Source of the DNA: Faecalibacterium sp. UBA1819
GTDB lineage: Bacteria > Bacillota > Clostridia > Oscillospirales > Ruminococcaceae
Direction: 5' to 3'
Assembly: GCA_002315015.1 (NCBI GenBank)
Contig: DCEX01000028.1
Location: forward strand, 1-47,795
DNA: 47,795 nt
Below, in pieces: positions 1 through 47,795 of this stretch. Made by a program: the position numbers and the translations under genes. The first letter of the stretch is position 1. Every line of letters begins with the position of its first letter. A model generated the notes under the pieces. The model made no database searches and was not told where the DNA came from. It worked only from the letters and a program-made list of their open reading frames with translations.

Positions 1-6
1 CCTTGA

Positions 7-42
7 GCTCTATTTGGGTCACCCCAACATTTATTATAGAGC
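7..42. repeat. Nested inverted repeat at left edge, possible IS end
   Basis: GCTCTAT at 7-13 is the inverted complement of ATAGAGC at 36-42, and inside it TTGGG (14-18) pairs with CCCAA (23-27). Read on the minus strand it begins GGCTCTATAATAAATG, which resembles the terminal repeats of some ISL3-type insertion sequences. That resemblance is from memory only. No transposase is visible in the window, so the rest of any element would lie to the left. Confidence 0.25.
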
Positions 43-78
43 CTTGCTTTTTACAACTTGTTTTCATCAATCAAACAA

Positions 79-108
79 AACCGCGCAGGGCTTCTCCCCT
101 GCGCGGTT
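79..108 (-). terminator. Intrinsic terminator of the two-component/lipoprotein operon
   Basis: A 12-bp GC-rich stem (79-90 with 97-108) has a 6-nt loop. On the minus strand it is followed by TTTTGTTTG. It sits 45 nt beyond the stop of the leftmost minus-strand gene. Confidence 0.8.
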
Positions 109-152
109 CTTTGCGTAAAATAAGCTGTTCGATACCCTGTTTTTTATTCCCA

Positions 153-1427
153 TTAAGCCATGGATTTTAAAGAAATTTCTCGGTAGTTTGGTTTTCCAGA
201 AAGAAAATCCTCCCATGAAATCAAACCATACTGCTCGGTAATTTCAAGAGCTTTGGAAGGCGAACCATCCTCGTTGAGCCGAGCAACGATGGATGCTTGT
301 TCCTGAAACTGTACCAGCAGCTGCCCGTCTGTCTTGCCTAAAATGGCCACCGGCTTTTCACTGGCGTTGCTGACGTAGCGAAGCGGAATTTCTGTCGCTG
401 CACTGTTTGGTGTATCAAGGTCAACGGCATAGCGTTTGAGCAAATCGGTTCCCCAAGGCCCCCATACAGTCAAAAGGGCATGGTCCTCTACGATAGCGTC
501 CAAAACAAAGGTTGTTTCTTCCGCGTCCAAAATCTCCTGCGGCCAAGACACGGGGATTTCTCCGGTGCTTTCGTCTACCGCTTTCCAGTGAATGGCGTCG
601 GGTTCGTCATAGGAACACCAATACAGCTTGCCTTCATGCCAAAGCAGAGTGCGTCCGCTGCTTCCCTCCTGGCTTTCCCAAGCATCTATTTCCTGTTCCT
701 CACCGGTGTCGATATTCCATAAAAACACCCGATGACTGCCCCAGGTTGGCTCTCCCTCCGGGACATCCGCCCACTCATAGGCATAGCAAACCAAGCTGCG
801 GCCTTCGATGCCCTTAAACTCTATCATCGGCGCGGGCAGCTGCCGTACCGCTTTGGCATTCGTTCCGTCTGCGGAAACTTGATAGAGCCACAGCTCAGAC
901 GATCCCGGCCGCACTTGATTCACGATAAAATATAGCATGTCGTTGTCGGTACACAGAAGGGTTTCAATGAAATCTCCTTCTTGTGCAGAAAACAGTACAC
1001 GGCGCTCTCCCCCGCCAAGCGGCATACTTTGAATGGTTGGTGCACTGCCTTCTGCTGTGTGAATAAAGGCGACGCTGCTTTCATTCAGGAATACAGGACA
1101 AGTAACAAAGGCTTCTGGAGCGGTCCACGCGGTGCAGCTTTCCCCGTTGTGGGCGCAAGACGGCGAAGCACACAGCGGCACTTCCACAGCCTGTGCATAA
1201 TCAATATAAGCAAACAGCTGGCCCTGATCGGTTTCTTCCGTTCGATAACGGCCTGCTTCCGATTCGCTGGAAAGCATTCTTAAATCGTTTGATGCGCCTT
1301 GCTCCAATGAGGGAGAAACGGAAAAAGCCACGTCATTGCCGGCGCTTGGCGTGGATGCAGGTGTCTGTGAACAAGCGCACAAAGCGGCCATCAAAATACA
1401 CACGCCATACAAAGTTTGTTTTTTCAT
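153..1427 (-). CDS. Secreted lipoprotein, probable beta-propeller-like, function unknown
   Basis: A 424-residue exported protein. The start MKKQTLYGVC is preferred over an upstream in-frame ATG (1454) because GGAAGGG lies just before it. The N-terminus is a lipoprotein signal peptide ending in the lipobox ALCAC, so Cys would be lipidated and anchored to the outer face of the membrane. A cysteine cluster (LCASPSCAHNGESCTAW) lies near residues 85-101. I associate this pattern with a family of clostridial lipoproteins built of repeated beta strands, but that is memory, not a search. Repeated aromatic and Asp/Gly-rich segments (DNDMLYFIV, EGKLYWCS) suit a propeller. It is the last gene of the operon with the sensor kinase and may be a target or an accessory sensor of that system. 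No enzymatic motif is seen. Confidence 0.75.
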   Translation of the reverse strand: MKKQTLYGVCILMAALCACSQTPASTPSAGNDVAFSVSPSLEQGASNDLRMLSSESEAGRYRTEETDQGQLFAYIDYAQAVEVPLCASPSCAHNGESCTAWTAPEAFVTCPVFLNESSVAFIHTAEGSAPTIQSMPLGGGERRVLFSAQEGDFIETLLCTDNDMLYFIVNQVRPGSSELWLYQVSADGTNAKAVRQLPAPMIEFKGIEGRSLVCYAYEWADVPEGEPTWGSHRVFLWNIDTGEEQEIDAWESQEGSSGRTLLWHEGKLYWCSYDEPDAIHWKAVDESTGEIPVSWPQEILDAEETTFVLDAIVEDHALLTVWGPWGTDLLKRYAVDLDTPNSAATEIPLRYVSNASEKPVAILGKTDGQLLVQFQEQASIVARLNEDGSPSKALEITEQYGLISWEDFLSGKPNYREISLKSMA

Positions 1428-1455
1428 GGAACATCCCTTCCTTTCAAGCGGCATT

Positions 1456-2190
1456 TTATTGGGTCGGTGTTTCTAAAATGTTTCCGCTGAAAGAAATTTC
1501 TGCTTGTGGAAGGCTGGCGGCGCCAAGCTGCAATTCATCCTCATTGACACAGCAATAGAGGTATATCTGCCCTTCGGCAGACCATGCCGCAGATGTCCCG
1601 TCAGAAAACGCCTCGGAGGAAATCGGCTGCCAATCGGAAAGCGTTTGCAGCCCTAAATAAACTTGATACCGCTCTAATAATTCTTGGGAGTCATCTTGGC
1701 AAGAAACGCCGGTAATGCGGTACCGGGTAACAATGCCGGTGGCGTCAATCCATTCTGATTCCACGATGGCGGAGGGGGATTCTTCTTGTGATGCCTCGCT
1801 GCACAGCAAAAAGGAAAATCCATCTTGGCTGCTTTGAACAGCGGTATTTGCTGCGGATAAGCGGGCAAGTGCTTTTTTGTAAAGAGATTCAGAAAGCACC
1901 CCGCCATCGTACAGGGCGCGTGTTTTTTCCGCTAAAAGCGGTGCGGCGGTAATTGGCTCAACAGACCCCTCTAATGCCTTTGAACCAGACAGCTGCCGTC
2001 TGCGATACAGTGCGTATGCCGTGGGCAGTGCGCGTGCCTCATAGCTCAGTGTACCTGCCGCCGGCGGACGGCTGGTTGGTGCGTGAAAGAGCTGGTGGTC
2101 ATCCCATGCCGCTAAAGCGGCGGGCAAGGCCAAAGCGGCTGCAACCCCTAATGTGCAGATACCAATTAAAATGGATTGTTTGCGTTTCAT
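1456..2190 (-). CDS. Membrane-anchored or secreted protein of unknown function
   Basis: A 244-residue protein with a basic N-terminus (MKRKQ) and one hydrophobic segment (about residues 6-27, ILIGICTLGVAAALALPAAL), either a signal peptide or a signal anchor. The rest is hydrophilic and predicted outside. The ATG at 2190 overlaps the kinase stop codon (TGATG), which implies translational coupling; a TTG one codon earlier is possible. The lipoprotein gene begins 28 nt downstream. I do not recognise a family. Position between a histidine kinase and a lipoprotein suggests a cell-envelope role in the same response. Two paired cysteines (YLYCC) near the C-terminus are notable. Confidence 0.7.
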   Translation of the reverse strand: MKRKQSILIGICTLGVAAALALPAALAAWDDHQLFHAPTSRPPAAGTLSYEARALPTAYALYRRRQLSGSKALEGSVEPITAAPLLAEKTRALYDGGVLSESLYKKALARLSAANTAVQSSQDGFSFLLCSEASQEESPSAIVESEWIDATGIVTRYRITGVSCQDDSQELLERYQVYLGLQTLSDWQPISSEAFSDGTSAAWSAEGQIYLYCCVNEDELQLGAASLPQAEISFSGNILETPTQ

Positions 2191-3638
2191 CAATTTTCTT
2201 CACCGCTTTCTGTGTTGCCGCTGTCCTTGCAAAACGGCAGAACCAGCCAAACCCGTGTCCCCTCACCTACCCGGCTTTCTATGTGAAGGTGATCACCGTG
2301 TGCCTGTGCAATCAGGCTGCAAAGCGCAAGCCCCAGCCCGTTTCCGCCTTGGCTTCGTGCGCGGCCTGTGTCCACGCGGTAAAACGGCTCGGTAATTTTG
2401 GAAAGTGCTTGTTCAGGAATCCCCCGCCCTTTGTCCAGAACACACAGCTGCCATCCGTTTTTCTGAATGCGGCATTCTATGTGGATGAGCCCGTCTTTCG
2501 GTTCTGCCGCCGCGCTGTTTAACATCAAATTACGCACGAAATCCAGCAAAAGAGAGGCATTGGCCTCCACTTGTGCATCTAAAGGGCAATCCACCCGAAC
2601 TGCCGCGGAAAGCTGGGGCAAGCTGTCGCACGCTTCCTGCAAGAGTGGCTTCAAAGCGGTGGCGCTTGTTTCAATGCCGCCCGATTGCAGCTCCATCAAA
2701 CGCAAAAGCTGGCGGCTGAGTGCTTCCAGCCGTTTCGATTCCTGCATAATATAGCCCGCCGCCTTGCTTTGCAGCTCGGGCAAAAGCTGCCCTTTTTCCA
2801 GCATCGAAGCATAGCCTAAAATCGCGGTCATGGGTGTTTTCAGCTCGTGAGAAAAAGCGGCAACAAAGCGTTTTTGGCGGCTGCTTTCCTCTTGCAGTTC
2901 AGCCATTTGACGCTGTAAGGCATCCGCCATATGATTAAAACTTTGCCCCAGCCGTTCCAGCTCATCGCCGGTTTCAATTTGTACGCGCGCACCGCCGTCA
3001 CCCTTGGCCAGCGCTGCACTTGCCTGCTCCAGCTTGCGCAGCGGCTTTGTGAGCCACAGCGAAAAAAGCGCTGCAACAGCGCCGGAGACCGTCAGGGTGA
3101 CGATGCTGAAGAACAAGTGATGTTGAATTTGCCGGTCACGCTCAGAAAATAAGGCCGTCACATCCCATGCGCTTGTCAGCCACAAGGGACGTGAAAGCCC
3201 TTTCAAAGAGGTGGACAAGAGCGCCCACGTTGTTTTTTCTGTGCGTAAATAGGTTACGCATTGTTCCCCGGCGTGTATGCTTTCCAGCACATTGGCATAG
3301 GAAATCTCCGGCGATAATGTGGTATAAAAAACGGTTCCTTCCGGTGAGAGAACGGCAAACGGCTCAGCGGTGTCTGCATAACTGCGCGTGAGAGCTTCGG
3401 CGGTGAGAATGATTTGGGAGGCTGAAAGGCTGTTTTCTGTCTCTAAAGATTCCGTTTCCGCGCCGGAAAGCGCTGTTTCCAGTGCAAAGCAAGTGCGCTC
3501 ATGCTGAATGGAGCTGTTTTGCAGGGCGGCATTCTTGGCCACGGCAAAGTTTTGCCGAATGCTGAATGCACCGCCGATGCTGAGTGTCACGCAAAGCAAT
3601 GCCATTCCAGACAATGCCAGCTTGGCAGAAAATTTCAT
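2190..3638 (-). CDS. HAMP-domain sensor histidine kinase
   Basis: A 482-residue membrane kinase. Residues 7-27 and about 183-205 are membrane helices enclosing an extracytoplasmic sensor region. A HAMP linker follows (about 200-255, LTKPLRKLEQASAALAKGD), then a HisKA box with the phosphorylated His264 in FSHELKTPMTAILGY, and a HATPase_c domain with N box (RNLMLNSAA), G1 (DKGRGIPEQAL) and G2 (GGNGLGLALC). The start was chosen because GGAGGGAGCA precedes this ATG and it overlaps the regulator stop codon (ATGA), so translation is probably coupled. Together with the upstream OmpR-type regulator it forms a standard two-component pair. The ligand is unknown. Confidence 0.95.
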   Translation of the reverse strand: MKFSAKLALSGMALLCVTLSIGGAFSIRQNFAVAKNAALQNSSIQHERTCFALETALSGAETESLETENSLSASQIILTAEALTRSYADTAEPFAVLSPEGTVFYTTLSPEISYANVLESIHAGEQCVTYLRTEKTTWALLSTSLKGLSRPLWLTSAWDVTALFSERDRQIQHHLFFSIVTLTVSGAVAALFSLWLTKPLRKLEQASAALAKGDGGARVQIETGDELERLGQSFNHMADALQRQMAELQEESSRQKRFVAAFSHELKTPMTAILGYASMLEKGQLLPELQSKAAGYIMQESKRLEALSRQLLRLMELQSGGIETSATALKPLLQEACDSLPQLSAAVRVDCPLDAQVEANASLLLDFVRNLMLNSAAAEPKDGLIHIECRIQKNGWQLCVLDKGRGIPEQALSKITEPFYRVDTGRARSQGGNGLGLALCSLIAQAHGDHLHIESRVGEGTRVWLVLPFCKDSGNTESGEEN

Positions 3639-4294
3639 GTTGCTCCCTCCAGCCGATAACCAATGCAGGGAACGCCAACCAAACAGTCTTTCCAGCCAAG
3701 CTTTTTGCGCAGACGGCTGATGTGAATATCTAGGGTGCGTGTGCTTTCGGGGTATTCTGCGCCCCACACTTGCTCCAGCAGGGTACTCCGATACAGCGTG
3801 ATGCCTCGATTGCGAACCAGCGTCATCATCAAGTCGTATTCCCGCGGCGTTAAGCGCACCAAAACACCTTCTTTTGCGGCGGTGCGCTGTTCGGGATCAA
3901 TCAAAACGCCCCAAACCGTCATGGCAGGCCCGGAACGCCCGGTCCGGCGCATCATACCATCTACCCGCGCCAGCAATTCTTCCGGTGCAAATGGCTTGGA
4001 AATATAATCATATGCCCCGGCCCGCAAGCCGCGCAGCCGATCCGTCAGTTCCGTGCGGGCTGTGACAAAAATTACCGGTGTATCATGCGCTCCAATATAA
4101 TCCATCAATGAAAAACCGTCTGCCCCCGGAAGCATGACATCCAAAAGCACAGCACTGTATCGGCCATGATCAAGTAAATCTGCCGCTTGTTCTGCATTTT
4201 GCGCTTTTTGACACAAATAACCGTGCGGGGAAAGCGTCATTTCAATTAAGTCGGCAATGGCTGGCTCATCTTCTACAATTAAAATCGGTTCCAA
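3635..4294 (-). CDS. OmpR/PhoB-family response regulator
   Basis: 219 residues with an N-terminal receiver and C-terminal winged helix. Receiver acidic residues are E8-D9, the phosphoacceptor is Asp52 (AVLLDVMLPG), and conserved Thr (FVTAR) and Lys (ISKPF) are present. The DNA-binding domain ends with SRLRKKLGWKDCLVGV and GYRL, typical of the family. A longer reading frame extends 75 codons upstream, but that part is lysine-rich low complexity translated from A-tracts. The start is the TTG at 4294: the message reads AGGGGAG, 7 nt, TTG GAA CCG, giving the usual MEPILIVEDEP opening and a normal family length. First gene of the four-gene operon. Confidence 0.93.
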   Translation of the reverse strand: MEPILIVEDEPAIADLIEMTLSPHGYLCQKAQNAEQAADLLDHGRYSAVLLDVMLPGADGFSLMDYIGAHDTPVIFVTARTELTDRLRGLRAGAYDYISKPFAPEELLARVDGMMRRTGRSGPAMTVWGVLIDPEQRTAAKEGVLVRLTPREYDLMMTLVRNRGITLYRSTLLEQVWGAEYPESTRTLDIHISRLRKKLGWKDCLVGVPCIGYRLEGAT

Positions 4295-4566
4295 TGCGTA
4301 TCTCCCCTTTTTTATTTCCTCTTTTGAAGTGGATGGTATCATGGGTGTGTTTCTAATATGTTTCCAGAATCCTTCTTTTTTGTATGGATGAACCGGCCGC
4401 AAAGCGGGTGCGGCGAATGGTGTTTGTTTGCTTATTTTTTTCGGTTTTTTGGGGTGTTTTTTTGCTCTGTGTTTTTTGTGCTGTTTTTCGTCCCGTTTTT
4501 GGGAAATTGGATTATACAATAAAAAGAAAATTTATACAGTTTTTCTTGAATATTAAATATGTACTT
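4295..4566 (-). promoter_or_regulatory. Upstream region of the two-component operon with T-tracts
   Basis: On the minus strand a TATAAT hexamer lies at 4511-4516, with only a weak -35 (CTGTAT, 4534-4539, 17-nt spacer). Between it and the gene, six T-tracts (4435-4441, 4445-4450, 4457-4463, 4472-4477, 4484-4488, 4496-4500) recur every 9.5-14.5 bp. If the promoter is right, the mRNA leader of about 210 nt would carry these as A-tracts. Confidence 0.35.
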
Positions 4567-5256
4567 TTATTGCATTGTGTTTTCGAGAGAATTGGCGGCG
4601 CAGCCTGTTTGTACAACGGACAAAATATCATCCGGCACAAACGCCAAGGCATCCGCTCCGGCGCTGGTCAGCTCCTGCTGTCCGCGAAAGCCCCACACCG
4701 CGCCGCAGCATTCCACGCCGGCGTTGTGGGCGGTGAGTACATCGACATTGCTGTCGCCTACATACAAAGTTTCCTGCGGCGAACATCCCAGCGCGGCCAT
4801 CATGCTTTGCAAGGAGGTGGGGTCGGGTTTCGGTGCGGCGCCCTCTTTTCGCCCCAGCACGGCATCCATAACCTGCGGGAAAAAGTGCGCAATAATGGAC
4901 TGTGTAAATGCGTCGTCTTTATTGGAGAGAACCCCCAGCTGCACCCCGCTTTCTTTCAGCGTTTGCAGCAGCGGCACAATGCCATCATACGGATGAGTGC
5001 GTTCCATGGCGTGCTCGGCATAATAACGGCGAAACAGCGAAAGCGCCAATTCCTGAGAGGCTTCGCCGCGGTTCATTTCGGGCAAAATACGCTCGATCAG
5101 CTTCGGCACGCCATTGCCTACAAAAAAGCGGTAGGCGTTCACTTCATGCGTGGGCAAGCCCATGGCAGTGAGGGCATGATTGCCGGCGGCGGCTAAATCG
5201 CCCAGCGTATCCAGCAGCGTGCCATCTAAATCAAAAATAACAGTGCGGTAAAACAT
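4567..5256 (-). CDS. HAD-superfamily phosphatase, phosphoglycolate phosphatase-like
   Basis: 229 residues. HAD motif I is FDLDGTLLDT (nucleophile Asp9, acid/base Asp11), motif II is LSNK, motif III contains KPDP, and motif IV is VGDSNVDV. The small alpha-helical cap between motifs I and II is the C1 type used by phosphoglycolate phosphatase and pyrophosphatase PpaX. Start ATG at 5256 follows AAAGGATTGGTTT. It is the last gene of the minus-strand operon, 47 nt after the YdbT-like gene. Substrate cannot be read from sequence; Gph/PpaX-like is the best guess. Confidence 0.88.
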   Translation of the reverse strand: MFYRTVIFDLDGTLLDTLGDLAAAGNHALTAMGLPTHEVNAYRFFVGNGVPKLIERILPEMNRGEASQELALSLFRRYYAEHAMERTHPYDGIVPLLQTLKESGVQLGVLSNKDDAFTQSIIAHFFPQVMDAVLGRKEGAAPKPDPTSLQSMMAALGCSPQETLYVGDSNVDVLTAHNAGVECCGAVWGFRGQQELTSAGADALAFVPDDILSVVQTGCAANSLENTMQ

Positions 5257-5303
5257 AAACCAATCCTTTCTGCGCGGTGCGGCGCTTGTGTTTTCGGGTT
5301 TTA

Positions 5304-6707
5304 TCATCGTACAAACGGCAGATTTTCGGCTAAAAAGGCTCGAATGCCGCGTACACGCACCCCGCGTCCGCCCGGTACCTGCACCGTGCAGTTGCATCTG
5401 CCCCCGGCGGCAGCAAAAGGCGATTGAAACATGCGGTAAGCGACATTTGGCGTAAAAATACAGTATTCGTGCCGTGTCATGCGCGCGGTGCGGCACAAAG
5501 CGAGCGTGCCGTTTTCGTTGGCGGCAATGCCTTCGCGCAGAAAGCCTTCCACCGCCACAGCCAGCGCACCGAGCGAAAGCAGCGCCCCCACCGCCGGAAA
5601 CGGTAAAAGCGCGGGTGCGGACACCGTGGCGACCAGCACCATGCCCAGCGTGAGAGCAAGAGCGGTTCCTGCCATCCAAAAATATTGCGGGGTGCTTTTG
5701 CCCTGTGCGGAAAAATTCTTGCGATTCACGGCGCAGAAGCGGGGCAAAAGCAGCTGGGGCGCGTCCGGTGTGCGTGCGGAAAACACCATAAACGGAATAT
5801 CCGACCCGTGAAAGCTGCCCGCGCGCAGATACAGCGGATAACGGCGCAGCAGCCGGGCGGCGGGAGTGACGCGCACTTCGCACCAAGTGACCGCAGAGGC
5901 ACGCACACGCCGCTCTGTGAGCGTGAGCAGTCCCCCGCGGGAAATCAGCACCCCGCGGCTGCGGCACGCGGTAAAGCCAAAGGTGCGCACAAAGCTGTAC
6001 AGCATAGTGAGCGCGGCAATAAAAAACGCCAGCGCAAATAAACCGGCAAGCCCAGCCGGCAGCCAGTGGGAGAAAAAGCCCGCCAAAACAGAAAGGTTCT
6101 GTGCCGCCAGCGCTTGCCAGTCTTGGCCGAAAAAGTCGTCAATGCGGTTCATGGCCATGCTGAAAAAAATCGCGCTGGTGACGGCGTTGGCACTGAGCAT
6201 CATAAAATTGAGCCGCTCAATGCCCGCAGGTGCGTACACGGCAGTATCAGACACGGTGGGCAGAATTTGCTCGGCCAGTGCGGCAGCGTCCCGCTTGCCT
6301 AAATAAAACGAAAGCTTGCGCGGGGAAAGCGTGCTTTCCAAATAAAGCGTCATTTTGGACGCACCGAACAAGCGGCAGTGCAGCGGGCGCTGAAGCTCCA
6401 GCGCACAGACTTCCTCGAGCCGAAACATGCGGTGAGCTTTGTAAAAAATGCCCGAGCGCGTGCAAAGCGTGCCGCTGGGAACGGAAAAGCCCGTAGTGCC
6501 CCACAGCACCGCCGAGGCGACGCCGAACGTCACAAGAAGCACCGCGTCTTGGTAAAGCGCCTCAAAAAACGCCGCAAACTCAAACGCCACCGCGGCGCGC
6601 GCCAGCGGAACCAGACACGCTAACAGCCCGTAGCGAAAAAAGCGAAAGGCGTATAACGGATGAAACCGCCGCCAGACGGCGACGGTTGCAGCATGAGACT
6701 GATTCAT
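5304..6707 (-). CDS. Bacterial PH-domain membrane protein, YdbT-like
   Basis: 467 residues with several hydrophobic segments separated by beta-rich cytoplasmic domains, the layout of YdbT-type proteins with repeated bPH_2 modules. Repeated PH-like starts include SGIFYKAHRMFRLEEVCALE and SRGVLISRGGLLTLTERRVR. In B. subtilis, YdbS and YdbT act together at the membrane (reported to affect resistance to some antimicrobials); the function here is inferred. Start ATG at 6707 has GGGAGGAACCAA before it and overlaps the stop of the YdbS-like gene (ATGA), so the two are probably translated as a pair. Confidence 0.75.
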   Translation of the reverse strand: MNQSHAATVAVWRRFHPLYAFRFFRYGLLACLVPLARAAVAFEFAAFFEALYQDAVLLVTFGVASAVLWGTTGFSVPSGTLCTRSGIFYKAHRMFRLEEVCALELQRPLHCRLFGASKMTLYLESTLSPRKLSFYLGKRDAAALAEQILPTVSDTAVYAPAGIERLNFMMLSANAVTSAIFFSMAMNRIDDFFGQDWQALAAQNLSVLAGFFSHWLPAGLAGLFALAFFIAALTMLYSFVRTFGFTACRSRGVLISRGGLLTLTERRVRASAVTWCEVRVTPAARLLRRYPLYLRAGSFHGSDIPFMVFSARTPDAPQLLLPRFCAVNRKNFSAQGKSTPQYFWMAGTALALTLGMVLVATVSAPALLPFPAVGALLSLGALAVAVEGFLREGIAANENGTLALCRTARMTRHEYCIFTPNVAYRMFQSPFAAAGGRCNCTVQVPGGRGVRVRGIRAFLAENLPFVR

Positions 6708-7123
6708 TTGGTTCCTCCCATTCCCTTTGTGTCTGCCAAAGCCAAGCGGCGGGACAGCAAAGCGGCATCCCGCAGCGAAAGGCCGCACACGACGCAAACC
6801 CCGCCGCTGAACGACAGCACAAGCACGCCGGTGTGCGTCAAGCGCCCCAGCGGCGTGCGCAAAACGGTGCAGCCGGTAATAAATCGAAGCGGAATGTGCT
6901 GCTTGAAAAAGAACACGCGCCCCGCGCGGATGACAAGGCGATGCTCGTCAACGCGGATACGAAAGCTGCGAAAAAACGGTGTGAGCAGCAGAAAGGAAAG
7001 CGCTGTCCAGCCGATGAGAACCAGCGCATTCGGCCCGAGCAGTGCGGTAAACACAAGCGCGCCCAGCGCAGCCGCCCAAGCGGATGCCACGGCACAGCCG
7101 CGCCAAGTGGCCTGAATTTCCAA
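6704..7123 (-). CDS. Small bacterial PH-domain membrane protein, YdbS-like
   Basis: 139 residues with two N-terminal membrane helices (about 10-30 and 33-50), then one bPH_2 domain opening with FRIRVDEHRLVIRAGRVFFF and continuing HIPLRFITGCTVLRTPLGRL. It is the partner of the overlapping larger YdbT-like gene. It lies 33 nt after the upstream TrkA gene, within the same operon. Confidence 0.75.
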   Translation of the reverse strand: MEIQATWRGCAVASAWAAALGALVFTALLGPNALVLIGWTALSFLLLTPFFRSFRIRVDEHRLVIRAGRVFFFKQHIPLRFITGCTVLRTPLGRLTHTGVLVLSFSGGVCVVCGLSLRDAALLSRRLALADTKGMGGTK

Positions 7124-7156
7124 GCGTTTTCCCTCCCTTTTGCCGCTTTGGCACCG

Positions 7157-7843
7157 TCAGCGGCGCAGTTTGCCCGGATGAGATACGGAAAGATCCCACG
7201 CCAGTGCCAGCTCGTGAAACGCGGTGTTTTTGGCCAGAACCAGCACACGGTCGCCCGCAATCAAGGTGGTGGTACCGCGCGGGATGAGCAGCTCGCCGTT
7301 TCGGGTGACGCTGATGACAACAACATCGCCGGGAACGGGCAATTCTGCCAGCGTTTGGCCGTTGTGAGGAAAGCTTTCCTCAATGACAATTTCCGTCAAG
7401 GATGCCGTGCCGCTGGCAAGACTCAGCACCTGCTGAATGGCCGCTGTTTCCACTTCGCGCTCAATGATGCGCGAAAGATTGTCGGTGGCAGATACGGCAA
7501 TATCGACGCCAAGCTGTTTTAAAATTTCGGCGTTTTTGGGGTTGTTGACGCGCGCGACGGTTTTTTTCACGCCGAACACTTTTTTGGCCAGCTGACAGGC
7601 CACAAGGTTGTTTTCGTCTCGCCCTGTGACGGCCACCATCGCTTCGCAGGTTTCCAAATGGGCGCTTTCCAGCACTTCGGCAAACGTGCCGTCGCCCAAA
7701 ATAACGTGCAAATCCAGACTGTCGGCCAAGTGATTGCACAGGCCGGGATTCATCTCAATCACGGTGGGGGTGTGGCCGTGTTCCAAAAGTGTTTTGGCCA
7801 GATAGTAGCCCACTTTTCCCCCGCCTACAATACATACACGCAT
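7157..7843 (-). CDS. TrkA/KtrA-type potassium channel regulatory subunit (RCK)
   Basis: 228 residues: one RCK_N Rossmann domain (IVGGGKVGYYLAKTL, intact GxGxxG, then Glu34-type acidic residue in VIEMNPG) and one RCK_C domain (about 140-228). These cytosolic proteins gate TrkH/KtrB-type K+ channels in response to NAD(H) or ATP, and some bind c-di-AMP through RCK_C. A c-di-AMP receptor gene (darA) lies elsewhere in this window. No TrkH/KtrB gene is present in the window. The adjacent gene is a second RCK protein. Confidence 0.9.
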   Translation of the reverse strand: MRVCIVGGGKVGYYLAKTLLEHGHTPTVIEMNPGLCNHLADSLDLHVILGDGTFAEVLESAHLETCEAMVAVTGRDENNLVACQLAKKVFGVKKTVARVNNPKNAEILKQLGVDIAVSATDNLSRIIEREVETAAIQQVLSLASGTASLTEIVIEESFPHNGQTLAELPVPGDVVVISVTRNGELLIPRGTTTLIAGDRVLVLAKNTAFHELALAWDLSVSHPGKLRR

Positions 7844-7887
7844 AAATGCACTTCCCTTTCTGTTTTCATGACACGCGAGCGGCGCGG

Positions 7888-8523
7888 TCAGTCAGCCAAT
7901 TCGCTGTAAATAATGCGGTCACCCGCGCTGATGCGCAGGTTGTGCGTCATCAGCTCCATCAGACCGTTGGCGTGCAAAAGCCCGAATACCAGCATCCCCT
8001 CGCGCGGGGGTGCGATTTCCAGCGCCAAATGGCCCACCATGTTATCTGCCGCGGGCACGGTGGAAAATAAGGCCGTGGACGAGCCAAACGCCACGCTTTG
8101 CTCGTCGGCGTCATCTTCCAAAAGGCGTGAGAGCAAAGCGTTTGCCGTCAGGTTGGTGCTGCAAACGGTGCGCATTCCAAAATGGGTGGCGTAAATATTT
8201 TTGGTGGCAGGGTCGGCCAGCCGCGTGATGACCTTCGGCACATGGAAAATATCGCGTGCAATCTGCGACACCATTAAATTGGTGGTGTCGTCGCGCGTGA
8301 CAGCGGCCACGGCGTCACACGATTCAATACCCGCCGAGCGCAGCACATCGACATCAATCGGCACGCCCGCAATGGCCATGCCCGTAAAGGGCGGGTGCAT
8401 GGTGGAAAGCGTGTCAAGATTGGCGGGGTTGGAGTCCAGCACGGAAACATCGTGCCCCAGCTTTTCCAAAAGAGAAACGAGATGCTGCCCAACGCGCTGG
8501 CAGCCTACAATCAACACATTCAT
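7888..8523 (-). CDS. Second TrkA-type RCK protein with altered nucleotide-binding loop
   Basis: 211 residues, RCK_N plus RCK_C. The dinucleotide loop reads IVGCQRVGQHL, so the second glycine of GxGxxG is glutamine. Otherwise the Rossmann order is kept (SVLDSNPANL, AVTRDDTTNLMVSQIA). The neighbour downstream (44 nt) has an intact loop. A pair of unequal RCK subunits suggests a hetero-oligomeric gating ring; this is inference. It is the first gene of the operon. Confidence 0.88.
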   Translation of the reverse strand: MNVLIVGCQRVGQHLVSLLEKLGHDVSVLDSNPANLDTLSTMHPPFTGMAIAGVPIDVDVLRSAGIESCDAVAAVTRDDTTNLMVSQIARDIFHVPKVITRLADPATKNIYATHFGMRTVCSTNLTANALLSRLLEDDADEQSVAFGSSTALFSTVPAADNMVGHLALEIAPPREGMLVFGLLHANGLMELMTHNLRISAGDRIIYSELAD

Positions 8524-8653
8524 AAGCCATTTTCTCTCCCTTTTCTGTCCGCTTTTCGGCCCATCGAGTGCAAGCGCTTTTCAGCGGATTCAAGTGGTTG
8601 TTTGAAAACCTGCTTTCCCAAAAGCCCAACGGGCGGCAAAGCGGTGTACCCCC

Positions 8654-8682
8654 ATTATAAAGCCTAATGGCCGATTAAGCAA
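8654..8682 (-). promoter_or_regulatory. Sigma-A-type promoter of the trkA-ydbST-HAD operon
   Basis: On the minus strand TTGCTT (8677-8682), a 17-nt spacer and a perfect TATAAT (8654-8659). It points into the TrkA-like gene starting at 8523. Confidence 0.7.
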
Positions 8683-8691
8683 CCGGACATT

Positions 8692-8712
8692 TTGAAAAGT
8701 GGAAATTTTCAA
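8692..8712. repeat. Intergenic palindromic repeat, copy 1
   Basis: TTGAAAA and TTTTCAA arms (7 bp) surround GTGGAAA. The core TGAAAAGTSGAAATTTTCA recurs at 16081-16099 with one difference. Both copies are intergenic. This copy lies between the divergent trkA and pyrB promoters. Confidence 0.6.
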
Positions 8713-8775
8713 TTACATCAAAAATGCCGGCGTGAAAAAAGCAAAAAAAAGCGCCGAAAATTTTCGCGCCGCCCC

Positions 8776-8804
8776 TTGCTCTTTGCGTGTGTGCGTTGTA
8801 TAGT
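8776..8804 (+). promoter_or_regulatory. pyrB promoter
   Basis: TTGCTC (8776-8781), 17-nt spacer, TATAGT (8799-8804). A perfect 12-bp palindrome CGAAAATTTTCG (8755-8766) lies just upstream of the -35 and could bind a regulator. Confidence 0.6.
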
Positions 8805-8817
8805 ATTACACGGCAAG

Positions 8818-8897
8818 AGCGCCCTCAGACAGGCGCTGTTCCGGGAACGCTTTTTGCGGTGCGCCGGCGTGCCGCACACCTGCCCCAAAAAGGGCAG
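8818..8897 (+). promoter_or_regulatory. Structured pyrB mRNA leader
   Basis: Several hairpins follow in series: AGCGCC/GGCGCT (8818-8837), GTTC/GAAC followed by a short T run (8838-8853), a GC-rich stem around 8856-8878, and CTGCCC/GGGCAG (about 8879-8897) just before AAGGAGG. No clear terminator or PyrR-type loop is seen. Regulatory use is inferred from density and position. Confidence 0.4.
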
Positions 8898-8919
8898 CAG
8901 ATATAAGGAGGTACCCTTT

Positions 8920-9999
8920 ATGAAGCATCTCGTCAGTCCGCTGGATTTTTCCGTATCCGAGCTGGAAACGCTGTTGACCTTAGCGGAAACCATCATGGAT
9001 CATCCAGAAGATTACGCGCACTGCTGCGCAGGGAAAAAGCTGGCTACGCTGTTCTTTGAGCCCAGCACCCGCACCCGCCTTTCGTTTGAAGCCGCCATGC
9101 TGGAATTGGGCGGCAGTGTGCTGAGTGTTTCTTCCGCGGCTTCGTCCTCGGCCTCCAAGGGCGAAAGCATTGCGGACACGATGCGCATTGTAGGCAATTA
9201 TGCCGACGTGATTGCCATGCGCCACTACCAGGAAGGCGCTGCGGCACAGGCCGTTCGCTATGCGCTTTGCCCGGTAATCAATGCCGGAGACGGCGGCCAT
9301 CTGCACCCCACGCAGACTTTGACCGACCTGTTGACCATCCGCCGCAAGAAAGGCAGGTTTGAAGGGCTGACCATCGGCCTTTGCGGCGACTTGAAATATG
9401 GCCGCACGGTGCATTCCCTGATTCGCGCCATGATGCGCTATGACGGTGTGCGCTTTGTGCTGGTACACCCGCGCGAGCTGGCACTGCCGAGCTATATTGA
9501 AAATGAGATGCGGGCAAAGGGCTGTGCGTTTGAGTATTACGAGCGCTTAGAGGACGCAATGGACAAGCTCGACGTGCTTTACATGACGCGCGTGCAGCAA
9601 GAGCGCTTTGCCGACCGCGACGAATATCTGCGTCTGCGCGACAGCTATATTTTGGATTGCGACAAAATGCGCCTGGCAAAAGACGATATGATTGTGCTGC
9701 ATCCCCTGCCCCGCGTCAACGAGATTGCCCCCGAAGTGGACGACGACCCGCGCGCGTGTTATTTCTATCAAGCGCTTTGCGGCAAGTTTGTGCGCATGGC
9801 GCTGATTGCCACGCTGCTGGAAACGGCAGGCGAGAAAAAGCTGGGAGTTCCGGCGCGTCCCCTGCCCGCCAATGCAGCGCCCACCGATCGTGTTTGCAGC
9901 AACCCCACCTGTGTGACACAGACCGAGCAGGGCATTTCGCGTGCGGCGGTAAAAGATGGACAAATCGAGCGCTGCTATTATTGCGAACATGAATTATAA
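8920..9999 (+). CDS. pyrB: Aspartate carbamoyltransferase catalytic chain with fused PyrI-like zinc domain
   Basis: 359 residues, cytosolic, second step of UMP synthesis (carbamoyl phosphate + aspartate). The carbamoyl-phosphate loop [12 protein letters not shown], the lysine loop SKGESIADT, the HPTQTL motif, [15 protein letters not shown] and [12 protein letters not shown] are all present, so it should be active. The last 40 residues go beyond the usual length of about 310 and carry Cys326-X4-Cys331-X20-Cys352-X2-Cys355 (CSNPTC ... CYYCE). This closely parallels the zinc site at the C-terminus of E. coli PyrI (CX4C ... CKYCE), the part that contacts the catalytic chain. The nucleotide-binding allosteric domain of PyrI is absent and no pyrI is seen. 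Start chosen by TAAGGAGG 9 nt upstream. It stands alone, far from the rest of the pyr genes at 38-47 kb. Confidence 0.95.
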
Positions 10000-10082
10000 T
10001 TCATAAAAACAGAATATTTTGTCGTTCTGTTTTTGGGACGATTAACGTCTTACTTTGAGAAATATATTGCTTAAAAATGCAA

Positions 10083-10132
10083 AAAAGCAGAGCGGGAAGG
10101 TGTTTCAAAAGCGCCTTCCCGCTCTGCTTTTT
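10083..10132. terminator. Bidirectional terminator between pyrB and the NUDIX gene
   Basis: A near-perfect 20-bp stem (10083-10102 with 10112-10132) is flanked by A-run and T-run, so it serves both converging genes. Confidence 0.9.
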
Positions 10133-10148
10133 CTCGTTTGAAGCTCTT

Positions 10149-10694
10149 TTAAAATTCGCCGCTGTCGCGCAAAAGCTTCAGCTTTAAAATGGCAACGGCG
10201 GTTTTGGAATCGGAAATTTCGCCCGAGATTACTTTTTCTGCGGCTTCATCCAAGGGCAGTGTGAACACAGATAAAAACTCGTCGGGGTCTAAATTTTGGC
10301 TGACGGCGGTCAGGTTTTTGGCGCCGTAAATCCAGATAATTTCGTTGCAGTAGCCGCAGGTGGGAATGACGGTGCCGAGGTCGCGGTATTCGCCCGCACA
10401 CACACCGGCCTCCTCGGCCAGCTCACGCCGTGCCGCGTCGAAGGGGTTCTCCCCTTTTTCCAGCTTGCCCGCCGGAATTTCAATCAGCTCCTTGCCCAGC
10501 GCATAGCGGTACTGACGCACCAAGTAGATTTCGCCTTTTTCGTTCAAAGCGGCAACGGCTGCGCCGCCGTTGTGGTGCACCACTTCGCGTGTGGAGGTGT
10601 GGCCGTTTTCCAGCTGCACGGTGTCGCGCGTGACGCGAATCACTCTGCCTTGAAAAATTTCTTCTTCGGAAAGCTGCGTTTCAAAATGTGCCAT
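10149..10694 (-). CDS. nudF: NUDIX hydrolase, ADP-ribose pyrophosphatase type
   Basis: 181 residues. The NUDIX box is G76-X5-E82-X7-R90-E91-L92-X-E94-E95-X-G97 (REL.EEAG), which binds Mg2+ for pyrophosphate-bond cleavage. The upstream beta-strand region VRQYRYALGKELIEIPAG is the pattern of ADP-ribose pyrophosphatases. ADP-ribose to AMP and ribose-5-phosphate is the family reaction; substrate is inferred. It follows the CNNM-like gene by 66 nt on the same strand. Confidence 0.92.
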   Translation of the reverse strand: MAHFETQLSEEEIFQGRVIRVTRDTVQLENGHTSTREVVHHNGGAAVAALNEKGEIYLVRQYRYALGKELIEIPAGKLEKGENPFDAARRELAEEAGVCAGEYRDLGTVIPTCGYCNEIIWIYGAKNLTAVSQNLDPDEFLSVFTLPLDEAAEKVISGEISDSKTAVAILKLKLLRDSGEF

Positions 10695-10760
10695 GTTCGT
10701 TCCCCGTCCTTTTCCCTATTTTCTTTATTATCTTATTTTAAATGCCATCTTTTGTGATTG

Positions 10761-12008
10761 TTACGACTTTTTTGCGGCTGCGTCCGGCTCCTCACCGGCC
10801 GGTGCGGGCTGCGGGACAAAGCAGTACACCTGCGTAATATGGCGCTCGTCAGACGCCGTCACGCGGAAGCAAACGCCGCCCCAATTGATTTCCGGGTGTT
10901 CATCCTCGGCGGGAATGCGGCCCAGCTGGCCGGTGACAAGTCCGCCGACGGTGTCGGGCGCTTCCTCGTCGTCCTCCTCGGGTTCGGGCAGAGGTTTGCC
11001 CAGCATCTCAAACAGCTCCTCCAAATCGGCCTCGCCTACGGCGTTCACGCCGTTTTCGCATGGGCGAAGCTCGGCTTCCTCGTTGTCAAACTCGTCCTGC
11101 ATGTCGCCCACAATTTCTTCCAAAATGTCCTCCATGGTGACAAGGCCGGAGGTGCCGCCGTATTCGTCGATGACTACGGCAATCTGCGTGTGCATGTGCT
11201 GAAATTGAACCAGCAGCTGCCCTGCCGGGCATGTTTCCGGCACAAAAACCGCCTTGCGCATAAACTGCGACACGCGCAGGGTGTTGCGTTCGGGCGCGTC
11301 CCAAAGGCGGAATAAATCTTTCACATGCAGCATTCCCACAATGTCGTCCAGATTTTTTCCGCACACGGGAATGCGCGAAACGCCTTCGCGGCGCGCCAGC
11401 TCCACCGCCTGTTCCACGGTGTCGCGCGCCATCAGGCTGACAATCTCGGTGCGGTGCGTCATCATCTGCCCTGCCGAAACGTCGGAAAGCTCGAAAATGT
11501 TGGTGATCATTTCCTTTTGCGATTCGTCAATCAGCGCTTGCTCCTCCACGTTTTCCACAAAGCTTTTCACTTCGTCCTCCGTGATGTCGCGCCGGTCGGA
11601 AAGCCCCGCCGTGCGCAAAACGGCTCGCACCGGCCAGCTCACCACACTGCCCAGTGCCGAAAATAAAACGCTGTTGAACGGGCGGCGGCGCTTGGTGCCA
11701 AGGCCGAAGGTCATGGCGGCAAGCAGCGTTAAGACAATGAAAATCAACGGCGTAAACGGGGCGGCATGAGGCGCGTAAGCCAGCAAAAAGCAGCCCCATC
11801 CGGCACACAGCGCCGCGGCAGTGAACAGCCCGGCCTCGGTGCTGCCAAGGCGCATTCCCACGCACGGACGCGATACCTTGGCGCGTTCAAAGGCGGCCCC
11901 CGCCAGATAGCACAGCAAAAGCGCCGCTGCAAACAGCACGGCCGCTGCGCCCAGCGGCTCGGTGACGATGAAAAGCGTATCGTTGGAAGCTTGCGGTGGT
12001 TGAACCAT
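10761..12008 (-). CDS. CNNM/CorC (hemolysin C-like) membrane protein with CBS pair
   Basis: 415 residues. The N-terminal part (1-125) has three or four hydrophobic segments but is shorter and weaker than a full DUF21/CNNM domain. It is followed by a CBS-domain pair (about 165-290: MMTHRTEIVSL, RIPVCGKNLDDIVGMLHVKDL, IAVVIDEYGGTSGLVTMEDILEEIVGDMQDEFD) and a C-terminal CorC_HlyC domain (about 310-400). Family members are implicated in Mg2+/Co2+ efflux or magnesium homeostasis. Start ATG at 12008 has AGAGGGTG upstream. The acidic linker (PEPEEDDEEAPD) is characteristic of the family. Confidence 0.85.
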   Translation of the reverse strand: MVQPPQASNDTLFIVTEPLGAAAVLFAAALLLCYLAGAAFERAKVSRPCVGMRLGSTEAGLFTAAALCAGWGCFLLAYAPHAAPFTPLIFIVLTLLAAMTFGLGTKRRRPFNSVLFSALGSVVSWPVRAVLRTAGLSDRRDITEDEVKSFVENVEEQALIDESQKEMITNIFELSDVSAGQMMTHRTEIVSLMARDTVEQAVELARREGVSRIPVCGKNLDDIVGMLHVKDLFRLWDAPERNTLRVSQFMRKAVFVPETCPAGQLLVQFQHMHTQIAVVIDEYGGTSGLVTMEDILEEIVGDMQDEFDNEEAELRPCENGVNAVGEADLEELFEMLGKPLPEPEEDDEEAPDTVGGLVTGQLGRIPAEDEHPEINWGGVCFRVTASDERHITQVYCFVPQPAPAGEEPDAAAKKS

Positions 12009-12216
12009 GAAGTAAAAACACCCTCTTTGTTGTTTCCCGCACTGTAAGCAGCGCGGCGCCGTATCCTTCGGCTTTCGCGCATAAAAATACGGTTTTCTAC
12101 TATTTTAAGGCTTTTTCCAAAGGGTGTCAAATCCGGCTTTCGGCCATTGCGCTTTCGGCCAAAACAAGCCGCGCACGACATCCGCAATCCACACTGCGGA
12201 ATTCTGCCGGATTTTC

Positions 12217-12245
12217 TTTACTTTTTTGAAAAAATTTGATAAAAT
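12217..12245 (+). promoter_or_regulatory. nifJ promoter
   Basis: TTTACT (12217-12222), 17-nt spacer, TAAAAT (12240-12245) preceded by TGA (extended -10). It leaves a GC-rich leader of about 160 nt before the start codon. Confidence 0.6.
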
Positions 12246-12410
12246 GTGAATGAGCGCGATACAGAAACGAACCCCTTTCCCTGCCGACGGGAGCGCCGGG
12301 TCTGCGGTGCACGTGGCCACAGAGCCGTCGTCAACCGCCCGCCGCAAGCATCGGAAAGGGCACGGCGCCTGTTTCTGTCTCAAATAAACAATTGAACCGG
12401 AGGAAGAAAA

Positions 12411-15400
12411 ATGCCTAGATCGAAAAAATCTATGGACGGCAACACCGCTGCGGCACATGTAGCATATGCCTTTACAGAAGTTGCCGGTATCTACCCCATT
12501 ACCCCGTCCAGCCCCATGGCAGACATGGTGGACCAGTGGAGCGCGGCACATCAGAAAAACATTTTCGGCACCGAAGTACACGTGGTGGAAATGCAGTCTG
12601 AGGCCGGCGCCGCAGGCACTGTGCACGGCTCCTTGGCCGCAGGTGCGCTGACCACTACCTTCACGGCTTCTCAGGGCCTGCTCTTGATGATCCCCAATAT
12701 GTACAAAATTGCGGGTGAGCTGCTGCCCAGCGTGTTCCATGTTTCTGCCCGTACTGTGGCAAGCCATGCGCTGAACATCTTCGGCGATCACTCCGACGTG
12801 TATGCCTGCCGTCAGACCGGCTTTGCTATGCTGGCTGAGTCCAACCCGCAGGAGGTTATGGACCTGGCTCCCGTGGCGCATCTGGCAGCTTTGGAGGGTC
12901 GCGTGCCCTTCGTCAACTTCTTCGACGGTTTCCGCACCTCTCACGAGATTCAGAAAATCGAGGTTTGGGACTATGCCGACCTGAAAGAAATGACCAACAT
13001 GGATGCGGTCAAGGCTTTCCGCGAGCACTCCCTGAACCCCAACTACCCCACCATGCGCGGCTCCCACGAAAACGGCGACGTGTTCTTCCAGCATCGTGAG
13101 GCCTGCAACAAGTACTACGACGCTCTGCCTGAGATCGTTGAGAAGTACATGGGCAAAATCAACGCAAAGCTTGGTACAAACTATCAGCTGTTCGAGTACT
13201 ACGGCGCTGCTGACGCTGACCGCGTGATCATCGCTATGGGCTCCATCTGCGACGTGACTGAGGAAGTCATCGACTACCTGAACGCACACGGCGAGAAAGT
13301 CGGTATCGTGAAGGTTCGTTTGTACCGTCCGTTCCGTGCTGACAAGCTGCTGGCTGCAATTCCTGCAACCGCAAAGAAAATTGCTGTGCTCGACCGCACC
13401 AAAGAGCCGGGCGCTTATGCAGAGCCTCTGCACCTCGATGTCATGAGTGCATTTGCTGAGGCTGGCCGTGAGGCTACCATCATCGGCGGCCGCTATGGCC
13501 TCGGCTCCAAGGACACTCCGCCGTCCAGCGTATTCGCTGTGTACAAAGAGCTGACCAAGGACGCTCCCAAGAGCCGCTTCACCATCGGCATCAACGACGA
13601 CGTTACTTACCTGTCCCTCGAGGAAGAAGTTTCTCCCAACACCGCAGCAGAAGGCACCAAAGAGTGCAAGTTCTGGGGTCTTGGCGGCGACGGTACCGTT
13701 GGTGCAAACAAGAACTCCACCAAGATCATCGGCGACCACACCGACAAATACATTCAGGCATACTTCCAGTATGACTCCAAAAAGACCGGCGGCGTGACCA
13801 TCAGCCACCTGCGCTTCGGCGATCACCCCATCCGCAGCCCGTACTACATCAACAAAGCGGACTTCGTGGCTTGCCACAACCCCTCTTATGTTGTCAAGGG
13901 CTACAAGATGGTGAACGACGTTAAAGACGGCGGCGTGTTCATGATCAACTGCCAGTGGAGCGACGAGGAGCTGGCACATCATATGCCGGCAGAAGCAAAG
14001 CGCTACATTGCACAGCACAATGTTCAGCTGTACACCATCAACGCTATCGACAAGGCAATCGAAATCGGTTTGGGCAAACGCACCAACACCATTTTGCAGT
14101 CTGCTTTCTTTGCTTTGGCAAACGTTCTGCCGCGTGAGGATGCGCTGCGCTACATGAAAGAAGCTGCTGAGAAGACCTTCGCAAAGAAGGGCCAGGCCAT
14201 TGTTGACATGAACTGGGCTGCAATTGACGCGGGCTTTGACGCTTACCACAAAGTTGAGATTCCCGCAGATTGGGCAAACGCACAGGATCCCGCTGAGGAT
14301 GAGGCTCTGTCCGGCAACCCCGCAACGGTTGACATGGTCAAGAACCTGCTGAACCCGATCGGCAAAATGGACGGCGACAGCCTGCCTGTTTCCGCCTTCG
14401 AGAAATATGTGGACGGCCAGTTTGAGCAGGGCGCTTCCGCTTACGAGAAACGCGGCGTTGCTGTGACCGTGCCCGAGTGGGATGCAGAGAAATGTATCCA
14501 GTGTAACCAGTGCGCTTATGTCTGCCCGCACGCTACCATCCGTCCGTTTGCTTTGACGGCTGACGAGGCTGCTAAGGCACCGGAAGGCTTCAAGAGCAAG
14601 AAGATGACCGGCAAGGGCTGCGAAGACTATGTCTTCACCATCGCTGTTTCTCCGCTGGACTGCATGGGCTGCGGCGTTTGCGCAGGTGTTTGCCCGGCTC
14701 CCGGCAAGGCTCTCACCATGGTTCCGCAGGAGACCCAGCTGGCACAGCAGGCTGTGTTCGGCTACTGCGTGGACAACATCGACAAGAAACCCGGCATGAT
14801 GGCAGAAACCACCGTAAAGGGTTCTCAGTTCAACCAGCCGCTGCTTGAGTTCTCCGGCTCCTGCGCAGGCTGCGCTGAGACGAGCTATGCACGCCTGATC
14901 ACTCAGCTGTTCGGCGAGCGTATGTACATCTCCAACGCAACCGGTTGTTCCTCCATCTGGGGCGGCCCGGCTGCTACTTCTCCGTATACCCGCAACCGTT
15001 TGAGCGGCAAGGGCCCGGCTTGGGCAAACAGCCTGTTCGAGGACAACGCTGAGCACGGCTTCGGTATGTACCTCGGCCAGAAGGCTCTGCGTGACAATCT
15101 GATTGCCATTGCAAAAGAGCTGGCTGAAACCTCCAGCGACGATGCGCTGAAGGCTGCTGCACAGACTTATGTTGACACTGTGGACGACGGCAAAGCCAAC
15201 ACTCCGGCTGCTGACGCTTTGGCGGCAGAGGCTGAGAAGCACGCTGCTTCCTGCGACAAGTGCAAAGAGCTGGTTGACAAGAAGAACTACCTCGCTAAGA
15301 AATCCGTTTGGATCTTCGGCGGCGACGGCTGGGCTTATGACATCGGCTTCGGCGGTTTGGATCACGTTCTGGCTTCCGGCGAGGACGTCAACGTGATGGT

Positions 15401-15965
15401 ATTCGACACTGAGGTTTACTCCAACACCGGCGGTCAGGCTTCCAAGGCCAGCCAGATCGGTCAGGTTGCTCAGTTTGCTGCTGCTGGTAAGGCAATCGGC
15501 AAGAAGAGCCTGGCTGAGATCGCTATGAGCTATGGCTACGTTTATGTGGCACAGATTGCCATGGGCGCAGACCAGAACCAGACCATCAAGGCGATTGCTG
15601 AGGCTGAGAGCTATCACGGCCCGTCCCTCATCATCGGCTATGCACCCTGCGAGATGCACGGTGTTAAGGGCGGTATGACCAACTGCCAGAACGAGATGAA
15701 GCGTGCGGTTCAGGCCGGTTACTGGCACAACTTCCGCTTCGACCCGCGCAAGAAGGCAGAGGGTCAGAACCCGTTCACGCTGGACTCCAAGGCTCCCACT
15801 GCGGATTACAAAGAGTTCATCGAGAGCGAGACTCGTTACAGCCGCTTGCAGCGTGCGTTCCCGGAGCGTGCCGCAGAGCTGTTTGAGACAGCCGCAGGCG
15901 CAGCGAAGGATCGCTATGCTTACTTGACCAAGCTGACAAAGCTCTATGCTCCCGACGCTGAATAA
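12411..15965 (+). CDS. nifJ: Pyruvate:ferredoxin (flavodoxin) oxidoreductase
   Basis: 1184 residues, the usual length of the single-chain enzyme. It converts pyruvate + CoA to acetyl-CoA + CO2 while reducing ferredoxin, the main pyruvate route of fermentative clostridia. Domain I opens with the pyruvate-binding TPSSPMADMVDQW. Two [4Fe-4S] clusters of the ferredoxin-like domain are CIQCNQCAYVCP (from about residue 694) and CMGCGVCAGVCP (about 750). The third cluster uses CAGCAE and later cysteines. The TPP site is GGDGWAYDIGFGG (about 970) with DTEVYSNTGGQASK. RBS GGAGGAAGAAA precedes ATG. Codon use is strongly biased, as expected for an abundant protein. Ferredoxin at 23.1 kb is a plausible electron acceptor. 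Confidence 0.97.
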   Translation: MPRSKKSMDGNTAAAHVAYAFTEVAGIYPITPSSPMADMVDQWSAAHQKNIFGTEVHVVEMQSEAGAAGTVHGSLAAGALTTTFTASQGLLLMIPNMYKIAGELLPSVFHVSARTVASHALNIFGDHSDVYACRQTGFAMLAESNPQEVMDLAPVAHLAALEGRVPFVNFFDGFRTSHEIQKIEVWDYADLKEMTNMDAVKAFREHSLNPNYPTMRGSHENGDVFFQHREACNKYYDALPEIVEKYMGKINAKLGTNYQLFEYYGAADADRVIIAMGSICDVTEEVIDYLNAHGEKVGIVKVRLYRPFRADKLLAAIPATAKKIAVLDRTKEPGAYAEPLHLDVMSAFAEAGREATIIGGRYGLGSKDTPPSSVFAVYKELTKDAPKSRFTIGINDDVTYLSLEEEVSPNTAAEGTKECKFWGLGGDGTVGANKNSTKIIGDHTDKYIQAYFQYDSKKTGGVTISHLRFGDHPIRSPYYINKADFVACHNPSYVVKGYKMVNDVKDGGVFMINCQWSDEELAHHMPAEAKRYIAQHNVQLYTINAIDKAIEIGLGKRTNTILQSAFFALANVLPREDALRYMKEAAEKTFAKKGQAIVDMNWAAIDAGFDAYHKVEIPADWANAQDPAEDEALSGNPATVDMVKNLLNPIGKMDGDSLPVSAFEKYVDGQFEQGASAYEKRGVAVTVPEWDAEKCIQCNQCAYVCPHATIRPFALTADEAAKAPEGFKSKKMTGKGCEDYVFTIAVSPLDCMGCGVCAGVCPAPGKALTMVPQETQLAQQAVFGYCVDNIDKKPGMMAETTVKGSQFNQPLLEFSGSCAGCAETSYARLITQLFGERMYISNATGCSSIWGGPAATSPYTRNRLSGKGPAWANSLFEDNAEHGFGMYLGQKALRDNLIAIAKELAETSSDDALKAAAQTYVDTVDDGKANTPAADALAAEAEKHAASCDKCKELVDKKNYLAKKSVWIFGGDGWAYDIGFGGLDHVLASGEDVNVMVFDTEVYSNTGGQASKASQIGQVAQFAAAGKAIGKKSLAEIAMSYGYVYVAQIAMGADQNQTIKAIAEAESYHGPSLIIGYAPCEMHGVKGGMTNCQNEMKRAVQAGYWHNFRFDPRKKAEGQNPFTLDSKAPTADYKEFIESETRYSRLQRAFPERAAELFETAAGAAKDRYAYLTKLTKLYAPDAE

Positions 15966-16011
15966 GCATCGGTCTGACGCACAAGCTTTGTAACCTTGTG
16001 ATAAGTTAAGA

Positions 16012-16045
16012 AACAACCCCCGGAACATCTGTTCCGGGGGTTGTT
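16012..16045 (+). terminator. nifJ terminator
   Basis: Perfect 15-bp stem AACAACCCCCGGAAC/GTTCCGGGGGTTGTT with ATCT loop, 46 nt after the stop codon. Confidence 0.85.
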
Positions 16046-16079
16046 TGCGTTATGAAAAAAGGCTTTTTCTAGGGGCTTT

Positions 16080-16100
16080 CTGAAAAGTCGAAATTTTCAG
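16080..16100. repeat. Intergenic palindromic repeat, copy 2
   Basis: CTGAAAA (16080-16086) and TTTTCAG (16094-16100) flank GTCGAAA. It matches copy 1 at 8692-8712 over the 19-nt core with a single G/C difference. A TTTTCCACA 9-mer follows at 16103-16111. The remaining sequence to 16332 holds no gene that I can see. Confidence 0.6.
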
Positions 16101-16332
16101 CTTTTTCCACAGAAACTGGTGTCTGCGGCGTTAAAAATGCTCGCAATCCACAAAGGGTTCCTGCGCTTTTTGTCTTGCAGCCACCCGGTTTCTACAAAAA
16201 ATCTGTGCATTTCTTTGTTTTCAGATACGCCCTAATTTCTATTTTTTTCAAAGCGGCTGCTTTTTAATGTTCCTTTCATCTAAGCCTGTTATTCTAAACA
16301 CAAGAAAAACGGATGCGAAAGGAGAAAAAATC

Positions 16333-16731
16333 ATGGAAAATCAAAAAAAGCAGGAAATTATTGTAAGCGGACAGGAACAACACGATAGTGATTCCCACGG
16401 GGCAGCGCAGGCCACTGCACAGCCCGCCGAAAAAAAGCGCTGGAATTTTTCCGGGTTTGGCTGGAAAAAGTGGGTGCTGCTGGCCGTGGTCGTGGTGGCA
16501 GTGTGCTTTATTTTCAGCTTGGTATTCCGCGTCAATTTGCCGCGTGCGCAGCAAATTGCCCAGCAAGCGGCCGGCGGACAGGCACAAATTATTGCACAGG
16601 AAATCGACAGTGAATTTTTATTTTTTAATGAATATTCGTTTGAGCTTGCAGCAGCAGACGGCAGCTACTGGGAAGTAGAGCTGGATGCCTTCGGCAATGT
16701 AACCTCTATTGAGCAGGAAGGTTGGCACTGA
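16333..16731 (+). CDS. Single-pass membrane protein with PepSY-like C-terminal domain
   Basis: 132 residues. A hydrophilic N-terminus is followed by one membrane helix (about 50-70, WVLLAVVVVAVCFIFSLVF). The outside domain has the PepSY-like order: helix beginning RAQQIAQQAAGG, then strands YSFELAAADGSYWEVELDAFGNVTSIE. PepSY domains often inhibit peptidases or act at the envelope; the function here is unknown. Start ATG at 16333 follows AAAGGAGAAAAAATC; a longer reading from 16267 lacks an RBS. Confidence 0.65.
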   Translation: MENQKKQEIIVSGQEQHDSDSHGAAQATAQPAEKKRWNFSGFGWKKWVLLAVVVVAVCFIFSLVFRVNLPRAQQIAQQAAGGQAQIIAQEIDSEFLFFNEYSFELAAADGSYWEVELDAFGNVTSIEQEGWH

Positions 16732-16750
16732 CCGGTGCAGCGCAGCTGAA

Positions 16751-16810
16751 AAAGCGCCTCTTATTTTCCACAACGCAGGAAAGATTGTGGAAAACAAGAG
16801 GCGCTCTTTT
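16751..16810. terminator. Bidirectional terminator between PepSY-like and XRE genes
   Basis: AGCGCCTCTT (16753-16762) pairs with AAGAGGCGCT (16796-16805), extended by TTTTCCACAA/TTGTGGAAAA. A-run before and T-run after serve converging transcripts. The right arm overlaps the end of the XRE gene. Confidence 0.8.
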
Positions 16811-17114
16811 ACATAACGTTCATTAAATCAAATAAGGCGCGCAGCTGTTCTTCACTTAACCGAGACCAGCGCTCTAAAAGTAGTTTCTGACAATCGGTTA
16901 AGGAAACGGCAGCACTTCCTTCGGCAAACAGTTGTGAAAGAGTGATACCAAACGCATTGCAAATCTTTTCTAAAGAAGGCACGGTGGGAATCATACGTTT
17001 GCGATACCAAGAAGAAATGGTGGATTGTGGCAAACCGGAGCGTTCGGCAAGTTCATATTCCGTCCAGCCCCGGGCTTCTCGATGTGCTGTAATGACCGAT
17101 AGAATATCCTTCAC
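16809..17114 (-). CDS. XRE-family HTH transcriptional regulator
   Basis: 101 residues with an N-terminal helix-turn-helix (TEYELAERSGLPQSTISSWY, about residues 17-36). Ser-Thr-Ile-Ser-Ser-Trp-Tyr forms the recognition helix region, and a short helical C-terminal tail is probably for dimerisation (LLLERWSRLSEEQLRALFDLM). The start is GTG at 17114, because AAAGGAG lies 8 nt before it. The ATG 39 nt upstream would place the start inside the candidate operator and has no RBS. It probably represses itself through the inverted repeat at 17145-17164. Confidence 0.85.
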   Translation of the reverse strand: MKDILSVITAHREARGWTEYELAERSGLPQSTISSWYRKRMIPTVPSLEKICNAFGITLSQLFAEGSAAVSLTDCQKLLLERWSRLSEEQLRALFDLMNVM

Positions 17115-17144
17115 TTGTGCCACTCCTTTGCTTGTGAGCTTTGA

Positions 17145-17164
17145 TGTTATCAATTATGATAGCA
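17145..17164. promoter_or_regulatory. Candidate operator of the XRE regulator
   Basis: Inverted repeat TGTTATCA-ATTA-TGATAGCA, with half-sites matching at 7 of 8 positions, 30 nt upstream of the GTG start. Spacing and symmetry suit a dimeric XRE repressor. No convincing -35/-10 pair could be assigned. Confidence 0.45.
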
Positions 17165-17337
17165 TGAATCTAGTAAAAAATCGAGGGGAATTACAAATCA
17201 CGCTGCTGGCATAAACGAATGGGAAAACGGCAAGGCTATGGGACGGCTTGGCTTTCGCGCAAAGAGCGGCACCATTTAGACTCCTGTGGCAAAATAGAAA
17301 AAATCGGCTCGAGGTATGTCGAAAAAAAAGAGGAAAT

Positions 17338-17366
17338 TTGCTTTTCAGCCGCGAAACTGGTATGAT
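17338..17366 (+). promoter_or_regulatory. Promoter of the YitT-family gene
   Basis: TTGCTT (17338-17343), 17-nt spacer, TATGAT (17361-17366) with extended TGG before it. The rest of the 17165-17457 gap shows no gene. Confidence 0.6.
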
Positions 17367-17457
17367 AAAACCAATTATAGAAATGAAACGGCGGTATGAA
17401 AGCAGGCTTCGCCGGTGTGTGCAATAGATGCCATACTGTCAAAAAGGAGTTGAAAAA

Positions 17458-18303
17458 ATGAATCAACGGATGAAAAACTTGGCGCTTGACCTTGGCGCTG
17501 ATGTGATTGGCAGCATTTTGTTTGCCGCCGGTATTTATACCTTTGCCGGAGCGGGCGAATTTGCGCCCGGCGGCATTTCCGGTTTGGCGCTCATCATCAA
17601 TCACCTTTGGGGGCTGCCCATCGGTATTACGTCCCTTGCTTTGAACGCGCCCATTATTTTGTTTAGTTTCCGGCTGCTCGGCCACCGCTTCTTCTTGAAA
17701 AGTATTCGCACCATGATTATGAATACTATTTTTGTGGACTTTATTTTTACGCATATTCCTGTCTATAAAGGCGATCGGCTCACCGCGGCACTGTTTGCCG
17801 GGGCATTGCTGGGTGCGGGATTGGCGGTCATTTATATGCGCGGTTCTTCCACAGGCGGTGCCGACTTTTTGATTATGTCTGTCAAAAAGCTGCGCCCGCA
17901 TTTATCGCTGGGACAAGTCACCATGGTGCTTGATTTGCTGATTATTCTGTTGGGCTGGCCCGTGTTTGGCGATATGGATTCTGTGCTGTACGGCATTGTG
18001 GCGGCGTTTGCCACCTCGCTGATTATTGATAAAGTGATGTATGGCATGGGGGCCGGAAAACTGGTGCAGATTATCACGAATGACGGTCCCGCTGTGGCAA
18101 ATGCCATTTCTGAATCGACGGAAAGAGGTTCTACCTTGATTCGCGCCGTAGGCTCTTACACCGGCCAAGACCGCGATGTGCTGCTGTGTGCTTGCAGCAA
18201 GTCGGAAGCCTACAAAGTACGCGCTGCCGCTCATCGAGTAGACCCGAAATGCTTCGTTATGATTACAGAAACAAGCGAAGTATTTGGAGAAGGCTTCTTG
18301 TAA
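17458..18303 (+). CDS. YitT-family membrane protein (DUF161/DUF2179)
   Basis: 281 residues: five or six membrane helices (about 12-175, including GGISGLALIINHLWGLPIG and RGSSTGGADFLIM, both family signatures), then a cytosolic DUF2179 domain (about 205-281) with GQDRDVLLCACSKSEA and DPKCFVMITETSEVFGEGF. Function of the family is not firmly known; it is a predicted transporter-like membrane protein. Start ATG at 17458 has AAAGGAGTTGAAAAA before it. Confidence 0.92.
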   Translation: MNQRMKNLALDLGADVIGSILFAAGIYTFAGAGEFAPGGISGLALIINHLWGLPIGITSLALNAPIILFSFRLLGHRFFLKSIRTMIMNTIFVDFIFTHIPVYKGDRLTAALFAGALLGAGLAVIYMRGSSTGGADFLIMSVKKLRPHLSLGQVTMVLDLLIILLGWPVFGDMDSVLYGIVAAFATSLIIDKVMYGMGAGKLVQIITNDGPAVANAISESTERGSTLIRAVGSYTGQDRDVLLCACSKSEAYKVRAAAHRVDPKCFVMITETSEVFGEGFL

Positions 18304-18336
18304 GCAAAAGAGGAAAAATAAGCAAAAGAGGAAAAA
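18301..18336 (+). repeat. Perfect 18-bp tandem duplication at the yitT stop codon
   Basis: The unit TAAGCAAAAGAGGAAAAA occurs twice in a row (18301-18318, 18319-18336), followed by a third TAA. Because 18 is divisible by three, each copy supplies an in-frame TAA, so the stop codon is duplicated. Confidence 0.9.
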
Positions 18337-18349
18337 TAACGCATTTGGC

Positions 18350-18378
18350 TTGTGACAACAGGCAGAATGTGATAGAAT
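18350..18378 (+). promoter_or_regulatory. Promoter of the NrdJ-like gene
   Basis: TTGTGA (18350-18355), 17-nt spacer, TAGAAT (18373-18378) with extended TGA. A GC-rich hairpin, GGCTGTGC pairing with GCACAGCC (about 18395-18420), sits directly before the GGGAGGG ribosome binding site and might limit access to it. Confidence 0.65.
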
Positions 18379-18432
18379 GAGACAATTCGTCGGGCTGTGC
18401 TGCGTGCGGCGCACAGCCTTGGGAGGGATAAC

Positions 18433-19653
18433 ATGACGACACAAGAGCCTGTTTGTGAACAGGAGCTTCGGCAAAATGCCAGGCAGTGGGCCGCTCGTCT
18501 GTGCGCTGTGGATGTGCGCTATGACTGTGATGCGGACCTAGTAGACACTGCCGAGCATTTTGCCGAGGTGATGGAACAGCGTCGTTTTTTGCCGCAGTTT
18601 TTTGTGCGCCATTTCGAGGATGCTATGGTCGATTGCCGCTTGCCGCAGGACTTTCCACAGCCGGAGGCGGATGCTTATGCACGTCCGATGCCGCAGCGCA
18701 GGGGCGTGTGGTTTCCCGGTATGGTGCAGCGTGACCACTTGCTGCCCGAGCTGGGAACACCGGATATTCCGCCGCTGGAAGGCCGACAGCCGCTGCTTCC
18801 CGCGGAAGGAAGTGCGCTGGGCGCAATCAATTTGGCAGCGCATTTAACAAAAGATGGCCAAGTGGATCATAAACTGCTAACGCAAACCGTACATACGGCG
18901 GTGCATTTGCTGGACAATGCCATTGATGCATCCGACTATGCAGACAGCCGCCAAAGCCGCTTTACCCGTGCCACGCGCCGCATTGGGCTGGGTATGATGG
19001 GGCTGGCGCAGGTGCTGAAGGCAAAAGAGCTTTCTTATGATTCCGAAGAAGCCCGCCGAACCGCACAGGAGCTGGCAAAGCTGATTGATGCACAGGCACA
19101 TCTTGCTTCTCAAAATTTGGCGCGTCAGCGCGGGGCGTTTGCTTTGTTTTCGGAAAGCCGACAGAGGAACGGCGAAAAAACAAGAAACAGCGCGCTTACC
19201 GCAACGGCACCCAACGAGGTGCTGGCTGCCATTTGCGGCGTAACGCCGGGCTTGTCTGCGGATGAGGAAGTGAGTGCTGAAGCGTGTGTGAAAATGCAGG
19301 CAGCGGTTCAGCGTTATACAGACGGGAGCGTATATTTGCCCATTCCCGCACACACCCGCGAGCAAATGCAGGAGCTTTGTACCATGGGATATTTGCTGGG
19401 ATGCAAAAGCATTGAGGCGGGAGAGGTGCAGGCTGGGGAAATTCCCGACTTTTTAAAGAAGCCGCACCCGCAGGAAATGCCGGAAAATACCATCTTGTTT
19501 GCAAAAATGGAGGAGGACAGCGAAGCGGATGACCAGCCGCAGCCGCTGTTTTGCCCGGCATGTGGCCGCGCACTGCACAAAAAGCGCATTGTTCCCGTGT
19601 GTGACTCATGCGGCCCGCTGATGTGCTTGCAAACCACAGAGGTTTTGAAATAA
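18433..19653 (+). CDS. Truncated class II ribonucleotide-reductase-like protein (NrdJ-like), probably not catalytic
   Basis: 406 residues in an open frame. From about residue 125 it follows the C-terminal half of the B12-dependent reductase NrdJ: LGAINLAAHL, VHLLDNAIDASDY, RRIGLGMMGLAQVL, YDSEEAR, ASQNLARQRGAFALF, TRNSALTATAPNE, MQAAVQRYTDG, GYLLGCKSIEAGEV. It ends with the zinc or redox tail CPACGRALHKKRIVPVCDSC, ending in MCL. NrdJ is normally 700 residues or more. Here the N-terminal barrel half with the N-x-C-x-E radical cysteine is missing, and the first redox cysteine (C in CNLGSINL) is lost (SALGAINL). The first 120 residues are not recognised. Reduction of ribonucleotides therefore looks impossible for this chain alone. 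RBS GGGAGGG supports ATG 18433. It could be a regulator or assembly partner, or a remnant. Confidence 0.75.
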   Translation: MTTQEPVCEQELRQNARQWAARLCAVDVRYDCDADLVDTAEHFAEVMEQRRFLPQFFVRHFEDAMVDCRLPQDFPQPEADAYARPMPQRRGVWFPGMVQRDHLLPELGTPDIPPLEGRQPLLPAEGSALGAINLAAHLTKDGQVDHKLLTQTVHTAVHLLDNAIDASDYADSRQSRFTRATRRIGLGMMGLAQVLKAKELSYDSEEARRTAQELAKLIDAQAHLASQNLARQRGAFALFSESRQRNGEKTRNSALTATAPNEVLAAICGVTPGLSADEEVSAEACVKMQAAVQRYTDGSVYLPIPAHTREQMQELCTMGYLLGCKSIEAGEVQAGEIPDFLKKPHPQEMPENTILFAKMEEDSEADDQPQPLFCPACGRALHKKRIVPVCDSCGPLMCLQTTEVLK

Positions 19654-19730
19654 AAATCCATTTTTTGAAGTTGAAATTCGCTTTTATTCAATGTAAAATT
19701 CAAAAAGAAAATTACAACAAGGATTTCAAC

Positions 19731-19835
19731 TTTTCCACAGAGTTTTACACTATGTATAGCTTGTCTGCGGGAAAACCTGTGGAAAACCTTGTGGAAAGTG
19801 TTTAAAACCCAGTGGAAAAGCCCGAGTTTTCCACA
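19731..19835. promoter_or_regulatory. Cluster of DnaA-box-like 9-mers
   Basis: TTTTCCACA, which fits the relaxed DnaA consensus TTWTNCACA, occurs at 19731-19739 (+), 19778-19786 (-) and 19827-19835 (+). One-mismatch copies are at 19790-19798 (-) and 19811-19819 (-). The sequence just upstream (19650-19730) is AT-rich. The cluster lies in the 330-nt gap between the NrdJ-like and rhomboid-like genes. No dnaA or dnaN is near, so a DnaA-titrating or DnaA-regulated site is likelier than the chromosomal origin. Confidence 0.5.
19747..19762. promoter_or_regulatory. NrdR-box-like sequence
   Basis: ACACTATGTATAGCTT agrees with 13 of 16 positions of the NrdR box ACACWATATATWGTGT. Real NrdR boxes come in pairs about 31 bp apart, and no second copy is seen. 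It lies 94 nt after the RNR-like gene and inside the DnaA-box cluster. Confidence 0.25.
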
Positions 19836-19984
19836 AGCGTATCGGGGAAAACTTGGCTGGACACTACGAAATGTTGAAAAAGCGCAAGATGTGTAAGTGG
19901 CGCAAATAAAGAAGTTCAACTTTTTTAACGAGATAAAAAGATAAAATTTGCGCGGTCGAGCGCACTGCATAAGGAGAGATGACA

Positions 19985-20644
19985 ATGAATCGTTGGCTGA
20001 ATCAGCTGGAGCGAAAGGCGAAGGGCGTTTGTATCCAAAATTTGGCTATGGTGCTGGCACTGGGCCAGTTAATGGTGTATCTTTGCATGGTAATGCTGCC
20101 GGGGTTAAACCTTGGGATGCGGTTACAGCTTTACATGCCGTTTGTACTGCGGGGCGAAGTGTGGCGCCTTTTAACCTTCTTGTTTGTTCCGCCTTCTGGA
20201 AGCGCAATCACGGTGGCGCTGTCGCTGTACTTCCTTTACCTTGTCGGCCATGCGCTGGAACAGACTTGGGGCGATTTTCGGTTTAATGTCTATTATTTTA
20301 TCGGTGCGCTTGGGGCGATTGCCGCGGCATTTTTGGGCGGCTGGGGCACGACGTACTATTTAAACCTTTCGCTGTTTTTTGCTTTCGCTGTGCTGTATCC
20401 CGATTTTCAGGTGCTGTTGTTTTTCATCATTCCCATTAAGATGAAATATTTGGCGCTGTTTTCCGGGGCGATGTGCCTGTTTACGGTGCTTTTCGGCAGC
20501 TGGCCCGAGCGCTGGGCAGTCATTTTTGCCTTGCTGAACTTTTTGCTGTTTTTCTGGGGCGATTTTTCGGCGCTGATTCGCAGAGAAATCACCTATCACC
20601 GCACGCGCAGCAACTGGCGCAATAACAACCGCGGCGGTTGGTGA
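19985..20644 (+). CDS. Rhomboid-like membrane protein lacking protease residues
   Basis: 219 residues with about six membrane helices and a basic C-terminal tail. It keeps rhomboid landmarks: the loop motif GEVWRLLTFLF, the LEQTWGDFRFNVYYFIGALG segment and a proline-rich IPIKMKYLAL. The catalytic GxSG is replaced by LNLSLFF and no histidine occupies the final helix (RWAVIFALLN). It is therefore a pseudoprotease of the rhomboid/Derlin superfamily type, perhaps binding membrane proteins rather than cutting them. ATG 19985 is preferred over ATG 19979, because AAGGAGA lies only 1 nt before the latter. Confidence 0.75.
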   Translation: MNRWLNQLERKAKGVCIQNLAMVLALGQLMVYLCMVMLPGLNLGMRLQLYMPFVLRGEVWRLLTFLFVPPSGSAITVALSLYFLYLVGHALEQTWGDFRFNVYYFIGALGAIAAAFLGGWGTTYYLNLSLFFAFAVLYPDFQVLLFFIIPIKMKYLALFSGAMCLFTVLFGSWPERWAVIFALLNFLLFFWGDFSALIRREITYHRTRSNWRNNNRGGW

Positions 20645-20659
20645 ACCGAAAACCAAAAG

Positions 20660-20688
20660 TTTACAATTGGGACCAAAAATGATATAAT
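20660..20688 (+). promoter_or_regulatory. darA-holB-ricT promoter
   Basis: TTTACA (20660-20665), 17-nt spacer, perfect TATAAT (20683-20688) with extended TGA. A strong sigma-A-type match. Confidence 0.8.
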
Positions 20689-20763
20689 AAAAGCAGGGAA
20701 TTTGTGCGGGGCATGAGCCTTGCTTTTCAATAAAATCCCGATTTCACTTATGAGGAGTGTGTG

Positions 20764-21090
20764 ATGATGAAACTGATTACTGCAATTGTGAATAAAGAGG
20801 ATTCCGGCGCGGTGTGTAATGCGCTGACAAAAGGCGGATTTTCTGTGACAAAGCTTTCCACGACGGGCGGATTTTTGATGGCAGGCAACATGACGCTTCT
20901 CATCGGAACCGAGGATGACAAGGTGGATGAGTGCCTGAGCCTCATTGCTTCCTGTGCCAAACAGCGCAAGGAAGTGGTGCCCAGCACGGCTTCTTACGGC
21001 ATTGGTGTAACAACGGCTTACCCGCTGGAGGTTACTGTGGGCGGTGCTACTGTGTTTGTCACCAACGTAGAGCGTTTTGAAAAACTTTGA
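20764..21090 (+). CDS. darA: PII-like cyclic-di-AMP receptor DarA
   Basis: 108 residues, close to B. subtilis DarA (YaaQ) in length and sequence: MKLITAIVN, FSVTKLSTTGGFLMAGN, PLEVTVGGATVFVTNVERF. It binds c-di-AMP as a trimer in the cytosol; downstream targets are not well defined. GAGGAG precedes; the ATG at 20764 or the one 3 nt later could be used. It overlaps holB (TGATG). This matches the conserved Firmicute order darA-(yaaR)-holB-yaaT, with yaaR missing here. Confidence 0.95.
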   Translation: MMKLITAIVNKEDSGAVCNALTKGGFSVTKLSTTGGFLMAGNMTLLIGTEDDKVDECLSLIASCAKQRKEVVPSTASYGIGVTTAYPLEVTVGGATVFVTNVERFEKL

Positions 21091-21992
21091 TGTCCGGCAT
21101 GATGCAACGCCTTGTCGGAAATGAAACCGTCAAGCAAGCACTTTTGGCTGCAATGCAAAGCGGGCGGCTTGCGCACAGCATTCTTTTTTGTGCAGAAGAA
21201 GGATGCGGCGCAGGCTTTGCCGCGCGCTGCCTTGCAGCCGATTTTCTGTATCCAGATAACCCGGAGGCTGCCGAGCGTGTGGTGCAGGGCAAAAGCCCGG
21301 ATGTGTTGGTACTGGAAAAAAGCGGCGCTGCCGGAGAAATTAAAATTGACGATGTGCGCGACGTGCGCCGCGAGGTGTATGCAACGTCGCTTTCTGCTGC
21401 CGGGCGCGTGGTGCTTGTTAAGGGAGCGCACCGGCTGAATGCTTCCAGTGCAAACGCTTTGCTCAAGGTGATGGAGGAGCCGCCCGAGGGCGTGATGTTT
21501 TTGCTGACGGCGCCCGACGAAGCTTCGGTGATGGCGACAATCAAAAGCCGGTGCTGCATGTACACGCTGGCCCCCGTTTCGCAAGAGGAATGCGAGCAAG
21601 AAGTGCGGCGGCTTGTGCCGGATGGACAAGACGTGCCGGCGCTGTGCCGTGCGTTCGGCGGACGAATTGGCAGCGTGCTTCGTGCGCTGACCGATGAGGA
21701 CGAGCAGCGCGTTTTGCAAAGTGCGCGGCAGATGATGCAGGCTGTGGCAAACCGGGACGAGTATACCGTTTTGGCACAGGCGGCTCTTTATGAAAAAGAC
21801 CGCGCCGGCGGGCAAAGACTCTGTATGATGCTGGCGCAGCTTTGTGCGGCGGAATTGTTTGCCCCGCAAACCCTGACGGGAGATGCGGCGGCGCACGTGG
21901 TGAATGCCTGCACACAGGCGCAGCGCCAGCTTGCCCAAAACGCAAACGCCAAAGCCGTTTGGAGCGTGTTTGGCGCGCGTGTGTGCCTTTAA
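21090..21992 (+). CDS. holB: DNA polymerase III delta-prime subunit
   Basis: 300 residues. AAA+ clamp-loader fold: MQRLVGNETVKQALLAAM, HSILFCAEEGCGAGFAARCL (Walker A lost, as is normal for delta-prime), LNASSANALLKVMEEPPEG (sensor-1/helix motif) and the SRC-type motif IKSRCCMY. The zinc module of delta-prime is reduced. It opens the sliding clamp with the other loader subunits. Start overlaps the darA stop, so expression is coupled. Confidence 0.92.
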   Translation: MSGMMQRLVGNETVKQALLAAMQSGRLAHSILFCAEEGCGAGFAARCLAADFLYPDNPEAAERVVQGKSPDVLVLEKSGAAGEIKIDDVRDVRREVYATSLSAAGRVVLVKGAHRLNASSANALLKVMEEPPEGVMFLLTAPDEASVMATIKSRCCMYTLAPVSQEECEQEVRRLVPDGQDVPALCRAFGGRIGSVLRALTDEDEQRVLQSARQMMQAVANRDEYTVLAQAALYEKDRAGGQRLCMMLAQLCAAELFAPQTLTGDAAAHVVNACTQAQRQLAQNANAKAVWSVFGARVCL

Positions 21993-22033
21993 AGGCAAAA
22001 ATTTGATTTGTTTGTTCCGAAAGGATTGAATCT

Positions 22034-22870
22034 ATGAAAAAAGTAATCGGCGTCCGCTTCAAAAAGGCGGGAAAAATTTATTATTTTGCGCCCGGAGATC
22101 TGGACATTCACGAAGGCGATTATGTCATTGTGGAAACGTCGCGCGGGCTGGAATGCGGCGAAGTGGCGCAGGGCCTCCATGAGATTATTGACGCCAAAGC
22201 GGTGAAAGCGCTGAAAAATGTGGTGCGCATTGCCGATGATGTGGACATTCGCCGCATGAAAAAGAACAAAGAGGAAGAAAAGCGCGCGTTTGCCATTTGT
22301 GAAGAGCGCATTGCCCACCACAAGCTGGAAATGAAGCTGGTGGATGTGGAATGCACGCTTGACCGCAGCAAAATTTTGTTTTACTTTACCGCCGACGGGC
22401 GCGTGGATTTCCGTGAGCTGGTGAAGGACTTGGCGGCACAGTTTCACACCCGCATTGAGCTGCGACAAATTGGTGTGCGTGACGAAAGCCGCATGGTGGG
22501 CGGCCTTGGCATTTGCGGACAGCCGTTTTGCTGCAGCCGCTTCTTAAAGGATTTTCAGCCCGTTTCCATCAAGATGGCAAAAGAGCAGGGGCTGTCGCTG
22601 AACCCTTCCAAAATCAGCGGTGCATGCGGCCGTTTGATGTGCTGTTTGGTGTATGAGCAGCCCGCCTATGATTACTTGAATAAGGTGACGCCCGGCGTGG
22701 GCAGCGTGGTGAAAACACCGGACGGCGTGGGCAGCGTGGTGGAAGTGAACGTCATTTCCGGCAATTTGCGCGTCAAGCTGGACCCGCCTTCCACCGCCAT
22801 TAAAACATATCACAAAAAGCAGTGCCAATATTTGCGCGGCGGCAAACGCCCGCCGATGCCGGAAGAATAA
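22034..22870 (+). CDS. ricT: PSP1-domain protein RicT/YaaT
   Basis: 278 residues. The PSP1 domain spans about 60-145. Cysteine groups Cys161/166/167 (CGQPFCC) and Cys198/203/204 (CGRLMCC) match the residues of the RicT family that help hold [4Fe-4S] clusters in the RicA-RicF-RicT complex. In B. subtilis this complex promotes mRNA processing by RNase Y and affects sporulation and biofilm. RBS GAAAGGATTGAATCT. ricA and ricF are not in the window. Confidence 0.93.
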   Translation: MKKVIGVRFKKAGKIYYFAPGDLDIHEGDYVIVETSRGLECGEVAQGLHEIIDAKAVKALKNVVRIADDVDIRRMKKNKEEEKRAFAICEERIAHHKLEMKLVDVECTLDRSKILFYFTADGRVDFRELVKDLAAQFHTRIELRQIGVRDESRMVGGLGICGQPFCCSRFLKDFQPVSIKMAKEQGLSLNPSKISGACGRLMCCLVYEQPAYDYLNKVTPGVGSVVKTPDGVGSVVEVNVISGNLRVKLDPPSTAIKTYHKKQCQYLRGGKRPPMPEE

Positions 22871-22939
22871 GGCGTTGCACAAGGCTGACAAAATACGGGG
22901 CAAAGCTCCTGCGTTTGCCAAAAATCTTTGTAAATCCCC

Positions 22940-22967
22940 TTGAAAAATTAAAACTTTATGATAAAAT
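22940..22967 (+). promoter_or_regulatory. Ferredoxin gene promoter
   Basis: TTGAAA (22940-22945), 16-nt spacer, TAAAAT (22962-22967) with extended TGA. The leader of about 115 nt includes a CATTCGGG/CCCGAAATG hairpin around 23008-23042. Confidence 0.6.
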
Positions 22968-23085
22968 ATTAGATAACGTTGAGGCGGGTATCTATCTGCT
23001 TTTGCGACATTCGGGGTCAGCCCGCGCCCACTGCCCGAAATGTGAAATCATGTTATGAACTGCGCGGAGAAAAGGATGGAAAGTT

Positions 23086-23256
23086 ATGGCTTATAAAATC
23101 AGCGACGATTGCATCTCCTGCGGCACTTGTGCCGGCGCTTGCCCCGTGAGCGCGATCTCTGAGGGCGACGGCAAGTACGTAATTGATGCAGATACCTGCA
23201 TCTCCTGCGGCACCTGCGAAGGTGAGTGCCCCGTGAGCGCAATCTCTGCGGAGTAA
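23086..23256 (+). CDS. 2[4Fe-4S] ferredoxin
   Basis: 56 residues, the size of clostridial ferredoxin. The chain is an internal duplication: CISCGTCAGACPVSAIS and CISCGTCEGECPVSAIS, each a full C-x2-C-x2-C-x3-C-P motif. It carries low-potential electrons, for example from the PFOR at 12.4 kb to hydrogenase or other acceptors. It has its own promoter and terminator and an RBS AAAGGATGGAAAGTT, so it is a single-gene unit inserted between ricT and trmN6. Confidence 0.97.
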   Translation: MAYKISDDCISCGTCAGACPVSAISEGDGKYVIDADTCISCGTCEGECPVSAISAE

Positions 23257-23267
23257 TCATCAAAAAG

Positions 23268-23307
23268 AAAACAAGGCGGGCTTTTTTGGAAAGCCCGCCT
23301 TGTTTTT
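23268..23307 (+). terminator. Ferredoxin terminator
   Basis: 15-bp stem AAACAAGGCGGGCTT/AAGCCCGCCTTGTTT with 7-nt loop and T tail. Confidence 0.9.
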
Positions 23308-23335
23308 CGTGGAAGAATCAGCACAGGAGGAACCC

Positions 23336-24064
23336 ATGAACCGCGAAACGCTTGTCAACGGAACGGCGGTCTATTGCACCGATTCTTACCGGTTCGGGCA
23401 GGACGCTTTGCTGCTGGCCCATTTCAGCCGCGTGCGCACGAGAGAGGCGGCGGCCGACTTTGGGACAGGCTGCGGCGTGATTGCCCTATGGTGGCATGAC
23501 CGTGGGCACAAAGGCCCTTGCCTTGCGGTGGACTTGCAGGCCGAGGGGCTTGCGCTTTTACAGCGTGCGCTTGAGGAAAACGAACAGGCGGGCGCGCATA
23601 TTCACCCGCTTTGCGCCGACTTGCGCGGGTTTCCGCGCGACGCTTGGGCCGAGCAGTCGCTGGATGTCATTGCCTGCAACCCGCCGTATTTTTCGGGCGG
23701 TTATCTCAGCCCCAACCCGGCGCGGGCCGCTGCGCGCCACGAGCTGACTTGTACCACTGCCGATGTGTGCCGCGCGGCGTACCCGTTGCTGAAGGATGGC
23801 GGCAGGCTGTGCTTGTGCCAGCGCACCGAGCGTATGGCAGAGGTGCTTTCAGCCATGACGGCTGCGCGCATTGAGCCAAAGCGACTGCAAATGGTGGCGG
23901 CGCGCACAGAAAAAGCGCCGTGGCTGTTTTTGGTGGAAGGCCAGAAAAACAGAGCGCCCGGGCTGCGGGTGCTGCCCCAGCTGATTACACAAACCCCAGA
24001 TTTGCGCCCCAGCCCCGAAATATTACAGATTTACGGACAGACCCCGAAAGGAGAGCAGACATGA
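23336..24064 (+). CDS. trmN6: tRNA1(Val) adenine-37 N6-methyltransferase
   Basis: 242 residues. The N-terminus DSYRFGQDALLLAHF is the family signature. SAM motif I is DFGTGCGVIA (41-50) and the N6-adenine motif NPPY is at 115-118. Members methylate A37 of tRNA1(Val) in E. coli (YfiC); the B. subtilis counterpart is YabB in the same neighbourhood. RBS CAGGAGGAACCC defines ATG 23336. It overlaps rsmI by ATGA. Confidence 0.9.
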   Translation: MNRETLVNGTAVYCTDSYRFGQDALLLAHFSRVRTREAAADFGTGCGVIALWWHDRGHKGPCLAVDLQAEGLALLQRALEENEQAGAHIHPLCADLRGFPRDAWAEQSLDVIACNPPYFSGGYLSPNPARAAARHELTCTTADVCRAAYPLLKDGGRLCLCQRTERMAEVLSAMTAARIEPKRLQMVAARTEKAPWLFLVEGQKNRAPGLRVLPQLITQTPDLRPSPEILQIYGQTPKGEQT

Positions 24065-24906
24065 GCGGAACATTGTATATTGTGGCGACGCCCATCGGCA
24101 ATTTGTCCGACTTAACGCCCCGCGCCGCGCAGACTTTTGAACAGGTGGACTTTATTGCGGCGGAAGATACGCGCGTGACGTTGAAGCTGCTGAACCATCT
24201 GGGGATCAAAAAACCGATGGTAAGTTACTATGAGCATAATTTGAAAGAGCGCGGCGACCAGATTTTGGCGCGGATTGAAGCGGGAGAGTCGTGTGCGCTT
24301 TGCTCGGACGCGGGAATGCCGGCGGTGTCTGACCCCGGAGAACTGATTGTGAAGGATGCACACGCGAGGGGAATTCGTGTGGTGCCTGTTCCGGCGGCCA
24401 GCGCGGCGGTGACGGCGCTGTGCGTTTCGGGACAGGTGACGGGGCGCTGGGTGTTTGAAGGCTTTTTGCCCACCAATCGCCGCCAGAAAAAAGAGCGTTT
24501 GGATGCGCTGCAAAACGAAGAACGCACCGTGATTTTTTACGAAGCGCCCCACAAGCTGACGACAACGCTGGAGGATTTGGAAAAAGCGTTTGGGTCTGAC
24601 CGCTCTTTGACCATCTGCCGAGAGCTGACCAAGCTGCACGAGGAAGTGCGTGTGACAACCGTAGGACAGGCGAATGCCTATTATCGCGAAAACCCGCCGC
24701 GCGGGGAATTTGTGCTTGTCATGGCGGGGGCAGCACCAAAAGTGCCGGAGGAAATGACGCTTGAGGATGCCGTGGACTTTGCCTTGCAAAAGATGGAAGA
24801 AGGCATGAGTGCCACGGCTGCGGCCAAAGCGGCGGCTGCGGCTTCCCCGTTTTCTAAAAGCGAAATATATAAGGCGTGTATCGAGAAAGGGGGCGAACAC
24901 GAATGA
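24061..24906 (+). CDS. rsmI: 16S rRNA (cytidine-1402-2'-O)-methyltransferase
   Basis: 281 residues. It begins MSGTLYIVATPIGNLSDLTPRA, the hallmark of RsmI, followed by AAEDTRVTLKLLNHLGI, CSDAGMPAVSDPG and FEGFLPTNRRQKKERL. It methylates the ribose of C1402 in the ribosomal decoding site using SAM. Start overlaps trmN6 and its stop overlaps yfcE, giving a tightly coupled trio. Confidence 0.96.
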   Translation: MSGTLYIVATPIGNLSDLTPRAAQTFEQVDFIAAEDTRVTLKLLNHLGIKKPMVSYYEHNLKERGDQILARIEAGESCALCSDAGMPAVSDPGELIVKDAHARGIRVVPVPAASAAVTALCVSGQVTGRWVFEGFLPTNRRQKKERLDALQNEERTVIFYEAPHKLTTTLEDLEKAFGSDRSLTICRELTKLHEEVRVTTVGQANAYYRENPPRGEFVLVMAGAAPKVPEEMTLEDAVDFALQKMEEGMSATAAAKAAAAASPFSKSEIYKACIEKGGEHE

Positions 24907-25364
24907 AATGGCTGGTGCTTTCCGACAGCCACGGAATGCGTGGCAGTGTATACGACATACTGGACAGTCACCCCGATGCAGTGGGACTGTTTTTCTTGGG
25001 CGATGGCTTGGATGACGTGGAATATGTGCAGAATACCCATCCTCATTTACAACTGTATACTGTGAGCGGAAATTGCGACAGAACGCGAGGAACATTGGAA
25101 GGCGTTGCCGATTGCGGCGGCGTAAAAGTATTTTATACGCACGGACATCTTTATGGGGTGAAATCGGCTTTGGGGCCGCTGTGCAAACGCGCCAAGGAAG
25201 AAGGGGCGGCGGTGGCGCTGTACGGCCATACGCACAACCCGCTGTGCGGTACGCAGGACGGTGTGCTGCTGGCAAACCCCGGCGCCGTGAGCAGCTTTCC
25301 TTCCCGATACGGCATTTTAACCGTGGAAGACGGTGTGCCGTCCTTTCAGCTGAGAATGATATAA
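24903..25364 (+). CDS. YfcE/MJ0936-type metallophosphoesterase
   Basis: 153 residues, a minimal calcineurin-like fold. Metal ligands are in VLSDSHG (Asp8, His10), GDGLDD, SGNCDR, YTHGHLYG and YGHTHNP. Family members hydrolyse phosphodiesters with Mn2+ in vitro; the cellular substrate is unknown. ATGA overlap with rsmI. Confidence 0.93.
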   Translation: MKWLVLSDSHGMRGSVYDILDSHPDAVGLFFLGDGLDDVEYVQNTHPHLQLYTVSGNCDRTRGTLEGVADCGGVKVFYTHGHLYGVKSALGPLCKRAKEEGAAVALYGHTHNPLCGTQDGVLLANPGAVSSFPSRYGILTVEDGVPSFQLRMI

Positions 25365-25365
25365 A

Positions 25366-25400
25366 AAAAGCCAAAGCGGACTTTGTCCGCTTTGGCTTTT
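25366..25400 (+). terminator. Terminator of the trmN6-rsmI-yfcE unit
   Basis: Perfect 15-bp stem AAAAGCCAAAGCGGA/TCCGCTTTGGCTTTT with CTTTG loop, directly after the stop. Confidence 0.92.
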
Positions 25401-25416
25401 CGTTTGAAAAAGGGAA

Positions 25417-25446
25417 GTGCCCTTGTGTGATGAATCACAAGGGCAC
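25417..25446. other. Perfect hairpin between yfcE and the NERD gene
   Basis: GTGCCCTTGTG (25417-25427) and CACAAGGGCAC (25436-25446) enclose an 8-nt loop. There is no T-run on the plus strand. On the minus strand CCCTTTTTC follows, so it may end transcripts from the NERD gene, or it may belong to the small gene starting at 25481. Confidence 0.6.
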
Positions 25447-25480
25447 AAAAGGGGTATCTCTCTTGGTGTGAGGAGGAATC

Positions 25481-25576
25481 ATGTACAGAGCTCGGATTGC
25501 GGCTCCCGTTCTCTGTGCTACCTATTATATCTGTGAATTGAGAGAGGAGTTTTACGCTTTTATGAATAAAATGTAA
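25481..25576 (+). CDS. Candidate 31-residue small protein
   Basis: An ATG follows GAGGAGGAATC (AGGAGG with 4-nt spacing) and opens 31 codons to TAA. The product begins MYRARIAAPVLCATYYICEL and ends in a mixed-charge tail (REEFYAF). The middle is hydrophobic with two cysteines, but too short for a sure membrane helix. No promoter was found. It could be a real small gene or a chance RBS-ATG pair. Confidence 0.35.
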   Translation: MYRARIAAPVLCATYYICELREEFYAFMNKM

Positions 25577-25593
25577 AACCGAAGAAGGCGGGC

Positions 25594-26214
25594 TTAAACC
25601 CGCTCGGGAGCAGCCATACACGCACGCAGGGCTTGTTCGGCCTTGTCTAAATCGGTATGTTTATCGAGACGGTATTTGTCTTTTTCCAAAAGGGCGGCAA
25701 AAGTTTTGGGGGTATAATGCCCTGTGCTGCGCGGCACACCCAACACTGCTTTGGAATTAGTAAACACGCAAACGGTTTCCACCGGGATATTTTTCAGCTT
25801 GGCGGCAAACAGACAGTCGCGCACAACGCGCGTATCTGCCGCAGCACGAGTCATCGGGTTTTCAAACGAGGTGCGCACATCGTTTTTCACGCACACCCAT
25901 TCTTCATCTGAAGCGTTTCCGTAAATCTCACCCGCCATGCCGTTGCATTTCACACACAAAATGCCAAACGGGCCAAGCACTAAAAAGTCAAGGTCGGCAA
26001 AACGACCGTTTTTTGCCAAATGCACGTCTTTGATGACGCGGCAGCCGTTTTCCCCGGCAAAGCGGCGGGCGGCAGAAAGCGGCTTTGCTGCGCGGGCGGC
26101 AGGAGAAAGATCTTTTGCAGGGGAAGTTAGGCCGTGATCCCGCCGGTAAAGCCAAAGAATGGCCGCAGCACTGATTGCGACAATCACTAACGCAAAAATT
26201 GAAATAATATCCAA
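25594..26214 (-). CDS. NERD-like membrane protein with degenerate nuclease site
   Basis: 206 residues: an N-terminal membrane helix (about 3-22) and a NERD-type domain (about 50-150, GRFADLDFLVLGPFGILCVKCNGMAG split across the core). In typical NERD domains the core is ViEvKn. Here the Glu and Lys become Lys and Asn (LCVKCNG), so nuclease activity is unlikely. The start is TTG at 26214, with GGAGGGTTTTATT before it. An ATG at 26283 lies in the -35 element and is ruled out. Confidence 0.65.
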   Translation of the reverse strand: MDIISIFALVIVAISAAAILWLYRRDHGLTSPAKDLSPAARAAKPLSAARRFAGENGCRVIKDVHLAKNGRFADLDFLVLGPFGILCVKCNGMAGEIYGNASDEEWVCVKNDVRTSFENPMTRAAADTRVVRDCLFAAKLKNIPVETVCVFTNSKAVLGVPRSTGHYTPKTFAALLEKDKYRLDKHTDLDKAEQALRACMAAPERV

Positions 26215-26253
26215 AATAAAACCCTCCGTCCAGTTCGTTTCTCTTTTTACTTC

Positions 26254-26283
26254 AGTATAACATAAAGAAAAAAGCCTTGGCAA
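26254..26283 (-). promoter_or_regulatory. Promoter of the NERD-like gene
   Basis: On the minus strand TTGCCA (26278-26283), 18-nt spacer, TATACT (26254-26259) with extended TGT. Confidence 0.7.
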
Positions 26284-26325
26284 TGCACAGCAGCACAGGA
26301 AAAAAGAAAAAGATTAAAAAAAGGG

Positions 26326-26354
26326 TTGACATGGCTCGCATGACGTGATATTAT
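26326..26354 (+). promoter_or_regulatory. tRNA-Arg promoter
   Basis: Perfect TTGACA (26326-26331), 17-nt spacer, TATTAT (26349-26354). The same -35/-10 pair recurs at 47759-47787. Confidence 0.85.
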
Positions 26355-26389
26355 AATAAAGCACTCAGCGAGAGTGTGAAACAAAATAT

Positions 26390-26466
26390 GCGCTGGTAGC
26401 TCAGTTGGATAGAGTGTTTGGCTACGAACCAAAAGGTCAGGGGTTCGAATCCCTTCCAGCGCACCA
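26390..26466 (+). tRNA. tRNA-Arg (anticodon ACG)
   Basis: A 77-nt cloverleaf including encoded CCA. Acceptor is GCGCTGG/CCAGCGC. The anticodon stem TTTGG/CCAAA encloses CTACGAA, so the anticodon is ACG (read as ICG after deamination). T arm has TTCGAAT. Single tRNA with its own promoter and terminator. Confidence 0.98.
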
Positions 26467-26503
26467 AAAAGCTTCGCTTTGAAAAAGGCGAGGCTTTTTT
26501 GTT
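26467..26503 (+). terminator. tRNA-Arg terminator
   Basis: AAAAAGC-TCGC pairs imperfectly with GCGA-GCTTTTTT around a T/A-rich loop, directly after CCA. Confidence 0.75.
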
Positions 26504-26716
26504 TTCCAAAAGCATCTCGAAAGAAAAAATAGAAAAAAATAAAATTTTTTTCAAACACCTCTTTCATTTCAAAAAAAGTGTTGGATAACTGGCTACAAGA
26601 GCGGTTTCCGCACAAGGACGCCGGGAACGGCCGGGCGGAGATGCGATGGACATGCTTTTTCTAGGTATCTGTTACCGCGCGCGGAAAAAGGCATGGCCGG
26701 AACAAAACCGTTTGAA

Positions 26717-26773
26717 GCGGGTAAGGAAGCCCGCACAACAAACAATAGGGCGAAACGCCCAAAACTAAGGAGG
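26717..26773 (+). promoter_or_regulatory. Flagellin leader with CsrA-like hairpin and SD
   Basis: GCGGG (26717-26721) pairs with CCCGC (26730-26734), presenting AGGA in the loop. A second hairpin GGGCG-AAA-CGCCC (26748-26760) precedes the SD AAGGAGG (26767-26773). GGA in a hairpin loop plus a second GGA at the SD is the arrangement of CsrA sites in the B. subtilis hag leader. The upstream leader (26590-26716) is also GC-rich and structured. No sigma-28 promoter was found. Confidence 0.45.
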
Positions 26774-26781
26774 ATTTTATT

Positions 26782-28254
26782 ATGGGTATGGTAGTAAGAA
26801 CCAATACGATGGCGAACAACGCGTTCCGTCAGTTGGGCATGAACAACAATCAGGTTAGCAAGAGCTTGGAGAAATTGGCTTCCGGTTACCGCATCAACCG
26901 TGCTGGTGACGACGCAGCTGGTTTGGCCGTCAGCGAGAGCATGAAGGCTCAGATCACTGGTTTGGAAGCTGCTTCTTCCAACAGCCAGGACGCCATCTCT
27001 TTGGTACAGACCGCTGAGGGTGCTTTGACCGAAGTTCATGACATGCTGAACCGCATGGTTGAGCTGTCGACCAAAGCCGCTAACGGCACTTACACCGACG
27101 CACAGCGCCAGAACTATCAGGACGAGATCAAAGAGCTGAAGGACGAAATCGACCGTATCTCCAAGACCACTGAGTTCAACGGACAGAAGCTGCTGGACGG
27201 CAGCATGGGCAGCGCAGGCAATGGTATGCCCATTGCTGTTACGGATATTTCCGGCAGCACGAGCGGTGGCAACATTACCCTGACCGATGTTACAGAGGTG
27301 AAAACAGTTGCTTCCACCACCGGTTTGAACAATGTTGGCGCTACAAGCGGTGAGATGGGCAAAATTACCGTCACCTTTACTGACAGCAAGGGTAATGAGC
27401 AGACCGTTACCGTTGACTATCAGGTGGGTGCTAGCTCTGGTGACACCAAGACGAATATCATTCAGGCTTTGAACAACAACGAAACTCTGAAGGGATCCTT
27501 CACCGCATCTGTATCCGGTACAGAGTTGAAGTTTGAGGCAGCCGTTTCCGGTGCAGCCAGCAGCGTGACAAGCATCTCGATCAGCAATGATCAGGGCACG
27601 TCGACAGCTAAGGTTGAGACCGTTACCGAAGGTAAGGATGCTACGAAGTCCTTCGATCTCTCCGGTGGCTTCAAAGACGGAAACACCATTACGATTGATG
27701 GCAAGACCTACACTTATAAGGAAAAGGCTGACGGATCTGATGGTGAGACGTTTGGCGATATCGCTTCCTTGGTCATTGCTGCAAACAAAAACGGCGTTCA
27801 GCTGAATGTCGATAACCTCACCGCAGTTACCGCTACTAAGACTGGCGGCAGCGGCGACGGCCTGAGCTTCCAGGTTGGTGCAACAGCTGATGCTGACAAC
27901 GTTCTGACTCTGAATGTTGCTGACATGAGCGCAGGCGCTCTGGGCGTTGCTGATGTGGACGTTTCCAAGGTTTCCAGCGCACAGGCAGCGATCGACAAGA
28001 TCAACAATGCTATCGACACTGTTTCCAAGACTCGTTCCGGTTTGGGTGCTATGCAGAACCGTCTGGAGCACACCATCAACAACTTGGATACCACCGCAGA
28101 GAACCTGAGTGCTGCTAACAGCCGTATCCGCGATACCGATATGGCGAAAGAGATGATGCAGTACACTCAGATGAACGTTCTGGTTCAGAGCGCTCAGGCT
28201 ATGTTGGCTCAGGCCAATCAGCAGCCGCAGTCTGTGCTCCAGTTGCTGCAATAA
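26782..28254 (+). CDS. Flagellin
   Basis: 490 residues. The conserved D0/D1 N-terminus (VVRTNTMANNAFRQLG, LASGYRINRAGDDAAGLAVS) and C-terminus (RLEHTINNLDTTAENLSAAN, RIRDTDMAKEMMQYTQMNVL, ending VLQLLQ) form the filament core. The central 150-390 region is Thr/Ser/Gly-rich and variable, forming the exposed domain. Exported by the flagellar secretion system. Preferred codons indicate high expression. Strong SD AAGGAGG. No other flagellar gene is near, so it is an isolated filament gene. Confidence 0.97.
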   Translation: MGMVVRTNTMANNAFRQLGMNNNQVSKSLEKLASGYRINRAGDDAAGLAVSESMKAQITGLEAASSNSQDAISLVQTAEGALTEVHDMLNRMVELSTKAANGTYTDAQRQNYQDEIKELKDEIDRISKTTEFNGQKLLDGSMGSAGNGMPIAVTDISGSTSGGNITLTDVTEVKTVASTTGLNNVGATSGEMGKITVTFTDSKGNEQTVTVDYQVGASSGDTKTNIIQALNNNETLKGSFTASVSGTELKFEAAVSGAASSVTSISISNDQGTSTAKVETVTEGKDATKSFDLSGGFKDGNTITIDGKTYTYKEKADGSDGETFGDIASLVIAANKNGVQLNVDNLTAVTATKTGGSGDGLSFQVGATADADNVLTLNVADMSAGALGVADVDVSKVSSAQAAIDKINNAIDTVSKTRSGLGAMQNRLEHTINNLDTTAENLSAANSRIRDTDMAKEMMQYTQMNVLVQSAQAMLAQANQQPQSVLQLLQ

Positions 28255-28296
28255 TTTATTATTGCAAGCGCTTGGGCAAAGATTCTCTTTGCAAGC

Positions 28297-28329
28297 AAAA
28301 ACCACACCGCTTCGGCGGTGTGGTTTTTT
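28297..28329 (+). terminator. Flagellin terminator
   Basis: AAAACCACACCGC/GCGGTGTGGTTTT with a stable TTCG tetraloop and T tail. Confidence 0.95.
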
Positions 28330-28393
28330 GTTTAGGGGGGCTATTTTAAAACAGGGAGAAATTTAATTAAAAAATCGGTGAATTTTCGGATAG

Positions 28394-28493
28394 ATAAAAT
28401 TCTTTTTAACTCTAGAAAAAAGAAATAGATTATGTTATTCTATTTTTAGAAGGAATAAAATTCTCTTGACCAATAAAAAGCCTTTTATAAATG
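28394..28493 (+). promoter_or_regulatory. Promoter and repeat region of the GNAT-SecB-like locus
   Basis: Direct repeats ATAAAATTCT at 28394-28403 and 28455-28464, 61 bp apart; the second runs into TTGACC (28466-28471), the likely -35. Candidate -10 sequences are TATAAA (28486-28491, spacer 14) or TAAATG (28488-28493, spacer 16). Between the repeats are two inverted repeats (TTCTTTTT/AAAAAGAA and TTCTA/TAGAA). This repeat-rich arrangement is typical of autoregulated toxin-antitoxin promoters. Confidence 0.45.
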
Positions 28494-28524
28494 ATGTTAG
28501 AAAGAGCTAAAAGGTTGTGCGGCT

Positions 28525-29061
28525 ATGGGCACATTGCATATTTCAAAAATTACAACTTCTATTGAAGAAAATTTTTCTTGTGGGAACGACAGCATTGATG
28601 ACATGTTGAAGGATTCACTCTATTTAACGGCGCTTCGGCGCTGTTATGCTTATAAAATAACAGCGGATGGAGTTACTTTAGGTTATTATATGCTTGAGTT
28701 AAAAAGATTTCCGCTGAAGATATTCGACCCTCCTTTGGAGGATTACTCTGTGGGACATTATGAAGATATGTACGCGATGCATATCGAATATATTGCTATT
28801 AAAAAGAAATTCCAACGCCATAAAATAGGATCCGGCATACTGAAATATATCATTGCCACCATGCAGGACTTATCAATGGCGTGCCCTTTCCGGCTTTTAA
28901 CAGTGAACGCTCTGCAAGATTTAGCCCATTGGTATGAATCGTTTGGCTTTAAAGTGGTTCATAAATATGAGGACAAACAAAACCCTGAAACTGTTTTGAT
29001 GGTTCGGGATATGCTGACAACCGAAGAACTCGATGCGCTGGAGCAATTTTCAGAGGTTTAA
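28525..29061 (+). CDS. GNAT acetyltransferase, TacT/AtaT-like (toxin-like)
   Basis: 178 residues. The N-terminal EENFSCGNDSIDDMLKDSL and DGVTLGYYMLEL follow the FdCG..eLd..Lr ... vvGYYtLs layout of GNAT toxins such as TacT. The acetyl-CoA loop is Q97-R-H-K-I-G-S-G104, and Tyr137 (HWYESFGF) sits where TacT has its catalytic tyrosine. TacT/AtaT-type enzymes acetylate the amino group of charged tRNAs and stop translation. The usual RHH (DUF1778) antitoxin is absent. Instead a small protein and a SecB-like protein follow. Weak SD (AAAAGG, 10 nt). AT-rich compared with neighbours. An ordinary metabolic GNAT remains possible. Confidence 0.8.
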   Translation: MGTLHISKITTSIEENFSCGNDSIDDMLKDSLYLTALRRCYAYKITADGVTLGYYMLELKRFPLKIFDPPLEDYSVGHYEDMYAMHIEYIAIKKKFQRHKIGSGILKYIIATMQDLSMACPFRLLTVNALQDLAHWYESFGFKVVHKYEDKQNPETVLMVRDMLTTEELDALEQFSEV

Positions 29062-29081
29062 TAGAATCATTTATTTTGTAA

Positions 29082-29087
29082 TATAAT
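29082..29087 (+). promoter_or_regulatory. Possible internal -10 before the middle gene
   Basis: A perfect TATAAT lies 28 nt before the 104-residue gene, without a good -35. It could give extra transcripts of the second and third genes. Confidence 0.25.
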
Positions 29088-29114
29088 AATGATAAAAAGA
29101 ACGGGGGAAAAGTC

Positions 29115-29429
29115 ATGTTTGAGGAAACATATCAAATTTCCCGAGAGTTGACAGAGCAATTGCTGCATGAACTGTATCATCCTAACGTAAACGAAATTAA
29201 GCGTAATCATGAGATATTGGAAAAAGTGCGCCAAACAATGCATATCACAAGAGATGGTAACGGCGCCACGGTAGAATTTGATGATTTGGATTTATCTTTT
29301 TTAAATCAGCCCATGTATATTTCCGGCGATTTAGAGTGTCAGGAAAAGGATTTTGTTCAGCTTGACTGGACAAATGATGATAAGCATGCGCGATTTGTAT
29401 TAGGAAAAGGCTCATTTTCGGCGGCATAA
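29115..29429 (+). CDS. Small protein of unknown function, candidate antitoxin
   Basis: 104 residues. The N-terminal half is helical and charged (ISRELTEQLLHELYHPNVNE, EIKRNHEILEKVRQTM). The C-terminal half looks beta-rich (GNGATVEFDDLDLSFL, MYISGDLECQEKDFVQLDW). No helix-turn-helix or RHH motif is recognised. SD GGGGGA. It starts 53 nt after the GNAT gene and ends 18 nt before the SecB-like gene, so it is co-transcribed with the latter at least. Its position suggests it neutralises the GNAT with help from the chaperone; this is inference only. Confidence 0.7.
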   Translation: MFEETYQISRELTEQLLHELYHPNVNEIKRNHEILEKVRQTMHITRDGNGATVEFDDLDLSFLNQPMYISGDLECQEKDFVQLDWTNDDKHARFVLGKGSFSAA

Positions 29430-29447
29430 ATTTTGAGGAGAACGGCG

Positions 29448-29876
29448 ATGAACAATGTGCAGAATCAAGAGATAACTCCGATTCCGAGTTATTTTAATCT
29501 TCGGCCGGTTGTCTTTGACATGCTTTCTTTTGAAAGACACGGATTTCGCGGGGAAGCCAAGGAGATTAAAACGGAGTTTAGGCTTTCTTATGCCATCAAA
29601 AAAATAACGGATACGAATTATTGTGTGACGCTTCGTGCAACAGCGACTCGAAAAGAAGAGTACACTGCAACGGTTCAGATTAGCGGTTACTGTAATTTTG
29701 ACGAAGCTTTACCGAAAGAAGCGGATACGGAAACACTTTTAAAAGAAAATGCTTTGGCAATTTTATTTCCGTACATTCGCTCCCAAATGACACTGCTGAC
29801 CGCACAGCCGGAAGTTGAGCCGATTGTGTGGCCTGTGATGAATATTTTGGAGATGCTGAAAAAATCAGACGAGTAA
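29448..29876 (+). CDS. SecB-like chaperone
   Basis: 142 residues, the size of SecB. The strand YCVTLRATATRKEEYTATV matches the SecB sheet (YEVVLRVTVTA). The end, ILFPYIRSQMTLLTAQ (105-120) with PIVWPVMNILEML (125-137), matches the SecB helix and turn (ILFPYARE ... LAPVNF). Firmicutes generally lack export SecB; SecB-like proteins in Gram-positives are best known as chaperones that fold antitoxins in TAC modules (Rv1957 of M. tuberculosis). Start ATG 29448 follows GAGGAGAACGGCG. The strong triple hairpin after it closes the cassette. Confidence 0.85.
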   Translation: MNNVQNQEITPIPSYFNLRPVVFDMLSFERHGFRGEAKEIKTEFRLSYAIKKITDTNYCVTLRATATRKEEYTATVQISGYCNFDEALPKEADTETLLKENALAILFPYIRSQMTLLTAQPEVEPIVWPVMNILEMLKKSDE

Positions 29877-29893
29877 AAATGGGAAAAAGGTTT

Positions 29894-30003
29894 GGAAAAG
29901 GGGGCTGAGCCCTCTTTTCCATTTTAAACAGGGATTCAGTTTGTGAAAAAGCGAAGCTTTTTCTACAAACTGAGAAGGCACCAAAACGGTGCCTTCTTTT
30001 TTT
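29894..30003. terminator. Triple hairpin terminator region
   Basis: Three hairpins in series: 29894-29920 (GGAAAAG arms), 29937-29972 (CAGTTTGT-AAAAAGC with GAA loop) and 29975-29996 (GAAGGCACC/GGTGCCTTC) followed by seven or more T. The last also precedes the end of the converging ABC operon. Confidence 0.9.
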
Positions 30004-30028
30004 GTGCCTAGCAATTTCAAGCGCAAAT

Positions 30029-31024
30029 TTAAGAGTTGGATGCGGCTTTTTCTGCAAAGGTGTTATTCACGACGGCGTCGAACGCGGCGCGCTGGGAAAG
30101 TTCGCCTGCGCTTTCCATCACGGTTTGCAGACGGTCAAAGCTTTCCTTGCTCATTACCGGAGTTTCGCAATAGGCGCCGACTTTTTGATAATTTTCCACG
30201 GCGCTTGTGAGCAATTCCAAATCGGTGTCGGCAAAGTGCGGGGCAACCAGTTTTGCCACTTCCTCGGCAGAATGTGTTTTCACCCATGCTTCGCCCTTGG
30301 CAACGGCATTGGTAAAGCCTTGAATCAGCTCGGCATTTTCTTCCATATAACTGCTCTTGGCAAAGTATGCAGTGTAGGGCAAATCACCCACGGCATCGCC
30401 TACGGCGGCGACGATATAGCCCTTGCCCTCGGCTTGCAGACTGCTGGCTGCCGGTTCAAACACGGTGACATAGTCGGCGGTGCCGCCCAAGAATGCGCCT
30501 GTCATATTGTCAAACTGCACGGAGGTATCTAACAGCAAATCAGCGGCGGGGTCAAGGCCGTTTTCTTTCAGCGCATACTCAAACGCCATATAGGGCACGC
30601 CGCCCTTTCTTCCCGGCAGAATATGACTGCCTTTCAGCGACTGCCAAGTAAAGTCCGGCTGCTCGGTGCGGCCTACCAGCATACTGCCGTCGCGTTTCGT
30701 CAGTTGGGCAAATACCTGCGGGTAGTCGTCATTACCCTCATTATAGACATAGATACAAGCCTCCGGCCCTGCAAGGCCGATATCCATGCTGTCGGACAGC
30801 ACAGCGCTCATCACCTTATCAGCGCCGCCGCCGTTGGAAAGCTCGATTTCGATGCCTTCCTCCTCGAAGTAGCCCAGCTCCATGGCGGCATACTGCGGCG
30901 CGTAGAAGATGGAGTGTGTGACCTCGCATAAACGGACGGTTTGCAGATCGTTTTTGGAAGAACAGCCGGAAAGGGCAGCGGCGCACAGCGCCGCACCGAG
31001 AAAAAGGGAAAGAGCTTTTTTCAT
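30029..31024 (-). CDS. ABC transporter substrate-binding lipoprotein (NMT1/SsuA type)
   Basis: 331 residues. Lipobox LSGCSS (Cys20) anchors it outside the membrane. The fold opening VRLCEVTHSIFYAPQYAAMELGYFEEEGIEIE split over residues 29-60, with GPEACIYVYNEGNDD, is that of NMT1/THI5/SsuA-like binding proteins for small organic nutrients (aliphatic sulfonates, nitrate, pyrimidine precursors). The exact ligand is unknown. No TPP riboswitch lies upstream of the operon, which argues weakly against thiamine precursors. Start ATG 31024 with AAAGGAGAATTATT. Last gene of the operon. Confidence 0.9.
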   Translation of the reverse strand: MKKALSLFLGAALCAAALSGCSSKNDLQTVRLCEVTHSIFYAPQYAAMELGYFEEEGIEIELSNGGGADKVMSAVLSDSMDIGLAGPEACIYVYNEGNDDYPQVFAQLTKRDGSMLVGRTEQPDFTWQSLKGSHILPGRKGGVPYMAFEYALKENGLDPAADLLLDTSVQFDNMTGAFLGGTADYVTVFEPAASSLQAEGKGYIVAAVGDAVGDLPYTAYFAKSSYMEENAELIQGFTNAVAKGEAWVKTHSAEEVAKLVAPHFADTDLELLTSAVENYQKVGAYCETPVMSKESFDRLQTVMESAGELSQRAAFDAVVNNTFAEKAASNS

Positions 31025-31079
31025 AATAATTCTCCTTTGATGGGGGCGTTTCTTTTTAGGGGGAAACGCCCTTGAATTT

Positions 31080-31904
31080 TTAATGCGAAGCAGAGCCGTA
31101 GCGGCGGCGCACTGCTTTTTGCAGCAGGCTGACTGCCTGATACATCGCCGCGGCGACAACGGAAAGGACGAGAACGCCCGTCATCACAAGATCCATGCGG
31201 AACACCTGCCCGCCATAGACGATGAGATAGCCGAGCCCCGCTTTGCTGACGAGAAATTCCCCGGCGATAACACCGACGAGCGAAAGGCCGATATTGATTT
31301 TCAGCGAATTAAAGAGGGTATCTAAATTGGACGGAAAGACAATTTTGGTGAAAACCTGCTTTCTGGTTGCGCCGAATGTGCGCGCCATTTTGATGGATTC
31401 GGGGTCGGTGTGGACGAATCCCGCCAGCATTTCCAGCACAGTGACAATTAAGCTGATGGCAAGCGCCATAAAGATAATAGCGCCGGTACCTGCGCCTGCC
31501 ACGATGATGATGACGGGCCCGAGCGCGATTTTCGGCAAGCTGTTCAGCACAACAAGATACGGCTCGGCAACCCGTGCGATAAACGGCGACCACCACAGAA
31601 TGACAGCGACAAAAACACCGATGACGACACCCAGCAAAAAGCCGGTAAGCGTTTCGTAGACGGTGACGCCGATATGCAAAAGCAGCTTGTTTTCAGAAAA
31701 GCGGGTAAGTGTATGCCAGATGCGGCTGGGCTGACTGAGGATGAAGCTGTCGATGACACCAACCCGTGCAAGCACCTCCCACAGCACAAAAAAGGCAATG
31801 AGAAAGCCCAGCTGACAGGTAAGCACAAGGCGTTTTTGACGCCTTACCCTGTCGAGATAGGCTTGCCGCGCCTTGGAAACCGGCGCGGCTTCATGTGTGG
31901 TCAT
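31080..31904 (-). CDS. ABC transporter permease (SsuC/TauC type)
   Basis: 274 residues with about six membrane helices. The ATPase-coupling EAA loop reads ARTFGATRKQVFTKIVFPSN, with the following GLSLVGVIAGEFLVSKAGLG typical of nitrate/sulfonate/taurine importers. Overlaps the ATPase gene by 14 nt and is followed by the binding protein. Confidence 0.93.
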   Translation of the reverse strand: MTTHEAAPVSKARQAYLDRVRRQKRLVLTCQLGFLIAFFVLWEVLARVGVIDSFILSQPSRIWHTLTRFSENKLLLHIGVTVYETLTGFLLGVVIGVFVAVILWWSPFIARVAEPYLVVLNSLPKIALGPVIIIVAGAGTGAIIFMALAISLIVTVLEMLAGFVHTDPESIKMARTFGATRKQVFTKIVFPSNLDTLFNSLKINIGLSLVGVIAGEFLVSKAGLGYLIVYGGQVFRMDLVMTGVLVLSVVAAAMYQAVSLLQKAVRRRYGSASH

Positions 31905-32658
31905 CTTCTTTCAGCTCCTTCCAAAGGCGGTCAAAATACGGTGAGAAATTGGGATGGCTGCGTGCGGTAAGCGGGGTACGCTCCCGCCCGAAGTCGATGG
32001 GCAGAAGCTCTTTTACATGTGCCGGACGACCCGACAGCACCAGAATGCGGTCGCCCATGCTGATGCTTTCGGGGATGTCGTGCGTGACCATCAGCGTGGT
32101 GATTTTTTCACGCTTCAAAATGGAATAGACATCCTCGGTGACGCTCAGGCGCGTTTGATAGTCCAGCGCGGAAAACGCCTCGTCTAAAAGAAGAATTTCC
32201 GGCCCGGCGGCTAAAGTGCGGATGAGCGCGGCGCGCTGACGCATCCCGCCCGAAAGCTGGCGCGGGTATTTGTCGGCAAATTCCGCGAGGCCGTACGTTT
32301 CCAGCAGCCGGTCGGCACGCTCCACCGCACGCTCGGTTTTGGCGTGGCGGATTTCCAGCCCGAACAGGACATTGCTGCGAATGGTGCGCCACTCCAGCAG
32401 GTTGTCGCGCTGGAGCATATAGCCGATATGCCCGGAAACACCGTCCACGGGTTTTCCGTGCAGCAGCACCCTGCCCGTGCTGGGGCGAATCAGCCCGGCA
32501 ATGACGCTGAGCAAGGTGGACTTGCCGCATCCTGACGGCCCGACAATGCTGATCAGCTCGCCTTGCTCCACTGAAAAAGAAAGATGTTCAAACGCCGTCA
32601 CCTCACCATTTTGCGCTTGGTAGGTGTGGCTGACATCTTCAATGCGAAGAATTTCCAT
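31891..32658 (-). CDS. ABC transporter ATP-binding protein (SsuB/TauB type)
   Basis: 255 residues. Walker A is GPSGCGKST (40-48), Q loop YMLQRDNLLEW, signature LSGGMRQRAALIR, Walker B EILLLDEAFSALD, switch His in MVTHDIPESISMGDRILVLS. Powers the importer encoded downstream. ATG 32658 has GGAGGTATTGT before it; a longer frame to 33102 has no support. It is divergent from the DEAD-box gene. Confidence 0.95.
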   Translation of the reverse strand: MEILRIEDVSHTYQAQNGEVTAFEHLSFSVEQGELISIVGPSGCGKSTLLSVIAGLIRPSTGRVLLHGKPVDGVSGHIGYMLQRDNLLEWRTIRSNVLFGLEIRHAKTERAVERADRLLETYGLAEFADKYPRQLSGGMRQRAALIRTLAAGPEILLLDEAFSALDYQTRLSVTEDVYSILKREKITTLMVTHDIPESISMGDRILVLSGRPAHVKELLPIDFGRERTPLTARSHPNFSPYFDRLWKELKEDDHT

Positions 32659-32730
32659 ACAATACCTCCTTTCCGTTTCTTGATAGGATGAACGGGGAAA
32701 ACCCCTGCTTTTAGTAGATGCAAAAAAGGT

Positions 32731-32764
32731 TTTTTTGGTGCATTGCAGTTTTTTGGTGTATAAT
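32731..32764 (+). promoter_or_regulatory. DEAD-box gene promoter with direct repeat
   Basis: TTGGTG (32735-32740), 18-nt spacer, perfect TATAAT (32759-32764). TTTTTTGGTG occurs at 32731-32740 and again at 32749-32758, an 18-bp periodicity that overlaps both promoter elements. Confidence 0.55.
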
Positions 32765-32855
32765 AAAAAAGCAAATGAAAAAGAAACCCCTGAAAAAAGA
32801 ATGCGGCAAACGCCGCTTTGCTGAGGGGGAGACGGAAAGCATGAAGGAGAGTTCA

Positions 32856-34001
32856 ATGCGTTACGAGGAAATGAATTTACCCGAACCGCTGCGCCGTGCG
32901 GTGGAGCGAATGGGATTTGACGAAATGACACAGGTGCAGGAATTGGCGATTTCGCCGATGTGTGAGGGCTTCGATTTGATTGCGAAAGCGCCGACCGGAA
33001 CCGGAAAAACGTGTGCGTTCGGCATTCCTTTATTGATGGGGCTGGACGCAGAAAAAACACAGCCTCAGGCGGTAGTGCTTGCGCCCACGCGCGAACTGGC
33101 ACAGCAGATTGCCGCCGAGCTGCGGGAGCTGGCGCACTTTATGCCCGCCGTGCGCATTGCGTGTTTATACGGCGGCGGAGACATGCGCCGTCAAACAGAG
33201 CGATTAAAAAAAGGCGTACAGCTGGTAGTGGCAACGCCCGGCCGTTTGATGGACCACATCAAGCGCGGCAATCTGCGCACAGACGCCGTGACGGACGTAG
33301 TGCTGGACGAAGCCGACGAAATGCTGAACATGGGCTTTTATAAAGACGTGGTGAAAATTTTGGACACGCTGAAAGCGCGCCGCCGTTTGGCGATGTTTTC
33401 CGCCACCATCAGCCGCGAGGTGATGGACATTGGCTGGCTGTACCAGCGCGACGCTAAAGAAATCACCGTGCAGGCCCAGGCGCAGTCTGCCCCGCAGATT
33501 ACGCAATACCGCATTTTGACCACAGGGCGAAACAAGCTGCCCGATGTGACGGCGATTTTGTCGCAAAAGGAGCGGCGGCGCGTGATGATTTTCTGCAACA
33601 CGAAATACACCAGCGAAATGGTGGCGGGACAGCTGGCGGATTTGGGCTATGCGGCGGCTTGCTTAAACGGCGACATGGCACAAGGTGAGCGAAACCGCGT
33701 GATGAATGCGTTCCGCGAGGGCGGCGTGAAAATTTTGGCGGCGACCGACGTGGCGGCGCGCGGCATTGACGTTGCCGAAGTGGACGCTGTCATCAACTAT
33801 GACGTGCCGACGTCCAACGAATATTACACCCACCGCATTGGACGCACGGGGCGTGCAAGACGGGTGGGAGAATCCTTTTTGTTATACATGAATGAGGAGC
33901 GTTTGCGCGTGCGTGATATGCTGCGGTACACCAAAAGCACCGCCACAGAAATGACCGTGACGGCAGACGGCGAACTGGTAACAGTGGAGGGACAGGCGTG
34001 A
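32856..34001 (+). CDS. DEAD-box RNA helicase, minimal core
   Basis: 381 residues, the two RecA-like domains without a C-terminal RNA-binding extension. Q motif FDEMTQVQ (21-28), motif I APTGTGKT (45-52), Ia APTRELAQQ, DEAD box LDEADEML, SAT FSATIS, then IFCNTKY, ATDVAARGIDV and HRIGRTGRAR. Unwinds RNA duplexes with ATP. ATG 32856 has AAGGAGAGTTCA before it; an in-frame ATG 15 nt earlier is possible. The stop overlaps the next gene's GTG (GTGA). Confidence 0.95.
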   Translation: MRYEEMNLPEPLRRAVERMGFDEMTQVQELAISPMCEGFDLIAKAPTGTGKTCAFGIPLLMGLDAEKTQPQAVVLAPTRELAQQIAAELRELAHFMPAVRIACLYGGGDMRRQTERLKKGVQLVVATPGRLMDHIKRGNLRTDAVTDVVLDEADEMLNMGFYKDVVKILDTLKARRRLAMFSATISREVMDIGWLYQRDAKEITVQAQAQSAPQITQYRILTTGRNKLPDVTAILSQKERRRVMIFCNTKYTSEMVAGQLADLGYAAACLNGDMAQGERNRVMNAFREGGVKILAATDVAARGIDVAEVDAVINYDVPTSNEYYTHRIGRTGRARRVGESFLLYMNEERLRVRDMLRYTKSTATEMTVTADGELVTVEGQA

Positions 34002-35692
34002 CGCGCCCGTTTTCGGCGGCGCTGTGTGCGCTCAACGCAAAATATGTGCATTCCTCGCTGGCTCCGTGGTGCTTGCTGGCGGGGGTGCGGACGTTTGCGC
34101 CGCAGATAGACGCGCATGTGGTGGAAGGTACGGTGAATGAACAGCCCGAAACGGTTTTGGAACGGATTGCAAGCGGCGCGCCCGACGTGGTGACCTTTTC
34201 CTGCTATTTGTGGAACATTCGGCAGACGCTGGCGCTTGCCGAACAGCTCAAGCGCCGTTTGCCCGGTGTATGGATTGTGCTGGGCGGGCCGGAAGTGAGC
34301 TACTGCGCCGCGGATGTGCTAAGTGAAAACCCGACGGTAGATTTTGTGCTGTCCGGGGAGGGGGAAACGAGCGTCCCGGCTCTCCTTTCCTGCTTGGCAC
34401 AGAGAAAAGTGCCGCGTGCGGATGAAGTGCCCGGCCTTTGCACGAGAGAACACACTGCCCCGCCGTGCGTACTTTCGGGCGAGGTGCCAAGCCCCTACAC
34501 ACCGGAATATTTGAAAGCGCTGAACGGAAGAATTGCTTATTTGGAAACGAGCCGCGGCTGCCCGTTTACCTGTGCGTTCTGCTTGTCCGGGCGGTGCGGT
34601 ACCCCGCGCTATTTTGAGCTAAAAGGGGTATATGAAAATATTTTGGTGCTGGCAAACTCCGGGGCGCAGACTGTGAAGCTGATTGACCGGACGTTTAACG
34701 CGAACCCGCGCCATGCAAACGCGATTTTGCGCTTTTTGCTTTCGCACTACGGCAAAGAAATTCCCGCCGGGGTGTGCTTTCACTTTGAGATTGCGGGCGA
34801 CATTTTAACCGAGGAAACCATGGCGCTCTTGGCGCAAATGCCCCTCGGGGCGGTGCAGCTGGAAATCGGAATGCAAAGCTTCTGTGAGAAAACGCTGGAA
34901 GCCGTGCGCAGAAAAACGAACACCGAAAAGCTGAAAGCGAACATCCGCCGCTTGGTGGCGATGGGGAATATGCACATTCATATTGATTTAATTGCGGGGC
35001 TGCCCTATGAGGATGTGCCGACCTTTGCCGAAAGCTTCAACACGGCGTATGCGCTGGGCGCGGATATGCTGCAAATGGGGTTTTTAAAGCTCTTGCACGG
35101 CGCGGCGATGCGCGAAGAACCGCAGACTTTCCCGTGTGAGTTCAGAAAAGATCCTCCCTATGAAGTGATTTCCACCCCATGGCTGACGGCAGACGAGCTG
35201 ACGATGCTGCACGGGGTAGAGGATGCGCTGGAACGCATGGTGAACAGCGGGCGTTTTCACCGCACGGCGGACTATTTTTTGGAGCGCACGGGGCTGACCC
35301 CGTTTGATTTGTTTCAGACGATTGGCAAAGCGGCGCATGAAGCAGGGGTGGACGGCCACGGCATACCGCTGGATGAATATACCGCCTTTCTGCTGGAGAC
35401 CGCGCCGCGCCTTTGGTCGGGCGTGACGCGCGAAGCTTTGCGCGACGTGATGGTGTGTGACCGATTAGAGAGCAATGCGACGGGACGCTTGCCGCTTTGT
35501 CTGCACATTGCCGACCCTGCGCTGGGGCAGACGGTGAAGCGTTTGGCGGCGCTCAGTCCGCCGCGTCCCGGTGTGCGGCGCGGGGTGGCGATTTTGTACA
35601 CCGAGCGTCAGGCCGTGTATGTGGATTACGAAAACAAAAACCCGAAAACCGGGCGTTTTGCCCTGCGGCGTGTGGATTTGGACACGCTGTGA
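33998..35692 (+). CDS. B12-binding radical SAM protein (DUF4080 type)
   Basis: 564 residues. N-terminal cobalamin-binding-like domain (about 1-145, VTFSCYLWNIRQTLALAEQL, WIVLGGPEVSY), then the radical SAM core with Cys188-x3-Cys192-x2-Cys195 (CPFTCAFC) for the [4Fe-4S] cluster, and a C-terminal domain of the DUF4080 kind. The reaction is unknown; relatives often modify RNA or small molecules. GTG start overlaps the helicase stop and follows GGAGGGACAGGC, so the two are coupled, which would fit an RNA-related role. Confidence 0.88.
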   Translation: MTRPFSAALCALNAKYVHSSLAPWCLLAGVRTFAPQIDAHVVEGTVNEQPETVLERIASGAPDVVTFSCYLWNIRQTLALAEQLKRRLPGVWIVLGGPEVSYCAADVLSENPTVDFVLSGEGETSVPALLSCLAQRKVPRADEVPGLCTREHTAPPCVLSGEVPSPYTPEYLKALNGRIAYLETSRGCPFTCAFCLSGRCGTPRYFELKGVYENILVLANSGAQTVKLIDRTFNANPRHANAILRFLLSHYGKEIPAGVCFHFEIAGDILTEETMALLAQMPLGAVQLEIGMQSFCEKTLEAVRRKTNTEKLKANIRRLVAMGNMHIHIDLIAGLPYEDVPTFAESFNTAYALGADMLQMGFLKLLHGAAMREEPQTFPCEFRKDPPYEVISTPWLTADELTMLHGVEDALERMVNSGRFHRTADYFLERTGLTPFDLFQTIGKAAHEAGVDGHGIPLDEYTAFLLETAPRLWSGVTREALRDVMVCDRLESNATGRLPLCLHIADPALGQTVKRLAALSPPRPGVRRGVAILYTERQAVYVDYENKNPKTGRFALRRVDLDTL

Positions 35693-35730
35693 GGGATGAG
35701 GGAATAAACCTATTATTGTACAAAAATCAG

Positions 35731-35759
35731 TTGATACAATTTGTTTTTTGTGATATAAT
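35731..35759 (+). promoter_or_regulatory. Promoter of the restriction-modification operon
   Basis: TTGATA (35731-35736), 17-nt spacer, perfect TATAAT (35754-35759) with extended TGA. TTGTA (35716-35720) and TACAA (35735-35739) form an inverted repeat over the -35 and may be an operator. Confidence 0.75.
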
Positions 35760-35792
35760 AGCGCGAATTGCGGAGCATAGGAGGTGTCGGCT

Positions 35793-36635
35793 GTGACAAA
35801 AAATAAATTAGTAGCTCCAGTGGTAAAGTGGGTTGGAGGCAAACGACAGCTTTTAGATGAAATTACTCCTTTGCTTCCGAAGCGAATAACATCATATTGC
35901 GAACCATTTTTAGGTGGAGGGGCTGTTTTTTTCTCCATCCAACCTAATAAGGCGATTGTCAATGATTTGAATGAAGATTTGATAATGGTTTATGAAGTGA
36001 TCCGGGATGATGTAGAAAGTTTGATTGAATCACTAAAGGAACATGAGAATACGGCAGAGTATTTCTACGAGATTCGCGATATGGATAGAGATAAAAATGT
36101 ATATCGGTCGATGTCTAAAATTGAAAGGGCTTCAAGGTTGCTATATCTCAACAAAACTTGTTTTAATGGACTATTTAGAGTGAATTCTTCAGGGGAATTT
36201 AACGCTCCTTTTGGTCACTATAAAAATCCTAATATTGTGAATGAGCCTGTTCTCAGAGCAGTAAGCCACTACTTTAATACGAATAGCATTGTATTCTGTA
36301 ATGAAGATTTCTCTGAAACACTTAAGCGTTTAAAAAAAGGTGCTTTTGTGTACCTTGATCCTCCATACGATCCAGTTTCAGATACAGCCAGCTTTACAGG
36401 GTATAACAAGGGTGGTTTTGATAAAAATGAACAGATTCGATTAAAACAATGTTGTGATGAATTAACACAACGCGGTATTAAATTTATGCTTTCCAATTCT
36501 GCAACGCAGTTTATTAAAGAACTGTATGAAGAATATGAAATTACCATTGTAAGGGCAAAACGAGCAATCAATGCGAATGGAAGTAAGCGCGGTGCTGTGG
36601 AAGAGGTGCTAATTAGAAATTATGGGACTGAATGA
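35793..36635 (+). CDS. Dam-type adenine-N6 DNA methyltransferase (D12 class)
   Basis: 280 residues. SAM motif PFLGGGAVFF and catalytic motif Asp189-Pro-Pro-Tyr192 (YLDPPYDPVSDTASFTGY). The alpha-class order with KWVGGKRQLL at the N-terminus is that of Dam and DpnM, which methylate GATC; the site here is inferred, not proven. GTG at 35793 is chosen because AGGAGG lies 8 nt before it; another GTG 9 nt upstream overlaps that SD. AT-rich against its neighbours, consistent with transfer. It protects the host from the nuclease overlapping its end. Confidence 0.93.
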   Translation: MTKNKLVAPVVKWVGGKRQLLDEITPLLPKRITSYCEPFLGGGAVFFSIQPNKAIVNDLNEDLIMVYEVIRDDVESLIESLKEHENTAEYFYEIRDMDRDKNVYRSMSKIERASRLLYLNKTCFNGLFRVNSSGEFNAPFGHYKNPNIVNEPVLRAVSHYFNTNSIVFCNEDFSETLKRLKKGAFVYLDPPYDPVSDTASFTGYNKGGFDKNEQIRLKQCCDELTQRGIKFMLSNSATQFIKELYEEYEITIVRAKRAINANGSKRGAVEEVLIRNYGTE

Positions 36636-37899
36636 TTCTGCATGGGAAAAGCTTTTTGATAAGTACGATATACTAAATGAAGTTGCAAGAAACGGCCAGT
36701 TTATTATTTCGGCGGGTCAGATCAAAGAATTTCGTGAGCCAAGACTAATGACTAAATTTGACCACAAAGTTAATCTTCCAAAGGTTTTTACTAACAATCA
36801 ATTGGCCATTTTACCTATTACGCGTGGCGATTATGTTATTTCTTCATTTCAAGCATACAAAGAATTTGAAGAACCTTCCAATAAGATTGAAAGAGTTTCT
36901 ATTCCTGCCCATATCCAAAGTTTAATGCCGCAATTTCTTTTGAGTGAAGCGATTGCACTCAATTGTGCAAATGCCTGTGGAATTTTAGAAGATTTTTTGG
37001 AAGATGAAGAATTGACGGCAACGGTCAGTGGGCGAATGAGTTCAGGGGAGTTTGATTTCAATATCAATACCAAGTTGGGAACAAGAATGGTATCTGTTGC
37101 AAACTCACAGATAGAAATTGATGCCGCATACGAGGGTATTAACTACCTATCTCTTTTTGAAGCGAAGAGAGATTTATCAGACGATTTCCTTGTTAGGCAG
37201 TTATACTATCCGTTTCGAGTTTGGAATAAAAGAGTGACCAAACCTATAAAGTCGGTTTTTCTTGTTTTTTCTAATGGGATTTTTAATCTTTACCAATATG
37301 AATTTTCTGATCCTCAAAATTACAGTTCTCTGAAGTTGATAAAGCAGAAAAACTATATGATTGCAACTGAAATTACTTTGATGGATATTGAAAATCTTCT
37401 GAACCGTATGCCGGAAACTCAAGAGGCAGATATTCCATTCCCACAAGCAGATACAATTTCCAGAGTAATCAATTTGGTTGAGCTGTTAAAGGATAATCCA
37501 ATGAGTAAAAGTAGCATTACAAGTAAGTATGCCTTTGATGCTCGGCAAACAAATTATTATACTGATGCAGGAAGATATTTAGGATTGATTCAGAAATACT
37601 GCGTAAATAATGATAATGATATTAGGTTTAAATTATCAGAAAAAGGTTGCTGTATAATGAACCTTCCGTATCGAGAGCGGCAGCTTGCGATTGCTTCACA
37701 GATATTGCAGCATCGACCCTTTCGAGAAACACTGCGGCTACATTTGAAAAATGGTGTAATGCCGGATAAAAAAATTATTGTTCAAATTATGAAAAAATCT
37801 GATATATATCGCGTTGCTGCTGATAGTACATACTTTAGAAGAGCATCTACGGTTATGAATTGGGTAAGTTGGATTTTAGGATTGATTGACGGCGAATAG
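36622..37899 (+). CDS. Type II restriction endonuclease, PD-(D/E)XK
   Basis: 425 residues, not recognised by name. The nuclease core is visible: Ile-Glu-Ile-Asp167, 12 residues, Glu180-Ala-Lys182 (LFEAKRDLSDDFLVRQLYYP), the D-x(n)-ExK triad. A C-terminal segment SKSSITSKYAFDARQTNYYT resembles a winged helix for DNA recognition. It overlaps the methylase by 14 nt, which couples nuclease to methylase translation. SD is weak (GAGGTG, about 13 nt away), which may keep nuclease levels low. Low GC, as for the methylase. Confidence 0.85.
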   Translation: MGLNDSAWEKLFDKYDILNEVARNGQFIISAGQIKEFREPRLMTKFDHKVNLPKVFTNNQLAILPITRGDYVISSFQAYKEFEEPSNKIERVSIPAHIQSLMPQFLLSEAIALNCANACGILEDFLEDEELTATVSGRMSSGEFDFNINTKLGTRMVSVANSQIEIDAAYEGINYLSLFEAKRDLSDDFLVRQLYYPFRVWNKRVTKPIKSVFLVFSNGIFNLYQYEFSDPQNYSSLKLIKQKNYMIATEITLMDIENLLNRMPETQEADIPFPQADTISRVINLVELLKDNPMSKSSITSKYAFDARQTNYYTDAGRYLGLIQKYCVNNDNDIRFKLSEKGCCIMNLPYRERQLAIASQILQHRPFRETLRLHLKNGVMPDKKIIVQIMKKSDIYRVAADSTYFRRASTVMNWVSWILGLIDGE

Positions 37900-37952
37900 T
37901 TTTATATTAGTATGACGTTTTTCAGTATAAAACAGAAATAAGAAAAATGCTA

Positions 37953-37992
37953 AAGGTCATTGTTCTATGTTAAAAAGTGGAACAATGACCTT
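37953..37992 (+). terminator. Terminator-like hairpin after the nuclease gene
   Basis: Perfect 13-bp stem AAGGTCATTGTTC/GAACAATGACCTT with 14-nt loop; only a weak T-rich stretch follows. Confidence 0.65.
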
Positions 37993-38058
37993 AGTTAATA
38001 TATTTTGCCTTATTGTCAATAATTTAAAACGAAAAAGAAATGCGCGGGAAAATCATGA

Positions 38059-38087
38059 TTGACAAGCCGGGGTTTGAATGGTAAAAT
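38059..38087 (+). promoter_or_regulatory. pyr operon promoter
   Basis: Perfect TTGACA (38059-38064), 17-nt spacer, TAAAAT (38082-38087). Transcription would start near 38094, about 225 nt before pyrC. Confidence 0.85.
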
Positions 38088-38169
38088 AAATCGAAATAAA
38101 GCTTTGTTTTCTGCCGGTGAGCGGCGGAGGCAAAGCGGTGCGAAAGACCCGAACAGGAGGAAGCCGAGC

Positions 38170-38235
38170 ATGCTGAAACGAAATCAAAAGTTTTTTCCGG
38201 CGGTTGGTTTCGGGGGTTCGTGTTTTTGTTTTTAG
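38170..38235 (+). CDS. Putative pyr operon leader peptide
   Basis: 21 codons, ATG preceded by AGGAGGA with 8-nt spacing, ending TAG. The peptide begins MLKRNQKFFPAVGFGG and ends CFCF. Its 3' half is rich in T runs (TTTTTT, TTTTTGTTTTT). The stop lies 8 nt before the 5' arm of the intrinsic terminator at 38244, so a ribosome near the stop would cover that arm. This is the geometry of UTP-sensitive pyrBI attenuation in enteric bacteria. The reading is inference; the ORF is short. Confidence 0.55.
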   Translation: MLKRNQKFFPAVGFGGSCFCF

Positions 38236-38243
38236 ATGTTTCG

Positions 38244-38276
38244 TCTTTTCCTTTTTTGGGGAAAAGATTTTTTTTT
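38244..38276 (+). terminator. Intrinsic terminator in the pyr leader (attenuator)
   Basis: TCTTTTCC (38244-38251) and GGAAAAGA (38260-38267) pair perfectly with an 8-nt loop and are followed by nine T (38268-38276). It lies between a strong promoter and pyrC, so it must be read through for operon expression. A further hairpin GCCCT/AGGGC (38277-38291) precedes the pyrC SD. Confidence 0.8.
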
Positions 38277-38319
38277 GCCCTGCCGCAGGGCGTAAAGACA
38301 GGAAAGGGAGGATGCTGAT

Positions 38320-39522
38320 ATGCTGATTCGCAACGCAGTTTTGGTGGATGCCGAAGGCCGCCGCCGCGGAGATCTTCTTGTGGAGGACGGCGTAATCCGG
38401 GAGATTGGGGAAAACTTACAAGCCCCGGAAGGCTGTGAGGTAATTGATGCAAACGGCTGCACGGTAATGCCCTCGTTTGTCGATTTGCACGCGCATTTCC
38501 GCACACCCGGTTTTGAGTACAAAGAGGACATTGAAAGCGGAAGCCGCGCGGCAGTGCGCGGAGGATACACCTTTGTAAACTGCATGGCGAACACGCGCCC
38601 CGTTTGTTCCAACGCGGCACAGGCGCAGAGTGTGATGGACGAAGCCGAGCGCATTGGCCTTTGCAGCATCAACCAATGTGTATCCATCACGAAAGATTTT
38701 GACGGCGAGAGCATCGGCCATCTGCGCGCTTTGCCGAAAAACCTGCGCTTTATCAGCGACGACGGCAAAGGGGTGCGCTCCTCCAAGGTGATGTTTGACG
38801 CAATGACCATTGCTGCCGAGCGCGGCCTGTGCGTGATGAGCCACGCAGAGGATATGGATCTGTCGCCCATTGACTACCGCTTAGCGGAAAACTTGGAAAC
38901 AGCGCGCAACCTTTATATTGCGATGTCCACGGGCGCACATCTGCACATGTGCCATGTCAGCACCAAAGAGGCGATGGAAGACATTGTAACCGCGCGCCGC
39001 CGGGGTGTGAATGTGACGTGTGAAGTAGGCCCGCACCATATTTGGTTTTACGATTTTAACTACCGCGTAAACCCGCCGATTCGCGAAAAGGCGGACGTAG
39101 ATTTCTTAATTGACTGCATGATGCGCGGCGAGGTGGACGCGATTGCCACCGACCACGCCCCGCACACCGCCGAGGAAAAAGAAAAAGGTGCGCCGGGCAT
39201 GGTAGGGCTGGAGACGGCGTTCGGCGTATGCTACACAAAGCTGTGCCGCGAACACGGTATGAGCCTGGAAGCGCTCAGCCGCATGATGAGCGCGCGCCCG
39301 GCCGAGATTATGGGCTTGAACCAAGGCTTATTAAAGCCCGGCATGAAAGCCGACCTCGTGATGGTAGAGCTGGACGAGCCTTACACGGTTCATGCGGCGG
39401 ATTTTGCCGGAAAAAGCAAGAACACACCCTTTGACGGCGTGACCCTTTGGGGCAGCGTATGCCGCACGGTAAAAAGCGGCCGCACCGTTTACGAGAAAAC
39501 GCAGGAAACAAACGAGAAATAA
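38320..39522 (+). CDS. pyrC: Dihydroorotase
   Basis: 400 residues, class I type. Zinc ligands His57 and His59 in DLHAHFRTPG; further metal or substrate residues in LHMCHVST, CEVGPHH and TDHAPHTAEEKE. Cyclises carbamoyl aspartate to dihydroorotate. SD AAGGGAGG. First structural gene of the pyr operon, placed just after the attenuator. Confidence 0.96.
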   Translation: MLIRNAVLVDAEGRRRGDLLVEDGVIREIGENLQAPEGCEVIDANGCTVMPSFVDLHAHFRTPGFEYKEDIESGSRAAVRGGYTFVNCMANTRPVCSNAAQAQSVMDEAERIGLCSINQCVSITKDFDGESIGHLRALPKNLRFISDDGKGVRSSKVMFDAMTIAAERGLCVMSHAEDMDLSPIDYRLAENLETARNLYIAMSTGAHLHMCHVSTKEAMEDIVTARRRGVNVTCEVGPHHIWFYDFNYRVNPPIREKADVDFLIDCMMRGEVDAIATDHAPHTAEEKEKGAPGMVGLETAFGVCYTKLCREHGMSLEALSRMMSARPAEIMGLNQGLLKPGMKADLVMVELDEPYTVHAADFAGKSKNTPFDGVTLWGSVCRTVKSGRTVYEKTQETNEK

Positions 39523-39565
39523 GAGGGACAAAGCGCCCGTGACAACATTTTAGGAGGTTTTTCAC

Positions 39566-40432
39566 ATGACTCAGATGGACAGACTTTATGAAGCCGTAGC
39601 GGCAAAAGGCCCCGTTTGTGTGGGACTGGACACCGATTTTTCCTATCTGCCCGAAGGCTATGCCGACAACACCAAGACAGCCGGTGAAAACCTGGTGCGC
39701 TTTAACCGGGAAATCATTGACGCGACCCGCGAAGTGGCGGGCTGCTACAAGGTACAGATTGCTTATTATGAAGCGCTGGGCATGGACGGCATGATGGCTT
39801 ACCGTGACACGCTGGCTTATCTGCGCGAAAATAAGCTGCTCACGATTGCCGACATCAAGCGCGGCGACATTGCCAAAACCGCCGAAATGTATGCAAAAGC
39901 CCACTTTGAGGGCGATTTTGAGGCGGACTTTATCACACTGGCACCGTATATGGGCTTGGACAGCCTCAGCCCGTACCTGCCCTACATGGAAAAGAGCGGC
40001 AAGGGTGCGTTTGTGCTGTGCCGCACCTCGAACGGCGGCGCGAAAGACTTTGAGTATGAGAAGCTGGCGGATGGCCGCCACGTGTATGACCTGGTGGGCG
40101 ACAAAGTGACCGAGCTGGGCAAGGCTTACATGGGCGAACACGGCTATTCCTCCATCGGTCTTGTCATCGGCGGCACCCACATTGAGGAGGCCAAGGAGAT
40201 TCGCGCGAAATATCAAAACTCCTTCTTCCTGATTCCGGGCTACGGCGCACAGGGCGGCAAAGCCGAGGACATTGCGCAATATCTGCAAAAAGGCAACGGC
40301 GGCGCGGTGAACTCCAGCCGCGGCATTTTGCTGGCATACAAAAAGCAGGAAGGCGTGCGCTTTGACGAGGCTGCTTACCGTGAGTGTGTAGACATGAAAG
40401 GAGCGATTGCTGATGCGTGCGCAAAACTTTGA
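39566..40432 (+). CDS. pyrF: Orotidine-5'-phosphate decarboxylase (type 2)
   Basis: 288 residues, the longer type. Catalytic core TIADIKRGDIAKTA with Lys98; substrate loops GLDTDFSYLP and IPGYGAQGG, then NSSRGILLAY. Converts OMP to UMP. SD TAGGAGG. The end overlaps pyrK by 20 nt. Confidence 0.96.
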   Translation: MTQMDRLYEAVAAKGPVCVGLDTDFSYLPEGYADNTKTAGENLVRFNREIIDATREVAGCYKVQIAYYEALGMDGMMAYRDTLAYLRENKLLTIADIKRGDIAKTAEMYAKAHFEGDFEADFITLAPYMGLDSLSPYLPYMEKSGKGAFVLCRTSNGGAKDFEYEKLADGRHVYDLVGDKVTELGKAYMGEHGYSSIGLVIGGTHIEEAKEIRAKYQNSFFLIPGYGAQGGKAEDIAQYLQKGNGGAVNSSRGILLAYKKQEGVRFDEAAYRECVDMKGAIADACAKL

Positions 40433-41168
40433 GGCGAAGGTTTTGAGCAATGCGGCCTGCGCCGCAGATATTATGCTGATGGATGTGCAGCTGCCCGAAG
40501 GCGCAAAGCTGCCCAAAGCGGGACAGTTTTACATGCTGCGTGCCTGGGCGGCTGACGAAGCGCCGCTGCTTTCGCGCCCCATCAGCGTGTTCTCGTGCGA
40601 CAAAGACGCGCGCACGGTGAGCTTTTTATATCAGGTGAAGGGCATCGGCACAAAAAAGCTTGCCGAGCGGAAAGACGGCGATGCACTGATGCTGACCGGC
40701 CCGGCCGGAAACGGCTTTTTGCTGGAGGGAACCACGGCTGTGGTGGTTGGCGGCGGCATTGGCACCGCGCCCTTGTACCAGCTGGCAAAAGAGCTGAAAG
40801 AGGCGGGTGTGATTGTAGACGCGATTTTAGGCTACCGCGACGAGCCGTACTGTGTGGCGCAGTTTGAAAGCGTATGCCGCCGCGTGAGTGTAGCGACCGA
40901 CACCGGAAGCGTAGGCCACAAGGGTTTTGTGACCGACCTGCTGATACCGGAGCATTATGACACCGTTTACATCTGCGGCCCAGAAATTATGATGGAAAAG
41001 GCCGCCAAGATGGCGCTGGAAAAAGGCGTGCGCACTTATGTGAGCAAAGAGGCAAAAATGGCTTGCGGCGTGGGTGCTTGCCTCGGCTGCACCTGCAAAG
41101 CAAAAGAGGGCGGCGTGTCCGTTTGCAAAGACGGCCCTGTTTTTGAAGGGAGTGTGTTCTATGGCTGA
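40413..41168 (+). CDS. pyrK: Dihydroorotate dehydrogenase electron-transfer subunit
   Basis: 251 residues. FAD-binding barrel with RPISVFS (55-61), NAD-binding domain with [18 protein letters not shown] (111-128), and a C-terminal [2Fe-2S] site Cys218, Cys223, Cys226, Cys238. It passes electrons from PyrD to NAD+. ATG 40413 is chosen by AAAGGAG 9 nt upstream. Overlaps both neighbours. Confidence 0.96.
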
Positions 41169-42078
41169 GATTCCTTCCCTGCTGCGCACGGAGCTGTGCG
41201 GCGTGACGATGAAAACGCCGGTGATTGGTGCATCCGGCACTTACGGCTTCGGCTTTGAATACGCCGAAATGCTCGATTTGAACTGGGTGGGCGCGGTGTC
41301 CGGCAAAGGGCTGACCTTAGAGGGCAAATATGGCAACACAGGCGAACGCCTGTGGGAAACGCCGTCCGGCCTGATTAACTCCATCGGCTTGCAAAACCCC
41401 GGTGTGAAGCACTTTATTGAAAAAGAGCTTCCCGAAATGAAAAAGCACAGCCCGGCGGTGATGGCGAATTTAGGCGGCAGCACCGTGGAAACCTATGAGG
41501 AAGGCGCACGCCTTTTGGACGCGAGCGACGTGGATTTCATCGAGCTGAATATCAGCTGCCCCAACGTTAAAGCGGGCGGCATTGCATACGGTGTGAAAGC
41601 CGACAGCGCCCGCGAAGTGGTGCGCCGCGTGCGCGCCTGCACCACAAAGCCGCTGGTGGTGAAAATGAGCCCGAACGCCGAGAATATTGTGGACATGGCG
41701 CTGGCATGTGAGGAAGCGGGCGCAGACGCGCTGAGCCTGGTGAACACCTTCCAGGCGATGGCGATTGACATTGAGCGCCGCCGCCCGGTGTTTGACAATA
41801 TTTTTGCGGGGCTGTCCGGCCCTGCCATTCGCCCGATTGCGCTGCGCATGGTGTATCAGGTATGCAAAGCGGTGAAGGTTCCCGTTGTGGGACTGGGCGG
41901 CATTGCCACGGCGCATGACGCGCTGGAATTTATCATGGCGGGTGCAACCGCCATTCAGGTGGGAACGGCAAACTTTGCCGACCCGCAGGCTTGCGAGAAA
42001 ATTGCGCGCGGAATGGCGCAGTGGATGGAAGATCACGGTGTTAAGAGCCTTGACGAAATTCGGGGCGCGGCACTGTAA
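41161..42078 (+). CDS. pyrD: Dihydroorotate dehydrogenase catalytic subunit, class 1B
   Basis: 305 residues. FMN barrel; catalytic Cys133 ([13 protein letters not shown]) marks class 1, and the adjacent pyrK marks class 1B (NAD-linked). [19 protein letters not shown] is the phosphate-binding end of the barrel. Oxidises dihydroorotate to orotate. SD AAGGGAG within the end of pyrK. Confidence 0.97.
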
Positions 42079-42107
42079 ACACAAAAATGATGACAGAAGG
42101 GCAGGAA

Positions 42108-42707
42108 ATGACAATGGAACGTAATTTGGAAATTTTGAAGAGCTGTGACGCATTTTTGGAGGGTCACTTTTTACTGTCCTCCGGACGCCATTCCAGCGCT
42201 TACTGCCAGATGGCGTATTTGCAGCAGTATCCCGACAAATGCGCTGAAGCAATGAAAAGCGTGGCAGACCAGCTGCGCGATATGGAGATTGATGTGATTG
42301 TCGGCCCGGCGATGGGCGGCATTGTGTACGCTTATGAGCTGGCACGTCAGCTGGGCAAACGCGCCATCTTTACCGAGCGCGTGGACAACGTGATGACCTT
42401 GAAGCGCTTTGCTATTCAGCCCGGTGAGCGCTGCCTGATTGCCGAGGACGTTGTGACGACGGGCATTTCCTCGCTGGAGACAAAGCGCGTGATTGAAGAA
42501 GCGGGCGGCGTGTGCTTGGGCATTGCCTGTGTAGTAGACCGCACCAAAGCGGATGCACCGTCTCCCATTGACATTCTCGCCAGCGCGGTGAAGCTGGATT
42601 TGCCGAACTATCTGCCGGAGGAATGCCCCATCTGCCGTGAGGGTAAGCTGCCGCTGGTACACTTGGGCAGCCGTAAGATGAAAGAGGAAGCCAAGCAGAC
42701 CCTGTGA
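42108..42707 (+). CDS. pyrE: Orotate phosphoribosyltransferase
   Basis: 199 residues. PRPP motif CLIAEDVVTTGISS; orotate loop LLSSGRHSSAYCQM; GPAMGGIVYAYELA. Joins orotate and PRPP to OMP. Start could be ATG 42108 (AAGGG 6 nt before) or ATG 42114 (AGGA 7 nt before). A CPIC pair near the C-terminus is notable, function unknown. Confidence 0.95.
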   Translation: MTMERNLEILKSCDAFLEGHFLLSSGRHSSAYCQMAYLQQYPDKCAEAMKSVADQLRDMEIDVIVGPAMGGIVYAYELARQLGKRAIFTERVDNVMTLKRFAIQPGERCLIAEDVVTTGISSLETKRVIEEAGGVCLGIACVVDRTKADAPSPIDILASAVKLDLPNYLPEECPICREGKLPLVHLGSRKMKEEAKQTL

Positions 42708-42754
42708 GCCCCGGCAAGCAGAACAAACCATCAGAAAGGAAAAGAGGATTGACA

Positions 42755-43855
42755 ATGAAGGCTTTGATTGTGCTTGCAAACGGCATGGTATTTGAGGGCG
42801 AAAGCTTCGGCGCTGAGGGAACGCGCGTAGGTGAAGTGGTATTCAGCACTGCGATGGCCGGGTATGAGGAGACTCTGACCGACCCGAGCTACTACGGCCA
42901 GATTATTACCCAGACCTACCCCATGATTGGCAACTACGGCGTGACGGAAGAAGACGCCGAGTCGGCAAAAATTTGGGCGTTTGGCTATATCGTGCGCGAA
43001 AAATGCGATGTACCGTCGAACTTCCGCTGCAAAAAGACCATCAGCGACTTTTTGAAAGAGCAGAATATCATTGGCGTGAGTGGTGTGGACACGCGCCGTT
43101 TGACCCGCATTCTGCGTGAATCGGGCGTGATGAACGGCGCAGTGACCACGGAATATGAAAGCGCCGAGGCGGCACTGGCTGACACCGCGCTGATGGAAGA
43201 AATTAAAAATTATAACGTGGTGAACGCCGTGGACAGCGTGAGCACCAAAGAAAAACAGGTGTACAACGAGGACGGCGCTTATCATGTGGCGTTGTTTGAC
43301 TTTGGCTATAAAAACAACATTCGCCGCAGCTTAGTGGAGCGCGGCTGCAAGGTTACGGTGGTACCCGCCCGCACGACTGCCGAGGAAATTGCAAACGGCG
43401 GCTTTGACGGCATCATGCTTTCCAACGGCCCGGGAGACCCCGCCGAAAACGTGGAAATCATTGAGAATCTGAAAAAAATCACGCACTTGGGCTTGCCGGT
43501 GTTCGGCATTTGTCTGGGACATCAGCTGACGGCTTTGGCGCACGGCGCAAAGACCGAAAAGCTCAAATACGGTCATCGCGGCGTAAACCAGCCGGTGACG
43601 GATTACGCGAAAGACCGCACCTATATCACCAGCCAAAACCACGGTTATGCGGTGGTGTCGGAGAGTGTAGATGCAAGTGTAGGCGAAATCAGCCACGCGA
43701 ACGCCAACGACCGCACGGTGGAGGGAATCCGCTACAAGGACATTCCCTGCTTTACCGTACAATTCCATCCCGAAGCATGCGGCGGCCCGCGCGACACGGG
43801 ATACCTGTTTGATGAATTTGTCGCAATGATGCGCGCGCAGAAAGGGGAAGCATAA
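42755..43855 (+). CDS. carA: Carbamoyl-phosphate synthase small (glutaminase) subunit
   Basis: 366 residues. N-terminal CPSase_sm domain, then a class I glutaminase with Cys253 (FGICLGHQLTALAHG) and the His/Glu pair in TVQFHPEACGGP. It releases ammonia from glutamine and feeds it to CarB. SD GAGGA. carB begins 1 nt after its stop. Confidence 0.97.
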   Translation: MKALIVLANGMVFEGESFGAEGTRVGEVVFSTAMAGYEETLTDPSYYGQIITQTYPMIGNYGVTEEDAESAKIWAFGYIVREKCDVPSNFRCKKTISDFLKEQNIIGVSGVDTRRLTRILRESGVMNGAVTTEYESAEAALADTALMEEIKNYNVVNAVDSVSTKEKQVYNEDGAYHVALFDFGYKNNIRRSLVERGCKVTVVPARTTAEEIANGGFDGIMLSNGPGDPAENVEIIENLKKITHLGLPVFGICLGHQLTALAHGAKTEKLKYGHRGVNQPVTDYAKDRTYITSQNHGYAVVSESVDASVGEISHANANDRTVEGIRYKDIPCFTVQFHPEACGGPRDTGYLFDEFVAMMRAQKGEA

Positions 43856-43856
43856 G

Positions 43857-46800
43857 ATGCCCAAAGATCCTTCGATTAAAAAAGTTTTAGTGATTGGCTC
43901 CGGCCCGATTATCATTGGACAAGCCGCTGAGTTTGACTACTCCGGCACACAGGCCTGCCGCGCTTTAAAAAGTGAGGGCATCGAGGTGGTTTTGATTAAC
44001 TCGAACCCCGCCACCATTATGACTGACACCAACATTGCCGACCGCGTGTATGTGGAGCCGATGACGGTGGAGATTTTGGAGCGCATCATTGAAAAGGAAA
44101 AGCCGGACTCCATTTTGCCGAACCTCGGCGGTCAGACCGGCTTAAACCTGGCGATGGAGCTGCACCGCAGCGGCTTTTTGGAAAAGCAGGGTGTGCGTCT
44201 TTTGGGCTGCCGCCCCGACACCATTGACCGCGCGGAGGACCGCCAGCTGTTTAAAGACACGATGGAGAAGCTGAACCAGCCCATTATTCCGTCCAAAGTG
44301 GTGGAGACGCTGGAGGACGCTTTGAGCTTTGCCGAGGAAATTGGCTACCCTGTGATTGTACGCCCGGCGTTTACGATGGGCGGCACAGGCGGCGGCATTT
44401 GCGACGATGCCGAGCAGCTGCGCGAAATCGGCACGAACGGCCTGCGCCTTTCGCCCATTCATCAGGTGCTGATTGAAAAGGGCATTGCGGGCTGGAAGGA
44501 AATTGAATACGAAGTCATGCGCGATGCCAAGGGCAACGTGATTACTGTTTGCAACATGGAGAACTTTGACCCCGTCGGCGTTCACACGGGTGACTCCATT
44601 GTTGTGGCTCCCAGCCAGACGCTGACCGACAAGGAATATCAAATGCTGCGCACGGCGGCACTCGATATCATCACGGAACTCGGCATTGAGGGCGGCTGCA
44701 ACTGTCAGTTTGCCTTGAAGCCGGACAGCTTTGAGTATGCCGTCATTGAGGTCAACCCGCGTGTGTCGCGTTCGTCTGCGCTTGCGTCCAAGGCGACGGG
44801 CTATCCCATTGCTAAGGTGGCAACGAAAATTGCCATTGGTTACAGCTTGGATGAAATCACCAACGATGTGACCGGGCAGACCTGCGCTTGCTTTGAGCCG
44901 GCGCTCGACTACTGCGTGGTAAAATTCCCGAAATGGCCGTTTGATAAATTCGTTTACGCCAACAAGGCGCTCGGCACTCAGATGATGGCGACGGGCGAAG
45001 TGATGGCGATTGCCAACAGCTTTGAACACGCCATGATGAAGGCGGTGTCCTCGATTGAGCTGGGCTTGGAAAGCATGACCATGCCTTCGCTGGCCGAGCT
45101 GTCCGACGAGGAAATTGTCGAAAAGCTGAACGTTTGCGACGCCGACCGCAGCTTTGCAGTATACGAGGCCATTAAGCGCGGCGTTTCGTTTGACGTGATT
45201 TATGCCGCGACAAAAATTGACCGCTGGTTCCTTGCCAAGCTGAAAAATTTGGCGGATGTGGAATTGGCGCTGGCAAAGGAGACGCTGACCACCGCGCTTT
45301 ACCGCAAAGCGAAAAAGCTGGGCTTTATGGACAAAACCATTCGCCGCCTGTCGGGGCAAGAGCTGCCCGAAGTGTTGAACGCAGGCTTTAAGATGGTTGA
45401 TACCTGCGCCGCGGAATTTGACGCAAAAACGCCTTATTTCTATTCTTCTTTTGACGAGGAGAACGAGGCGGAGCAGTTTATTAAAGCACACGAGACCGGC
45501 AAGAAAAAGGTGCTGGTATTCGGTTCCGGCCCCATCCGCATTGGACAGGGCATTGAGTTTGACTACTGCTCGGTACACTGCACTTGGGTGCTGAAAAAAT
45601 ACGGCTGCGAAGCGGTGATTGTCAACAACAACCCCGAGACGGTTTCCACCGACTTCGACACCGGCGACCGCCTGTACTTTGACCCGCTGACCCCGGAAAG
45701 CGTGGACCACATCATTGCCACAGAAAAACCGTGGGCTTGTGTGGTGCAGTTCGGCGGACAGACGGCGATTAAGCTGGCAAAGCATCTCACCGAAAAAGGT
45801 GTGAAGATTTTGGGCACACCGTCCGACGCCATTGACGAGGCCGAGGACCGTGAGCGCTTTGACGCCCTTTTGGAGAAGTGCGGCATTCCGCGTCCGAAGG
45901 GACTCACTGTTTACACTTGCGAGGAGGCACTCGAGGCCGGCAAACAGCTGGGCTACCCGGTGCTGCTGCGCCCGTCCTACGTTTTGGGCGGCCAGAACAT
46001 GATTATCGCCTACAATGAGGCCGACGTAAAAGAATACATGGCCATTATCACCAGCCACGTTGAGATGGACAACCCCGTTTTGGTGGATAAGTATCTCATG
46101 GGCACCGAATGTGAAGTGGACGCCATCTGTGACGGCGAGGACTTCCTCATTCCCGGTATGATGGAGCATGTAGAACGTGCGGGCATTCACTCGGGCGACT
46201 CGATTTCTGTCTATCCGCCGCAGAGCTTGAAGCAGAAGGTGCAGGCAACGATTATCGACTACACCGGACGTTTGGCGCGTGCGCTTAAAGTGGTTGGCCT
46301 GATGAATATTCAGTTCGTCATTTATAATGATGAAGTGTATATCATCGAGGTGAACCCGCGTTCTTCGCGCACGGTGCCGTATATCAGCAAGGTAACGGGT
46401 GTACCCATGGTGGATTTGGCCGTGCGCTGTATGCTGGGCGAGCGTCTGCGTGACTTGGGCTATGGCACGGGCCTGTATCCGCCCGGCGAATACTGCGCGG
46501 TGAAGGTGCCGGTGTTCAGCTTCTCCAAACTGCATAATGTGGACACCCAGCTGGGACCGGAGATGAAATCCACCGGTGAGGTACTGGGTATTGCCAAGAA
46601 CTTTGAGGATGCGCTCATCAAGGGCCTTGTGGGTGCCGGTTATCAGATGCGCAAACCCGGTGAGGGCAAATGCTGCGTTCTGACTGTGAAGGATTCCGAC
46701 AAACCTGAGCTGACGGCAATTGCATCGGATTTGAAAGCGATGGGGTACAAGCTGTATGGTACTTCCGGCACGGCTGACCACTTGAACCATAATATGGTTC

Positions 46801-47066
46801 CGTGCAGCCATGTGCGTAAGCTGAGCGAGGAGCATCCGAACTTGCAGGATCTTTTAGAGAGCGGCAAGGTGGACTATGTCATTTCTACTTCGTCGAAGGG
46901 ACGTATTCCCACGGCGGACTCGGTGAAGCTGCGCCGCAAAGCGGTAGAGCTGAGCATCCCGTGCTTGACGGCGATTGACACCGCTAATGTGCTGGTGCGC
47001 TGCTTGAAATCGGGCAAGACGCTGCGCGATGTGGATATTGTGGACATTGCCGATATTTTAAAGTAA
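43857..47066 (+). CDS. carB: Carbamoyl-phosphate synthase large subunit
   Basis: 1069 residues, full length. Two homologous ATP-grasp halves begin with GSGPIIIGQAAEFDYSG and GSGPIRIGQGIEFDYCS; the allosteric MGS domain is the last 140 residues or so (TAIASDLKAMGYKLYGTSGT). Makes carbamoyl phosphate for pyrimidines and arginine. SD AAAGGGGA. Last gene of the operon. Confidence 0.98.
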   Translation: MPKDPSIKKVLVIGSGPIIIGQAAEFDYSGTQACRALKSEGIEVVLINSNPATIMTDTNIADRVYVEPMTVEILERIIEKEKPDSILPNLGGQTGLNLAMELHRSGFLEKQGVRLLGCRPDTIDRAEDRQLFKDTMEKLNQPIIPSKVVETLEDALSFAEEIGYPVIVRPAFTMGGTGGGICDDAEQLREIGTNGLRLSPIHQVLIEKGIAGWKEIEYEVMRDAKGNVITVCNMENFDPVGVHTGDSIVVAPSQTLTDKEYQMLRTAALDIITELGIEGGCNCQFALKPDSFEYAVIEVNPRVSRSSALASKATGYPIAKVATKIAIGYSLDEITNDVTGQTCACFEPALDYCVVKFPKWPFDKFVYANKALGTQMMATGEVMAIANSFEHAMMKAVSSIELGLESMTMPSLAELSDEEIVEKLNVCDADRSFAVYEAIKRGVSFDVIYAATKIDRWFLAKLKNLADVELALAKETLTTALYRKAKKLGFMDKTIRRLSGQELPEVLNAGFKMVDTCAAEFDAKTPYFYSSFDEENEAEQFIKAHETGKKKVLVFGSGPIRIGQGIEFDYCSVHCTWVLKKYGCEAVIVNNNPETVSTDFDTGDRLYFDPLTPESVDHIIATEKPWACVVQFGGQTAIKLAKHLTEKGVKILGTPSDAIDEAEDRERFDALLEKCGIPRPKGLTVYTCEEALEAGKQLGYPVLLRPSYVLGGQNMIIAYNEADVKEYMAIITSHVEMDNPVLVDKYLMGTECEVDAICDGEDFLIPGMMEHVERAGIHSGDSISVYPPQSLKQKVQATIIDYTGRLARALKVVGLMNIQFVIYNDEVYIIEVNPRSSRTVPYISKVTGVPMVDLAVRCMLGERLRDLGYGTGLYPPGEYCAVKVPVFSFSKLHNVDTQLGPEMKSTGEVLGIAKNFEDALIKGLVGAGYQMRKPGEGKCCVLTVKDSDKPELTAIASDLKAMGYKLYGTSGTADHLNHNMVPCSHVRKLSEEHPNLQDLLESGKVDYVISTSSKGRIPTADSVKLRRKAVELSIPCLTAIDTANVLVRCLKSGKTLRDVDIVDIADILK

Positions 47067-47075
47067 GATAAGAAG

Positions 47076-47118
47076 AAGGCGCTCTGTTTGCACTCATGTG
47101 CAGGCAGGGCGCTTTTTT
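47076..47118 (+). terminator. pyr operon terminator
   Basis: GCGC-CTG/CAG-GCGC outer stem with inner TTGCAC/GTGCAG arm, followed by TTTTTT. Confidence 0.85.
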
Positions 47119-47185
47119 GTGATTGTTTTGTTGTTGCAATAAGGGAAAAGTGTTTTTAATATAAAAGCAAAGGAGGGCGGCAAAT

Positions 47186-47674
47186 ATGGAAAAACGAAGA
47201 TGGTGGGTAACGCTTGGCGCAGCGCTTTTGATGATTGGTGTAATAGCGGCAGGGGATAAAATAGGACATGATAATGAAATTCAGACAGAAGTGGAAGTAG
47301 TGCAGTATTGGAAGGAATCCGACAGCGTTCTGGCGACAACCGGAGAGCAAGGGGGATTATTTACTTTTCAAATGCCGCAAAGCGGTGATGTGGCAACGGG
47401 AGCAGACCTGACGAGATGCGGAACACTGCTGTGCATAACAGGGGGTGAGGAATGGCTGACGAGTTATCCAATGCAATATCCCAATGTAAGGGAAGTAGAG
47501 TATATAGGAATGAGGGAAGATTTTGTCAAAACGTATTTTAATGGATTAAAGAAAAAGACACAGGGAATGGAGCAGCAGGAAATTGTGGATGAGGTAGAGA
47601 AGATAAGCGAATTAAATGAAGGGGAGAAAGAAGCACTGGTGTATTTGATTTGCAATGAACAGGGGATTTGGTAA
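47186..47674 (+). CDS. Small membrane-anchored protein of unknown function
   Basis: 162 residues. One N-terminal hydrophobic helix (about 7-24, WVTLGAALLMIGVIAAG) is followed by a hydrophilic, probably external domain with two cysteines close together (LTRCGTLLCITGG) and a helical charged end (QQEIVDEVEKISELNEGEKE). Family not recognised. SD AAAGGAGGGCGGCAAAT. AT-rich compared with the pyr operon. Confidence 0.7.
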   Translation: MEKRRWWVTLGAALLMIGVIAAGDKIGHDNEIQTEVEVVQYWKESDSVLATTGEQGGLFTFQMPQSGDVATGADLTRCGTLLCITGGEEWLTSYPMQYPNVREVEYIGMREDFVKTYFNGLKKKTQGMEQQEIVDEVEKISELNEGEKEALVYLICNEQGIW

Positions 47675-47758
47675 GAAGGGTTAGAGAGAAGGGAAAGAGG
47701 TATAGAAGGCAGAAAAAGAAGAAAAACAGAAAAAAGCGAATTTTTTTAGAAAAAGGTG

Positions 47759-47787
47759 TTGACATTGAGAGAAAAGCGTGGTATTAT
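47759..47787 (+). promoter_or_regulatory. Strong promoter leaving the window
   Basis: Perfect TTGACA (47759-47764), 17-nt spacer, TATTAT (47782-47787), the same pair as the tRNA-Arg promoter. A stable-RNA gene may start just beyond the window. Confidence 0.8.
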
Positions 47788-47795
47788 ATACAAGC

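Follow-up and report, generated by a model that had tools for sequence, protein, structure and literature searches.

A candidate toxin-antitoxin-chaperone module with a GNAT acetyltransferase as putative toxin

Introduction

In the accessible parts of the literature, the toxins described for toxin-antitoxin-chaperone (TAC) modules are RNases and an mRNA ADP-ribosyltransferase, and GNAT toxins are described with RHH antitoxins. In the window (the whole stretch of 47,795 nucleotides that was analysed), a GNAT gene, a small gene of no known family and a SecB-like gene follow one another. Could these three genes form a TAC module in which the toxin is a GNAT? In TAC operons, the antitoxin is protected by the SecB-like chaperone, and GNAT toxins of the AtaT/KacT/TacT kind acetylate aminoacyl-tRNA. 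From the comparisons given below, we conclude that the cassette is probably a TAC module with a GNAT toxin. The protein families, the gene order, its recurrence, the C-terminal signature and the unusual composition were all observed directly.

Results

Layout and composition of the cassette

The cassette consists of three co-directional open reading frames (ORFs), as the original prediction had it (Table 1). For the SecB-like gene, the ATG at 29448 is preferred as start codon, the TTG at 29433 given in the ORF list being less likely. The AT-richness reported for the cassette was confirmed, with 34-42% GC per 500-base segment vs. mostly 48-61% in the flanks (24000-34000), where the GC content dips to 43-47% around a tRNA near 26000-26750. 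The direct repeats announced upstream are also present: ATAAAATTCT is found in two copies in the whole window for 0.07 expected, and this pair may serve as an operator. The promoter-like matches in the region (7) are not clearly above those of shuffled sequences (4.5, sd 2.2). As for the "triple terminator" proposed downstream, three hairpins do exist (29893-29921, 29936-29973 and 29965-30005), but only 29972-29998 is terminator-like, and the scan of 28200-30100 gave 2 terminator-like sites vs. 1.7 in shuffles, i.e. no excess. The comparison with an empty site covered G400, one of 10 further genomes in the genus, which has the neighbouring ABC-transporter genes but lacks the cassette. This is not a clean empty site, because the gene beside the ABC-transporter genes differs from flagellin.

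Table 1. Position of the cassette, its parts and its neighbours in the window
Feature	Position	Strand	Basis or remark
Flagellin gene, one side of the cassette	26782-28254	+	Named from its own sequence
Two direct copies of ATAAAATTCT	28394-28403, 28455-28464	.	61 bases apart
Sigma-70-like promoter match TTGACC-18-AATGAT	28466-28495	+	Motif scan
GNAT gene, proposed toxin	28525-29061	+	ORF list; 178 aa; Pfam, alignment and structure-profile matches
Presumed acetyl-CoA-binding loop QRHKIGSG, residues 97-104	28813-28836	+	Sequence, alignment
Tyr137, candidate catalytic residue	28933-28935	+	Invariant in alignments
Middle gene, proposed chaperone-dependent antitoxin	29115-29429	+	104 aa; no known family
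Residues 1-60 of the middle protein, more conserved than its tail; proposed toxin-binding part	29115-29294	+	Alignment of relatives
Tail of the middle protein, residues 61-104, proposed chaperone-addiction region, ends in Ser-Ala-Ala	29295-29426	+	Alignment, C-terminal count; putative chaperone binding
SecB-like, CmdC-related chaperone gene	29448-29876	+	142 aa; Pfam and PADLOC matches, tree
Three hairpins after the cassette	29893-30005	+	29972-29998 terminator-like
Substrate-binding-protein-like gene, 3' end facing the cassette	30029-31159	-	Named from its own sequence

The GNAT as toxin candidate

The first protein passes the cut-offs of three Pfam GNAT models (PF13508, 9.6e-7). Sequence and alignments bear out the motifs originally read in it, i.e. 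Cys19-Gly20, the loop QRHKIGSG, which we take to be acetyl-CoA-binding from what is known of the family, and Tyr137, presumably catalytic as in TacT and AtaT. Tyr137 and the IG of the loop are also invariant in the GNAT of a diverged locus described below (L018).

We built a profile from the window GNAT, four close relatives and the L018 GNAT, and used it to search the solved structures. The best matches were 6ajn, 6gts and 6ajm (2.6e-6), which we take to be AtaT, followed by 7f37, 9ilr, 6gtq, 7chd, 6gtp and 5zgn (8e-6 to 9.1e-5). The last of these, 5zgn (9.1e-5), is named KacT, and the KacT-like 5xun came at 0.0004. Three designed knot proteins scored 0.0004-0.0014 but had no passing stretch, and the remaining GNATs did not get below 0.004 (2ae6 0.004, 2gan 0.009). 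The entries 5fvj, 7ak7 and 7ak8, presumably of the TacT kind, did no better than generic GNATs (0.028-0.1). With the AtaT and KacT entries scoring best, the window GNAT is placed nearest to the AtaT/KacT toxins by profile. The profile comparison favours the original prediction of a GNAT toxin.

The same three-gene architecture could also carry a GNAT that acetylates a protein or some target other than aminoacyl-tRNA. When the window GNAT was searched as a single sequence, N-alpha-acetyltransferase 60 was the top structure match (0.014) and 6gts the next (0.019), a search that does not separate AtaT-type toxins from protein acetyltransferases. The profile, however, leaves the protein N-terminal acetyltransferases at 0.18 or worse, far behind the AtaT entries, with which it also aligns the N-terminal F-x-C-G segment of the GNAT. 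We therefore hold a protein-modifying GNAT to be unlikely, and aminoacyl-tRNA to be a fairly probable target. No match of the window GNAT to PD-T4-9_A was found with PADLOC, and its structure prediction (alignment of 6 rows, mean pLDDT 38.9) was too poor to use.

Recurrence of the three-gene order

The conserved synteny that a module would leave was found at two further loci with diverged proteins. In L018 (genome G013, of another family), a GNAT, a 136-aa protein and a SecB-like protein are encoded in the same order as in the window, and the two GNATs are 33% identical (pairwise BLAST 4.7e-29). The second locus, L025, was found by a GNAT search of the 250 genomes of the family of G013, in another genus of it (G897); here the GNAT is cut by the contig start and is followed by a 136-aa protein and a SecB-like protein. 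The two loci come from two genera of one family (f14), in the same taxonomic order as the window, and their GNATs are 27-33% identical to that of the window. Three GNAT/small protein/SecB-like loci are thus known, of which one (L025) is truncated and two belong to one family.

The GNAT profile matched 3 of the 391 genomes of the class at 1e-8 (G000, G013 and G720) and, at 1e-6, 2 of the 250 genomes of the family of G013 (G013 and G897) and 1 of the 88 of the window's family (G000). A SecB-like gene lies beside the GNAT in three of these four genomes, and none in the 3.5 kb seen in G720; this GNAT is therefore not found mostly alone. Of the 11 genomes of the genus, that of the window is the only one with the chaperone, and likewise the only one with the GNAT. 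The SecB-like profile PDLC04072 matches 13 of the 394 genomes of the order, and L018 is among the loci obtained in this way.

These data also bear on another reading, in which a metabolic or resistance GNAT happens to lie beside a SecB-type chaperone without any toxin module. It draws on the huge size of the GNAT family and on the generic nature of the direct Pfam matches. Such a reading fits poorly with the rare and patchy distribution (1/11 of the genus, 3/391 of the class), with the low GC content, with partners that diverge rapidly and with a SecB-like protein closer to the TAC family PD-T4-9_C than to export-type SecB models, and we regard it as very improbable.

The SecB-like chaperone and probable exchange of parts

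The third protein had been called a clear SecB-like chaperone, and the call holds. It matches the PADLOC model PD-T4-9_C (= CmdC) at 1.8e-14 and Pfam SecB at 4.2e-5 (23.9 bits, just under the curated cut-off of 26), and fits PD-T4-9_C better than the export-type SecB models. According to the available text of PMC9519451, PD-T4-9 is CmdTAC. Its counterparts in L018 and L025 also match PD-T4-9_C (3e-6 and 0.0015, respectively). No relative of the window SecB-like protein was found in the plasmids searched.

In a tree of 26 SecB rows, where toxin labels were given by eye except for the GNATs and L006, the chaperones of the window, L005 and L006 form one group (support 100/97), and those of L018 and L025 pair together (100/96). 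A single clade for the three GNAT-module chaperones, a group defined by toxin type, was rejected (p-AU 0.0021) in a test run after the tree had been seen and with long branches present. The GNAT-module chaperones do not form one clade, which argues that the parts of these modules have probably been reshuffled. The toxin candidate of L005 is a 148-aa protein of no named type, and that of L006 is ADP-ribosyltransferase-like (PD-T4-9_A 3.6e-8; Pfam PARP 0.0014, below cut-off). In addition, relatives of the window chaperone are encoded behind ADP-ribosyltransferase-like proteins in viral contigs and in an unverified faecal phage record (toxins called by PD-T4-9_A for L072, by eye for L073 and L076). 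Among the other toxins in the same gene frame, those of L006, L072 and L077 match PD-T4-9_A, and those of L030-L036 and L076 are alike by eye only. The tree groupings, with window and L006 chaperones 41% identical, argue that related chaperones serve differing toxin types: by sequence, related chaperones serve a GNAT and an ADP-ribosyltransferase-like protein, and two chaperone lineages serve GNATs.

The middle protein as antitoxin candidate

The 104-residue protein remains unrecognised, as originally stated: it hits nothing up to E 1 in Pfam, NCBIfam, PADLOC and PHROGs, nothing in Pfam even up to E 10, and nothing credible in the PDB. No match was found in the genome-contig and viral-contig collections, and among the 394 genomes of the order the only credible match is in the window's own genome, the second one (G210, 0.008) lying within a 480-codon frame. 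Nor was a sequence link to any antitoxin detected. The middle proteins of the window, L018 and L025 have no mutual BLAST similarity at E 10. The middle family of L018 was not found in viral contigs; a protein found with the L018 and L025 middle proteins, P0023, is named as coming from an Oscillospiraceae bacterium.

Over six full-length relatives of the window protein, mean identity is 84% for residues 1-60 vs. 68% for residues 61-104, the tail being least conserved at 71-80. In the middle families of both the window and L018, a more variable stretch is followed by a conserved end among close full-length relatives. Some close relatives from metagenomes (P0007, P0010-P0012) are short or have another tail. 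The tail may be the chaperone-binding part. The predicted structure (alignment of 13 rows, mean pLDDT 45.9) was too poor to use, and the helices predicted at 10-20 and 25-41 in this low-confidence model give weak support.

A C-terminal alanine signature beside SecB-like genes

The three middle proteins end in SAA (window, SFSAA), SA and CA, i.e. a small residue followed by Ala in all three. We then counted this ending in the proteins encoded just before SecB-like genes. The SecB-like matches occupied 39 distinct places (14 from the 394 genomes of the order, 24 from a further search, and L025). Nine lone, false or contig-start matches were dropped (L008-L014, L016, L017), as were L029, L045, whose SecB-like stretch is part of a 404-aa frame, and, for a broken SecB frame, L037 and L043. 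The 26 remaining rows gave 19 independent groups after merging L034/L035/L038/L040, L046/L047 and L048-L051. Upstream ORFs were chosen by position, with the longer of two candidates used for L006; for L046/L047, the 333-aa ORF that was counted may not be the antitoxin.

These proteins end in Ala in 15 of the 19 groups and in Ala-Ala in 10, vs. 16 and 1, respectively, of 227 background ORFs, a mechanical set (at least 150 aa, non-overlapping) in which some ORFs may be false (Fisher test, P = 2.5e-12 for Ala and 5.3e-12 for Ala-Ala). The misses are L033, L041, L044 and L053, and L038, which ends in AT, lies within a group counted as a match. Upstream of lone SecB-like genes, none of five ORFs ends in Ala (L010-L013, L017), or one of six with L029, where the ORF is a tryptophan-synthase-like frame ending in ELA. 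Among seven viral, plasmid and phage loci examined later and outside the count, five have the ending (L072, L074, L076, L077 and L079, not L073 and L075). According to the available texts, ClpX recognises HigA1 by the Val-Ala at its very end (PMC8165232). CmdA has the terminal LAA also present in other TAC antitoxins and, unless CmdC holds it, is broken down through ClpP (PMC11618068); chaperone addiction is conferred by the tail of TAC antitoxins (PMC5105189). By sequence, the C-terminal Ala end corresponds to this ClpX-type signal of HigA1 and CmdA, and extends it here to GNAT modules.

Related GNATs without a chaperone

Relatives of the L018 GNAT were found in four plasmid and phage records, one of them from Halobacterium. 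The comparison of contexts covered the other three, two plasmids (Paenibacillus and Vibrio) and a phage of Latilactobacillus; in each, a small ORF precedes the GNAT, and the stretch seen contains no SecB gene. The relatives of this small ORF on the Vibrio plasmid mark it as an RHH antitoxin of the DUF1778 type. In these pairs the antitoxin comes first, the reverse of the window order. No relative of the window GNAT itself was found in plasmids and phages, and the GNAT scan of viral contigs picked up a single GNAT-domain stretch, part of a larger protein that is unrelated (L022).

Together with the metagenomic relatives of the middle protein that lack the tail, such chaperone-less pairs would suit a two-gene GNAT toxin-antitoxin system with the SecB-like gene as an unrelated bystander. 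We consider this reading quite improbable, as a SecB-like gene comes next at each of the three diverged loci and two chaperone lineages are involved, the middle proteins bear the C-terminal signature of chaperone-dependent antitoxins, and the gene order of the window is opposite to that of the two-gene pairs.

The RHH antitoxin is indeed missing from the cassette, as first noted: the middle protein has no Pfam match and TacA1 has none in the genome. To look for a remnant of such an antitoxin, 11 TacA1/DUF1778 proteins from plasmids were compared with the middle proteins. With an ungapped PSSM of the toxin-binding C-terminal segment of TacA (400 shuffles each), P was 0.78 for the window, 0.097 for L025 and 0.022 for L018, in the last case at residues 57-65. 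In profile-profile comparison with 150 column shuffles, the pooled alignment scored above all shuffles, the window family was matched or beaten by 37, and the L018 family was above all but at another segment. That the middle protein might be a TacA-type antitoxin which has lost the RHH domain is a lead only.

Discussion

For toxicity, target, binding, degradation and trigger of the proposed GNAT-containing TAC module, we infer the following scheme. The GNAT would acetylate the amino group of aminoacyl-tRNA and stop translation. The middle protein would bind the GNAT through its more conserved N-terminal part and keep it silent, and its tail would bind, and need, the SecB-like chaperone. Without the chaperone, the C-terminal Ser-Ala-Ala would be read by ClpX and the antitoxin destroyed, so that a cue drawing the chaperone away, be it a phage capsid or stress, would free the toxin. 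In the available description of CmdTAC, this cue is newly made phage capsid protein. CmdT is toxic only together with its middle partner, and an excess of CmdC reportedly abolishes protection. For the present cassette, we give a role in phage defence an even chance. The full scenario, a TAC module built by exchange of parts, with different toxins fitted to chaperone-dependent antitoxins, in which phage is sensed when the SecB-like chaperone is captured and the response is acetylation of aminoacyl-tRNA, is put forward tentatively, as somewhat doubtful.

No description of a GNAT-TAC was found in the titles, abstract openings and passages covered from the open-access literature. In the portions available, the words "GNAT" and "acetyltransferase" are absent from the main texts of PMC11618068, PMC5105189, PMC6377645 and PMC9519451, and in PMC9098466 the sole mention of GNAT is as an RHH-GNAT pair. 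If the cassette is a GNAT-TAC, it would join TAC modules with GNAT toxins, which these passages describe with RHH antitoxins. It would show that a toxin class unrelated to those known can come under chaperone addiction, and so can antitoxins without a known DNA-binding domain, and it would suggest a chaperone sensor working with interchangeable killing enzymes. If it senses phages as well, TAC would be a general sensor frame for interchangeable translation-blocking enzymes. The three diverged loci are directly testable material.

Comparison with known systems

The toxins of the MqsRA and HicAB TACs are RNases, and the original prediction knew of RNases only. As TACs with an ADP-ribosyltransferase exist (CmdTAC), TAC toxins need not be RNases. 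According to the available parts of PMC5105189 and PMC9519451, MqsRA and HicAB TACs have a chaperone-dependent antitoxin with a SecB-like partner, as proposed for the window, but they differ from it by their known antitoxin folds. The HigBA-SecB TAC of Mycobacterium tuberculosis has in common with the window its tripartite order, the C-terminal ClpX signal (Val-Ala in HigA1; available text of PMC8165232) and, as a likeness, a chaperone-needed tail (available text of PMC5105189). It combines an RNase toxin with an HTH antitoxin, whereas the window has an acetyltransferase and no recognisable DNA-binding domain.

AtaRT, KacAT and TacAT resemble the window in the family of the toxin, as judged by profile (AtaT and KacT entries), and in features of the active site. 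In the plasmid examples examined, however, an RHH antitoxin precedes the toxin, whereas in the window the toxin comes first, RHH is absent and a SecB-like gene is third. Finally, CmdTAC (PD-T4-9, Escherichia coli ECOR22) has the same toxin-antitoxin-SecB-like order, a chaperone to whose family (CmdC) that of the window belongs and, as in the window, an antitoxin of no known family with a C-terminal Ala-Ala. Two N-terminal helices are described for CmdA, which was compared by its available description, and two are predicted in the low-confidence model of the window protein. The difference lies in the toxin, CmdT being an mRNA ADP-ribosyltransferase, in the place of which the window carries a GNAT.

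Operons with other first genes

TAC-like operons (toxin-antitoxin-chaperone) with a different first gene were also found. In L005, the third gene encodes a SecB-like protein that shares 44% identity with that of the window, and the second protein ends in MGIAA. Neither the 148-aa nor the 236-aa protein of this operon had a match in Pfam at E-values up to 10. L005 possibly holds another new class of TAC toxin. Three further TAC-like operons, L072, L073 and L076, carry an ADP-ribosyltransferase-like protein, assigned by eye in L073 and L076, on contigs classed as viral, including the faecal phage record MT837118; the antitoxin candidate of L073 is not clear-cut.

Relatives of the middle protein and other SecB-like genes

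Four metagenomic relatives of the window's middle protein (P0007, P0010, P0011 and P0012) have the same N-terminal half, followed by a short or entirely different tail without Ala-Ala. These may represent versions that do without the chaperone, or else copies that have decayed.

In the SecB-like family L008-L014 and L017, from the same bacterial order as the window, neither a toxin nor a small protein was seen adjoining the gene, and the seven members placed in the SecB tree form their own branch. At L029, the end of a tryptophan-synthase-like frame lies directly ahead of the SecB-like stretch, and this locus may be a remnant of a module. In genomes G1377 (L046) and G1126 (L047), a divergent SecB-like gene near position 1500 is overlapped by the gene of a 333-aa protein ending in SSSSAAA, with a 267-aa protein next; this gene arrangement is unfamiliar.

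Positions of the tRNA gene and of two SecB-like loci
Feature	Location	Description
tRNA-Arg (ACG)	window 26390-26466	upstream of flagellin gene
L005 TAC-like operon	G046:C40 324-1908	first protein 148 aa, second 236 aa, SecB-like gene third
L029	G1213:C31 2-1079	contig start; SecB-like stretch related to the window's
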